43,925 nucleotides of DNA from Vulcanimicrobiota bacterium (GTDB lineage Bacteria > Vulcanimicrobiota > Vulcanimicrobiia > Vulcanimicrobiales > Vulcanimicrobiaceae). The translations under genes were made by a program, and so were the position numbers. Positions 1-43,925 of this stretch are shown piece after piece (positions within the stretch are counted from its first letter, which is position 1; each line of letters starts with the position of its first letter). Location of the stretch: assembly GCA_019235995.1 (NCBI GenBank), contig JAFAJV010000121.1, positions 1-43,925 of the forward strand. The letters are read 5' to 3'. The notes beneath the pieces were generated by a model, which was not told the origin of the DNA, did not search any database, and saw nothing but the letters and a program-made list of their open reading frames with translations.

Positions 1-1
1 T

Positions 2-79
2 GCAAAGGACCAAGAAGTGCCCGAGTATGATGAGAAGCTCGGCGACGAAGACGATCGAAAGGAGCGCGACGACGATTAA
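2..79 (+). CDS. Possible C-terminal tail of a gene entering from the left
   Basis: An open frame enters the window and ends in TAA at 77-79. It would encode a very acidic, charged tail rich in Asp and Glu (ending ERDDD). The opposite strand over the same bases reads as a hydrophobic stretch, which is the expected complement of Asp/Glu codons and has no start codon, so the plus-strand reading is preferred. The fragment is too short to identify and may not be a gene. Confidence 0.25.
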   Translation, partial: AKDQEVPEYDEKLGDEDDRKERDDD

Positions 80-109
80 CGCGCGGTAGACGCGTCCGCT
101 ACGTTCGGT

Positions 110-622
110 TCAAAAGACGAGGACGCCGTCCCATGTGTCCTCGTAACGGTCGCCCTTCAAAGTGAACGACCAGGCTCCGGTACCCGTCGCACTTTCAAAT
201 CTGCCCGTGCCGTGAACCACCGTGAATCTCCAGCGGTTCTTAGTGCTCGACATGTACATCTGGATAGAATCGTCCGGATGCGCGTCGCTGGTCAGAATGA
301 ACATGCCGTGGTCGGGTTCGCAGCGAAAACCAGGAGTCTTATGCAACGTTCCATGCTCGTCGCTCTGAAGCAGGAATGCGGCGTGACCGGAGCCGTGAAA
401 TTTGACCTCTTCAGGACGTCTATTCAGGTAGCAGTCGCCTTCGCGAGTTATGCCACCCGCGAAACTAGCGCTGAATGTACCCCCGGCCGTGGGCTGGCGC
501 AGTTGCTGCACGCCAATGAACGGGACCGCCTGCGTTCCGGCCTGTGGGGTCGGCGACCCACCGCATCCGCCAAGTAGGGTTGCGATGGTTATGCCTACAG
601 CGAAGTGACTGAAAATCTTCAT
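110..622 (-). CDS. Predicted lipoprotein, paralogue 1 of 3
   Basis: This 170-residue protein has a lipoprotein signal peptide with lipobox LLGGC (Cys20), followed by a Ser/Pro/Thr linker (GGSPTPQ). It should be an exported, lipid-anchored protein. The C-terminal third carries the signature GTGRF-x3-TGTG-x-WSFT, then YEDTW-x-G-x-L-x-F at the very end, shared with the next two genes. GxGRFxxATGxG motifs occur in small beta-barrel secreted proteins such as allene-oxide-cyclase-like folds, but that fold assignment is only a guess. Function is unknown. The signal peptide and linker are very close to those of the 645-1181 gene, pointing to recent duplication. Codon use is less GC-rich than genes to the right of 5,000. 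Confidence 0.8.
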   Translation of the reverse strand: MKIFSHFAVGITIATLLGGCGGSPTPQAGTQAVPFIGVQQLRQPTAGGTFSASFAGGITREGDCYLNRRPEEVKFHGSGHAAFLLQSDEHGTLHKTPGFRCEPDHGMFILTSDAHPDDSIQMYMSSTKNRWRFTVVHGTGRFESATGTGAWSFTLKGDRYEDTWDGVLVF

Positions 623-644
623 GCCCTTTATCCGTGTGCGCGCG

Positions 645-1181
645 TCAAAAGTTAAGCGTGCCCGTCCATGTGTCCTCGTATGTTATTCCCTCTGCGTGGT
701 CCTTTAGAGTAAATGACCACGTTCCAGAACCGGTCGCTTTTGCGAATCTTCCGGTGCCTTTAATCACCGTGTATTTCGCTTTACCGTCCAGCGGAGTTTC
801 CGCATCGAGGTAAATCGCGTCGTGCGGATTCTTCTCGCTTGTCATGATAAAGTAAGGGTACGAGAGGCGGCAATGCCCCGAAGTCTCTAGCGATTCGGCA
901 ATTCCCACTTCGCCGCTCGCCTCCAAGAACGAGGCGTGGCCTTCACCACGAAAATCATTGTATGGGATGAAGCCGAAGTCGGGCACTATGTGGCGACAGC
1001 CATCAGATTTTGAAAACCAGCCCGTGTAATGGGCGCTGAATTCACCGCCGTCCGCATGCTGCAGTCGCGAGCCCTTGGGGGCTAGCGCCTGCGTTCCGGT
1101 TTGTGGGGTCGGCGACCCACCGCATCCGACAAGTAGTGCTGTGACGGTTACGCTCAAAACGTATTGCCTAAAATTCTTCAT
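645..1181 (-). CDS. Predicted lipoprotein, paralogue 2 of 3
   Basis: This 178-residue protein has lipobox LLVGC (Cys20) and the same GGSPTPQ-x-GTQA linker as the gene at 110-622. It ends with the shared signature GTGRF-x-KATGSGTWSFT and YEDTW-x-G-x-L-x-F. The ATG at 1181 is preceded by a GGAGGAG ribosome binding site about 11 nt upstream. The middle of the protein is divergent from its neighbour except for scattered Cys and Gly, so the three genes look like a small family under diversification. Function is unknown; it is expected on the periplasmic or outer side of a membrane. A partial tRNA copy lies just upstream at 1217-1238, between this gene and the third paralogue. Confidence 0.8.
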   Translation of the reverse strand: MKNFRQYVLSVTVTALLVGCGGSPTPQTGTQALAPKGSRLQHADGGEFSAHYTGWFSKSDGCRHIVPDFGFIPYNDFRGEGHASFLEASGEVGIAESLETSGHCRLSYPYFIMTSEKNPHDAIYLDAETPLDGKAKYTVIKGTGRFAKATGSGTWSFTLKDHAEGITYEDTWTGTLNF

Positions 1182-1216
1182 TGGCCCGTGCTCCTCCAGA
1201 GCCCGATTTCAAACTT

Positions 1217-1238
1217 GGGCGGGACATGGATTGAACAT
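1217..1238 (-). repeat. Partial copy of the tRNA-Val(GAC) 3' end (candidate attachment site)
   Basis: Twenty-one of 22 bases match 5000-5021, the 3' acceptor strand and T-arm of the intact tRNA-Val at 4996-5070, in the same orientation. The single mismatch is at 1223. Homology stops at the end of the acceptor stem: the CCA and the anticodon arm are not present here. Two same-orientation copies of a tRNA 3' end flanking a stretch of accessory genes is the usual outcome of integrase-mediated insertion into a tRNA. No integrase gene remains between the copies. Confidence 0.7.
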
Positions 1239-1256
1239 TGATCGTTGCAGCAGTCG

Positions 1257-1787
1257 TCAAAATGTGAGCGTACCCGACCAGGCGTCGGTATACTGACTGC
1301 TGCCGATGCACGTGAAGGTGACCGTGCCGGAACCGGTCGCGTGAACGAACTTGCCCGCCCCAGAAACCACCCCATAGTTGACCGAGTGACATGGCGGTCC
1401 GATTAATCTGAACGTGACCCAATTGCCAGGATGCCCTCTACTCCGGAGCATTGCTCCACCGATAAACAAACAGCCTTTGAGGATTGGATGTCCTTGCATT
1501 GATCCGGTTTCGACGCCTCTGTTTAGGAATTTCGCCGATCCACTACCACTGAAGTTGAAGGAGCCATACTTATTCTTGGTGCATCCGACGAGGCTGTCGT
1601 CCCCGGCATAACTGCCGCTGAAGACTCCGCCTCGCGGCAGGCGGACAGCTGAGTTTGCAGTAGTAGCCTGCTGTCTTCCCGTCAAGTGTTCAAAAGGTTG
1701 CGGAGCACTCGACTGTCCGCTGCACGAAGCGAGAATCGCGCTGGTTAGGACCATCGCGCCATAATACACAAACCGAGAACCTGTCAT
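1257..1787 (-). CDS. Predicted lipoprotein, paralogue 3 of 3
   Basis: This 176-residue protein has lipobox ILASC (Cys22) and a polar linker. The body keeps the family pattern: G-V-FSGSYAG near the start of the mature domain, GAGKF-x2-ATGSGTVTFT, and a terminal YTDAW-x-G-x-L-x-F. The N-terminal signal and linker differ from the two paralogues downstream, so this is the more diverged member. An AAAGGGA ribosome binding site lies about 9 nt before ATG 1787. It lies inside the interval bounded by the tRNA-Val direct repeat, whereas its two relatives lie outside it. Function is unknown. Confidence 0.8.
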   Translation of the reverse strand: MTGSRFVYYGAMVLTSAILASCSGQSSAPQPFEHLTGRQQATTANSAVRLPRGGVFSGSYAGDDSLVGCTKNKYGSFNFSGSGSAKFLNRGVETGSMQGHPILKGCLFIGGAMLRSRGHPGNWVTFRLIGPPCHSVNYGVVSGAGKFVHATGSGTVTFTCIGSSQYTDAWSGTLTF

Positions 1788-1882
1788 GGGAAGCCATCCC
1801 TTTCTGCGCTAGAACGAGCGTGCTCCAAGCATGGAGGTGGCTGGAGGCGACGGCCGCCTGCCAGGCCCTCAGCGTAGCACTT

Positions 1883-1902
1883 TTAAGGGCTAGCGTCCTT
1901 AA
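1883..1902. repeat. Small inverted repeat (TTAAGG/CCTTAA)
   Basis: A perfect 6-bp inverted repeat with an 8-nt loop lies upstream of the lipoprotein gene at 1257-1787 and before the GloVer remnant. It has no U-run of terminator length. It may be an operator or simply a relic. Confidence 0.3.
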
Positions 1903-1984
1903 TGCATAGCCTGCGTTTTGCCCATAGCGTACGGTCTCCACCTGTGCAAGACATCGGACTTGTCTCCATTCGTCGCCTGAGCTG

Positions 1985-2242
1985 ATAGACTTCAACGGTA
2001 CGCTATACGGCACTACTCTTTTGGGCGGGACGAAGTACCGTGGAATAGTCTTTAGCTTGACAATGTCGGAAAAGGAGACTGTGCTTCATAACTTTCAAGG
2101 TGCACCTGACGGCATGTATCCGACTGGCGGGCTAGTCGCGATAGGTAACACACTCTACGGCACTACAAGCGAGGGCGGAAGTGGGCCGTGTTATGGTCAC
2201 CCGCCCCTGGGGTGCGGGACGATCTACAAGTTCACGCCCTAA
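1985..2242 (+). pseudogene. Remnant of a GloVer-type tandem-repeat secreted protein
   Basis: The frame reads DFNGTLYGTT, then GG-x4-G-x-VFSLT, ETVLHNF, DGMYPTGGL, GNTLYGTTSEGG and finally GTIYKFTP before TAA. These are the repeat units of the 'choice-of-anchor tandem repeat GloVer' proteins, which normally carry many copies behind a signal peptide. Only about one and a half repeats are left. The repeat sequence continues upstream of the first usable start (TTG 2021), with no signal peptide and a stop at 1925-1927. This is therefore best read as the surviving C-terminal end of a truncated gene, not a functional 73-codon gene. It lies inside the tRNA-bounded island. Confidence 0.65.
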
Positions 2243-2534
2243 TGCGTCTTGCGGCAGAGTTGCTGGGCATTCCGATCGCGCGGAAACGACACCGCGCACG
2301 GGCAGCCTGAGCCGCACAGCGCGCCACGGTGCCGGGAAAATCTAACTTACGGCTGAGCGACGTGGGGGCGAATTCGCAATGGCACTTAAAAGCGCGTTAA
2401 TGGTCGCGCCCGGCCGAACAAACTGATTCCTGTCAGATGCTATCGCGATACGAGCGAGGGGACTCTTGTCTGCAAGGAGGCGCTCGTCGGCATCAGAACC
2501 CGCTGCATCCCCTTGCCGCGTGGAGGTGTACCGT
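2243..2534. other. Intergenic stretch with no recognised gene
   Basis: Between the GloVer remnant and the first HAF-like gene I see no coding frame with both a plausible ribosome binding site and protein-like composition. A 22-codon frame starting at ATG 2242 is present but unsupported. The promoter of the downstream gene should lie here; I could not place it with confidence. Confidence 0.4.
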
Positions 2535-3713
2535 ATGCGTCCTTCGCGATCAGTAACAAGCCGCACAAGGCTCATCATTTTTATCTTCATGATCACAGCA
2601 TTAGGCGTAAGCGTCGGCTCTGGCGCTGCCGTCAATGCACACCCGGGCTCCTTCCTAAAATCAGGAACTACGAGTGTCTGCGGAACCACAGCCATCATCT
2701 GCTACAACATCGAGACGGTCGACTATAAACCTGGTGAAAATAACTTTATAACGGGCATCAATAACTTTGACAATATCGTAGGTGCGTACTCCGCTGCTAC
2801 CACTGCCAATGCCATCTACCACAGCTTCGAGGCCGCTCCGAACCCGGTGCCAACCGCTTATACGGGACAGTTCGTCAATGAGAAGAGTCCGTATAAGAGC
2901 ACCTTTCTCCAAGGGTTGGATAATAATCAAAAACTTTCGAATTCGTATGTAGTCGGCTATGCTGGAAACATCTGCGGAAGTTGCAGCACGGTAGGAGTCA
3001 TCTACAATAACAAAAACAACACCTGGACGACCGTTCAAGACAACAACAACGGCTCATGCCCTGTCGATACCCAGGTACTCGCAATGACGAATCCGCAACA
3101 GGGAGTCGGCTTTTATTTAAAACCGAATTCGCTCGGCAAATGCGAACAGCAGGCTTTTGAATTTTATCCCAAAAGCGGCGGCACCAGCGATCAGTTCACG
3201 TACGTTGACTTTAACCCTCCGCCGGCAACCAGCGGTGCGACAGTTGTCTCATCAACGGCAAACGGCGTCAATGAACTAGGAGATGTCGTTGGAACCGAGA
3301 CATACGGGTCACCCCATCGTCAGGCGGCGTGGGTGTACTCCGAACTCACGTACTACACGTTTAAAAACGGTAGCTACAACACGTTCGGTCGGGGGATCGA
3401 CTTCAACGATAGAGTGGTTGGTGACTACATTGACGGCGTCGGTGCCACCCATGGATTCTTAGTTGAGAATCCCGTGAGCCCGACGTTTATTACGATCGAT
3501 TATCCGGTCACTCCGGCATACACGGTCATAAATTCGATCAGCCTGGAAACAGACAAAAAAGACGGCTTTCTCTCGGCGATTTCGGGATGGTATTTCGAGG
3601 GTGGCCTGTACCATGGATTCGTTGGGACATGCAACACCACGTGCCCCAACGTGGGGAAAACCATACCGGGGCTTGAGAGTCACTTGAAAACGGTCAGACC
3701 ACCAAGTCGCTAA
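2535..3713 (+). CDS. Secreted HAF-like repeat protein 1
   Basis: The start at ATG 2535 is chosen because GGAGGTG lies 7 nt upstream and the protein then begins with a classical signal peptide (basic RPSRS, then a hydrophobic helix LIIFIFMITALGV). The open frame extends further upstream but without these features. The 392-residue product carries degenerate repeats typical of the 'extracellular repeat, HAF' group: ITGINNFDNIVGAY, NGVNELGDVVGTE, GIDFNDRVVGDY with ATHGFL, and SGWYFEGGLYHGF. Such proteins are exported, predicted beta-propeller-like and of unknown function. Several Cys pairs (CGSC, CNTTC) could form disulfides. Codon use is rich in A/T-ending codons, unlike the chromosome beyond 5,000. 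It is followed in tandem by a paralogue. Confidence 0.75.
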   Translation: MRPSRSVTSRTRLIIFIFMITALGVSVGSGAAVNAHPGSFLKSGTTSVCGTTAIICYNIETVDYKPGENNFITGINNFDNIVGAYSAATTANAIYHSFEAAPNPVPTAYTGQFVNEKSPYKSTFLQGLDNNQKLSNSYVVGYAGNICGSCSTVGVIYNNKNNTWTTVQDNNNGSCPVDTQVLAMTNPQQGVGFYLKPNSLGKCEQQAFEFYPKSGGTSDQFTYVDFNPPPATSGATVVSSTANGVNELGDVVGTETYGSPHRQAAWVYSELTYYTFKNGSYNTFGRGIDFNDRVVGDYIDGVGATHGFLVENPVSPTFITIDYPVTPAYTVINSISLETDKKDGFLSAISGWYFEGGLYHGFVGTCNTTCPNVGKTIPGLESHLKTVRPPSR

Positions 3714-3777
3714 AAGTCACGCATCAAGTGACTACCGTCACACCCTGCCGTTCCCAGTGCTAAGTAAGGAGACTGTC

Positions 3778-4887
3778 ATGCAAAAGTGGACCACGTCCCA
3801 TCGCGGCCTTTCGATCGTCTCTCTTGCCGTGACTTTGGCCGCTCTTGGCGGTTGTTCCAGCTCTTCGGTCGGACCGCTCGCGAAAAACCCGGGGGCCAGC
3901 ATCGCCCGACCGAGTTGGACTTCGGGCGGTTACACTCTGACTACGGTCTACGATACCGCTGGAGCTAACAATGAGATAACCGGCATAAATACCAACGGTA
4001 CAATCGTAGGTAATTACGCCAGCTCTACAACTAGCGATGCCTCCTGGACTAGTTACACGTCCACCTCTCCGTATCAATCCTTTACCGTTGACACATATTC
4101 CGCCGTTAACGGGGGTGCTGGGGGTGGGACGTATCTGTCCTCTATCAGCAATGATTCGAAAATCAAGGTGGGCACTGTCTACTATCCTGCGGGGGAGAAC
4201 TATAACTGGGGCGCTGTGGAAAACGGGGGACTTTGGAGCCTGACTTCGAGGGTGGGAGATTCGAGCGATTGTCCGGTGCCGACACACGAGTTGCTCGGCT
4301 ACGACGACAACAGCGGCACCCAGGTTGCCGTTGGGTTTTATGCCAGCGGGACAAGCTGTGTGATTAAACCGTATCTAGTTAGACCGGGCAACATTGTTGA
4401 CCTCACGCGGTTTAAAGGTGGTGTTATCCCCTCTAATTTTATCAATACCTCGGCGACGGGGATTGATTACGGTGACAATATCGTAGGCAGCACACAGTTC
4501 ACGAGCAGCGGCACAAAAACGAAACCGCCCGCTGGATGGTTACAATTGCAAAGCACAACGACCAAGCCAAATACCCTCCAGCCATATTGGTGTTGCAATA
4601 CTACTAGTAAGGTTGGCTATCCGACCTACTTCAACGGGATTGCGCTAGTGAAGTCCGCGGACGAGATCGTGGGATCGTACAAAAATGGAACGGTAACACA
4701 CGGCTTCGTCTGGGTCGTGGGTAGTCCCACGTGGACCACAGTTGACGCTCCACCTGGTGCGGATCTCACGGTGGTCAATGGAGTTAGTCGGGACGGCAAG
4801 ATATGTGGATGGTACCATGAAATCCAGACGGGCCACTTGTATGGCTTCGTCGGGACTCCCACCACTGGATTGAGGAAACGTCACTAG
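3778..4887 (+). CDS. HAF-like repeat lipoprotein 2
   Basis: ATG 3778 follows a strong AAGGAG (3766-3771) and gives a lipoprotein signal with lipobox LAALGGC (Cys26) and a Ser-rich linker; the open frame's earlier start at 3757 would overlap that ribosome binding site. The 369-residue product is a diverged paralogue of the gene at 2535-3713. It has the same order of repeats: NEITGINTNGTIVGNY, TGIDYGDNIVGS, an ADEIVGSYKNG-x-VTHGFVWV unit, and a final GKICGWYHE with LYGFVG. It should be anchored to a membrane facing outward. The pair probably arose by tandem duplication, one copy keeping a cleavable secretion signal and the other a lipid anchor. Function is unknown. Confidence 0.75.
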   Translation: MQKWTTSHRGLSIVSLAVTLAALGGCSSSSVGPLAKNPGASIARPSWTSGGYTLTTVYDTAGANNEITGINTNGTIVGNYASSTTSDASWTSYTSTSPYQSFTVDTYSAVNGGAGGGTYLSSISNDSKIKVGTVYYPAGENYNWGAVENGGLWSLTSRVGDSSDCPVPTHELLGYDDNSGTQVAVGFYASGTSCVIKPYLVRPGNIVDLTRFKGGVIPSNFINTSATGIDYGDNIVGSTQFTSSGTKTKPPAGWLQLQSTTTKPNTLQPYWCCNTTSKVGYPTYFNGIALVKSADEIVGSYKNGTVTHGFVWVVGSPTWTTVDAPPGADLTVVNGVSRDGKICGWYHEIQTGHLYGFVGTPTTGLRKRH

Positions 4888-4890
4888 AGT

Positions 4891-4910
4891 GAGCCTCAAA
4901 ATGTTGGCTC
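4891..4910 (+). terminator. Possible weak terminator after the HAF-like genes
   Basis: A perfect 5-bp stem (GAGCC/GGCTC) with a 10-nt A/T-rich loop lies just after the stop of the gene at 3778-4887. There is no U-run after it, so this is a weak call. Confidence 0.25.
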
Positions 4911-4995
4911 GTCGCGCCACAGGTCAAATTATGATTCGAAGGTCAGGGACGGGGCGGTCTATTTTGGCGATCTCGTCCGGCAGAATCGCGCTTTA

Positions 4996-5070
4996 TGGTG
5001 GGCGGTACATGGATTGAACATGTGACCTCTTCCGTGTCAAGGAAGCGCTCTCCCACTGAGCTAACCGCCC
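4996..5070 (-). tRNA. tRNA-Val (GAC)
   Basis: The minus strand folds into a complete cloverleaf: 7-bp acceptor stem GGGCGGT/ACCGCCC, D-arm with GCTC/GAGC, anticodon stem CTTCC/GGAAG around loop TTGACAC (anticodon GAC), and a T-arm with a TTCAATC loop. Discriminator A and an encoded CCA occupy 4996-4999. The gene is intact and its 3' end faces the low-GC region to the left. A 22-nt near-copy of its 3' end is found at 1217-1238, suggesting it served as an integration site. Confidence 0.95.
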
Positions 5071-5146
5071 TCGATTCCTACCGTGGGAACGGCCCAGACT
5101 TCGAATTTCGGTCCGCGCGCCCTGCTCGGGCCGCAATTTTTTCGGT

Positions 5147-5176
5147 TTGACAAGCGATTAGCAAGCGTGATAGAGT
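5147..5176 (+). promoter_or_regulatory. Candidate sigma-70-type promoter
   Basis: A consensus TTGACA (-35, 5147-5152) is followed after 18 bases by TAGAGT (-10, 5171-5176). It points to the 30-codon ORF at 5206 and the hairpin at 5327-5355. Confidence 0.55.
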
Positions 5177-5205
5177 TGCGCGTATTACTCGGGAAAGGAG
5201 GCGCG

Positions 5206-5298
5206 ATGAACAATAGTATTTTTCAGTTCTGCACCCCCGCGACGCAAGTCGAGGGCGGGTCGACGCGCCTTGGACCTTCGGAGGATCGGCCGGCATAA
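5206..5298 (+). CDS. Possible 30-residue peptide or leader ORF
   Basis: ATG 5206 is preceded by a near-perfect AAAGGAGG ribosome binding site (5194-5201). The frame runs 30 codons to TAA and starts MNNSIFQFC. The composition is polar, with no signal peptide, membrane segment or run of one amino-acid codon that would mark a classical attenuation leader. The unit is framed by a consensus-like promoter (5147-5176) and a rho-independent hairpin (5327-5355), so the transcript could be a short mRNA, a dual-function small RNA, or the leader of the gene at 5395. I do not recognise the peptide. Confidence 0.45.
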   Translation: MNNSIFQFCTPATQVEGGSTRLGPSEDRPA

Positions 5299-5326
5299 GG
5301 TATTTGCCGAGTTTTCCGATCTCACG

Positions 5327-5357
5327 AAGGCCTCCGCGATCGACCCGGGGGCCTTTT
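5327..5357 (+). terminator. Rho-independent terminator or attenuator
   Basis: A 9-bp stem (AAGGCCTCC at 5327-5335 with GGGGGCCTT at 5347-5355, one G-U pair) and an 11-nt loop are followed by a T-rich run (TTCATTTC). The CCTCC arm can alternatively pair with GGAGG at 5280-5284 inside the small ORF, so switching between structures is conceivable. Confidence 0.65.
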
Positions 5358-5394
5358 CATTTCATTACTTCACGCTTGAACTACGAGGCGAATC

Positions 5395-5592
5395 ATGGAC
5401 TCTTGGCTTCATGCCGAAATTCGGAAACGCCGTGAGGACGCCTTGGAAAACGCTCGTCGCCACAGGCTCGCGCGCCTGTCGGCGAAGGGACGAAGTACGA
5501 GGGTCCGCACGCACATCGCCGCCGGCGCGCAGGCGGCGAGCGACGCGCTCGCCGCGCTCGCGCGCAGCCTGCGCAACGGCGAAGTAGCGTAA
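5395..5592 (+). CDS. Small basic protein of unknown function
   Basis: This 65-residue frame starts at ATG 5395, with a loose AGGCGA upstream. The N-terminal two thirds is rich in Arg with helix-forming residues (EIRKRREDALENARRHR), and the C-terminal third is Ala-rich and amphipathic. It is probably a soluble, mostly helical protein that may bind nucleic acid through its basic face, but no family is recognised. It lies 40 nt downstream of the terminator at 5327-5357 and converges with the TPR gene on the other strand, leaving 3 nt between them. The coding call rests on length, start context and GC-rich third positions. Confidence 0.45.
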   Translation: MDSWLHAEIRKRREDALENARRHRLARLSAKGRSTRVRTHIAAGAQAASDALAALARSLRNGEVA

Positions 5593-5595
5593 CGA

Positions 5596-7086
5596 TCAGG
5601 GGAGGGCGTCGGCGATGCCGGTATCGGCGTCCTTCCATTCAACTTGGAAACGCGAACGCACCGCAACCGCCTGCGCGGCTTGGCCCTGCGCCGAAAGCGC
5701 CGCGGCCAATCCGTACAGCGCGCGGGGATCGTTCGGATAACGCGCGAGCGCTTCGCTGAAGGCCGCCACCGCATGCGCATACCCGCCATATCGTAAGTAG
5801 ATCCCGCCTAGGACCTCGTCGGCCGGAAAGAGCGGGATCAGCTCCTCGGTGAAATTCGCGCGCTGATCGTCGCGCGCGCGCTCTATCCAGCGGGTGGCGT
5901 CCCCGGGCGTCCCGTCCGCCGTGGCCGCCTCCGCGAGGAAGAGCTGCGCCATGTAGCCGTGCGTCAAGTCTTCGCCCGCGACGCGCTTAGCGAGCGCGCG
6001 CGCCTCGGCCGCGTGGCCCAAGCGCAGCGCCGCCCAGCCGCGCACGCTTTCGCCGGCGAACGCGCCAGGATCAGCGGCATAGGCGTCGGCGTATCGGCCG
6101 AATCGAAGCGCCGTTATCGCATCGAAGTCTTGATCGAAAACTCCCTCCATTCGCAGCGCCCAGACCCGTGCGACCGCGTAGTTTCCAAGCATCATCGCGG
6201 CCGAGTAGCCGACGCCGACGTCGTGTTTGGCGTAGCGCCGGACGTGCTCGCCATCCAGTCCGCCGGGAAGCCGCTCGAGCAGTTCGAAGGCGCGGTCGCT
6301 CGACGCTACCGCGGCGGCATAGTCTCCCGTCTCGATCCAGTAGTGGGCCGGCATGTGCGCGAGATGCTCGGCCTCGGGCGGGAATGCGGCGGCGTCGAGC
6401 CGCTGCGCGCACTGCCGCGCGGGTCGTCGGTCGGGCGCGAGATCGTAGAGGTGGATGCAGAGGTGGTTAGCCATCGCGCTCTTCGGGTCGTCGCGCAAGA
6501 TCCGCGTGACCAGCTCGAGCGCCTCGCGCGACTCGACCGCCGCAGGCGCCCCGCCGCTCCACGCAAGCCCGCCGCCTTCGAGCAACGCCTCTGCTGCGAG
6601 CAGCGCGACGTTCTCGTCGCCGGACGCGCGCGCGAACCGCAGCATGCCGTCGCGGTACGCCGCATCGTCGGAACGCCAGTCGGCGAAGCTGCCGCGGTAA
6701 CGGCGGCCCATGAGCACGACGAGCTCCTGGTCGCGCGCCGGCGGCAGCGTGGCGACCGCGGCGGCTTGTCGCACCGCTCGCGCGGCGCGCTCGAAGCGCC
6801 CGGCGGTCATCGGCGTGTTCAAGTCGGGGCCGCTTGCCAGCGCGACGCCCCAGAAGGCCATCGCCAGGCGCGGATCGAGCGCGGCGGCCAGCTCGAACAT
6901 GCGCGCGGCGTCGTCGCCGTCGTAGGCATAATAGAGGAAGAGGCCGCGGTCGATCGCGGCTTGCGCTTGCGGATTGTTCGTCGACACCGGGAGGTGAACC
7001 GAAGTGGCCACCGCGGTCGCGGCAAAGAGAACGACGGCGGCGAGCGTCACGTAGAATATGGTAGGGTAAGATTCGGTTTTGTCCAA
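5596..7086 (-). CDS. TPR-repeat protein with N-terminal membrane anchor
   Basis: This 496-residue protein has an N-terminal hydrophobic segment (residues 10-28, FYVTLAAVVLFAATAVATS) that is a signal peptide or anchor. Several tetratricopeptide-like helical pairs follow (for example GLFLYYAYDGDDAARMFELA, then AMAFWGVALASGPDLN, and near the end YARYPNDPRALYGLAAALS-like segments). Two conserved histidine regions (MANHLCIHLYDL and HLAHMPAHYWIETGDY) are typical of a group of tetratricopeptide proteins annotated only as hypothetical. It probably scaffolds protein contacts in the periplasm. The start is TTG 7086; a GTG at codon 13 would cut into the hydrophobic segment. It is divergent from tRNA-Val(CAC), with 17 nt between. 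Confidence 0.75.
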   Translation of the reverse strand: MDKTESYPTIFYVTLAAVVLFAATAVATSVHLPVSTNNPQAQAAIDRGLFLYYAYDGDDAARMFELAAALDPRLAMAFWGVALASGPDLNTPMTAGRFERAARAVRQAAAVATLPPARDQELVVLMGRRYRGSFADWRSDDAAYRDGMLRFARASGDENVALLAAEALLEGGGLAWSGGAPAAVESREALELVTRILRDDPKSAMANHLCIHLYDLAPDRRPARQCAQRLDAAAFPPEAEHLAHMPAHYWIETGDYAAAVASSDRAFELLERLPGGLDGEHVRRYAKHDVGVGYSAAMMLGNYAVARVWALRMEGVFDQDFDAITALRFGRYADAYAADPGAFAGESVRGWAALRLGHAAEARALAKRVAGEDLTHGYMAQLFLAEAATADGTPGDATRWIERARDDQRANFTEELIPLFPADEVLGGIYLRYGGYAHAVAAFSEALARYPNDPRALYGLAAALSAQGQAAQAVAVRSRFQVEWKDADTGIADALP

Positions 7087-7103
7087 GGAGCCGTCACCGG
7101 AAC

Positions 7104-7178
7104 GGGCGCGTAGCTCAGCGGGAGAGCATCCGCTTCACACGCGGGGGGTCGCTGGTTCGAACCCAGCCGTGCCCACCA
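7104..7178 (+). tRNA. tRNA-Val (CAC)
   Basis: The cloverleaf has acceptor GGGCGCG/CGTGCCC, an anticodon stem TCCGC/GCGGG around TTCACAC (anticodon CAC), a GGTTCGAAC T-loop region and an encoded ACCA end. It is the first of three tRNAs in a row and complements the GAC isoacceptor at 4996. Confidence 0.95.
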
Positions 7179-7200
7179 CGCCGAGCCGGCATCCGGTCTT

Positions 7201-7277
7201 GGCGCTGTAGCTCAGTTGGTTAGAGCGTCGCCCTGTCACGGCGAAGGTCGTGGGTTCGAGCCCCATCAGCGTCGCCA
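7201..7277 (+). tRNA. tRNA-Asp (GTC)
   Basis: The acceptor GGCGCTG/CAGCGTC and anticodon stem TCGCC/GGCGA around CTGTCAC give anticodon GTC. Discriminator G, expected for Asp, and CCA are encoded. It lies 22 nt after tRNA-Val. Confidence 0.95.
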
Positions 7278-7337
7278 TCGTCACGAGCGCATCGCATTCA
7301 AAGAGCCGCCATGCGATGCGCTCGCCATAACAAGCGT

Positions 7338-7413
7338 GCCAAGGTAGCTCAGTTGGTAGAGCACGCGCCTGAAAAGCGCGGTGTCGCGCGTTCGATTCGC
7401 GCCCTTGGCACCA
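7338..7413 (+). tRNA. tRNA-Phe (GAA)
   Basis: The acceptor GCCAAGG/CCTTGGC and anticodon stem CGCGC/GCGCG around CTGAAAA give anticodon GAA. Discriminator A and CCA are encoded. It ends 8 nt before the 3' end of the convergent dienelactone hydrolase gene. Confidence 0.95.
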
Positions 7414-7421
7414 TCCTTTTG

Positions 7422-8111
7422 TTAGCGCAGCGTGCGGTCGAAGAATTCGATCGTTCTGCGCCAGGCGGTCTCGGCGTGCTCGGGATGGTAGTGGCCGAGA
7501 CCGCCCTTGCCGAGCTCGCCGGTGTTGTAGAAGCCGTGCTCGGCGTCGTAACGGTGGAACTCGTACGACGTGCCGGCGGCCTTCAGCTTCGCCTCGAGCG
7601 CGTCGACGCCGTCGACGGTGAAGAAGGTATCGCGCGTCGCCCAGTGCCCCTGAATCGGAACACTGATGTTTTTGGGATCCCCTGCCTGCGGCGGCGGATA
7701 TCCGTACCAGATGCTAGCCGCGTCGAATTTCACGCCGTGCATGAGGCAGAGCATCGCCAACGCGCCGCCCATGCAGAAGCCGGTCACGCCAACGCGTTGC
7801 GCGCCGTGCTCGCGCAGATACGCGGCGGCGCCGGCACCGTCTTGCGTCGCGGCGTCGCCAAAGTCCAGCCCCTCCATGAGATGGTTCGCCTCGTCGCCTT
7901 TGGCGGCGGTGCGACCGCGATACAGGTCGGGCACCAGCACGTTGAAGCCGTGTGACGCGAGACGATCCGCGGTGCCCTTGATGCGATCGTCGAGCCCCCA
8001 CCATTCTTCGAACATCACGATGCCGGGAGCGCCCCCTGCGCGCGGAGCCTCCGCGAGATAGCCTGGAGCCGTCTTGCCGTCCGGGCGCGCAAACTCGACG
8101 GCGCAGCTCAT
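7422..8111 (-). CDS. Dienelactone hydrolase family protein
   Basis: This 229-residue alpha/beta hydrolase uses a Cys-Asp-His triad. The nucleophile elbow is GFCMGG (Cys113), the Asp is in ATRD around 161, and the His in AEHGFYN around 192. The EEWWGLDDRIK motif near residue 36 is typical of the family, which opens dienelactones in aromatic degradation, though many members act on other esters. ATG 8111 is chosen over the longer frame because the family N-terminus begins there and it overlaps the TGA of the upstream DUF5069-like gene (TGATG), showing translational coupling. The exact substrate cannot be told from sequence. Confidence 0.9.
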   Translation of the reverse strand: MSCAVEFARPDGKTAPGYLAEAPRAGGAPGIVMFEEWWGLDDRIKGTADRLASHGFNVLVPDLYRGRTAAKGDEANHLMEGLDFGDAATQDGAGAAAYLREHGAQRVGVTGFCMGGALAMLCLMHGVKFDAASIWYGYPPPQAGDPKNISVPIQGHWATRDTFFTVDGVDALEAKLKAAGTSYEFHRYDAEHGFYNTGELGKGGLGHYHPEHAETAWRRTIEFFDRTLR

Positions 8112-8518
8112 CAGCGCCGTCCCGCCGTCGCGACCTCTTCGGCATCCTGCCGCTCGAGATTCTCCATCCTCTCCGCTAGGAGCCACGCGTTCGCCGTTTG
8201 GATGCTCTCCGGACGCACGCGTTCGATGAACCACGCATACAGCGACTCGTCGGTGGGATTGGTGCGCAGGGCCTCGTCGAATTCGGACGCGGTGATTCCC
8301 CAGCGATCCAGCATGCCCTGGTCCATTGGGCACGGATAAATGTAATCGTAAATCGTTCCCGCCGCCGAAGCGCGGCCTTTGTCCGACACACGAAGCAGCC
8401 AGAGCGCCTCGCCGATACTCTCGCGCCCGCGGCGCGGAAAGGTCTTTCCGTCACGAAAATCAGTAGGCATGCGGCCCATAATGCGCGGCGAGTGCGGCGG
8501 GTTGCGCAGCGCAGCCAA
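8111..8518 (-). CDS. DUF5069-like protein
   Basis: This 135-residue protein matches the layout I know for DUF5069: an N-terminal LRNPPHSPR segment, then a block ending SDKGRA, then YPCPMDQGMLDRWGI and TDESLYAWF. Family function is unknown. The start at 8518 keeps the N-terminal PPHSPR motif; in-frame ATGs at 8479 and 8470 would remove it. It is translationally coupled to the dienelactone hydrolase downstream and is divergent from the membrane protein at 8536, with under 20 nt between them, so a shared promoter region must overlap both coding starts. Confidence 0.7.
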   Translation of the reverse strand: MAALRNPPHSPRIMGRMPTDFRDGKTFPRRGRESIGEALWLLRVSDKGRASAAGTIYDYIYPCPMDQGMLDRWGITASEFDEALRTNPTDESLYAWFIERVRPESIQTANAWLLAERMENLERQDAEEVATAGRR

Positions 8519-8535
8519 GCGAACGGTGCGTGGTC

Positions 8536-9225
8536 ATGCAAGACGTAAGGACGCCGGCGCGGCACGAGCCGCGATGGCACGCCTCTCTGGCGGTCGTGGC
8601 GGCGATGCTGCTCTACATTACGCTTCCGCCCCGTCTCACGATCGGGCCGGTGTGGGCCGCGCCGGCGATCGTGTTACTGCTGCTCATCCCCCTCTCGATC
8701 TTCGTGCCACGTCGCCATCGCGAAACGCGACGCACACGATTCTGGAGCATCTTGCTCATCGCCATCGTGAATTTCTTCAATCTCGCCTCGGTGTTATTGC
8801 TGGTCGGCGGGCTGTTTCGTCCCGAGAAGGCGGTGCTTCATTCTGCCGCCATGTTGCTGCGCACCGGTGCGCAGGTCTGGGCCACGAACATTCTGGTCTT
8901 CTCGCTGTGGTTCTGGGAGCTCGACGGCGACGGCCCCGATGCGCGCGCTCATGCCAGCTCCGCGACCCAGTTCGAGAACGCGGATTTCCTCTTTCCCCAG
9001 ATGCAGATGGCGCTGGCCGGCGGCGAGGATCTCTGCATCGATCGCAATTGGAAGCCGCAGTTCCTCGACTACCTCTACCTGGCGTTCACCAACTCGACCG
9101 CCTTCAGCCCGACGGACACGATGCCGCTCAGCCGCTGGGCCAAGGTCCTCATGACCGTCGAGGCGCTGATCTCGTTGATCACGATCGCGATCGTGGTCGC
9201 GCGGTCCATCAACGCCATCTCCTAA
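8536..9225 (+). CDS. Conserved integral membrane protein (DUF1345-like layout)
   Basis: The product of about 229 residues has five likely membrane segments: two near the N-terminus (ASLAVVAAMLLYITL and VWAAPAIVLLLLIPLSIFV), two in the middle (WSILLIAIVNFFNLASVLLL and a segment ending WFWELDGDGP), and one at the C-terminus (LMTVEALISLITIAIVVARS). WFWELD and DYLYLAFTNSTAFSPTD are hallmark motifs of a widespread family of unknown function; the C-terminal half resembles DUF1345 proteins. ATG 8536 is taken as start, with a GTG two codons upstream as alternative. Confidence 0.7.
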   Translation: MQDVRTPARHEPRWHASLAVVAAMLLYITLPPRLTIGPVWAAPAIVLLLLIPLSIFVPRRHRETRRTRFWSILLIAIVNFFNLASVLLLVGGLFRPEKAVLHSAAMLLRTGAQVWATNILVFSLWFWELDGDGPDARAHASSATQFENADFLFPQMQMALAGGEDLCIDRNWKPQFLDYLYLAFTNSTAFSPTDTMPLSRWAKVLMTVEALISLITIAIVVARSINAIS

Positions 9226-9293
9226 ACTCCGGCCCCGGATTTGGGTTTGTAGGACGGAGTATGGAGCGGCTAGAACCGGAGGGGTCGCCGTGC

Positions 9294-9364
9294 GCGGGTA
9301 TGATGTAATGGTAGCCTGCGACCTTCCCAAGGTTGATGCGTGGGTTCGATTCCCACTACCCGCT
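9294..9364 (+). tRNA. tRNA-Gly (CCC)
   Basis: The acceptor GCGGGTA/TACCCGC, anticodon stem CGACC/GGTTG around TTCCCAA (anticodon CCC) and discriminator T, as expected for bacterial Gly, are all present. CCA is not encoded, unlike in the Val/Asp/Phe cluster. Confidence 0.95.
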
Positions 9365-9366
9365 AG

Positions 9367-9438
9367 GGCGACGTAGCCAAGTGGTAAGGCAGGGCTCTGC
9401 AAAAGCCCCATTCGGCAGTTCGAATCTGCCCGTCGCCT
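9367..9438 (+). tRNA. tRNA-Cys (GCA)
   Basis: The acceptor GGCGACG/CGTCGCC and anticodon stem GGGCT/AGCCC around CTGCAAA give anticodon GCA. Discriminator T matches Cys. CCA is not encoded. It lies 2 nt after tRNA-Gly, so the two are processed from one transcript, and panE starts 16 nt later. Confidence 0.95.
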
Positions 9439-9454
9439 CAAAGTTTTCCACCTG

Positions 9455-10417
9455 ATGCGGGTTGCGGTCGTCGGGGCGGGCGCCATCGGCGGTTTCATCG
9501 CGGCGGCCCTGGCCCGAGCCGGTGCCGCAGTCGCGGTCGTCGCGCGCGGCGAGAATCTCGCAGCTATCCGCCGCCACGGACTGCGCGTCGACAGCGACCT
9601 CGGCGTGTTCTCCGTCACGGTGCCGGCGAGCGACGATCTTCGCGAGCTGGGCGCCTTCGACGCGCTGCTGGTCACCTTCAAGGCGCACCAGTGGCCGGCG
9701 TTCCTTCCTCAGCTGCGCCCGTTCGCCGCGACGGAAGCGACGATCGTGACGCTGCAAAACGGGGTGCCGTTCTGGTACGTCCGCGACGCGCCGCTGCGCA
9801 GCGTCGATCCGGGCGGCACGATCGGCGGCCTGTTCCCCGACGAGCGCGTCGTGGGCGGCGTCGTGCATGTCTCCGGTGAGATGCCGGAGCCGGGCGTCGT
9901 GCGCCAGAGCGGCGGCCTGCGCTACGTGCTCGGACGAATCGCTCGCGAGGACGACGCCCGCGCGGCGTCGGTCGTGAGCCTCCTGCGCAGCGCGGGCCTC
10001 GCGGCGGAGCTCGATCCCGACATTCGTGCGACCGTGTGGCTCAAGGTGGTGAACAACGCGGGCCTCAACTCGGTGAGCGTCTTGCGACGCGCGCGAATGA
10101 AGCCGATGCTCGCCGACCCCGAGGCGCGCACGCACGTGCGCCGACTGATGCTCGAAGCGCTGCACGTCGGACAGGCGATGAGGGTCGTGAAGGACGTCGA
10201 CGTCGACGCGCGCATCGAGTACGCCGCCCGGCTGGAGGACGTGAAGACGTCCATGCTTCAGGACTACGAACGGGGACGCCGGCTCGAGCTCGAGCCCATC
10301 GTCGGAGCGATCATCGAGCTCGCCGAGCGTTACGGCATCGCGGTACCAAATCTGCGCGACGCGTACGCCGCGCTTCGACTCCGCTCAGAGCAGGCTCCGG
10401 CCCAGTCCGCCGGGTGA
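9455..10417 (+). CDS. panE: 2-dehydropantoate 2-reductase (ketopantoate reductase)
   Basis: This 320-residue enzyme reduces ketopantoate to pantoate with NADPH in pantothenate and coenzyme A synthesis. The N-terminal Rossmann motif GAGAIGG (residues 7-13) binds NADPH, and the C-terminal helical domain carries the family pattern TVWLKVVNNAGLNSVS, whose Lys is the usual catalytic residue. Its length is normal for ApbA/PanE. It starts 16 nt after tRNA-Cys and its stop overlaps the GTG of recG (GTGA at 10414-10417). coaD, another step to coenzyme A, lies 8 kb downstream in the same run of genes. Some ApbA homologues act on other 2-oxo acids, so the substrate is likely but not certain. Confidence 0.85.
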   Translation: MRVAVVGAGAIGGFIAAALARAGAAVAVVARGENLAAIRRHGLRVDSDLGVFSVTVPASDDLRELGAFDALLVTFKAHQWPAFLPQLRPFAATEATIVTLQNGVPFWYVRDAPLRSVDPGGTIGGLFPDERVVGGVVHVSGEMPEPGVVRQSGGLRYVLGRIAREDDARAASVVSLLRSAGLAAELDPDIRATVWLKVVNNAGLNSVSVLRRARMKPMLADPEARTHVRRLMLEALHVGQAMRVVKDVDVDARIEYAARLEDVKTSMLQDYERGRRLELEPIVGAIIELAERYGIAVPNLRDAYAALRLRSEQAPAQSAG

Positions 10418-12486
10418 TCGCGCAGAGACCGGCCGACGCGGACGTCGGAGAGCTAGCCGGAGTCGGCGCCAAGACGGCGCCGCTCTTTCGCGAGCTCGGC
10501 ATCGAGACGGCTCGCGCGCTCCTCGACTATTTGCCGTTTCGCTACGACGACTTGCGCTCTCCGACGCCGGCGGCTCGGCTCGGAGAGGCGGGAGGCGAAG
10601 AGAACGCCGTCGGAACGGTCACTGGCGTCAAGGAGCGGCGCGTTCGCGGGCTCGAGATCGTCGAGGTCGCGCTGACCGACGACGGCGGCGACCCGTTCGT
10701 CGCGAAGTGGATCGGCCGCAACCGCTACGTTTACGGGCGCTTCCACGAAGGCATGCGGCTCTTCGTTCGCGGTCGCATCGAACGGAATTTCTCCGGGCCC
10801 ATCGTGAGCGTCACGCACTACGGCGTCCTGGCCGAGGGCGAGGAGTATCGTGGCGAGCTCGTCCCGATCTATCGTGCGAGCAAAGATTTGGCGAGCCGCA
10901 AGATCGCGGCGGTCGTGAGGAAGAACTTGCCGCGCCTGCTCGAGCTATCGAACGCGGATCCGGTGCCCGCTTCGCTCGCGGCAGCGCGGCGGTATCCGGC
11001 GCAGCGCGACGCGTATCGAGCGGTCCACGCGCCGCGGGACCCTGAGGAGGCGCGCAACGGCCGCGAGCGCTTCGTGTTCGCCGAGTTTCTGACGCTTGCC
11101 ACCGCGGCGCAGCTGCGCCGCAGCGAGCGGGAGCGGGATCACGACGCGCGCGCTCTGCGCGTGCCGCCGGATTTGCTCGAGCGACTGGAATCGGCGCTGC
11201 CGTTCGCGCTGACCGTGTCGCAGCGCAGGGTCATCGGGGAGATTTGGGCCGACATGCGCCGCGACGTGCCGATGAATCGTCTGCTGCAGGGCGACGTCGG
11301 GAGCGGCAAGACGCTGGTTGCCGCGGCCGCCGTGCTGCTCGCGGCCGAGAACGGGATGCAATCCGCGCTGATGGCCCCCACCGAGCTCTTGGCGTGGCAG
11401 CACGCCGCAAAGCTAGCGCCGCTGTTGCTGCCCTTTGGGCTCGGGGTCGAGACGCTCTTCGGCAGCCAGAGTGCGCGGTCGCGTGCCGCTGCGCTTGAGA
11501 AGCTCGGCAGCGGCGCGGCCGCGCTCGCCATCGGCACGCACGCGCTCTTGGAGGAACGCGTCGGCTTCGACCGGCTCGGCCTCGCGATCATCGACGAGCA
11601 GCACCGCTTCGGCGTCGAGCAACGGGCGCGCCTGCGCGCCAAGGCGCTCTCGCCGCATACGCTCCACCTGACGGCGACGCCCATTCCGCGCACCCTCGCT
11701 CAATCCGTCTACGCCGATCTCGACCTCTCGACGATCGACGAGCTGCCGCCGGGGCGCACGCCGATCCAGACGTTCGCCGTGCGCACGAGCCGGCTCGAGC
11801 GAGTCTACGAGTTCGTGCGGGCCAACGTCGCCGCGGGTCACCAGGCGTACGTCGTCGCGCCCGCGATCGACGAGAGCGAAGGGAACCTGACGAGTGCCGT
11901 AGCGGAAGCCGAAAGACTCGCGGCTAATGTCTTTGGCGATCTGCGGCTGGGCTTGCTGCACGGCCGTCTCGCTTCGCGTGAAAAGGAGGAAACGATGGCG
12001 CGCTTCGTGCGCGGCGAGCTCGACGTTCTCGTCTCGACGACCGTGGTCGAGGTCGGCGTGGACGTCGCGAACGCGACGACGATGGTCGTGCTGGATGCCC
12101 ACCGCTACGGTCTCGCGCAACTCCATCAGCTGCGCGGACGGGTGGGGCGTGGCGCGGCCAAGTCCTATTGCATCCTCGTCTATCCGGACGACGCCGGCGA
12201 CCGCGAACGGCTCGAGATCCTCACGCAGACCGGGGACGGCTTCGAGATCGCCGACAAAGATCTGCGGCTCCGCGGTCCGGGAGAGCTGGCCGGCACCGTG
12301 CAATCGGGGGCGGCGAATTTGCGCTTCGGCGACCTCGTTGCCGACGTCGACGTGTACCGCGCCGCGAAGAGCGCCGCCGAAACCATCGTCGCGCGCGACC
12401 CGCAGTTGTCCGCCGCCGAACATGCCGGCCTGCGCGCGACGCTCGAAGCCGCGCCGAGCACGCGCGCGCTGGTATTCTCATCGTGA
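10414..12486 (+). CDS. recG: ATP-dependent DNA helicase RecG
   Basis: This 690-residue protein, normal length for RecG, remodels stalled replication forks and Holliday junctions. An N-terminal wedge/OB domain (residues about 1-190) is followed by the superfamily-2 helicase core: Walker A GDVGSGKT near 293-300, the RecG-specific DEQHRFGVEQR box near 393, the LTATPIPRTLA motif, and the C-terminal QLRGRVGRG motif. GTG 10414 is chosen because it overlaps the panE stop and gives the correct family length; the open frame extends far upstream inside panE but that part is not RecG-like. The stop overlaps the GTG of the peptidase gene at 12483. Confidence 0.95.
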   Translation: MIAQRPADADVGELAGVGAKTAPLFRELGIETARALLDYLPFRYDDLRSPTPAARLGEAGGEENAVGTVTGVKERRVRGLEIVEVALTDDGGDPFVAKWIGRNRYVYGRFHEGMRLFVRGRIERNFSGPIVSVTHYGVLAEGEEYRGELVPIYRASKDLASRKIAAVVRKNLPRLLELSNADPVPASLAAARRYPAQRDAYRAVHAPRDPEEARNGRERFVFAEFLTLATAAQLRRSERERDHDARALRVPPDLLERLESALPFALTVSQRRVIGEIWADMRRDVPMNRLLQGDVGSGKTLVAAAAVLLAAENGMQSALMAPTELLAWQHAAKLAPLLLPFGLGVETLFGSQSARSRAAALEKLGSGAAALAIGTHALLEERVGFDRLGLAIIDEQHRFGVEQRARLRAKALSPHTLHLTATPIPRTLAQSVYADLDLSTIDELPPGRTPIQTFAVRTSRLERVYEFVRANVAAGHQAYVVAPAIDESEGNLTSAVAEAERLAANVFGDLRLGLLHGRLASREKEETMARFVRGELDVLVSTTVVEVGVDVANATTMVVLDAHRYGLAQLHQLRGRVGRGAAKSYCILVYPDDAGDRERLEILTQTGDGFEIADKDLRLRGPGELAGTVQSGAANLRFGDLVADVDVYRAAKSAAETIVARDPQLSAAEHAGLRATLEAAPSTRALVFSS

Positions 12487-15131
12487 GGCCGCGCACGTTT
12501 CTGCCGCTCGCCGTGCTCGCGCTGGGCCTTACGGCGGCCCCCGCGAGCGCGCAGACGGACGTCGCGCGCGCCACGCTGCCGAACGGGCTGCGCGTGATCG
12601 TCGTGCGCGACACCCTGGCGCCGGTCGCGACGGCGATGCTTAGCTACCTGGCCGGATCGGACGAGCAGTGGATTCCGGGCCTGGCGCACGCGACCGAGCA
12701 CATGATGTTCCGCGGAAGCGCGACGCTCTCGTCGGCACAGCTGATGGACGCGGTCAGCGTCACGGGCGGCGACTTCGACGCGGAGACGCAGAGCACGGTA
12801 ACGCACTATTACTTCACCGTCCCGTCGGCGGATCTCGACATCGCGTTGCGCGCCGAGCGTTCGCGCGCCACCGGCCTGCTGATGTCGCAGGAACTGTGGA
12901 ACCAGGAGCGTGGGGCGATCACCCAAGAGGTGCAGCAAGATAACAGCAACGCGTTCTACCGGCTGTTCGTGAAGATGCAGCAGCGCCTCATCGGCGGAAC
13001 GCCGTACGCGAAAAACACCCTCGGCACCGTCGCCGATTTCGCCCACACCGTCACGGCGAAGCAGCTGCGCCGGTTCTACGACCTCTGGTACCACCCGAAT
13101 AACGCGGTCTACGTCGTCACGGGCGACGTCGACCCGGCGGCGACGATCGCGCGCATCCGCGCGCTGTTCGGCGACATTCCGGCAGCGCGCTTGCCGGCGC
13201 GCATCTCGGTTCGCCTCGGCCCGCTACGGCCGGCGATCTACCACGACACCTCCGATCAGCCGTTCACCGTTGCGGCACTCGGGTACCGCTTTCCCGGTTA
13301 CGACAGTCCGGATTACGCCGCCGGTCAGATCCTCGGCGACGTGCTGTCGAGTCAACGCAGCGCTTTCGGCGGCTTGCCGTTTACCGGCAAAGCGCTGGGA
13401 ACGGAATTCTTCGTCCAGGAGTATCCCGCGGTCGGGATCGCGTTCGCGGCCGGCGTCGTCCCGGTGACGACGCCGCCGGAGACGATCGACCGGCAGATGC
13501 GCGCAATTCTCGATCAGTATCGAACCGCAGGCATGCCGGACGAGCTCGTCGCGGCGGCCAAGCTTCGCGAAGTATCGTCGCTCGAGTTCAACGCCAACTC
13601 GATTCAAGGGCTCGCCGAGGAGTGGAGCGACGCCGTCGCGGTGCAGGGACTGGCCTCACCGGACGACATGGTCGCGCGCTTCGAGCGGGTCACGACGGCC
13701 GACGTGAATCGCGTGATGCGAAAGTACCTCGACGATCGCCGCATCGTCGCCGCGTACATCGTACCGAAGAACGCGGGCGCGGCGAGCAGCGGCGCGCCGA
13801 TGGCGAAGGAGGACGTCACGGTGCCGCCCACGACGCACGAGCCGTTGCCGGCATGGGCGCAGCACGTACTCGACCGTCTCGCGGTGCCCGAGCAGACGCT
13901 CGCTCCCGCGGACATGCGGCTCGCCAACGGCATCCGGCTCATCGTCCAGCCGGAGCACATCAGCCACACCGTGGTCGTCGACGGATCTATCGACAACGAC
14001 CCCGGATTACAAGTCGCCGCCGGAAAGGACGGCGTCGACGAAGTGACGGCGGGGCTGTTCGATTACGGCACCACGACATACGACCGCCTAGCGTTCGCGC
14101 GACAGCTCGACGACATCGCGGCTTCGGTCCAAGGCGGCACCGACTTCGGGCTCGACGTGCTCAGCGCGCACTTCGATCGAGGCATGCAGCTGCTGGCCGA
14201 CAAGGAGCTGCATCCGGCCTTGGCCGCGAGCGACTTCGCGATCGTTCGCAATCAGCTGGCCGGCGAACTGACCGGCGAGATGACGTCGCCGGATCACCTC
14301 GCGCAGGTTGCCCTCGACAAGGCGCTCTATCCCGCCGGAGATCCCGCCCAGCGCTTCGCCACGCCGGCGACCGTCGCCGCGCTGACGCTCGCCGACGTGA
14401 AGGCGTGGTATGCGGCGGCGTATCGTCCGGACCTCACGACGATCGTCGTCATCGGCGATACGACTCCGGACGCCGCACGCGCGGAGGTCGAGAAGTATTT
14501 TGGAGCGTGGCACGCGTCCGGTCCCGCCCCGGGGCTGGATCGCCCCGCCGTGCCTCCCAACGCGCCCAGCGCCGTGAACGTTCCCGCGACGGGGCGCGTT
14601 CAGTCGTCGGTGGGGCTGGTGGAGACGCTGCCGATCCGGCGCGCCGATCCGGCGTGGGCGCAGCTCGAGCTCGCCAACGCCGTGCTGACCGGCGGCTTCT
14701 ACTCGTCGTTGCTGTTCCACGATCTGCGCGAGGTTCACGGCTATGCGTACTCGGTCCAAAGCCGCGTGCAGGCCGGGCGCGTGCGCTCGACGTTTCGCAT
14801 CAACTATGCTTGCGACGCCGGCAACATCGTGCCGGCGGAAGCTCAAGTGCAGGCCGTGCTCACGCGGCTGCAACGCGAAGCGATCGAACCGGAGCGGCTA
14901 CTCCGCTCGAAGGCGCTGCTGATCGGCGAGATCCCGATTCGCGAGTCGAGCTACGACGGCGTGACGTCGCAGCTGATTCAGTACGCAGCACTCGGCCTTC
15001 CGTTGAATCAGAACGTGATCGACGCGCGCGCCGAGCTCGACGCGACGCCCGCGAGCGTGCAAGCGGCGCTGGCACGATACGTGCGCCCGAAGGGTTTCGT
15101 TCGCGTCGTCACCGGTCCCGCGCCGCCCTAG
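12483..15131 (+). CDS. Two-domain M16 (pitrilysin-like) zinc metallopeptidase
   Basis: This 882-residue secreted protein has a signal peptide (LAVLALGLTAAPASA). The N-terminal M16 unit carries the inverted zinc motif HATEH (His69, Glu72, His73). A second M16 unit from about residue 470 lacks the HxxEH (the equivalent stretch reads GVDEVTAGLFDYG), so it is the structural partner half, as in processing-peptidase-like pairs. The family cleaves short peptides inside a clam-shell chamber; here it should act outside the cytoplasm. The GTG at 12483 overlaps the recG stop (GTGA), and the signal peptide begins exactly there. The open frame upstream inside recG is not part of the gene. Confidence 0.9.
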   Translation: MRPRTFLPLAVLALGLTAAPASAQTDVARATLPNGLRVIVVRDTLAPVATAMLSYLAGSDEQWIPGLAHATEHMMFRGSATLSSAQLMDAVSVTGGDFDAETQSTVTHYYFTVPSADLDIALRAERSRATGLLMSQELWNQERGAITQEVQQDNSNAFYRLFVKMQQRLIGGTPYAKNTLGTVADFAHTVTAKQLRRFYDLWYHPNNAVYVVTGDVDPAATIARIRALFGDIPAARLPARISVRLGPLRPAIYHDTSDQPFTVAALGYRFPGYDSPDYAAGQILGDVLSSQRSAFGGLPFTGKALGTEFFVQEYPAVGIAFAAGVVPVTTPPETIDRQMRAILDQYRTAGMPDELVAAAKLREVSSLEFNANSIQGLAEEWSDAVAVQGLASPDDMVARFERVTTADVNRVMRKYLDDRRIVAAYIVPKNAGAASSGAPMAKEDVTVPPTTHEPLPAWAQHVLDRLAVPEQTLAPADMRLANGIRLIVQPEHISHTVVVDGSIDNDPGLQVAAGKDGVDEVTAGLFDYGTTTYDRLAFARQLDDIAASVQGGTDFGLDVLSAHFDRGMQLLADKELHPALAASDFAIVRNQLAGELTGEMTSPDHLAQVALDKALYPAGDPAQRFATPATVAALTLADVKAWYAAAYRPDLTTIVVIGDTTPDAARAEVEKYFGAWHASGPAPGLDRPAVPPNAPSAVNVPATGRVQSSVGLVETLPIRRADPAWAQLELANAVLTGGFYSSLLFHDLREVHGYAYSVQSRVQAGRVRSTFRINYACDAGNIVPAEAQVQAVLTRLQREAIEPERLLRSKALLIGEIPIRESSYDGVTSQLIQYAALGLPLNQNVIDARAELDATPASVQAALARYVRPKGFVRVVTGPAPP

Positions 15132-15165
15132 GACCTGGCCGCGGCCGGCGTCGAACGCGCCGAAG

Positions 15166-15867
15166 ATGGATGCGGTTCGCGGGATCGGTTTCGATCTCGA
15201 CCATACGCTTGCGATCGATAACCGGCTCGAGCGGGTCGCATTCCTGCGCCTGCTGGAACGCATTCTCGCAGAGGGCGGAAGCTCGCAAGGGACGTTGGCG
15301 GATGAGATCGACGGCATCGACGATCTGCTGACGCGGCAGCGCCGCGGGGAGTTCTCGATCGACGAAGCCGTTCGTCGCTTCGTCGCGGCACACGGCGTGA
15401 CGCCGGAGCAGTCTCACGTCGAGTGGTTTCGCCGGATTGCCGTCGCAATGGTAGAGGCCTTGGTCGTGCCGCTCCCGGGCGTCGCGCGGACCCTCCGGGC
15501 GCTCCGCGACCGCGGCATCGCCATGGCGGTGTTGACGAACGGTTGGAATCCGATGCAGATGCGCAAGGCCGAACGAGCCGGTTTCCATGAAACCGTGCTC
15601 GTGAGCAGCGACATCGGCGTGCAGAAGCCCGCGGTGCAGGCCTTCGAGATCCTGTTGCAAGCGCTGAAAACGGCGCCGGCCGAGACGTGGTACGTCGGAG
15701 ACGATCCGCGCGGCGACGTGGCGGGCGCCGCTGCCGCGGGCCTGCGAACCGTATGGATCGACTGGGAGGCAAAGCAGTACCCGAGCGACGTGCCGGCGCC
15801 GGGGCACACGATCGCGCGCTTCGATGAGCTGCTGGCCCTCGTGCCGGCGCATGCGCAGATACCATGA
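15166..15867 (+). CDS. HAD-superfamily hydrolase
   Basis: This 233-residue phosphatase-like protein has the HAD nucleophile motif FDLDHTLA (Asp10, acid/base Asp12), motif II VLTNG, motif III Lys in GVQKPA, and motif IV GDDPRGDVAGAAAAG. A helical cap lies between residues about 20 and 95 (type C1). Substrate cannot be inferred; the fold covers phosphoglycolate phosphatases, nucleotidases and dehalogenases. Its stop overlaps the next start (ATGA at 15864-15867), so it is co-translated with the DUF885 peptidase. ATG 15166 is the only sensible start: the preceding bases hold no earlier in-frame start with family sequence. Confidence 0.85.
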   Translation: MDAVRGIGFDLDHTLAIDNRLERVAFLRLLERILAEGGSSQGTLADEIDGIDDLLTRQRRGEFSIDEAVRRFVAAHGVTPEQSHVEWFRRIAVAMVEALVVPLPGVARTLRALRDRGIAMAVLTNGWNPMQMRKAERAGFHETVLVSSDIGVQKPAVQAFEILLQALKTAPAETWYVGDDPRGDVAGAAAAGLRTVWIDWEAKQYPSDVPAPGHTIARFDELLALVPAHAQIP

Positions 15868-17609
15868 CGCGGCTAGCGACGCTGTGTGCGGTCGTTTTCG
15901 TGATGGTGGCCGCGGCCTCGCCTGGTCCGTCGAGCTATGAGGGCCGGCTCGTGGATCTCGCACGCCGGTACACGTTTTGGTCGTTCGCGGAGAATCCGGC
16001 GTCCGCGACGGACGCCGGAATCCATGACTACGATACGAAGCTCGCCGACTTTTCGCCGGCGACCCAGGCCGCCGAAATGGCGCAGCTGCGGCGTTATCGC
16101 AGCGAGCTCGTAGCCCTGCAGCCTCCGCCCGGCGCGAGCGCGCACGAGCGCGTCGACTACCTCTTGATCCGCGCGAATCTCGAGGGCGATTGGTGGGAAC
16201 GGGCCGTCCTGCGCGGGCTGCAGCGCAATCCGTCGATCTACGAGGGCGAATGCAGCAACGGGATCTTCTCGATCATCAAGCGGCGCTACGCCGGCGACGA
16301 CGTACGCATTCGCGACGCGATCGCGCGTCTGAATGCCTGTCCGCGCGTGCTCGCGCAGGGCCGTGCCGATTTGACGCAACCGGTTCGCGAGTTTGCGCAG
16401 ATCGCTTCGGAAGACATTCGCGACGGAGACTCGCTCTACACGACGAGCGTGGACGAGGTAGCGAAGGCCGCGTCACCCGCCGCACGCGCCGGCTTGGCGC
16501 AAGCCCAACGCGCCGCGCTGGACGCGCTTCACGGCTACCGCGCGTGGCTCGACTCGCACATGAGCGGCTTTCGAGCCGGCGGCTTCGCGGTCGGCCGCAA
16601 GCAGTACGACTGGTATCTGCGGCGCGTCTTGCTCTTGCCGTACGATTCGACCGACGTGGCGCAAATCGGACGCCTCGAACTGGCTCGCGACCGGGCGCTG
16701 GAGCTCTGGGAGCAGTCGCGCGACTCGCACGAGCCGGCGCCCTCGCCCGCGCCGTCTTTCGGTTCGAAGGCCGAGTTCTTGGCGTATTACGAGCGCAGCC
16801 TGCAGAAGCTGATCGGCTTCATCGACTCGCATCAAATCGTTACGATTCCCTCGTACATTGGACCGTTCCACATCGTGGAGGTGCCCAAGGCCCTCGCCGC
16901 GACCTATCCCGGCGGCTTCATGAATCCGCCTTCGATGTTTTCGTTCGCCAGCGATCCGCAGGGATTCTATTTCGTCCCGGACTTCAGCGCGAGCAATCAG
17001 AGCTTCTTCGTGCAGCAAGCCCGTCAATCGGTGTTGCCGCTGCTCGGGCACGAAGGCATTCCCGGGCACTTCATGCAGTTCACCTATGCCTATCACAACC
17101 CGGACTTCGTGCGCCACGTTCAGGGAGACGGCGTCTTCGCGGAAGGCTGGGCCTTCTACGGAGAGGAGATGCTGATGCGCGAGGGGCTGTACGAGGACGA
17201 CGCCGGCGCTCGCAAGCAGGTGATTCACCTGATGCGACACCGAGCGACGCGGGTCGGCGTCGACGTGGGGCTGGCCACGGGCGCGATGACGCTGCCCGAG
17301 GCCATCGCATACTTCCAGAAAAACGCCGGGATCGACGACGAGACGGCCCGTGGAGAGGCGACGCGCTTCGCGATGGGACCGGGACAGGCGATCGACTATC
17401 TTGTCGGCAAGACGCAGATCGAGATGCTGCTCGGAATCGTCCGCGACCGCGAGGGCGACGCCTTCTCGCTGCGCAGCTTCCACGATCGGCTGCTGTCCTA
17501 CGGCACCGTGCCCTACTCGACGATTCGCTACGAGTGGCTCGGCGACGACAGCTGGCTGCGCCAGGCGCTCTCGCCGCTCGCGCCCGTGCCGTTCTCGGGG
17601 AATCCCTGA
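15864..17609 (+). CDS. DUF885 family protein, predicted secreted zinc peptidase
   Basis: This 581-residue protein has an N-terminal signal peptide (LATLCAVVFVMVAAAS) and then the DUF885 fold. The diagnostic motif is GHEGIPGH around residue 390, with HExxxH-type zinc ligands, and a downstream GWAFYGEEM supplies the third acidic ligand region. FAMGPGQAIDYLVGK near the C-terminus is also characteristic. DUF885 members are treated as metallopeptidase-like (M2/M3-related), but few have been tested. Together with the M16 enzyme upstream, this run carries two exported peptidases, suggesting peptide scavenging or envelope quality control. The start overlaps the HAD gene stop. Confidence 0.85.
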   Translation: MTRLATLCAVVFVMVAAASPGPSSYEGRLVDLARRYTFWSFAENPASATDAGIHDYDTKLADFSPATQAAEMAQLRRYRSELVALQPPPGASAHERVDYLLIRANLEGDWWERAVLRGLQRNPSIYEGECSNGIFSIIKRRYAGDDVRIRDAIARLNACPRVLAQGRADLTQPVREFAQIASEDIRDGDSLYTTSVDEVAKAASPAARAGLAQAQRAALDALHGYRAWLDSHMSGFRAGGFAVGRKQYDWYLRRVLLLPYDSTDVAQIGRLELARDRALELWEQSRDSHEPAPSPAPSFGSKAEFLAYYERSLQKLIGFIDSHQIVTIPSYIGPFHIVEVPKALAATYPGGFMNPPSMFSFASDPQGFYFVPDFSASNQSFFVQQARQSVLPLLGHEGIPGHFMQFTYAYHNPDFVRHVQGDGVFAEGWAFYGEEMLMREGLYEDDAGARKQVIHLMRHRATRVGVDVGLATGAMTLPEAIAYFQKNAGIDDETARGEATRFAMGPGQAIDYLVGKTQIEMLLGIVRDREGDAFSLRSFHDRLLSYGTVPYSTIRYEWLGDDSWLRQALSPLAPVPFSGNP

Positions 17610-17612
17610 AGG

Positions 17613-18158
17613 ATGCCGCGGATAACGGGGGGATCGCTCGGGAGCCGGAAGCTGCGCTCCCCCAAGGGAACGAACGTCCGGCCGACCCCCGGCCGCGTCA
17701 AGGAGTCGCTCTTCTCGATCCTTATGCACCGGCTCGAGGGTGCGCGCGTCTTGGACCTTTTCGCGGGCACGGGCGCAATCGGGTTCGAGGCCGCCTCGCG
17801 CGGCGCTTCGCGCGTCGTCGCGGTGGAGGGGCAGCGCGAGGTCGCGCACGCCATCGAGGAAGCCGCGAAGAACTTGGGTGTGGATAACGTCGTGACGGTC
17901 TTCCCGGCTCCGGCCGAGCGCGCGCTCTATCGGCTTGAAGGACCATTCGATATCGTATACCTCGACCCGCCGTACGCGGACCCGGTGCCGCTCCAACTGC
18001 TCCGTCTCATGCGCGAGCGTGAGCTCCTCGCGCCCGACGCCCTCGTCGTGTACGAACACGCGGCCAAGCGGATCTTGCCGCAGATACCCGGGTATCGCTC
18101 GGTGCGGGAAGAAGTCTACGGCGATGTGGCGCTCGCCTTTCTATCGCCGGAATCTTGA
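17613..18158 (+). CDS. rsmD: 16S rRNA (guanine(966)-N(2))-methyltransferase
   Basis: This 181-residue RsmD methylates G966 of 16S rRNA using S-adenosylmethionine. The N-terminal ITGGSLGSRKL with VRPTPGRVKESLF is the family signature. Motif I is VLDLFAGTGAIGFEA (about residues 46-60) and the catalytic motif IV is DPPY. It is 3 nt after the DUF885 stop, and its stop overlaps the TTG of coaD (TTGA). rsmD next to coaD is a widely conserved pair in bacteria, which supports both calls. Confidence 0.95.
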   Translation: MPRITGGSLGSRKLRSPKGTNVRPTPGRVKESLFSILMHRLEGARVLDLFAGTGAIGFEAASRGASRVVAVEGQREVAHAIEEAAKNLGVDNVVTVFPAPAERALYRLEGPFDIVYLDPPYADPVPLQLLRLMRERELLAPDALVVYEHAAKRILPQIPGYRSVREEVYGDVALAFLSPES

Positions 18159-18670
18159 CGAACGGTAAGCTTGGACGCGTTACGCGCGCCGTTTACCCCG
18201 GATCGTTCGATCCGCCAACGAACGGTCATCTGGACGTCATCGAACGCGCCGCGAGGTGCTTCGGCGAGCTACTCGTCGCGATCGTCGTCAATCCTCAGAA
18301 GCGCGCGCCGATGTTCTCTTTGGGGGAACGCGAAACCGTGCTGAAGGCCTGCGTCTCGAAGCTGCACAACGTCCGCGTCGAGCACTTCACCGGCCTGCTC
18401 GCGGACTACGTGCGGGCGGCGCGCGCCGACGTTATCGTCAAGGGCCTGCGCGTCGTCTCGGACTTCGAAAGCGAGATGTCCGCAGCGCTGATGAACCGCT
18501 CGCTTTCCGAGGTCGACACGCTGTTCTTGATGTCGGATCAGAGATACTCATTCGTCAGTTCCAGCCTCGTCAAAGAGGTGTTCTTTCTCGGCGGCGACGT
18601 CGCCGCACTCGTCCCCGAACCGGTGCTCCGCCTGATGACGGAGAAACGCACAAGCTTGCAACGGAGGTAG
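18155..18670 (+). CDS. coaD: Phosphopantetheine adenylyltransferase
   Basis: CoaD transfers AMP from ATP to 4'-phosphopantetheine, the penultimate step of coenzyme A synthesis. The 171-residue protein has the nucleotidyltransferase motif PGSFDPPTNGH (T-x-GH type) near the N-terminus, the central VKGLRVVSDFE, and the C-terminal SSSLVKEV motif that corresponds to ISSS-x2-(K/R)E. The start is taken as TTG 18155, overlapping the rsmD stop; this adds about nine residues before the family core, and a GTG at 18179 just before that core is an alternative. Length is normal for the family. Confidence 0.93.
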   Translation: MTNGKLGRVTRAVYPGSFDPPTNGHLDVIERAARCFGELLVAIVVNPQKRAPMFSLGERETVLKACVSKLHNVRVEHFTGLLADYVRAARADVIVKGLRVVSDFESEMSAALMNRSLSEVDTLFLMSDQRYSFVSSSLVKEVFFLGGDVAALVPEPVLRLMTEKRTSLQRR

Positions 18671-18672
18671 CA

Positions 18673-19218
18673 ATGTCGGTCTATCGCGTGTTGGACAAAC
18701 TCGAGGCTTACGTTCACGAGGGAACCTGGTTACCCGCGGGCTATCGCATTCTCTCCGAGGAGCGGCTGCTCGAGCTCGTCGAGAAGATTCGCGCGTCGTT
18801 ACCGGAGGAGGTCGGACGGGCCAAGGTGATCGCGAAGGATCACGACCGGATGCTGCGCGTCGCGCAAGAGAAGGCCCAGGCGATCGTGGACGAGGCGGCG
18901 AGCAAGCACGAAGAGCTGCTGGACCAAAGCGAACTGGTGCAGCGGGCGCGTGAGGCCGCCGACGTGGTCGTGCGTGAAGCCGAGGAGCAAAGCCAGCGCG
19001 TTCGGGAGGGAGCGGACCGCTATGCGGCCGATCTGCTGGGCGAGCTCGAGAATCGTCTCTCGGGCGCGCTCGGTGCGATCCGAAAGGGACGTGACATGCT
19101 CGATCGCCAGCGCCAGGCCCCCGATCGGCCACTGGCCGAGGCGGCCGCCAAGAGCAAGCGGGCGGCGTTTGACTCGCAGAACCCGGCTGAAGAGACGGCG
19201 ACGCTCGAGTCCGTCTAG
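18673..19218 (+). CDS. Coiled-coil protein resembling the SepIVA / DivIVA-like family
   Basis: The 181-residue product starts at ATG 18673, 2 nt after coaD and preceded by GGAGG. It begins MSVYRVLDKLE, has a LLELVEKIRASLP segment, and then a long Glu/Arg/Ala-rich helix (about 55-150) of coiled-coil character with a disordered tail. The start and the position directly after rsmD-coaD match a family best known from Actinobacteria, where SepIVA is a DivIVA-like cell-division/septation protein. I recognise the family from its N-terminus and context, not from a search. It may instead act as an F-type ATPase subunit-b-like stalk, though no membrane anchor is present. It should be cytoplasmic and multimeric. 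Confidence 0.65.
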   Translation: MSVYRVLDKLEAYVHEGTWLPAGYRILSEERLLELVEKIRASLPEEVGRAKVIAKDHDRMLRVAQEKAQAIVDEAASKHEELLDQSELVQRAREAADVVVREAEEQSQRVREGADRYAADLLGELENRLSGALGAIRKGRDMLDRQRQAPDRPLAEAAAKSKRAAFDSQNPAEETATLESV

Positions 19219-19249
19219 AGAGCGCCTGGGCTGGGGTAAGAATGCCGGC

Positions 19250-19666
19250 ATGAAACAGATAGCAACCGTCCTCGCACTCGCCGGCTTGCTAGCGGTGCCC
19301 GCGCTGGCCGATCAGCTCGGCGGAATATCCGGCTACGTCGTCGACGCGCACACGGGCCAGCCCATGGCACACGCGCAGCTGTTCTATTACCGATCGCCGT
19401 ATCGCGAGCAGGGGCCCAACGACATCAAGGTGCTCGAAACCAATGGTCGCGGATTCTTCAGTGACATCACGCTGGAGCCGGGGCGCTACGTGGTTATGGC
19501 GCGTCTGCCCGGTAAGGTGGAAGGCTGCGCGGTAGACGACGTGATGGGAGGCGAAGTCGCGCGCCTGCGCATCGAGATCGGACACGAGTCGATCATGTGC
19601 AGCGGACCGCGCGTCCACCCGGCGCTGGTCGATCCGAACGCCACCGCCAGCGTCTACAGGATCTAG
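19250..19666 (+). CDS. Small secreted protein with carboxypeptidase-regulatory-like beta-sandwich
   Basis: The 138-residue protein has a signal peptide (IATVLALAGLLAVPALA). A single beta-sandwich follows, beginning GGISGYVVDAHTGQPMAHAQL and continuing through GFFSDITLEPGRYVVMA. The G-x-V-x-D-x2-TGxP-x-A-x-V pattern with a later GFF-x-LxPGxY is typical of carboxypeptidase regulatory-like (CarbopepD_reg) domains, which are extracellular modules of uncertain role. Two Cys residues (GCA and MCSG) could pair. ATG 19250 is selected because it gives the signal peptide; a tiny ATG-CCG-GCA-TGA frame lies just ahead. Confidence 0.7.
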   Translation: MKQIATVLALAGLLAVPALADQLGGISGYVVDAHTGQPMAHAQLFYYRSPYREQGPNDIKVLETNGRGFFSDITLEPGRYVVMARLPGKVEGCAVDDVMGGEVARLRIEIGHESIMCSGPRVHPALVDPNATASVYRI

Positions 19667-19687
19667 CCGAAGAAGGTTCGGGACGTT

Positions 19688-20635
19688 TTAGACCGGGGGC
19701 GCCGGCACGTTATGGGCAAAAGCCTCGAGCCGTGCGCGATCGATTGCCCGCACTCGTCCCCGGTCGAGCTCGAGCGCTCCCGCGTTTTTTAGCCGCAAGA
19801 GGGCACGCGCCGCCATGTCGCGCACGGTGCCTGCGGCGGCGGCGATCTGCGCCTGCGACAGGTTCTCGACGCCGGGCAAGCCGCGCGCCATGCCGACCGA
19901 CGTGCGCGCGTAACCGAGTAAGAATTTCGCGACGCGCTGCAGCACGTGCGCGAAGGCCAGATCGGCGATCGTGTCGATCGAGCGGCGCCGTGCCTGCGAC
20001 GAGGCGATCAGAAAGCCCAATGCGAGCTCGGCGTCGTTGCGCGCCGCGTGAATGACGGCCTCGCTCGGGACCGTCAGGATCGTCACGTCCGTCAGCGCCT
20101 CGGCGCGCGTCGTGGCTCCCCCACCGTCGAACGTGCCGCTCTCGTTGAGCGTGTCGTGTGTGAGACGCTCGCCGATCGTATGCGTCTTGCCGTCGGGCGA
20201 GAGGAGCGTGTAAATGACTTTGCCGTTCTTCACGATGCCGAGGTACGGCCAAGCCTCGCCTTCGTCGAAGATCGTGTCGCCCGACTTATAGGTGCGCTCG
20301 CCCATCTGCTCGGCGAGCTCTTTGATCGTGCTGGCTTTGGCGGAGGTGAACGCGGCCACGTGCGCGAGAAACGTCTCGCCGTCGGCGTTCTCGTCGATTC
20401 GCTCGAGGCGAATCGTCCAGCGATTGCCGCCCAGGTTGCGCGCGTCCCAAGAAAAGCGGCCCGGGCGCAGCTGCGTCATCTCGTTGCGCAAGGCGCGGGG
20501 GTCGGTCTCCTCGTTGATTTCGAGAGCCCCGCCGATCTGCAGCTTGTCGAACGTTTCCAGAATATGGCCGGTCTTCGTCGCAGGCAAGAGCGACCGGGCA
20601 TCCAGCGTGACCGCAGCAGGTCGAGTGATCGGCAT
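19688..20635 (-). CDS. DUF2249-Crp/Fnr fusion transcriptional regulator
   Basis: This 315-residue protein joins three modules. Residues about 1-80 form a DUF2249 (TusA-like) domain (LDARSLLPATK, ILETFDKL, LRPGRFSWDARNLGGNRW). Residues about 95-200 form a cyclic-nucleotide-binding-type barrel (YKSGDTIFDEGEAWPYLGIVKNGKV is split here as SGDTIFDEGE and LGIVKNGKV). Residues about 225-305 form a Crp-type winged helix with LSQAQIAAAAGTVRDMAARALLRLKNAGALE, read as LSQAQIAAAAGT plus a recognition helix VRDMAARALLRLK. DUF2249 domains are usually stand-alone or linked to haemerythrin and nitrogen-oxide respiration. It is divergent from thiolase (20715), so it may regulate that gene and itself. The effector is unknown; a stand-alone Cys pair for Fe-S binding is absent, arguing against Fnr-type sensing. 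Confidence 0.75.
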   Translation of the reverse strand: MPITRPAAVTLDARSLLPATKTGHILETFDKLQIGGALEINEETDPRALRNEMTQLRPGRFSWDARNLGGNRWTIRLERIDENADGETFLAHVAAFTSAKASTIKELAEQMGERTYKSGDTIFDEGEAWPYLGIVKNGKVIYTLLSPDGKTHTIGERLTHDTLNESGTFDGGGATTRAEALTDVTILTVPSEAVIHAARNDAELALGFLIASSQARRRSIDTIADLAFAHVLQRVAKFLLGYARTSVGMARGLPGVENLSQAQIAAAAGTVRDMAARALLRLKNAGALELDRGRVRAIDRARLEAFAHNVPAPPV

Positions 20636-20714
20636 AATTTGCCCGTCTTAGTGACGGCGCGCGAGGGAGCCTGCCGGGGACGGCCGGTAGTACGCGCGGA
20701 ATACTCGGCACGAT

Positions 20715-21935
20715 ATGAGCAATTCGATTTCAGACAACGACGTCGTGATTCTGGCCGGAGCGCGTACCCCGTTTGGGAATCTGGGAGGCGCTCTCGCGGG
20801 CCTGACGGCCACGGATCTGGCCGTGAGCGCGGCGGAGGCCGCCATCGACCGCAGCGGCGTGCCTAAGAATTTGATCGACGAAGTCGTCTTCGGAAACGTC
20901 ATTCAGAGCAGCGCCGATGCGATCTATCTCGCGCGTCACGTCGGATTGCGCGCCGGGCTGCCCGTCGGCGTTCCGGCACTGACCGTGAACCGGCTCTGCG
21001 GCTCCGGCCTCCAGGCGATTCTTTCAGCGGCGCAATCGCTCGCGCTCGGCACGGCCGCGTACGCGCTCGCCGGCGGCACCGAGAACATGAGCCAGGCACC
21101 CCACGTCGTTCGCGGCGCGCGCAAGGGCTTTCATCTCGGCCAAAACGTGGCGTTCGAAGATTCGCTCTGGACCGCGCTGATCGACTCATATGGCGACACG
21201 CCCATGGCGATCACGGCGGAGAACCTCGCCAAGAAATACGGCGTCTCGCGCGAGGAATGCGACGAGTTCGCGCTGACCAGCCAGGAGCGTGCGCTCGCCG
21301 CCGCCGAGAGCGGCTATTTCGCCGAGGAGATCGCGCCCGTCGACGTCCCCGGGCCGAAAGGGACGAGCGTCCGGATCGATAAGGACGAGGGCCCGCGCCA
21401 AGGCCTAACGATGGAGAAGCTGGCGAAGCTTCCGGCGCGTTTCGTTCAGAACGGCGTCGTGACGCCGGGTAACGCGAGCGGCATCACGGACGGCGCCGCA
21501 GCCGTCGTGCTCACGACGCGCAGGCGCGCGATGGCGGACGGTCTGAGCTGGATCGGCCGTCTCGTCTCGTCGAGCGTCGTCGGAGTCGACCCGTCGATCA
21601 TGGGCATCGGTCCCGCGTTCTCCATACCGAAGGCGCTGCAACGCGCCGACATGACGATGAGCGATCTCGCCGTCGTCGAGATCAACGAGGCGTTCGCACC
21701 GCAGGTCATCGCGTGCCTGCGCGAATTGGGCAGCAGCGCGGAGTCCTCGGCATCGGCCGTGCCCCTCAATCCGCACGGCGGCGCGATCGCGCTCGGCCAC
21801 CCGCTCGGGGCGTCCGGCGCGCGCCTCGCGTTGACGGCGCTGCACGAGCTGCGCGAGCGCGGTGGAGGGTACGGCATCGCATCCGCGTGCATCGGCGGCG
21901 GCCAGGGCATCGCGGCGGTCTTCAGTGCAGAATAG
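20715..21935 (+). CDS. Acetyl-CoA C-acyltransferase (thiolase)
   Basis: The 406-residue thiolase condenses or cleaves acyl-CoA. The nucleophilic Cys is in NRLCGSG (Cys95); the other active-site residues are His362 in GHPLG and Cys392 in CIGGGQG. NPHGGAIALGHPLGASG, here NPHGGAIALGHPLG, is close to biosynthetic acetoacetyl-CoA thiolases, so AtoB/PhaA-like condensation of two acetyl-CoA is likely but beta-oxidation use cannot be excluded. The neighbouring enoyl-CoA hydratase (22468-23253) fits an acyl-CoA pathway. It is divergent from the Crp-like regulator and its stop overlaps the start of the thioredoxin-like gene by 11 nt. Confidence 0.9.
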   Translation: MSNSISDNDVVILAGARTPFGNLGGALAGLTATDLAVSAAEAAIDRSGVPKNLIDEVVFGNVIQSSADAIYLARHVGLRAGLPVGVPALTVNRLCGSGLQAILSAAQSLALGTAAYALAGGTENMSQAPHVVRGARKGFHLGQNVAFEDSLWTALIDSYGDTPMAITAENLAKKYGVSREECDEFALTSQERALAAAESGYFAEEIAPVDVPGPKGTSVRIDKDEGPRQGLTMEKLAKLPARFVQNGVVTPGNASGITDGAAAVVLTTRRRAMADGLSWIGRLVSSSVVGVDPSIMGIGPAFSIPKALQRADMTMSDLAVVEINEAFAPQVIACLRELGSSAESSASAVPLNPHGGAIALGHPLGASGARLALTALHELRERGGGYGIASACIGGGQGIAAVFSAE

Positions 21936-22461
21936 TCAGTCGGCCGCGCGGCCGTTCTGGGCGGGGCGGATCTGGGAGATCCTCGCAGCGATCGTCGTCG
22001 GCTTCGCGCTGTGGAAGATGTTCGTCGCGCCACGGTCGTTTTTGGCGCCGCGGAGCGTTCCGGCGCCGCACGCCGCTTACGAGCGTCTCGACGGCGGCCT
22101 GTTTCGAGTAACGGCGGAGCGCGGCCGCATCCTGTTCGTGGACTTCTACGCGACGTGGTGCGTCCCGTGTAAGGTCGAGCTACCGCTCGTGGAGGCATGG
22201 TCGCGCGCACATCCGCAGGCCGTCGTGGTGCCGGTCGACGTCGGGGAGACGCGCTCGATCGCATCGGCCTTCGCTCATCGCTACGACTTGCGCAGCGTCG
22301 CGCTCGACCCGCGCGCGAGCGCTCGCGCGCTCTTCGGCGTCGTCGGATTCCCCACGATCGTCGTCATCGATCCGCAGGGCTACGTCCGCGCGAAATGGGA
22401 GGGACTCAATCCCGCGATCGCACCGGCGCTGAGCAACGCCCTCCGCACCCTGTCATCCTGA
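21925..22461 (+). CDS. Membrane-anchored thioredoxin-like protein
   Basis: The product is about 178 residues from GTG 21925, with a single N-terminal membrane segment (IWEILAAIVVGFALWKMFV) and a thioredoxin fold outside it. The active-site motif is WCVPCK (Cys79, Cys82), with FVDFYATW before it and VVGFPTIVVID supplying the cis-Pro. It resembles DsbD C-terminal or ResA/TlpA-type reductants that deliver electrons to periplasmic or extracytoplasmic dithiols. The frame extends to 21862 inside the thiolase gene; the GTG start gives the expected anchor and only 11 nt of overlap with the thiolase stop. Confidence 0.8.
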   Translation: MQNSQSAARPFWAGRIWEILAAIVVGFALWKMFVAPRSFLAPRSVPAPHAAYERLDGGLFRVTAERGRILFVDFYATWCVPCKVELPLVEAWSRAHPQAVVVPVDVGETRSIASAFAHRYDLRSVALDPRASARALFGVVGFPTIVVIDPQGYVRAKWEGLNPAIAPALSNALRTLSS

Positions 22462-22479
22462 GGGCCTCTAACGGCCTTT
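22461..22479. terminator. Hairpin between convergent genes
   Basis: A stem AGGGCC/GGCCTT with a 6-nt loop spans the stop codons of both the thioredoxin-like gene and the enoyl-CoA hydratase gene. Only three T follow on the plus side, so it is a weak, possibly bidirectional terminator. Confidence 0.4.
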
Positions 22480-23253
22480 CCAGACGGGTTTGCGCTTTTC
22501 GAGAAACGCGCCGGTCCCTTCGCGGATGTCCTCGGTATCCACGAGCGTCCCGAATTCGAGCGCCTCGAGCTCGAGGGCATCGTCTAGATCTAAGTGCGCG
22601 CCGTTATTGATGACGCGCTTACACGCGGCGATCGCGAGCGGCGCCTTCGAGGCGATCACGGTCGCGATTCGCTTCGCCTCGGCCATCAACTCCGACGGCG
22701 GAACGACACGCACCACCAACCCGATGCGCAGGGCTTCGCGTGCGTCGATCATCTCGCCGGTCAGGCATAGATACGACGCCATCCCCTTGCCGACGAGACG
22801 CGTCGTCCGCTGGGAGCCGCCGTAACCCGGGATGAGGCCGAGGTTGACTTCGGGCTGGCCGAACTTCGCGTTTTCACTTGCGACGAGGATGTCGCCGGCC
22901 ATCGCGATCTCACAGCCGCCGCCGAGCGCGAACCCGTTGATCGCCATGATGACCGGCTTACGCATGCGCTCGATCTGACGGGTCACGGCCTGTCCGCGGC
23001 GCGCCTGCTCTGCTCCGGAACCAGCCGTCGCGAGCGCGCTGAGCTCCGAGATATCCGCGCCCGCGGCGAAGGCTTTCTCGCCGGCGCCCGTCACGACGAC
23101 CGCGCGAACCGCTTCGTTGCGCTCCATCTGGTCTAGCGCATCGGAGACTTCGCGCAGTAGCCGGCTGCGCAAAGCGTTGAGCACGTTGGGCCGATTGAAG
23201 GTGATGATTCCAATCGGGGCTTCGACGACCGCCAAGATGTCTTCAAATGACAT
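22468..23253 (-). CDS. Enoyl-CoA hydratase / isomerase family (crotonase)
   Basis: The 261-residue crotonase adds water to enoyl-CoA or performs related acyl-CoA chemistry. The oxyanion-hole segment AFAAGADISEL (around 60-72) and the GFALGGGCEIAMAGD region (about 108-122) are typical, with the catalytic Glu equivalents in CEIAMAGD and PEVNLGLIPG. PGYGGSQRTTRLVG follows. The length matches short-chain enoyl-CoA hydratase (about 260). It is convergent with the thioredoxin gene and divergent from phoU, with an inverted-repeat-rich gap in between. With the thiolase nearby it suggests fatty-acid or short-chain acyl-CoA turnover; exact substrate length cannot be told. Confidence 0.88.
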   Translation of the reverse strand: MSFEDILAVVEAPIGIITFNRPNVLNALRSRLLREVSDALDQMERNEAVRAVVVTGAGEKAFAAGADISELSALATAGSGAEQARRGQAVTRQIERMRKPVIMAINGFALGGGCEIAMAGDILVASENAKFGQPEVNLGLIPGYGGSQRTTRLVGKGMASYLCLTGEMIDAREALRIGLVVRVVPPSELMAEAKRIATVIASKAPLAIAACKRVINNGAHLDLDDALELEALEFGTLVDTEDIREGTGAFLEKRKPVWKGR

Positions 23254-23258
23254 GCGTT

Positions 23259-23290
23259 AACCTTTAATGATTCGATAAAGGATGAAGGTT
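23259..23290. promoter_or_regulatory. Nested inverted repeats in the crotonase/phoU divergent gap
   Basis: CCTTTA (23261-23266) and TAAAGG (23276-23281) form a perfect 6-bp inverted repeat with 9 nt between. An outer pair AACCTT/AAGGTT (23259-23264 and 23285-23290) is also perfect. The site lies between the crotonase start and the phoU promoter, suiting an operator for a dimeric repressor. Confidence 0.4.
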
Positions 23291-23301
23291 CTTTCGTTGC
23301 G

Positions 23302-23330
23302 TTGCGGGGAAGTGCCCTGCGGATTATACT
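23302..23330 (+). promoter_or_regulatory. Candidate phoU promoter
   Basis: TTGCGG (23302-23307) and TATACT (23325-23330) are separated by exactly 17 bases, upstream of the phoU ribosome binding site at 23345. A start site near 23337 would leave a leader of about 20 nt. Confidence 0.5.
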
Positions 23331-23355
23331 GGGGAATGACGTGCGGGAGGTCAGA

Positions 23356-23994
23356 GTGGCAGTTCGAACGGCGTACCACGAGGCACTGGAGGCGACGAGA
23401 TTGGATGTCGTTCGGCTCGGCGCGCTCGCGGGTGATGCGATTCGAGTGGCCGTCGACGCGCTCAACAATCGCGACGCGTCGGCCGGAGCGCGAGTCGTGG
23501 CGGGAGACGACGTGGTCGACGACCTGCGCCGGCGCATCGAGGCGCACTGCATCGAGCTGATCTGGAGGCAGCAGCCGGTCGCGGGCGAGCTCCGCGAGAT
23601 CGCCGCCATGCTGGAGATAGCGACCGACCTCGAGCGCGTCGGCGACTACGCCGTCGACATATCGAAAAATGCCATCAAGCTGTCCGACCAGCCGATGCGG
23701 CCGCAGCGCGTCGAGATCGATCGAATCGCCGCGGTCGCGCATGCGATGCTCCTCGACGCGATGCGCGCCTACACGGAGCGAGACGCCGCGCTCGCGAGCG
23801 AGGTGATCGACCGCGACGACGAGGTCGACAAGTTGTACAAGCGCAGCATCAAGCTGCTCCAGGAAGAGATGCGGGCGGATCCGGAGATCGTTCGCCCCGG
23901 GACTCGTTATCTGTTCGTTCTCGCATCTCTCGAGCGAGTGGGAGACCGCGCAGGCAACATCGCTTGGCATACGAAGGACATGATCGGCGCGTAG
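23356..23994 (+). CDS. phoU: Phosphate-signalling regulator PhoU
   Basis: PhoU helps couple the Pst phosphate transporter to the PhoR sensor; pst and phoR/B are not in this window. The 212-residue protein consists of two three-helix PhoU units. The metal-binding-type motifs are EIATDLERVGDYA (read ATDLERVGDYAVD) and LASLERVGDRAGNIA, i.e. E/DxxxD-type DLERVGD and SLERVGD. GTG 23356 is preceded by GGGAGG 5 nt away and gives the family N-terminus AYHEALEATRLDVVRLG; an earlier in-frame GTG at 23341 lacks such a site. The stop shares one base with the start of the aminotransferase gene (TAGTG). Confidence 0.88.
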   Translation: MAVRTAYHEALEATRLDVVRLGALAGDAIRVAVDALNNRDASAGARVVAGDDVVDDLRRRIEAHCIELIWRQQPVAGELREIAAMLEIATDLERVGDYAVDISKNAIKLSDQPMRPQRVEIDRIAAVAHAMLLDAMRAYTERDAALASEVIDRDDEVDKLYKRSIKLLQEEMRADPEIVRPGTRYLFVLASLERVGDRAGNIAWHTKDMIGA

Positions 23995-25139
23995 TGACGC
24001 CGCTCCCGCGCTCCGAATTCGCGATAACGCAGCGTTACATTTACCTCAATCATGCCGCGGCCGGCGTGCTGCCTCAGTGCTCGACCGTTGCGATCGAGGC
24101 GTTCGTCCGGACGCACGCCGATGCCGGCGTGCTCGGCACGTATCCGTACGACGCCGCACTCCCGGAGTACCGCGAGAAGATTGGGCGTTACATCGGCGCT
24201 GCCGGCGCCGATATCGCGCTCGTTCCCAACACGAGCGCGGCTGCGAACGTCGTGGCGCTCGGCGTCGAATGGCAGCCCGGCGACGAGGTCGTCCTCTGCG
24301 ACAATGAGTTTCCCGCTAATGCCGTGCCGTGGATCGCTTTACGCAGGCGCGGCGTGGCCGTTCGGTTGCTTTCCACGCAGCGGCAACGCCTCACGCCCGA
24401 GGCGCTGAGCCGCCAGCTTTCGCCGCGAACACGCGCCGTCGCGCTTTCCTGGGTCTCGTATGGCGACGGCTACCGCCACGATCTTCGAGCCTTGGTCGAG
24501 GTCGCGCACCGAGCAGATGCTCTCCTGTGCGTCGACGCGATGCAGGGGCTCGGCGCCTTTCCGCTCGACGTGTGTGCGGACGGGGTGGATGCGCTGTATG
24601 CGGGGGGCGCGAAATGGATGCTCGGCCTGCACGGCGTAGGCTTTCTCTACGTGCGCCGGCAGCTCGGAGAACGCTTGCGTTTGGCGATGCCCGGCTGGCG
24701 TTCGCTGCAAGACATGTGGGATTTTCATGACTACGATCAGCCGTATGCGAGCGACGCGATGCGATTCGAGGGAGGCACCCCGAACCTGATCGGCGCGCTC
24801 TCCCTCGTGTCCTCGATCGGGCTCTTCGAACGCAGCGGGCCTCCTGCGATCGCCCAACACATCCTCGACTTGACGGACCGCCTCTGTGAGGGACTTCACG
24901 ATCTCGGAGCGGAGATCTGCTCGGTCCGCGGAGAAGGCGTCTCGTCGGGAATCGTAACCTTTCGGTTTCCCGGCCGCGACAGCGTCGCGGTCGGGCAAGC
25001 CCTGCTGAAAGAGGGAATCATCACGACGCACCGCAGCGAAGGCGTTAGGGTGTCGCCGCATGGCTATAACACTCCCGAAGAGATCGACGCCGCGCTGGAG
25101 GCGCTGAAGCGGCAGCTGCGCGCGCCGGTTCGGACGTAG
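23994..25139 (+). CDS. Class-V aminotransferase family PLP enzyme
   Basis: The 381-residue PLP enzyme resembles the cysteine-desulfurase/isopenicillin-N-epimerase side of class V: an N-terminal YLNHAAAGVLP, NTSAAANVVALG for phosphate binding, SWVSYGDGYRHDL, an aspartate in CVDAMQGLG, and the Schiff-base Lys207 in GGAKWMLG. The C-terminus contains RVSPHGYNTPEEI, typical of this group. Without the cysteine loop of SufS, it may desulfurate, epimerise or transaminate other substrates, so the reaction is undefined. GTG 23994 starts at the last base of the phoU stop and is preceded by only weak ribosome-binding sequence, so coupling to phoU is likely. Confidence 0.8.
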   Translation: MTPLPRSEFAITQRYIYLNHAAAGVLPQCSTVAIEAFVRTHADAGVLGTYPYDAALPEYREKIGRYIGAAGADIALVPNTSAAANVVALGVEWQPGDEVVLCDNEFPANAVPWIALRRRGVAVRLLSTQRQRLTPEALSRQLSPRTRAVALSWVSYGDGYRHDLRALVEVAHRADALLCVDAMQGLGAFPLDVCADGVDALYAGGAKWMLGLHGVGFLYVRRQLGERLRLAMPGWRSLQDMWDFHDYDQPYASDAMRFEGGTPNLIGALSLVSSIGLFERSGPPAIAQHILDLTDRLCEGLHDLGAEICSVRGEGVSSGIVTFRFPGRDSVAVGQALLKEGIITTHRSEGVRVSPHGYNTPEEIDAALEALKRQLRAPVRT

Positions 25140-25142
25140 GCG

Positions 25143-25796
25143 ATGCTCGCAGCGATGCTCGTTGCCGCGCTCGGCGGCGCGCTCTTTCCCGCCCCCGGCA
25201 CGTACCGGTACACGGCCTCGATGAACGGCCAGCCGATCGGATCCTGGTCGGTGAGCGTTACGGCCGGCGCCACGCAGACGACGCTCGACGAAACCTCGAG
25301 CGCGCAGGTGCTCGGGATGCAGCTAGCCGGAACCGCCTCGCTCGTGCTGGGGCCGGACCTCGGGCCGCTGCACTACTCCGGACGCTATCAGACGCCAAAC
25401 CAGAGCCCCAGCGTGAGCGTCACGTTGTCAGGCAGCTCGGCCACGGTCGTGGGCGCGTTGACGAGTCAGCCGCAGCAGCTCGCGCTCGCCGCGAACACGC
25501 AGCGATTCGTAGTCGTCGAGCCGGGGTTGCTCGCGGGGCTGTTCGCGCTCCCAGCGCAGATGGCGGCGTGGAAGAATCCAACCGTGACGATGATCATCCC
25601 CGCAACGGTTCAAGCCCAGGTGCTGACTGCGACCACCAGCTCTTCCTCACCGCGTCCCGCGGGACTCTCCGCGCAGGAGGCCGTGCTTTCGATCGAGCAT
25701 CCGGTCGCGCTGACGATCTGGTACGATCCCGCGACGATGGTGCCGGACGAAGTCGTCGTCCCGTCGCAAAACGCGATATTAACCCGCGTCCGCTAA
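25143..25796 (+). CDS. Secreted protein of unknown function
   Basis: The 217-residue product begins with a signal peptide (MLAAMLVAALGGALFP) and is followed by a beta-rich, Ser/Thr-rich domain (YRYTASMNGQPIGSWSV, TTLDETSSAQVLG, LHYSGRYQT). Repeated beta hairpins and the IGSW/PLHYSG pattern resemble DUF3108-like or DUF6134-like periplasmic proteins that occupy a half-barrel fold, but I am not certain. It starts 3 nt after the aminotransferase stop, so it is probably co-transcribed. No catalytic motif is visible. Confidence 0.7.
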   Translation: MLAAMLVAALGGALFPAPGTYRYTASMNGQPIGSWSVSVTAGATQTTLDETSSAQVLGMQLAGTASLVLGPDLGPLHYSGRYQTPNQSPSVSVTLSGSSATVVGALTSQPQQLALAANTQRFVVVEPGLLAGLFALPAQMAAWKNPTVTMIIPATVQAQVLTATTSSSSPRPAGLSAQEAVLSIEHPVALTIWYDPATMVPDEVVVPSQNAILTRVR

Positions 25797-25820
25797 AAAT
25801 AGTGGTTCCGGGGCGTTATG

Positions 25821-27251
25821 TTACGCAGCCGAAGCTATCGAAGAAGTCATTACAGCGTCCGTCATTCCGTGGATTAATTTCTTGTCGACGGGCGCGATTG
25901 TCGCGAGCACCCCGCCGAGGGCGACGCTGTCTTCGCCGGTGACGAAGTAGTAAGGGCAAAGTCTCACGCGTCCATCGTACTCGCGGATCTCGTCTCGCTC
26001 GCGGTCGAAGTAGCTCTGCCGGACGCGCTTGCCCTTGTGGAAGCGTTGCAAGATCCAGGGCGAGCGCTCGTACGACGAGAGCGCCATGTCGATCGTCGCC
26101 TGCCACTCTTCGCGCGTCATGTCGTCGGCGATCTTCACGCCGCGCGAGCCCCACGCCAGCTCGGAGAATCCCGACGGTTTGACGACGTAGGCGCGTTCGC
26201 TCTTGGGCAACGCGCCGAGCTGTCGAAACTCGGAGACCGGCGCCCCTGCGACCTGCAACCCGGCGATGACGCCTTGCGGTGGCATGGCGCGGGGGTCGAT
26301 CACCCAGGTCTGTGGGAAAAGGCGCAGGAGTCCCTGGTAGGGCTCGTCGCCGAGCTCGCTGCGCCACAGCGCCTCCAGCGCGTGGTGATGCAGAAGGGCG
26401 AACGCCGACTTCTCTTCGAGCGAGGCCTTCGGTGGCGGCGTCATCTTCACGCGGTTATGACGCGCGGCATAGAGCATCAGCTCCTGCTTGGGGACGTTGA
26501 AGAGGTCGAACAACTCGAAGTTGCGATAGAGGGCGTCGAGCTTCGTCTCGCGTCCGTCGTCGTGACGGATGAAGAGCCCGTCTTCGGTGAACGTCAGATC
26601 CTGTGGCCGCCGCAGCCACGCGTCGGCTGCGCGAAGACGGCGCAAGGCCGCCGCAAGCCACGCCATCTCGGCGCGGTAGTCCGCAGACTCCTCGGAGACG
26701 ATGATTGCCACCGATGGACAGTCGACGCCCGTCGCGCGGCGCAGCATCGCCGCGAAGCCCAGGGGGATGCCGTCGGCACCACCGACGCTCTCGATGCCAA
26801 GCTGACAGTACGCCTCGGTCATCGCTCCGACGAAACCCATGCCGCCGGGAATGCTGTCGAGCTCGGTCGCGACGAAACCGTCGGCAGTCAGAATGAGATC
26901 GGGACGAATCACACCCGGCAACTCCTGCTTGAAGCGGTTCTGTCTCCCCAGCTTGACGACTTGCTCCGGCTTGCCCTGATCCAGGTATTCCGCGATGAAG
27001 GAGGGCGCGGTCCCGCGGGCGCTGCGGTTATACAAATTGTTGAGCGCGCGATAGAAGGCCAGGAGCTGCGGACCAAGCCGCTCGATGGTGGCGAGCTGTG
27101 CGCCAGATAATGCGAACGGCTCGGGGCTTACGCGCCAGGCGATACGCTCGTTTTCGTCTTGAACCCGGAAGAGCCCGGGGGGTATCGCTTCATAAAGGTG
27201 GTGCGCTTGCTCGCGAGCCGTGAGATTCGGGACCGTTGCCGTACAAGGCAT
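25821..27251 (-). CDS. ATP-grasp-like enzyme (circularly permuted / glutathionylspermidine-synthase-like)
   Basis: The 476-residue protein has ELDSIPGGMGF around residue 130, YVVKPSGFSELAWGSRG around 370 (Lys of the ATP-grasp loop), and an RVRLCPYYFVTGE segment near the end. These fit an ATP-grasp ligase with permuted motifs, related in feel to glutathionylspermidine synthase and the CP-ATP-grasp group, which join a carboxylate to an amine. The acceptor and donor are unknown. ATG 27251 is chosen because the frame begins with a clean GAGG-type site (AGAGGAG, 13 nt upstream). A tiny ORF with an excellent ribosome binding site lies just before it (27270-27326). No membrane segment is seen; it should be cytoplasmic. 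Confidence 0.5.
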   Translation of the reverse strand: MPCTATVPNLTAREQAHHLYEAIPPGLFRVQDENERIAWRVSPEPFALSGAQLATIERLGPQLLAFYRALNNLYNRSARGTAPSFIAEYLDQGKPEQVVKLGRQNRFKQELPGVIRPDLILTADGFVATELDSIPGGMGFVGAMTEAYCQLGIESVGGADGIPLGFAAMLRRATGVDCPSVAIIVSEESADYRAEMAWLAAALRRLRAADAWLRRPQDLTFTEDGLFIRHDDGRETKLDALYRNFELFDLFNVPKQELMLYAARHNRVKMTPPPKASLEEKSAFALLHHHALEALWRSELGDEPYQGLLRLFPQTWVIDPRAMPPQGVIAGLQVAGAPVSEFRQLGALPKSERAYVVKPSGFSELAWGSRGVKIADDMTREEWQATIDMALSSYERSPWILQRFHKGKRVRQSYFDRERDEIREYDGRVRLCPYYFVTGEDSVALGGVLATIAPVDKKLIHGMTDAVMTSSIASAA

Positions 27252-27269
27252 AACGAAGAGCGTGCTCCT

Positions 27270-27326
27270 CTATCGACAGCCGTCGGGGATCTTGGAACTG
27301 TTAAAGGCGATGTAGCGCCGTCGCAT
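27270..27326 (-). CDS. Putative 18-codon ORF ahead of the ATP-grasp gene
   Basis: On the minus strand, AGGAGGTG precedes ATG 27326 by 2 nt, a near-perfect match to the 16S anti-Shine-Dalgarno though close to the start. The frame reads MRRRYIAFNSSKIPDGCR and stops at TAG 27270-27272, 18 nt before the ATP-grasp start. The basic N-terminus and C-terminal Cys are notable. It could be a regulatory leader peptide, a translational coupler or a substrate peptide for the enzyme. I do not recognise it, and a chance ORF remains possible. Confidence 0.4.
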   Translation of the reverse strand: MRRRYIAFNSSKIPDGCR

Positions 27327-27382
27327 ACCACCTCCTAGAGCCCGCGTCGCGGCGATTGGGTTGCAACCGGCCGTCGAAGCCC

Positions 27383-27772
27383 TCACTTGATCGTGATGGC
27401 TCCAGGGGTCAGCAGGGCCCCTTCGACCTGCACGAGCCCGTGCGAGTAGTCCAGCGTCAAGTGCAGCGTTCCGGTCAGGCCCACGCCGGTGAGATCCAAG
27501 CTCTCCAGCACGCGTGAGACGCCCTCACCGGAAAGGAAGTGGAGTTCTTCGGCGCGGCCTATGGAGCCGCGCGAAGCCGAGTACGTCAGCGTAACGGGCA
27601 CGATGATCTCGGCTGCGCCGTTGGCTCGCAGCGCTCCCGTGATGCAGTAAACGATCGTCACCGGGGCACCCTGCACCGAAAGCGTCTCCTGGCTGCATGC
27701 CGGCGCCGCTCCGGCGGTGCGAGCGGTCCCGGCCGCCAGGACGATGAACATCGTCAGCGTTCGTGCGATCAT
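27383..27772 (-). CDS. Small secreted protein
   Basis: The 129-residue product starts at ATG 27772, where a signal peptide (MFIVLAAGTARTAGAAP) begins. The mature part is beta-rich, with VTIVYCITGALRANGAAEI and LTGTLHLTLDYSHGL, and contains only two Cys residues in the mature region, which could pair. Much longer open sequence exists upstream, but that lies antisense over moaD and moaE and lacks protein-like character. Function is unknown. It is divergent from moaD with a 65-nt gap that must contain both promoters. Confidence 0.65.
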   Translation of the reverse strand: MIARTLTMFIVLAAGTARTAGAAPACSQETLSVQGAPVTIVYCITGALRANGAAEIIVPVTLTYSASRGSIGRAEELHFLSGEGVSRVLESLDLTGVGLTGTLHLTLDYSHGLVQVEGALLTPGAITIK

Positions 27773-27837
27773 CTGACTCTTCTCGACCGAATTCGGTGCG
27801 CGCCGGTGCCGTCCCCGTCCACGGGACGCACCCGATC

Positions 27838-28080
27838 GTGATCCGCGTGCTCGCCTTCGGCCGCTTGCGCGAGCTCCTGAACGCAGGCGAAACGGCCCTC
27901 GATATCCGCGCCGGCTCGCGCGTCGGCGACGCATGGTCGGCGCTGGCCGACCGTTGTCCGGCGCTGGACGAACACCGATCGTCCACGCGCATCGCCTGCA
28001 ACGGGAGGATCGTCGCGCTCGATCACGTGCTCCGCGACGGCGACGAGGTAGCGCTCCTGCCGCCCGTCGGCGGCGGCTGA
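27838..28080 (+). CDS. moaD: Molybdopterin synthase sulfur-carrier subunit
   Basis: The 80-residue ubiquitin-like protein ends in GGG, the C-terminal Gly-Gly that is adenylated by MoeB and thiocarboxylated. The IRVLAFGRLREL start and LRDGDEVALLPPVGGG end are diagnostic. GTG 27838 is the start; the frame extends upstream without family sequence. It sits 11 nt ahead of moaE, its partner subunit in molybdopterin synthase, and the adenylating enzyme follows two genes later. Confidence 0.92.
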   Translation: MIRVLAFGRLRELLNAGETALDIRAGSRVGDAWSALADRCPALDEHRSSTRIACNGRIVALDHVLRDGDEVALLPPVGGG

Positions 28081-28091
28081 AGAAGAGCGGC

Positions 28092-28514
28092 GTGTTTGCG
28101 ATCGTTCGCGAGCCGATCGAACCGCGGCGGCTCGAAGAAGCGATCCGCGCCGGCGACGGTGGCGCCGTAACTTTCCTCGGCATCGTGCGCGGCCGCGCGG
28201 AGGACGGACGGGCGGTGAGCGGCCTCTCGTATGAGGCGTTCGAGCCGCTAGCGACCAGCGAATTCGCAAAGATCGCGGACGAGGCGCGCGAGCGCTTCGG
28301 CGACGTCGCGCTCACGATCGTTCATCGCATCGGAGAGCTCGGAACGGGAGAGATATCCGTAGCCGTCGTCGCATCCGCGGCGCGTCGAGTCGCCGCGTTC
28401 GACGCTTGCCGATACGCGATCGACGAGCTGAAACGGCGAGCGCCGATCTGGAAGAAGGAGCGTTACGCCGACGGCTCCGCGCGCTGGCGCGAAAACCGCG
28501 AGAACCTTCTCTAG
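28092..28514 (+). CDS. moaE: Molybdopterin synthase catalytic subunit
   Basis: MoaE adds two sulfurs from MoaD to cyclic pyranopterin monophosphate to make molybdopterin. The 140-residue protein has GAVTFLGIVRG, YEAFEPLA and HRIGELGTGEISVAVV, with the catalytic Lys in the KRRAPIWKKE segment. GTG 28092 is preceded by a weak purine-rich stretch (AGAAGAGC) and begins right at the family N-terminus. The next gene starts at the base after the stop. Confidence 0.93.
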   Translation: MFAIVREPIEPRRLEEAIRAGDGGAVTFLGIVRGRAEDGRAVSGLSYEAFEPLATSEFAKIADEARERFGDVALTIVHRIGELGTGEISVAVVASAARRVAAFDACRYAIDELKRRAPIWKKERYADGSARWRENRENLL

Positions 28515-29228
28515 ATGGCAACGGTCGAGCTGTTTCGCCTGGCGGCCGAGCGCGATCCGCTCGCCGTGCTCTGGTACCAACCACGCCGTCCGCGCGGGGT
28601 TTCGCTCGTGGCGGGCCACGGCTACTCGTCGAGCAAACACAATTTGGACTTCCTGTGCTCGTTCTTGTCGAGCCACGGCTTCGGCGTCTACAGTCTCGAC
28701 TTTCCCGGGCACAAGCTCGGAGCGAGCGGCGGCGAACTGCGCGGCGTCGACGGCTGCATCGAAGCGATGCAGCGCGTCGTCGCCTTTGCTCGAGAACGGG
28801 GCGACGACGCCAGCTACACGCTCGGTCACAGCATGGGGGGGATGACGGCCATCTTCGCGGCGGCGCAGGACGCCGAAATCCTCGGCACGGTCGCGATCGC
28901 CACGGGCTACGGACGCCCGACCTCACTCGAGGCGCTCCAAAAGGTGGGCGCGACGGATTTCCGCGCTTCGTACGTCGTGGGTGTCACGCTGCCGGAGTTG
29001 GTCGCCGGCGTCGACGCGCGTTACGCGCGGCTGCTCCCGCGACTCGCCGGCAGGCGGGCGCTCTACGTGGCAGCTTCCCGGGACGGAATGGTCAGTCCGC
29101 GGAGCGTGCGAGAACTTTACGAACGCGCCCCCGACCCGAAGACATTTGCGATGATCGACAGCGATCATACCTATGCCGCCGAACACGCCAAGGCGACCGT
29201 GTTGGAATGGCTTCGCGAGCGTCACTGA
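28515..29228 (+). CDS. Alpha/beta hydrolase
   Basis: The 237-residue protein has the nucleophile elbow GHSMGG (Ser106), an oxyanion HGY near 35 and a C-terminal acid/His pair in SDHTYAAEHAK. VYSLDFPGHKLG is the usual strand-loop after the first helix. It resembles serine lysophospholipase- or esterase-type hydrolases. It starts immediately after moaE and overlaps the moeB start by 22 nt, so it is embedded in a cofactor operon, yet no known Moco step needs such an enzyme. Substrate is unknown. Confidence 0.8.
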   Translation: MATVELFRLAAERDPLAVLWYQPRRPRGVSLVAGHGYSSSKHNLDFLCSFLSSHGFGVYSLDFPGHKLGASGGELRGVDGCIEAMQRVVAFARERGDDASYTLGHSMGGMTAIFAAAQDAEILGTVAIATGYGRPTSLEALQKVGATDFRASYVVGVTLPELVAGVDARYARLLPRLAGRRALYVAASRDGMVSPRSVRELYERAPDPKTFAMIDSDHTYAAEHAKATVLEWLRERH

Positions 29229-30331
29229 GCTCTGCCGCGCTGCGTCGTTACAGCCGCCACCTGCTGATCCCGGAGGTCGGGCTCGTGGGCCAGGAGCGGC
29301 TCGCTTCGGCGCGGGTGCTCGTGATCGGCGCGGGGGGCCTGGGATCTCCCGCGCTGCAATATCTCGCGGCTGCGGGCGTGGGACGCATCGGCATCGTGGA
29401 CGACGACGCGGTAGACGATACGAACTTGCAGCGCCAAACGATTTTTTCAACCGGCGATCTCGGCCGCAACAAGGCGGAGGTCGCCGTGGAGCGGCTGCGC
29501 GGACTCAATCCGCTCGTCGCGTACGACCCCATCGCGCTGCGCTTCGCGGCTGACAACGCTCGGGAGCTCGTGCGCCTCTATGACCTCGCGCTGGACTGCA
29601 CGGATCGCTTCTCGACGCGCTACTTGATCAACGACGCGTGCGTTCTCGAGGGACGCGCGGACGTCTACGGATCGATCTTCCGCTTCGACGGACAGGTGAG
29701 CGTTTTCGGCGCCGCGGGTGGCCCGTGTTATCGCTGCCTATATCCCGAGGCGCCTCCGCCGGAGAGCACGCCGACCTGCGCCGAGGGCGGGGTCCTGGGG
29801 GCGCTGGCGGGCATCGTGGGTGCGTGGCAGGCGAGTGAGGCGCTGAAGGTGCTGCTTGGCATCGGCGACCCGCTGATCGGCCGTCTCGCGTTAGTGGATA
29901 GCTTGCTCGCGCGCGTAAGGGAGGTTCGTTTCGAGCGCGATCGCGACTGCGCGCTATGCGGCGACCATGCCGCGATCGTTTCTATCGAGCGGGAGGCCTA
30001 CGAAGGAACGCCGCCCGCGACCGGCGTTCCCGAGCTCGACGCGGAGCGTCTCGACGACGCGCTGCGCGAGGCGATCTTGCTGGACGTGCGAGAGCCGCAC
30101 GAGGCCGTGCTGGGCTCGATCGACGGCGCGCTGCGGATTCCGGCTTCGCAGCTCGAGGCGCGCATGTCCGAGCTCGACAGCGCCGCGCGCTACGTCGTCG
30201 CATGCCGGGTCGGCGCCAAATCGCTGTGGGCCGTGCGGCGGCTGCGTGAGGCCGGGTTCACTCGGCTGACGCATTTGCGCGGCGGCCTCCTCGCCTACGC
30301 GGCCCGCCATGCGGAGTTCGAGTTCTTTTGA
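29207..30331 (+). CDS. moeB: MoeB/ThiF-type adenylyltransferase with C-terminal rhodanese domain
   Basis: The 374-residue E1-like enzyme activates the MoaD C-terminus with ATP. The Rossmann motif is GAGGLGS (residues 41-47), the catalytic Cys191 lies in the TCAEGGVLG motif, and two CxxC pairs (Cys174/177 and Cys248/251) bind zinc. A rhodanese domain from about 275 carries a CRVGAKS loop (Cys333), so sulfur transfer to MoaD may be done in the same polypeptide. ATG 29207 is chosen as the only early start with ALRRYSRHLLIPEVG following. The last four bases (TTGA) begin the aldo/keto reductase. Confidence 0.9.
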   Translation: MASRASLSSAALRRYSRHLLIPEVGLVGQERLASARVLVIGAGGLGSPALQYLAAAGVGRIGIVDDDAVDDTNLQRQTIFSTGDLGRNKAEVAVERLRGLNPLVAYDPIALRFAADNARELVRLYDLALDCTDRFSTRYLINDACVLEGRADVYGSIFRFDGQVSVFGAAGGPCYRCLYPEAPPPESTPTCAEGGVLGALAGIVGAWQASEALKVLLGIGDPLIGRLALVDSLLARVREVRFERDRDCALCGDHAAIVSIEREAYEGTPPATGVPELDAERLDDALREAILLDVREPHEAVLGSIDGALRIPASQLEARMSELDSAARYVVACRVGAKSLWAVRRLREAGFTRLTHLRGGLLAYAARHAEFEFF

Positions 30332-31176
30332 AGTCGCGAGCGTTCGGCCCAACCGGAGCGACGCTCCCGGTCATCGGGCAAGGCACGTGGGACATGCCCG
30401 AGAGCGGCGCGAGCTGGGGCGAAGCGCAGCGCGCGCTTCGACGGGGAATCGAGCTCGGCATGACCCACATCGACACGGCCGAGATGTACGGATCGGGCCG
30501 CGTCGAGGAGTTGATCGGCGGGGCGCTCCGAGGCATCCCGCGCGACCGCTACTTCATCGCGACCAAGGTATTGCCGACGAACGCGACGTATCGCGGCACG
30601 CTGGCTGCGGCGGAGCGCAGCGTCGCGCGCCTGAAGTGTGAGTATCTCGACCTCTTTCTGCTGCACTGGCCGGGCGCTCATCCGCTGGCGGAGACGATGC
30701 GCGCTTTCGACGACCTCGTGACACGGGGCACGGTACGCTTCGTCGGCGTCAGCAACTTCGAGCCCGATGCCATGCTGGGGGCGGCCGCCCATCTGAGGGC
30801 GCCTCTGGCCTGCAACCAGGTGCTGTACCATCTCAACGAGCGCGGCATCGAGCACCGCCTCGTTCCCGTGGCCCGCGAGCTAGGCATCGCCGTCGTGGCA
30901 TACACGCCGTTCGGCCGAGGCAAGTTCCTGCGCTCCGGTCGGGCCGCGCGGGACGCGCTCGAGCGCATCGCGCGAAAGCACGCGGCGACTCCGCACCAGG
31001 TAGCGCTCGCATTCTTGACGCGCGAGGCGGATGTGTTCGCGATTCCGAAAGCCGCGAGCGTGGAACACGTCGAAGAGAATGCCGCGGCGGCGGAGCTCGC
31101 GCTCGACGCGGGCGAGATCGCCGCGATCGACGCCGCGTATCCGCGCGGCAAGGCGGGCCCGCTCGCAATGCTGTGA
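30328..31176 (+). CDS. Aldo/keto reductase
   Basis: The 282-residue NADPH-dependent oxidoreductase has the full catalytic tetrad: Asp49 and Tyr54 in DTAEMYGSG, Lys80 in ATKVLP, and His113 in LLHWPG. The barrel continues with VGVSNFEPDA and YTPFGRG, and IPKAAS marks the NADP phosphate site. Length is that of single-barrel AKRs. The start is TTG 30328 in the stop of moeB (TTGA). Substrate is not predictable; it may serve general carbonyl detoxification. Confidence 0.88.
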   Translation: MKSRAFGPTGATLPVIGQGTWDMPESGASWGEAQRALRRGIELGMTHIDTAEMYGSGRVEELIGGALRGIPRDRYFIATKVLPTNATYRGTLAAAERSVARLKCEYLDLFLLHWPGAHPLAETMRAFDDLVTRGTVRFVGVSNFEPDAMLGAAAHLRAPLACNQVLYHLNERGIEHRLVPVARELGIAVVAYTPFGRGKFLRSGRAARDALERIARKHAATPHQVALAFLTREADVFAIPKAASVEHVEENAAAAELALDAGEIAAIDAAYPRGKAGPLAML

Positions 31177-31177
31177 C

Positions 31178-32320
31178 ATGAACGCAACCGAGCTCATCGC
31201 GATCAAACGCCGTGCCGTCGAGAAAGCCAAGCAGCTCGGCGCAGGCGACGTGCGCGTGGTTGTGGCGCGCGCCGACGAGGCGTCACGGCGGCGCATGACG
31301 GCGGCGTTCCGGCGCGGGGACCTCGCGGCCTGGGGGTACGACGGTGAGTATGCGCGGCGCGCCACGGACCCCACGACGCTCCTGCCGACGGCGCGCAGCG
31401 TCGTGTGCGTCGCGTTGCCCTACGCGACCGACGCGCCCGATCTGCCGGGTCGTCTGCGCGGGCGCGTCTCGAATTACGCGTGGTCGACCGACTATCACCG
31501 CCGCCTGCGCGCGCTGCTGTCTGCCGTCGCCCGCGAGATCGACGACGCTGCGGGAGCCAAGACCACCGCGATCGCTTGCGACACGCGCCCGCTGGCCGAG
31601 CGCGCCCTCGCGGCGAGCGCCGGAGTCGGATGGATAGGAAAGCACACGAATCTGATATCGCCGTCATTGGGCTCGTTCGTTTTCTTGGGCGAGGTCGTGA
31701 CGACGCTCGAGCTTCCCTCCGACGCGCCGTTACGCAAGAGCTGCGGGGCGTGCCGGCGCTGTGTTGACGCGTGTCCCACGCGCGCGCTGCGCGGCGACTA
31801 CACGATCGACGCGAATCGCTGCATCTCGGACCTCACGCAGCGTGCCGCCGGAATTCCGGCGAGCATGCGCGCGATGCTGGGCGACTGGGTGTGGGGTTGC
31901 GATCTCTGTCAGCTGGTATGTCCACCCACGGCGTCCGCGCGGCGCGGTGCGTCGCCACACTGGAAGCCGCGCGACGCCGAAACTGCGCGCCCGGCGCTGC
32001 TCGAGCTGCTGCGGCTGCGCAGCAGCACGTTCAAGCGCCGCTTCCGCGATACCGCGATGGGCTGGCGCGGCGCCGCGGTCCTTCGCCGCAACGCTGCCGT
32101 GGCGCTGGGCAACGCGCTCGATCGCTCCGCTGTGGACGCACTGATCGAGAGCATGCGCGGCGATCCACACCCGATGGTGCGCGGCCACGCGGCGTGGGCG
32201 CTGGGACGAATCGGCTCGCCGGCTGCGCTCGCGGCGTTGCGCGGGCAGCAGGCCGTCGAAAGCGACGACGCCGTCCGCGGCGAGATCAGGTCAGCGTTGG
32301 AACCCTTTCAAGCGAGGTGA
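31178..32320 (+). CDS. queG: Epoxyqueuosine reductase
   Basis: QueG reduces epoxyqueuosine in tRNA to queuosine using cobalamin and two 4Fe-4S clusters. The 380-residue protein has CGACRRCVDACP (Cys189, 192, 195, 199) and CDLCQLVCP (Cys241, 244, 248), with the expected second-cluster Cys earlier in RCISD. VGWIGKHTNLISPSLGSFVFLGE is the family core, read here as GWIGKHTNLISP and GSFVFLGE. The last part, about residues 330-375, resembles a HEAT-type repeat (VRGHAAWALGRIGS), common in QueG. The start is ATG 31178, 1 nt after the AKR stop. Confidence 0.92.
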   Translation: MNATELIAIKRRAVEKAKQLGAGDVRVVVARADEASRRRMTAAFRRGDLAAWGYDGEYARRATDPTTLLPTARSVVCVALPYATDAPDLPGRLRGRVSNYAWSTDYHRRLRALLSAVAREIDDAAGAKTTAIACDTRPLAERALAASAGVGWIGKHTNLISPSLGSFVFLGEVVTTLELPSDAPLRKSCGACRRCVDACPTRALRGDYTIDANRCISDLTQRAAGIPASMRAMLGDWVWGCDLCQLVCPPTASARRGASPHWKPRDAETARPALLELLRLRSSTFKRRFRDTAMGWRGAAVLRRNAAVALGNALDRSAVDALIESMRGDPHPMVRGHAAWALGRIGSPAALAALRGQQAVESDDAVRGEIRSALEPFQAR

Positions 32321-32946
32321 TGATGAAATTTTTCGCGCCACTGGCGATGATCGCGACGCTCACGCTGCCGCTGCGCGCCGCGCCCGCTGGCGACCTCCTC
32401 ACGAGGATGGCGTCACTGAATCCGAACCTGCACGCCTTCACCGCGACGCTGCACGCGCGGGTCTCGATGAAGTCGTTCCCCTTTCTCACGGCCAACCTGG
32501 TCGGCACGTACTACTACAAGGAGCCGGACAAGACGAAGGTCGCCTTCACGAAGGGAGTCCCGATCGCGGGGCTGGCGTCCCAGTTCGACACGCTCTACGC
32601 CCACATCGAGAACCCGTCGCGCTGGCAGCACGTCTACGTCGTGGCGGTCGTCTCCGACGACGGCAGGACGACCGTGTTCAAGCTGACGCCGCGCAAGCAG
32701 GGCAACGTCCAGCACATTGATGCCACGGTCGACGACAAGCGTGCGACGGTCACCTCGATGCGCTGGAACTACGCGAATGGAGGCTACGCGGAAATGGCGA
32801 ATTCATACGGCCGGGTACAGGGCAACGTGCTGGTGCAGTCTCAGACGGGGCACGTGGACGAGCCGGGTTACGTCGCAGACCTGTCCTCGACGATCGACAA
32901 CTATACGATAAACCCAACGCTGCCGGACAGCATCTTCACTCAATGA
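32320..32946 (+). CDS. LolA-like outer-membrane lipoprotein-carrier protein
   Basis: The 208-residue product has a signal peptide (MMKFFAPLAMIATLTLPLRAAPA). The mature part reads LTRMASLNPNLHAFTATLHARV, then a YYKEPDKTKV motif, which resembles LolA/LolB-like carriers and DUF1571 proteins. These bind hydrophobic lipids or lipoproteins in a half-barrel. The start codon overlaps the queG stop (GTGATG). It is located just before moaA but no molybdopterin role is known. Strength of the family call is moderate. Confidence 0.6.
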   Translation: MMKFFAPLAMIATLTLPLRAAPAGDLLTRMASLNPNLHAFTATLHARVSMKSFPFLTANLVGTYYYKEPDKTKVAFTKGVPIAGLASQFDTLYAHIENPSRWQHVYVVAVVSDDGRTTVFKLTPRKQGNVQHIDATVDDKRATVTSMRWNYANGGYAEMANSYGRVQGNVLVQSQTGHVDEPGYVADLSSTIDNYTINPTLPDSIFTQ

Positions 32947-32962
32947 CGGCAATCTCGGGCAT

Positions 32963-33955
32963 ATGACGATCTCGCTTATCGACGGCTTCAGCCGGCCGAT
33001 CACGTACCTGCGCGTCTCGGTGACGGACAAATGCAATCTACGGTGCGTCTACTGCATGCCGGAGGGCGGATTGCCGTGGCTGCGCCGCGACGAGATTCTC
33101 ACGTACGAAGAGATCGCCGCGATCGTACGGGCCGCCGCTTCGGTGGGCGTTCGCGCGGTGCGGCTGACGGGCGGCGAACCCCTCGTGCGCCGCAACCTGA
33201 GCCGCCTGGCGGCCGCGATCGCTGCGGTTCCCGGCATCGAGGATCTGGCGATTTCCACGAACGGTCTGCTCTTGGAAGAGCAGCTTGACGAGCTCGTCGC
33301 GGCGGGCGTGCGGCGGATCAACCTCTCCCTCGATACGCTGCGGGCCGAACGCTTTGAGGCGATCGCGCGCCGCCCGGGGCTCGATGCGGTGCTTCGCGGA
33401 ATCGACGCCGCGATCGCCGCCGGGCTCGCTCCCGTCAAGCTCAACTGCGTCGTGATGCGCGGCCACAACGACGACGAGCTGGCCGATTTCGCCGCGCTCA
33501 CGCGGGAGCGTCCGATCTACGTGCGCTTCATCGAAGTCATGCCGGTGCAGGAAAACGTCGCGCTGCAGCGCGACGCCTACGTTGCGTCCGACGAAATCCT
33601 GCGGCGCCTCGCGGTAATCGGTGAATTGCGGCCGGTGGCTGGACCGTCGGGAAACGGGCCGGCCCGCTACTTCGCGTTCGATGGGGCCGCGGGCGCGGTC
33701 GGTGTGATTAGCCCGCTGTCGCACGACTACTGCGAGCGCTGCAACCGCGTGCGCCTCACGGCGGACGGTCGGTTGCGGCTCTGTCTCTTTGGAGATCATG
33801 CGATCGACCTGCGCGCGCCGCTGCGTGCCGGCGCGGCGACGGAGCGGATCGCCGAGATCCTGCGCTCGGCGATGCTGATCAAGCCCGAGCGTCATCACCT
33901 GCGCCTCGGTGAGACGGCGTCGCGGATGCGCGCCTTCTCCGAAATCGGAGGTTAG
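32963..33955 (+). CDS. moaA: GTP 3',8-cyclase (radical SAM)
   Basis: MoaA starts molybdopterin synthesis by turning GTP into the 3',8-cyclised intermediate. The 330-residue radical SAM enzyme has CNLRCVYC (Cys24, 28, 31) for the SAM cluster and a second cluster with CERCN plus a later Cys (Cys257, 260 and 274, CX2CX13C). VRLTGGEPLVRRNL is also typical. It ends in the family C-terminal Gly-Gly (EIGG). ATG 32963 is the only start with TYLRVSVTDKCNLRC following. moaC, the second step, is absent from the window. Confidence 0.95.
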   Translation: MTISLIDGFSRPITYLRVSVTDKCNLRCVYCMPEGGLPWLRRDEILTYEEIAAIVRAAASVGVRAVRLTGGEPLVRRNLSRLAAAIAAVPGIEDLAISTNGLLLEEQLDELVAAGVRRINLSLDTLRAERFEAIARRPGLDAVLRGIDAAIAAGLAPVKLNCVVMRGHNDDELADFAALTRERPIYVRFIEVMPVQENVALQRDAYVASDEILRRLAVIGELRPVAGPSGNGPARYFAFDGAAGAVGVISPLSHDYCERCNRVRLTADGRLRLCLFGDHAIDLRAPLRAGAATERIAEILRSAMLIKPERHHLRLGETASRMRAFSEIGG

Positions 33956-33962
33956 TCACAAC

Positions 33963-34511
33963 ATGAGGCGCCCGGCCGTTGTCAAGCCGATGGAGGACGT
34001 GTATCCGGGCGCGGCTCCGGCCGCGATCGCGCGGGCGCGCGCGGAGTCGCTGGTGCTGGAGTACCAGGTGAAGCTGACACGCTACCTGCGCCGCATGGTC
34101 GGCGACGCCGAGGTCGCGCTCGACCTAAGCCAGGACGTCTTCCTTTCCGCCTTCCGGATGCTGCAGGCCGATCCGCGGCGCGAGCTGACCGCCGGATGGC
34201 TCTACCGTGCCGCCACCAACGCGGCGATATCGTTTCTGCGGCGGAAGAAGGTGCTGCGCATGCTTCCGCTCGATCGTGACGTCGATCGCGGTGCATGGCG
34301 CGTCGACGAGCGCAGCGCGGCATCGGTCGATTTGCAGGGCGCGCTGGCGCAGCTCCCGCCGCAACAGTCGGCGGCGCTGCTTTTGACCAGCTACGTGGGC
34401 TATTCATCGGCTGAGGCCGCCGAGTTGTTGGGAACCACGTCGGATGCGATCCGACAGCGTGTCTGCCGGGCCATGCGCGTGCTGAGAACCGTTATGAGTG
34501 AGGAGAGCTGA
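33963..34511 (+). CDS. ECF-type RNA polymerase sigma factor
   Basis: The 182-residue protein has a sigma region 2 (EYQVKLTRYLRRMVGDAEVALDLSQDVFLSAFRML, split at VALDLSQDVFL) and a region 4 (LAQLPPQQSAALLLTSYVGYSSAEAAELLGTTSDAIRQRV, split at SSAEAAELLGTTSDAIRQR). ATG 33963 follows GGAGG near 33948 and is 7 nt after the moaA stop. The next gene encodes a zinc-motif membrane protein, the usual partner anti-sigma factor. It should redirect transcription to envelope- or stress-linked promoters, which cannot be identified here. Confidence 0.88.
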   Translation: MRRPAVVKPMEDVYPGAAPAAIARARAESLVLEYQVKLTRYLRRMVGDAEVALDLSQDVFLSAFRMLQADPRRELTAGWLYRAATNAAISFLRRKKVLRMLPLDRDVDRGAWRVDERSAASVDLQGALAQLPPQQSAALLLTSYVGYSSAEAAELLGTTSDAIRQRVCRAMRVLRTVMSEES

Positions 34512-34515
34512 CGTA

Positions 34516-35106
34516 ATGATGACGCGATGCGATTGCGCTCGCGCCGAAACGCTCGCGGGTGCGATTGCGCTGGACGAGGCCGACGAGACGCAACGCGACA
34601 TGTATCGAGCGCATCTCGCCACGTGCGGCCGCTGCCGCAGCAATCTGGGCGGCGAGCGCGCCATCGAGCGAGTCATGGCGACGGTTGCCGGCGCGCGCGA
34701 TGCGGAACGTTGGGAGCCCGAACTTCGGGCCGCGAGCATGCGGCCCCGCGCGCGGTACCCCGTCTGGCGATGGATAGCCGCGGTCGCCGCCGTGGCGGTG
34801 CTGGCAGTCGGCGTTCGCGCCATGGAACGGCATCCGGCCGCCGCTACCGTTGCGCAGCGCGGCACCGCGACCGAACAGGCCGTGGCCCGCGCCGTTGCCG
34901 CGCTGAACACGCAGACCGCGCCGCGCCGCGAGCATGAAGCGGAGTCGCTCACATTCGCTTCGCCGGGATCGGGAAGCATGGCGCTCGCGCTGCATCTCGA
35001 CGGCCGCGCACAGGGGCGCTGCGTCGTGACGAAGAGCTCCGGCAATCGGGTGCTCGACGAAACCGTGTGTCGAGCCGCGCTACGTACCCTCTCGACGCGA
35101 CACTAG
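34516..35106 (+). CDS. Zinc-motif anti-sigma factor with TonB-like C-terminal domain
   Basis: The 196-residue protein begins with a zinc anti-sigma motif (His33, Cys37, Cys40 in AHLATCGRC), then a single membrane segment (about 83-103, VWRWIAAVAAVAVLAVGVRA). The region outside ends with a block GRCVVTKSSGNRVLDETVCRAALR (residues about 167-190, read SSGNRVLDETVCRAAL), resembling the TonB C-terminal signature of dSSG-x3-LD-x3-CR. It should hold the upstream sigma factor and sense a signal beyond the membrane. ATG 34516 follows GAGGAG. The TonB-like extracytoplasmic end is uncommon in zinc anti-sigma factors. Confidence 0.75.
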   Translation: MMTRCDCARAETLAGAIALDEADETQRDMYRAHLATCGRCRSNLGGERAIERVMATVAGARDAERWEPELRAASMRPRARYPVWRWIAAVAAVAVLAVGVRAMERHPAAATVAQRGTATEQAVARAVAALNTQTAPRREHEAESLTFASPGSGSMALALHLDGRAQGRCVVTKSSGNRVLDETVCRAALRTLSTRH

Positions 35107-35151
35107 CGCGACACTAGGGAGAAGGCCGGTAAGCGACCGAACGGGCTTGCC

Positions 35152-36579
35152 ATGGCGGACGGCCCGTTCATCTATCGCTTCGGCAAGGATTTGCGCCTCG
35201 ACGACCATGCGGGCTTAGCCGCCGCGTCGTCGCGCGGCGCCGTGCTGCCGCTGCTGGCCGTCGATCCTCCCATGGAAGCACGATTGCGAGCCTCGCCGCG
35301 CAGGGCGGCGTTCTTTTGCGGAGCCGTGCGCGCGCTCGATGAAGAGCTACGTGAGCGTGGCAGCCGGCTCATCGTGCGGCGGGCGGGCGCGGAAGCGGCG
35401 GTGCTCGGGCTCGCACGCGAAGCCGGCGCGGCGGGCGCGGCATGGAGCGCTTCCTACGACGACGCGGGGATGCGGCGCGACGAGTCGCTGCGAGAGGCGC
35501 TCGAGCGAGCGGGATTGCAGGCCGTGGTCGTGCACGACTCCCCGGCCGTCGCCCCGGAAGAGAGCGCGGGGGCACGCAGCGCGGAAGGGCCGGGCTATCG
35601 CGCGTTTTCGCCATACTTCGAGGTGTGGCGGGAGCTGCCGATCGCGTCCCACGAATCGCCACTCCTGCTGCGCTTTGCGGGCGAGGAGATCGACAACGAA
35701 GGGTTGCCCCATCCGGCCGAGTTCGGAGTGGGCGACCCGCCGGGAGGCGGCGGATCGGCGGTGGCCCGGCGTCTCTTTGCGACGTTTCTCCGCGAGCGCG
35801 CGCCGCAATACGCGATCGACGCCAACGTGCCCGCCGAGGACGGAACGTCCGGCTTATCGGCGCACCTGTCCTTCGGCACGATCTCGGCGCGATCGATCGC
35901 ACTCGCGGTGCGCGGGCGGCTCGCTGACCCGTTTTCGATCGGCGAGCAACGGCTTTCAATGCGGCTGTTCCTGCGCGCACTCGCGCATCGCGACTTCTTT
36001 CTGCAGCTGTCGTGGTTCAATCCGCAAACGCACGACGAGCCGCTTCAAGGGAAGATGCGAGGCTTTCGATGGGAGCGTTCTCATGCCGGGCTGGACGCCT
36101 GGCGCGCCGGCGCCACGGGCTTTCCGCTCGTCGATGCGGGAATCAGGCAGCTGCACCGGACCGGATGGATGCATCCCCACGTCCGTGCGGTTGCGGCTTC
36201 GACGCTCTGCTTCGATCTCGGCGTTGATTGGCGCGTGGGGCGCGCGGAGTGGGATCGCTGGCTTATCGAAGACGATCCGGCGATCGCGACCGGAAACTGG
36301 CAGTGGATCGCGGGCGTGGGCGCCGACATGGCGCAATATCCGCGGATCTACAACCCCGAGCGGCAGCTCCGTCGTTACGATCCCGCGGGACTCTACGTTC
36401 GCCGCTGGATCGACGAGTTACGAGGGGTTCCGCTCGAGGCGTGGCAACCGCGGGCGAAATCCACGGGGCAGCTTCGGCTCGCGCTCTTTGCCGAGGGCGA
36501 GTATCCGCCGCCAGTCGTCGATCACGCGGTTGCGGCGCGGAGCTTCCTACGGCGCTACCGCGAGTTCGTGTCGCCTTAG
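35152..36579 (+). CDS. phr: Deoxyribodipyrimidine photolyase / cryptochrome family
   Basis: The 475-residue flavoprotein repairs UV-induced pyrimidine dimers with blue light, or acts as a related cryptochrome. The N-terminal antenna domain (1-130) starts IYRFGKDLRLDDH. The FAD domain has TSGLSAHLSFGTIS, ALAHRDFFLQLSW, GFPLVDAGIRQLHRTGWMHPHVR (split GFPLVDAGIRQL and TGWMHPHVR) and GNWQWIAGVGAD plus YPRIYNPERQ. Length fits class-I type CPD photolyases. It follows the sigma/anti-sigma pair; photolyases are common targets of such stress sigma factors, so it may belong to that regulon. ATG 35152 is the start with family sequence. Confidence 0.9.
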   Translation: MADGPFIYRFGKDLRLDDHAGLAAASSRGAVLPLLAVDPPMEARLRASPRRAAFFCGAVRALDEELRERGSRLIVRRAGAEAAVLGLAREAGAAGAAWSASYDDAGMRRDESLREALERAGLQAVVVHDSPAVAPEESAGARSAEGPGYRAFSPYFEVWRELPIASHESPLLLRFAGEEIDNEGLPHPAEFGVGDPPGGGGSAVARRLFATFLRERAPQYAIDANVPAEDGTSGLSAHLSFGTISARSIALAVRGRLADPFSIGEQRLSMRLFLRALAHRDFFLQLSWFNPQTHDEPLQGKMRGFRWERSHAGLDAWRAGATGFPLVDAGIRQLHRTGWMHPHVRAVAASTLCFDLGVDWRVGRAEWDRWLIEDDPAIATGNWQWIAGVGADMAQYPRIYNPERQLRRYDPAGLYVRRWIDELRGVPLEAWQPRAKSTGQLRLALFAEGEYPPPVVDHAVAARSFLRRYREFVSP

Positions 36580-36721
36580 GAACCTCTGGTTGATCCGCTG
36601 TACCGATCGTTTAAACCGCAAAGCCGCCAGATGCTAGGAGAAGGCGAGGAAGCATACTCTAAGTAGTCTGTGACCGAGCCTTCGACACCGCAGGTGGCGG
36701 TTTTGCGGTCAAACCCTTCGG

Positions 36722-36825
36722 GCAGCGGCAGTTTCGCCTCAGCTCTTTGTTGCGCCCTCAGTCACAGAGCGCACGGGCTATGCTCCCTCGGGCGCGCCTC
36801 GATCTGAAGCGAAACTGTTCGCTGC
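36722..36825. repeat. Long imperfect inverted repeat (possible structured RNA or small mobile element)
   Basis: Arm 36722-36742 (GCAGCGGCAGTTTCGCCTCAG-like) and arm 36804-36825 pair almost throughout. Inside them, GCGCCC near 36752-36757 pairs with GGGCGC near 36790-36795. The whole could fold into one long hairpin in the gap between the photolyase and the convergent zinc-ribbon gene. No ORF is found inside. Confidence 0.45.
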
Positions 36826-36840
36826 GATCGGTGCAACGGA

Positions 36841-37407
36841 TCAATCAGTGGTTCCTCGAGGAAGCCGTTCGTCGAGCCAGCTCGTCACGACCGGTATGCG
36901 CACGTCATCTCCGTTCCACGTCTTGATGCCGTAGTAGACGCTCGCGACGAGGAAGAGCGGTGCGAGCAGCGGCACGAGCACCCATGCCGAGAAGCCGAGG
37001 AACGGAATCTGCGCGATCAGCGATAGGAGCGCCCAGAAACCAAAGAACCCGACGTTGAATCCGAGCGCCTGGAACGCCTGACGACGCAGGCTGCGCGACT
37101 GCTTGCGGTCGAGCAGCGAGATGAGCGCCAAGGGCCACAGCGGATAGCCCAGCGCGACCAGCGCGCGGCTTTCGACGGGGTCGGGCGCGGTCGCTACGGT
37201 CGCGGCGCCGCGGACGCTCGCTGGAGCGGGGCGCGGCGGCACCTGACCCGGGATCTGGTGACGGGTGGCCGTCGCGGCCTCGACCTTTGCTGCGAGCCGG
37301 CAGCTGGGGCATCCGCCGCGCTCGTCGCGGCACGTGGCGCAGATCGGCTTACCGCATTCGATGCAGGGCGCTACCGACGGTACGTTCGAGTGAAAGTAGC
37401 AGTCCAT
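36841..37407 (-). CDS. Zinc-ribbon / B-box-like protein with DUF4870-type membrane domain
   Basis: The 188-residue protein starts with a Cys/His cluster (CYFHSN, CIECGKPIC, CRDERGGCPSC; about residues 3-36), probably one or two zinc sites. After a Pro-rich linker, residues about 80-175 form a small membrane domain with segments ALVALGYPLWPLALISLLD and FGFWALLSLIAQIPFLGF and a third segment LVPLLAPLFLVASVYYGIKT. The middle motif with RKQSRSLRRQAFQALGFN resembles DUF4870. The zinc domain should lie on the cytoplasmic side. Function is unknown. It lies back to back with the ABC exporter gene. Confidence 0.75.
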   Translation of the reverse strand: MDCYFHSNVPSVAPCIECGKPICATCRDERGGCPSCRLAAKVEAATATRHQIPGQVPPRPAPASVRGAATVATAPDPVESRALVALGYPLWPLALISLLDRKQSRSLRRQAFQALGFNVGFFGFWALLSLIAQIPFLGFSAWVLVPLLAPLFLVASVYYGIKTWNGDDVRIPVVTSWLDERLPRGTTD

Positions 37408-37503
37408 TGTGGTTCGTGCAATCCTCCTCCGGTATCCACTGTCACGTACCGGAACGCGTGAGGGCAGGTTTCACCGCCGGATGGCTTCAAGTTCGTCCCG
37501 CGG

Positions 37504-39261
37504 ATGAGCCGCCGCTCGATTTTACACCGCCTGGCGCGCGAAGCACGCCCCTACTACCCGCGAATCGCGCTGGCGATGGCAATGGGCGTTCTCGCCGGCG
37601 TGCTCTCGATCGTTCCGCCCCTGGCCTTTCGGATCATCATCAACCAGGTGCTCGTTCCGCCGGCCGGGCATGCCCGGGACCTTCAGGCGCTCTATCTGGC
37701 CCTCGGGCTCACGGCGGTCGCGCTCATCGTCGCGAACTGCTGCATTTACGGCCAGACCTATCTGACCGCCTGGAGCGGCCAACATCTGGTCGCGCGGCTG
37801 CGGGTGCGGCTTTTCGAGCGGATGCTCAACTTGCCGCTCGGCGAGTTCGACAAGTGGCGCCCCGGTGAGCTGATCGCGCGGTTCGCGACGGACTTGCAGA
37901 TCATGATCGACGCGGTGAGCGTGTCGGTGCCCCAGCTCGTCGTGGCGCTCGCGACGTTCATCTCCTCGTTTGCGACGATGATCTATCTCGACTGGGTTCT
38001 GACGCTCTCGCTCGTGCTCGTCGCGCCGGTCGTTTCGTTCGCCGTCTCGAATTTCCAGCGGCTGATCGCTACGAGCACCCATCGCGCGCAACAGAGAATC
38101 GCCGATCTCACGGCGAATCTATCGGAAATTCTGCACGGCCAGCGAGTGGTCAAGTCGTTCGGACGCGAGCAGTTCGAGGTGCAGCGCTTCCGCGGTCGCA
38201 ACGACGACTTCTTCGGCGCCTACATGAAGCTCACGCAGTTTATCCAGACGCAGCCGCTCGTGATCTCGACGATCATGGTCGCCGCGGTCGTGGCGATCAT
38301 GTGGCTTTCCGTGCGCGAGGTTCTCGTCGGCCGACTCGATACCGGCAAGGTCTTCATGTTCTGGGGACTGCTGGTGAACCTGATGAATCCGATGAACCGC
38401 GTGGCGGCGTTTTTCGGCGACATCGGCAAGGCGGTCGTCGGCGCGGGACGCGTCTTCGAGCTGCTCGACTTACCGGTGGAAGTGCGCGATCCCGCCGAGG
38501 CGATCGCACTGCCCGCCGTGCGGGGGCGCATCGAGTACGACGACGTCACCTTCCGCTATAAGCCGGGCGAGCCGCCCGCGCTTCGCAACGTCAGCGCGAC
38601 CATCGGCGAAGGCGAGATCGTCGCGCTCGTCGGCCCCTCCGGCGCCGGCAAGACGACGCTCGTCAATCTCGTGCCGCGCTTCTACGAGCCGCAAGAAGGC
38701 CGGCTGTTGCTCGACGGAATCGACGTGGCGAAAGTCCGGCTGTCGGATTTACGGGGCGCGATCGCGATCGTGCCGCAAGACGTTCAGCTCTTCCGAACCT
38801 CGATCTTGGAGAACATTCGCTACGGCAGGGTCGGCGCGACCGACGCGGAGGTTCGCGCGGCCGCGGCCGACGCCAACGTCGACGAGTACGTAAAGGCGTT
38901 CCCGGATGGCTATGCCACAGAAGTAGGAGAGCGCGGCGTGCGGCTGTCCGGTGGTCAGCGTCAGCGTATCGCGATCGCGCGAGCGGTGCTGCGCGACCCT
39001 CGCATCTTGATTCTCGACGAGGCTACGAGCGCACTGGACAGCCATTCCGAGGCGATGATCGAGGAAGCTCTCGACCGGCTACTGCCCGGACGCACCACGC
39101 TCATCATCGCGCACCGGCTCTCCACGATCCGGCGCGCGCACCGGGTGTTGTTCATCGAGGCGGGATGCGTGGTCGAGGTGGGCACGCATGACGAGCTGCT
39201 CGCGAAGGGCGGCTCCTATGCGCGGCTTCACGCCGCGCAGTTTTCGTTTAAGACCCCTTAA
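37504..39261 (+). CDS. ABC exporter, MsbA-like half-transporter
   Basis: The 585-residue protein has an N-terminal six-helix exporter domain (residues about 1-320, starting YPRIALAMAMGVLAGVLSIV) and a C-terminal nucleotide-binding domain with Walker A GPSGAGKTT (near 380), signature LSGGQRQRIAIA (near 482), Walker B ILILDEATSALD and switch His in IAHRLSTIR. It should work as a homodimer. Lipid A/lipid flippase (MsbA-like), multidrug or peptide export are all possible; neighbours do not decide. ATG 37504 begins the first membrane segment region. A GC-rich hairpin without U-run (39268-39288) follows the stop. Confidence 0.9.
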   Translation: MSRRSILHRLAREARPYYPRIALAMAMGVLAGVLSIVPPLAFRIIINQVLVPPAGHARDLQALYLALGLTAVALIVANCCIYGQTYLTAWSGQHLVARLRVRLFERMLNLPLGEFDKWRPGELIARFATDLQIMIDAVSVSVPQLVVALATFISSFATMIYLDWVLTLSLVLVAPVVSFAVSNFQRLIATSTHRAQQRIADLTANLSEILHGQRVVKSFGREQFEVQRFRGRNDDFFGAYMKLTQFIQTQPLVISTIMVAAVVAIMWLSVREVLVGRLDTGKVFMFWGLLVNLMNPMNRVAAFFGDIGKAVVGAGRVFELLDLPVEVRDPAEAIALPAVRGRIEYDDVTFRYKPGEPPALRNVSATIGEGEIVALVGPSGAGKTTLVNLVPRFYEPQEGRLLLDGIDVAKVRLSDLRGAIAIVPQDVQLFRTSILENIRYGRVGATDAEVRAAAADANVDEYVKAFPDGYATEVGERGVRLSGGQRQRIAIARAVLRDPRILILDEATSALDSHSEAMIEEALDRLLPGRTTLIIAHRLSTIRRAHRVLFIEAGCVVEVGTHDELLAKGGSYARLHAAQFSFKTP

Positions 39262-39360
39262 GAGGCGCCGGCCCGGACCCGAGGCCGGAAATCGACCACC
39301 GCTGGGCGAAGAGGCGGGCCAGCTAGGGGACATCCTCCTTGAAGTTCCCCCTCTTGAGTG

Positions 39361-39978
39361 ATGGGTGCCCCGCAAATCCAGCCTCCCAGAAAGGAACTCG
39401 AGTTGAACCAGGGATTCACCGTGTGGCTTACCGGCCTGTCAGGCGCCGGTAAGAGCACGATCGCCGAACGGCTCGCGCCGGAGTTGAGCGCGCGCGGATG
39501 CAGCGTCGAAGTGCTCGACGGCGACGAAGTACGCACTCATCTATCAAAGGGCTTGGGATTCAGCCGCGAGGATCGCGACATCAATATCGGACGCATCTCG
39601 TTCGTGGCGTCGTTGCTCGTTCGGCACGGTGCGGCAGTCATCACTGCTGCGATCTCGCCGTACGCGCAGGCGAGGGACGAGGCACGGCGGCGCATCGGAA
39701 CGGATCGCTTCGTCGAAGTCTTCGTGCGCTGCTCCTTGGACGAGCTCGTTCGGCGCGACGTCAAGGGGCTCTATGCCAAGGCCCTCAAGGGTGAAGTGCA
39801 GCACTTCACCGGCGTCTCGGACCCCTACGAGGCCCCCGAGAAGCCGGACGTCCTGGTCGACAGCGAGGTCGAGTCGGTCGAAGAGAGCGTCTCGAAAATC
39901 CTCACCGAGCTAACGAAGCGCGGTCATCTGAATCCCTCGACTCCGCTCGGGATAAACTCCGCGAAAGGGGCGCTATGA
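39361..39978 (+). CDS. cysC: Adenylylsulfate kinase (APS kinase)
   Basis: CysC phosphorylates adenylylsulfate to PAPS in sulfate assimilation. The 205-residue P-loop kinase has GLSGAGKS (residues 25-32), [21 protein letters not shown] (split as [16 protein letters not shown] and SREDRDINI) and later [10 protein letters not shown] and [15 protein letters not shown] 39361 or the TTG at 39403 (with AAGGA at 39391) could start the protein; the TTG gives a core N-terminus (MNQGFTVW) more like other CysC proteins, so the first 14 residues are doubtful. The stop overlaps the start of sat (ATGA at 39975). Confidence 0.92.
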
Positions 39979-41120
39979 TCGCTCCTCACGGTGGAAAACT
40001 GATCAACCGAATCACCGAGTCTCCGGAGGCGGAAGCGAAGCTCCGCGACGAGGCGAAGGGCCTTCGTAGGCTGACGCTGACCGGTCGCGAGCTCAACGAC
40101 CTCGGGCTCATCGGCAACGGAGCTCTGAGTCCGCTCACCGGTTTCATGACGCGCACGGACTACGGCCCGGTCGTCACATCGATGCGCCTGGAAAACGGCC
40201 TGCCGTGGAGCATTCCCGTCGTGTTGGCCGTGAGTCGGGATGAGGCGCCCGTCGCCGGCACGCGCGCGGCGCTCTACGATGGTGAAGGCTCCCTGCGCGG
40301 CATCATCGACGTCGAAGACGTCTTTGAATACGACAAGCTCGACGAAGCGCGCAACGTCTACCGGACCGAAGAGGAGAAGCACCCCGGAGTCGCCGCCGTC
40401 TTCGCGCGCAAGGACGTCCTCGTCGGCGGCCCGGTCTCCCTCCTGCCCACGCAGAACGATCCCGAGAGCCTAACGCCCGCGCAGACGCGAGCCGAATTCG
40501 AGCGCCGCGGCTGGAAAACGATCGTCGGCTTCCAAACACGCAACCCCGTGCACCGCGCGCATGAGTACATTCAAAAATGCGCGCTCGAGACCGTCGACGG
40601 CCTGCTCCTTCACCCGCTCGTCGGCGAAACCAAGAGCGACGACATTCCCGCGGAAGTGCGGATGCGCTGCTATCGCGCGCTGCTCGAAAACTACTACCCG
40701 GCCGACCGCGTTCTGCTGAGCACGCTGCCGGCAGCGATGCGCTACGCCGGCCCGCGCGAGGCGATCTTCCACGCGATGATGCGCAAGAACCACGGCTGCA
40801 CGCATTTCATCGTCGGTCGCGATCACGCCGGCGTGGGGAATTACTACGGCACCTACGACGCGCAAAAACTGTTCGACGAGTTCACTCCCGCCGAGCTGGG
40901 CATCACGCCGCTCAAATTCGAAAACAGCTTCTATTGCCGGCGCTGCCTATCAATGGCTTCACGAAAGACGTGCAGCCACGATCCCGAGAACCACGTCGCG
41001 TTGAGCGGCACGCAAGTGCGCGCGATGCTGCGCGCCGGCCAACTGCCGCCGCCGGAGTTCTCGCGACCCGAGGTGGCGCAGATCCTGATCGAGGCTTCCA
41101 GGGAGACGGCCTCGGCGTAA
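39975..41120 (+). CDS. sat: Sulfate adenylyltransferase (Sat type)
   Basis: The enzyme makes adenylylsulfate from ATP and sulfate, the substrate of CysC. The 381-residue protein is the homomeric Sat type, with the catalytic [12 protein letters not shown] motif (residues 187-198), GRDHAG, and near the C-terminus the [10 protein letters not shown] and CSHDPENH segments whose Cys/His residues bind zinc in relatives. It starts inside the cysC stop, so both enzymes are co-translated and activate sulfate as one unit. In organisms without dissimilatory genes this marks assimilation; no reductase gene (cysH, cysI) is in the window, so direction is inferred. Confidence 0.95.
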
Positions 41121-41123
41121 GGG

Positions 41124-41495
41124 CTAGGCGGCGGTCTCCTGCGCCGGCTGCCGGCGCTGGTGCAGCGCAAACCGGTTGCCCTCGGGATCGCGCGCGAAGC
41201 AGCTCGAGCACGCCGGGAACTCGAAGATCTCGCTGACTTCGACGCCGGCGGCCTGCAGGCGGTCTCGCATCGCCTGCATGTCGTCGACCTCGAAGGCGGC
41301 GCCCGTCGAGGCGCCCGGCTCGAAGCCCAGAGATTCGCCGTTGCCGATTCCAAACGTTGTGTTGCCGACGGTGAATTCCACCCAGTGATCGCCGAACGCC
41401 TCGCCCGGCGACAGGCCGAGCGTGTCGCGATAGAAGTCGCGCGCTCGGGGCACGTCCCGAACCGAGTACGCGACGAACGCGATGTCCTTTACCAT
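41124..41495 (-). CDS. VOC-family (glyoxalase/bleomycin-resistance-like) protein
   Basis: The 123-residue protein contains the paired beta-alpha-beta-beta-beta units of the VOC superfamily: DIAFVAYSVRDVPRARDFYRD (split as FVAYSVRDVPRARDFYRD) and GLQAAGVEVSEI with a final CFARDPEGNRFALHQ. The usual metal-binding residues (His, Glu) are only partly present (EF in WVEFTVGN and HQ near the end), so it could be catalytic or merely ligand-binding. It lies tail to tail with sat and head to head with csrA. Substrate is unknown. Confidence 0.8.
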   Translation of the reverse strand: MVKDIAFVAYSVRDVPRARDFYRDTLGLSPGEAFGDHWVEFTVGNTTFGIGNGESLGFEPGASTGAAFEVDDMQAMRDRLQAAGVEVSEIFEFPACSSCFARDPEGNRFALHQRRQPAQETAA

Positions 41496-41516
41496 TGGCG
41501 AATCCTCCCGAAACGT

Positions 41517-41538
41517 CGCTCGCTTTCATTAGCGAGTG
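41517..41538. promoter_or_regulatory. Strong hairpin between the VOC gene and csrA
   Basis: CGCTCGCT (41517-41524) and AGCGAGTG (41531-41538) pair over 8 bp (one G-U) with a 6-nt loop TTCATT. It lies in the divergent gap and may be an operator or a 5'-leader element of csrA. Confidence 0.4.
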
Positions 41539-41612
41539 ACAGGCAACCTCCAACGGTGCGCGAAGAGCAGCATGCCGCGTACGGTCAACATCCAGCCATG
41601 GAGGGCGCCACG

Positions 41613-41819
41613 ATGCTCGTGCTCAGCCGCAAGCCGAATCAGTCGATCACGATCGGCAGCGACATCCGCATCCTGGTGGTCGGGGTTGATCGCGATCACG
41701 TCAAGCTTGGAATCGAGGCGCCGCGCGGCGTGCGAGTGCATCGCTCCGAGGTCGCCGCAACGCCGGTAGGAAAAGGCTCGGCGGAGGCCGATAACCCCCG
41801 TGATGCCCGCGGCCGCTGA
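41613..41819 (+). CDS. csrA: Carbon storage regulator CsrA
   Basis: The 68-residue RNA-binding protein starts MLVLSRKPNQSITIGSDIRI, includes VDRDHVKLGIEAPRGVRVHRSE (split VDRDHVKLGIEAP and RGVRVHR), and should form the domain-swapped dimer that binds GGA motifs in mRNA leaders. ATG 41613 is chosen because GGAGGG lies 7 nt upstream and the canonical M-L-V-L-S-R begins there; the upstream ATG at 41598 adds only five residues. The ribosome binding site itself contains ATGGA, an ANGGA-like site, so CsrA could repress its own translation. The tail after about residue 50 is polar. Confidence 0.92.
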   Translation: MLVLSRKPNQSITIGSDIRILVVGVDRDHVKLGIEAPRGVRVHRSEVAATPVGKGSAEADNPRDARGR

Positions 41820-41885
41820 GACCAAAGTAACCGAGCGTCCGCACGACTTGCCTGGCTCGACTGATTCCGAGGAGATGACTCGACT

Positions 41886-42674
41886 TTGAACTGGGAATAC
41901 GTGCTCGTCGGCTTTATCGTCGGCATGTGCATAGCGTACAGCGGCGTGGGTGCCGGGGCGCTGACGACTCCTCTCCTCGTGCTTTTCCTTGGAATCGGCA
42001 CCGACGTCGCGATCGGCTCGGACCTGCTTTTCGCGCTGGGGACCAAGCTGGTTGCGATGATCGCGCACGTCCAGCGGCGCAACGTGCAGCCCTCGGTGCT
42101 CTGGCGCCTCTCGCTGGGCGGGCTTCCCGGTGCGATCGTCGGCGTTACGATCAGCGCGCACCTCCATCGCGTTCTGGACATCCACCAGCTGGAGCATACG
42201 CTGCGCATCGCGGTTGCCGCCGCGCTGCTGCTGTCGGCGGCCGTCATCTTTTTCAACCGGCGGCTCGCGGCCGACGCTGCGAACGGGACGCCGAACAATC
42301 TGCCGACGCTGCCCATCGCCGCCATCGGGTTCTTCGTGGGCCTCACCGTCAGCATCACGTCGATCGGCGCCGGCTCGCTGACCCTCCCGCTCCTGTTGCT
42401 GGTGGTTCCGTCGATCGCATTGCGCCGACTCGTCGGGACGGACGTCGCCTTCGCGATTGTCGTGCTCATCCCGTCACTTATAGGTCACTTCACGATCGGG
42501 GACGTCAACATCAAGCTGGCCGGTATGTTGCTGGTCGGCTCGGTGCCCGGGGTGTTCGTCGGCTCACACCTCGTCACGAGGCTGCCGGAACAATGGTTCC
42601 GCGGCGCGTTGGCTACCGTACTGGTCGTCGTCGCTTTCTTCTTACTGCCGATCCATCTGCTGCCGCACTCGTAG
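41886..42674 (+). CDS. TauE/SafE (TSUP) family permease
   Basis: The 262-residue membrane protein contains two repeated halves of membrane helices. The first starts FIVGMCIAYSGVGAGALTTPLL and the second GFFVGLTVSITSIGAGSLTLPLL; the G-x-GAGxLTxPLL repeats are the TSUP hallmark. TSUP permeases carry sulfite, sulfoacetate, taurine-derived or other organosulfur anions. Its position close to cysC and sat supports a sulfur-anion role. The start is TTG 41886, preceded by GAGGAG about 10 nt upstream. The last 33 bases overlap the rmlA 3' end on the opposite strand. Confidence 0.85.
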   Translation: MNWEYVLVGFIVGMCIAYSGVGAGALTTPLLVLFLGIGTDVAIGSDLLFALGTKLVAMIAHVQRRNVQPSVLWRLSLGGLPGAIVGVTISAHLHRVLDIHQLEHTLRIAVAAALLLSAAVIFFNRRLAADAANGTPNNLPTLPIAAIGFFVGLTVSITSIGAGSLTLPLLLLVVPSIALRRLVGTDVAFAIVVLIPSLIGHFTIGDVNIKLAGMLLVGSVPGVFVGSHLVTRLPEQWFRGALATVLVVVAFFLLPIHLLPHS

Positions 42675-43388
42675 TTTTTCGCGCGCGATCAGCTCGCCCG
42701 CGTGGAAGAGGCTCTCGAACGTTCCCGCGTCGCTCCACCATCCTTCGAGCACGTCATACTCGAGGTCGCCGTCGCGAATGTAGCAATTGTTGACGTCGGC
42801 GATTTCCAGCTCGCCGCGGGCCGACGGCGCCAGCGACCGGATGAAGTCGAAGACGCGCTCGTCGTACATGTACAGACCGGTGACGGCGAACGGGCTCTTC
42901 GGCCGCGCGGGTTTCTCCTCGACGGCCACGATCCGCTCGCCGTCGAAGACGGGCACGCCGAAGCGCTGCAGCTCCTCGACTTCCTTCAGGAGGATCCGAG
43001 CTCCCGAGGGCTGCTCGGCGAAGCGGCGGACGACGGGCTCGATGCTGCGCTGAAAGATGTTATCGCCCAAGATGACCGCGATGCGGTGACCGTCGGCGAA
43101 ATGCTCGCACAAACGCAACGCGTCGGCGATGCCACCCTCGCCCTGCTGATAGGCGTAGTAGATGCCGCGCAGGCCGAAATCGGCGCCGTTGCCCAGGAGT
43201 CGAAGGAAGTCGCCCGCCGAGTTTCCGCCCGTCACGAGCATGACCTCGCGAATGCCGGCCGTGCAAAGCGTCTGCAGCGGATAGTATATCATCGGCTGAT
43301 CGTAGACAGGAAGCAGATGCTTGTTCGTGACTTTGGTGAGCGGATGCAGCCGCGTGCCCAGGCCCCCGGCAAGTATAACCCCCTTCAC
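42642..43388 (-). CDS. rmlA: Glucose-1-phosphate thymidylyltransferase family protein
   Basis: The 248-residue nucleotidyltransferase joins dTTP and glucose-1-phosphate to make dTDP-glucose, the first step to dTDP-rhamnose and other deoxysugars. Motifs include GVILAGGLGTRLHPLTK, YYPLQTLC, VILGDNIFQ, and VEEKPARPKS. GTG 43388 overlaps the rmlB stop (GTGA) and starts at GVILAGG, the family N-terminus; the longer frame is not family-like. It is of the shorter RmlA type. The 3' end overlaps the convergent permease gene by 33 nt. Confidence 0.88.
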   Translation of the reverse strand: MKGVILAGGLGTRLHPLTKVTNKHLLPVYDQPMIYYPLQTLCTAGIREVMLVTGGNSAGDFLRLLGNGADFGLRGIYYAYQQGEGGIADALRLCEHFADGHRIAVILGDNIFQRSIEPVVRRFAEQPSGARILLKEVEELQRFGVPVFDGERIVAVEEKPARPKSPFAVTGLYMYDERVFDFIRSLAPSARGELEIADVNNCYIRDGDLEYDVLEGWWSDAGTFESLFHAGELIAREKLRVRQQMDRQ

Positions 43389-43925
43389 GGAACGGAGGCC
43401 GCTTTCAAGGGGCGCCACCACGACTCGTTTGCGCGATACCACGCGACGGTCTCGGCGATTCCTTTTTCGAATGGGACTTGCGGCCGCCAGCCCAGTGCGT
43501 GGAGCTTCTTCGCGCTCACGGCGTAGCGCCGGTCGTGGCCCGCCCGGTCGACGACGTGGTTGACGTGCGTGGTCATGGAGCGGCCGCAGAGGCGCATCAG
43601 CACCCGCGTCAGCTCGAGGTTCGTATGCGGCGCTTCTCCCGCGACGTTGTAGACGTTTCCGGGCTCGCCGATCTCGAGCACGGCGAGGATGGCGCGCGCG
43701 TGATCTTCGACGTGCAACCAGTCGCGAATCTGCAGGCCGTCGCCGTAGACGGGCACGGGCCTGTCGTCGATCAAATTCGTGATGAACAACGGGACGATTT
43801 TTTCCGGGTACTGGTTGGGGCCGTACGTGTTGCTGCCGCGCGTGACGAGCACGGGAACGCCGTACGTCGCGTGATAAGCCAGCGTCATCAAATCTGCGGC
43901 CGCCTTGCTGGCAGCGTAGGGGCTG
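43385..43925 (-). CDS. rmlB: dTDP-glucose 4,6-dehydratase, partial (C-terminal portion)
   Basis: RmlB converts dTDP-glucose to the 4-keto-6-deoxy product. The visible 179 codons include the YAASK catalytic Tyr-Lys motif right at the window edge, TYGPNQYPEKIVPLFI, GDGLQIRDWLHVEDHA, NVYNVAGE and a C-terminal KKLHALGWRPQVPFEKGI. The N-terminal Rossmann part is outside the window. Its stop overlaps the GTG of rmlA, so the two are co-translated. rmlC and rmlD are not in view. Confidence 0.9.
   Translation of the reverse strand, partial: SPYAASKAAADLMTLAYHATYGVPVLVTRGSNTYGPNQYPEKIVPLFITNLIDDRPVPVYGDGLQIRDWLHVEDHARAILAVLEIGEPGNVYNVAGEAPHTNLELTRVLMRLCGRSMTTHVNHVVDRAGHDRRYAVSAKKLHALGWRPQVPFEKGIAETVAWYRANESWWRPLKAASVP

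Follow-up and report, generated by a model that had tools for sequence, protein, structure and literature searches.

A probable eroded island and displaced attachment-site fragment at a tRNA-Val(GAC) gene of a Vulcanimicrobiota bacterium

Gene content and composition of the locus

The window analyzed here is a stretch of 43,925 nucleotides from a soil-type bacterium of the Vulcanimicrobiota and comprises the entire contig C35 of its genome. Near its left end lies a tRNA-Val(GAC) gene with the anticodon GAC and an encoded CCA, which had been recognized as intact from the sequence and was confirmed by ARAGORN and Rfam. The features on both sides of this gene are as follows:

1..1206, outer part of the variable segment, which goes on past the contig end until about -90 on C113
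110..622 (-), lp1, putative secreted lipoprotein
645..1181 (-), lp2, putative lipoprotein, 41% identical to lp1, start 35 bp from the tRNA fragment
1207..1215 (-), AGTTTGAAA, immediately past the fragment; these 9 bases also stand behind the tRNA and one attachment-site copy in the relative G014
1216..1238 (-), displaced tRNA-Val(GAC) 3' fragment, decayed attachment site, gene positions 50-72, one substitution
1239..4998, tRNA-proximal segment of 3.76 kb (the island as first read from the sequence), no recombinase gene found
1257..1787 (-), lp3, putative lipoprotein, about 31% identical to lp1 and lp2
1988..2242 (+), GloVer-repeat gene remnant, TIGR03803 (E 1.5e-11)
2535..3713 (+), putative secreted protein, 29% similar to the gene that follows and HAF-like in this respect only
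3778..4887 (+), putative secreted lipoprotein, weak HAF-repeat match, TIGR02913 (E 0.02)
4996..5070 (-), tRNA-Val(GAC), intact, presumed regenerated target
5596..7086 (-), TPR-like gene, 496 aa, flanks the tRNA on the right and is conserved there within the genus

The products of lp1, lp2, and lp3 matched no family in Pfam or NCBIfam. Relatives of lp2 are scarce elsewhere, being found in 5 of the other 17 genomes. The only lp2-type gene found in the relative G005 (L065:16730-17272, contig G005:C1) lies on the strand opposite to tRNA-Val(GAC) and comes to within about 40 bp of the tRNA 3' end with its own end, and the lp2 family may either travel with the tRNA-Val(GAC) site or simply be resident there.

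The sequence-only reading had also listed a GloVer remnant and two HAF-like secreted proteins in the segment. The GloVer assignment was confirmed by the profile match, and the open frame of the remnant covers 104 aa, compared to 409-556 aa in most other GloVer frames of the genome. The HAF assignment is weak for the second secreted protein and could not be upheld for the first, as the HAF profile gave no match to the product of 2535..3713. Both families were rejected as island-specific cargo, since GloVer repeats have 153 matches genome-wide and the HAF-like genes have counterparts in G014 on a different contig; the product of 3778..4887 is 53% identical to its G014 counterpart, which is encoded on contig C1, away from the tRNA.

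The earlier observation that no integrase is left in the segment was corroborated, since neither a PF00589 match on contig C35 nor a tblastn match was obtained. Furthermore, no serine recombinase was detected in the segment by tblastn with two examples from the genus. Elsewhere in the genome PF00589 has only three matches, of which two are either weak or partial, and the genome yielded no intact partner island.

The GC content drops from about 0.70 to about 0.55 at tRNA-Val(GAC) and then remains low to the contig end. The genes of the segment show a GC3 of 0.59-0.66, compared to 0.83 and 0.80 in the neighbors to the right of the tRNA. As proof of foreign DNA, this A/T-rich composition was rejected. 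The lipoprotein paralogues elsewhere in the genome have a GC3 of 0.59-0.69 and the G014 counterparts of the HAF-like genes, which lie at a locus without a tRNA, one of 0.57-0.62; another HAF-like gene (contig C130) is the exception with 0.88. As the paralogues outside tRNA loci are mostly equally GC-poor, low GC largely tracks gene families and by itself says little for a foreign origin.

The tRNA fragment and the extent of the variable segment

The 22 nucleotides at 1217-1238 differ from those at 5000-5021 in a single base and have the same orientation, as had been noted before. With the discriminator base counted in, 1216-1238 matches the 3' end of tRNA-Val(GAC) at 22 of 23 positions. Located about 3.8 kb from the tRNA gene, on its 3' side and on the same strand, the fragment has a placement and orientation that fit a displaced tRNA 3' end. 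It begins at the base of the T-arm (tRNA position 50) and stops exactly at the discriminator base, with AAG in the copy where the tRNA has CCA. The fragment occupies the gap that separates lp3 (stop at 1257) from lp2 (start at 1181) and overlaps no conserved protein domain.

A chance similarity or a repeated motif, the latter a caveat raised with the first description of the match, has a negligible probability. When up to 3 mismatches are allowed, neither the window nor the entire genome contains a third match to the 22-nt sequence. Shuffled windows gave 0 comparable matches to the tRNA-Val 3' end, and of 3000 23-mers drawn at random from other parts of the contig the best reached 18/23 within positions 1-4990. 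The chance expectation for the 23-mer match is about 7e-9. In addition, no near-copies of the 3' ends of the other five tRNAs were found.

Contig C113 of the same genome overlaps window positions 1-310 at 308 of 310 bases and extends leftward, and judged by this overlap it is the probable left neighbor of the window. Positions on it beyond the window are given as negative numbers. Between roughly -50 and 5000 the GC content stays near 0.55 and shows no step at 1217, and on C113 it is back to 0.60-0.63 just past window position 1, near which the low-GC tract ends.

The closest relative at the locus is G014, with 80% identity to the right of the tRNA. C113 and C35 together are collinear with G014 from -5448 to -90, short gaps aside, and again from 4999, which is the discriminator base. 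The synteny thus breaks exactly at tRNA-Val(GAC), and the right edge of the variable segment is the tRNA 3' end (4998/4999). Low GC and lost synteny therefore reach left to about -90 on C113, so that the claim of position 1217 as the boundary of the low-GC, variable DNA had to be given up; this position marks a junction inside a longer variable tract. Between the collinear blocks lie 5,088 bp in the genome studied and 12,109 bp in G014. The genes found beyond 1217 are absent from G014 at this locus; their presence there had been named as a counterargument to an insertion.

The sole DNA shared between these two intervals is a 32-bp site at 1207-1238, which matches G014:C3:299767-299798 and 295337-295368 at 31 of 32 bases (E about 1e-7 to 1e-8). 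Both G014 sequences consist of the tRNA-Val 3' end and the 9 flanking bases AGTTTGAAA, with the extra copy 4.4 kb away. As these 9 additional shared bases lie outside the tRNA, this match argues more strongly than any other observation for the fragment as an attachment-site relic, in agreement with its initial interpretation as the mark of a tRNA-Val island.

Integration at tRNA-Val(GAC) in relatives

The surroundings of the tRNA are kept in G000, G014, G013, and G005, with a PhaC-like gene and an aldo/keto reductase (AKR) gene on the left and a TPR gene followed by tRNA-Val(CAC), tRNA-Asp, and tRNA-Phe on the right. The interval between the reductase and tRNA-Val(GAC) measures 7.0 kb in G000, 15.0 kb in G014, 10.1 kb in G013, and 8.1 kb in G005, and its content varies. 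G013 has a normal GC content (0.65) right up to the tRNA and is too distant for an exact join. No exact empty site for the window was found among the genomes of the genus.

Extra tRNA-Val copies which start sharply at tRNA position 28 were identified in G014 (two), G015, and G016. The G015 copy comprises positions 28-75 and is located 23.6 kb from the tRNA, and a tyrosine integrase of 407 aa (PF00589, E 7e-21) ends 140 bp from the tRNA. The G015 island (G015:C60:43542-67247, L057:5543 to L058:9347) further encodes a resolvase-type serine recombinase and a phage-type replication initiation protein, and most of its scanned genes have no family match. An integrase 85% identical to that of G015 is found at the same position beside the tRNA in G001. 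In G016 the position-28 copy is on contig C55, and an integrase-domain match adjoins the tRNA, with a translated frame that has no Pfam match. An integrase domain within 1.3 kb thus occurs at 3 of 12 loci (P about 6e-6 against the genus-wide density). In G041, which belongs to another genus, a near-identical extra copy from position 31 lies 9.1 kb from the tRNA, and no integrase was found near it among the proteins scanned. In viral contigs, the attachment core gave one match only, in an unrelated tRNA array, and the relatives of the G015 and G001 integrases were only 22-30% identical.

An origin of the window copy by ordinary duplication or rearrangement of DNA, with no integrase involved, would account for a short and decayed fragment beside the tandem-duplicated lipoprotein genes lp1 and lp2 (82% common DNA over 96 bp) and for the missing integrase. 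This origin is improbable, however, given that the fragment stops exactly at the discriminator base and is correct in side and strand, and that three relatives have integrase genes next to this site.

The window fragment (50-72) is shorter than the copies of the relatives (28-72/75). No residue of tRNA positions 28-49 was found in the bases upstream of the copy, where the score was no better than that of shuffles. These positions would either have been deleted or, with a crossover in the T-arm as in the Dehalococcoides ssrA islands (PMC3146451), never have been part of the site. In the latter case the 23-nt fragment would be the complete attachment site of an integrase with a T-loop or T-stem crossover, which is consistent with its start at the T-arm, with the 1836 T-region sites next to 2083 anticodon sites counted by Islander (PMC4383910), and with the 20-bp T-loop repeats left by the ssrA islands (PMC3146451). 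This is a doubtful explanation all the same, because the well-preserved extra copies in the genus and family start at about position 28-32, and because the AAG-type copy of G014, whose outer flank is that of the window copy, has the long core. We rather infer that an anticodon-loop site of about 45-48 nt was trimmed.

The two extra copies of G014 are perfect over 45-48 nt (TCCTTGACACGG... at the start), and one of them is followed by the AAG-type flank and a terminator-like sequence, the other by CCA. They bound two elements in a row, so that the tandem insertions suspected for the window occur in this relative. The elements E1 (4,430 bp) and E2 (3,477 bp) lie at G014:C3:291866-299847 (L055:7867-15848) and possess no integrase gene; PF00589 had no match in either of them. 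Their outer 134 bp are alike (90%), as are the 109 bp at the tRNA end (77%), and the remainder is unrelated, with a cargo that includes pentapeptide-repeat and DUF4760 proteins. The shared ends carry GGTAGCAACG-like repeats, a type which appears to resemble integrase arm sites. Among 99 genomes of the family the outer-arm sequence was found in G014 only, and the same holds for the double arm motif across the genus. From the tRNA outward the order of the flanks is AAG, AAG, CCA, which would be expected from two successive AAG-type insertions into a CCA-type tRNA. A further copy, split and decayed, is located within E1 (L055:12513-12702).

The segment of the window, too, might always have been a short unit bounded by attachment sites and devoid of an integrase, which the integrase of a co-resident island moved in trans (cis-mobilizable), as E1 and E2 appear to be with their similar ends, repeats, unrelated cargo, and lack of PF00589. 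The tRNA-proximal segment is of similar size (3.76 kb) and likewise has no recombinase. Nevertheless, we consider this rather unlikely, since its resemblance to the ends of E1 and E2 stops at the 32-bp site, the genome yielded no intact helper integrase, and loss by deletion is simpler.

Proposed history and similarity to known islands

In tRNA-targeted integration, the tRNA gene is rebuilt with a 3' part that the element brings along, and the old end is displaced (PMC4383910). With good confidence, we interpret the window in these terms as an eroded tRNA-Val(GAC) island in a stack of insertions, with the fragment as a pushed-out 3' end. The 3' end of tRNA-Val(GAC) serves as a recurrent attB for tyrosine-integrase elements in this genus of the Eremiobacterota (Vulcanimicrobiota), each incoming element carrying a copy of the tRNA 3' part. 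At the crossover the tRNA would be restored by the copy of the element and the old 3' end displaced outward, where it marks the far edge. Positions 1216-1238 would be such a displaced end, decayed to 23 bases with one substitution, 1239-4998 the remnant of a later insertion, and 1-1206 and on to about -90 older outer material. The integrase would have been lost, or it was never present and the element moved in trans.

The tRNA ends in CCA, whereas AAG stands at this place in the copy. The segment now next to the tRNA is therefore not of the AAG type seen in G014, and the order of events proposed here is to some degree tentative. The AAG-type fragment at 1216 would be the tRNA end that preceded the arrival of the present CCA-type segment, and an AAG-type element like that of G014 may have been present earlier, with its place left of 1216. 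The stretch at 1-1206 is unlike E1 and E2 past the first 9 bases, and for this reason the order with regard to an AAG-type element is one that we infer.

The window resembles the islands collected by Islander (PMC4383910) in the intact tRNA gene and the displaced 3' fragment on one strand, with the fragment on the 3' side and outside protein domains and a distance between them, 3.8 kb, that falls in the range of 2-200 kb. It differs from these in that no integrase lies between tRNA and fragment and that the fragment is decayed and ends before CCA. Due to the missing integrase the filter of Islander would reject this island. The ssrA islands of Dehalococcoides are likewise found in tandem at one RNA gene with direct repeats of its 3' end, and 15 of them lack an integration module and were read as possible cis-mobilizable elements via accretion (PMC3146451). 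Their target is a tmRNA, however, their recombinase a serine recombinase, and their crossover in the T-loop (PMC3146451), whereas the genus studied here has tRNA-Val(GAC), tyrosine integrases in relatives, and copies mostly from position 28.

A third comparison is offered by CIMEs and tandem accretion among ICESt1-related elements of Streptococcus thermophilus (Pavlovic 2004, in PMC3146451), which, going by the description given there, are bounded by attachment sites, carry no recombination genes, and are stacked with related elements. On that description the model fits E1 and E2 of G014 well. The window segment, E1, and E2 all lie between tRNA copies and lack integrase genes; the attachment site of the window is decayed and may be non-functional. 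In contrast to the CIMEs as described, the genome has no conjugative partner or integrase at the site. Tentatively, a cassette-like platform can be envisaged at tRNA-Val(GAC) of Eremiobacterota, in which small integrase-free units with unrelated cargo and common attachment arms (GGTAGCAACG and the tRNA 3' core) would be arranged in tandem and moved by the integrases of other islands, with E1 and E2 as intact examples and the window as an eroded one.

No published description of the tRNA-Val(GAC) hotspot was found in the literature searched. The analysis maps one integration hotspot in a poorly known bacterial phylum, with a 23-base relic that is verifiable through comparison with relatives. 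For its part, the window shows an ordinary, decayed edge of an island whose kind is well known. The integrase-free pair of G014 is the most interesting side result and a clean testable case of tandem units which share attachment arms and no cargo.

Additional variants of the site were observed in other genomes. In G068:C70 (L120:5876-7582), from another genus, two tRNA-Val 3' copies with 885 bp between them come after an integrase-like stretch, and no intact tRNA was found near them. In G011:C46 (L066:4455-4738) the tRNA is only about 170 bp away from a decayed copy of 40 nt (85%), with a terminator-like stretch and a GGTAGCAACG motif in between, and from these features this may be a mini-element or a remnant. 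Finally, about 10 kb with GloVer and HAF-like genes split the TPR gene from tRNA-Val(GAC) in G006:C107 (L056:8200-18436). This stretch is located on the 5' side of the tRNA, where the relatives have less than 1 kb.
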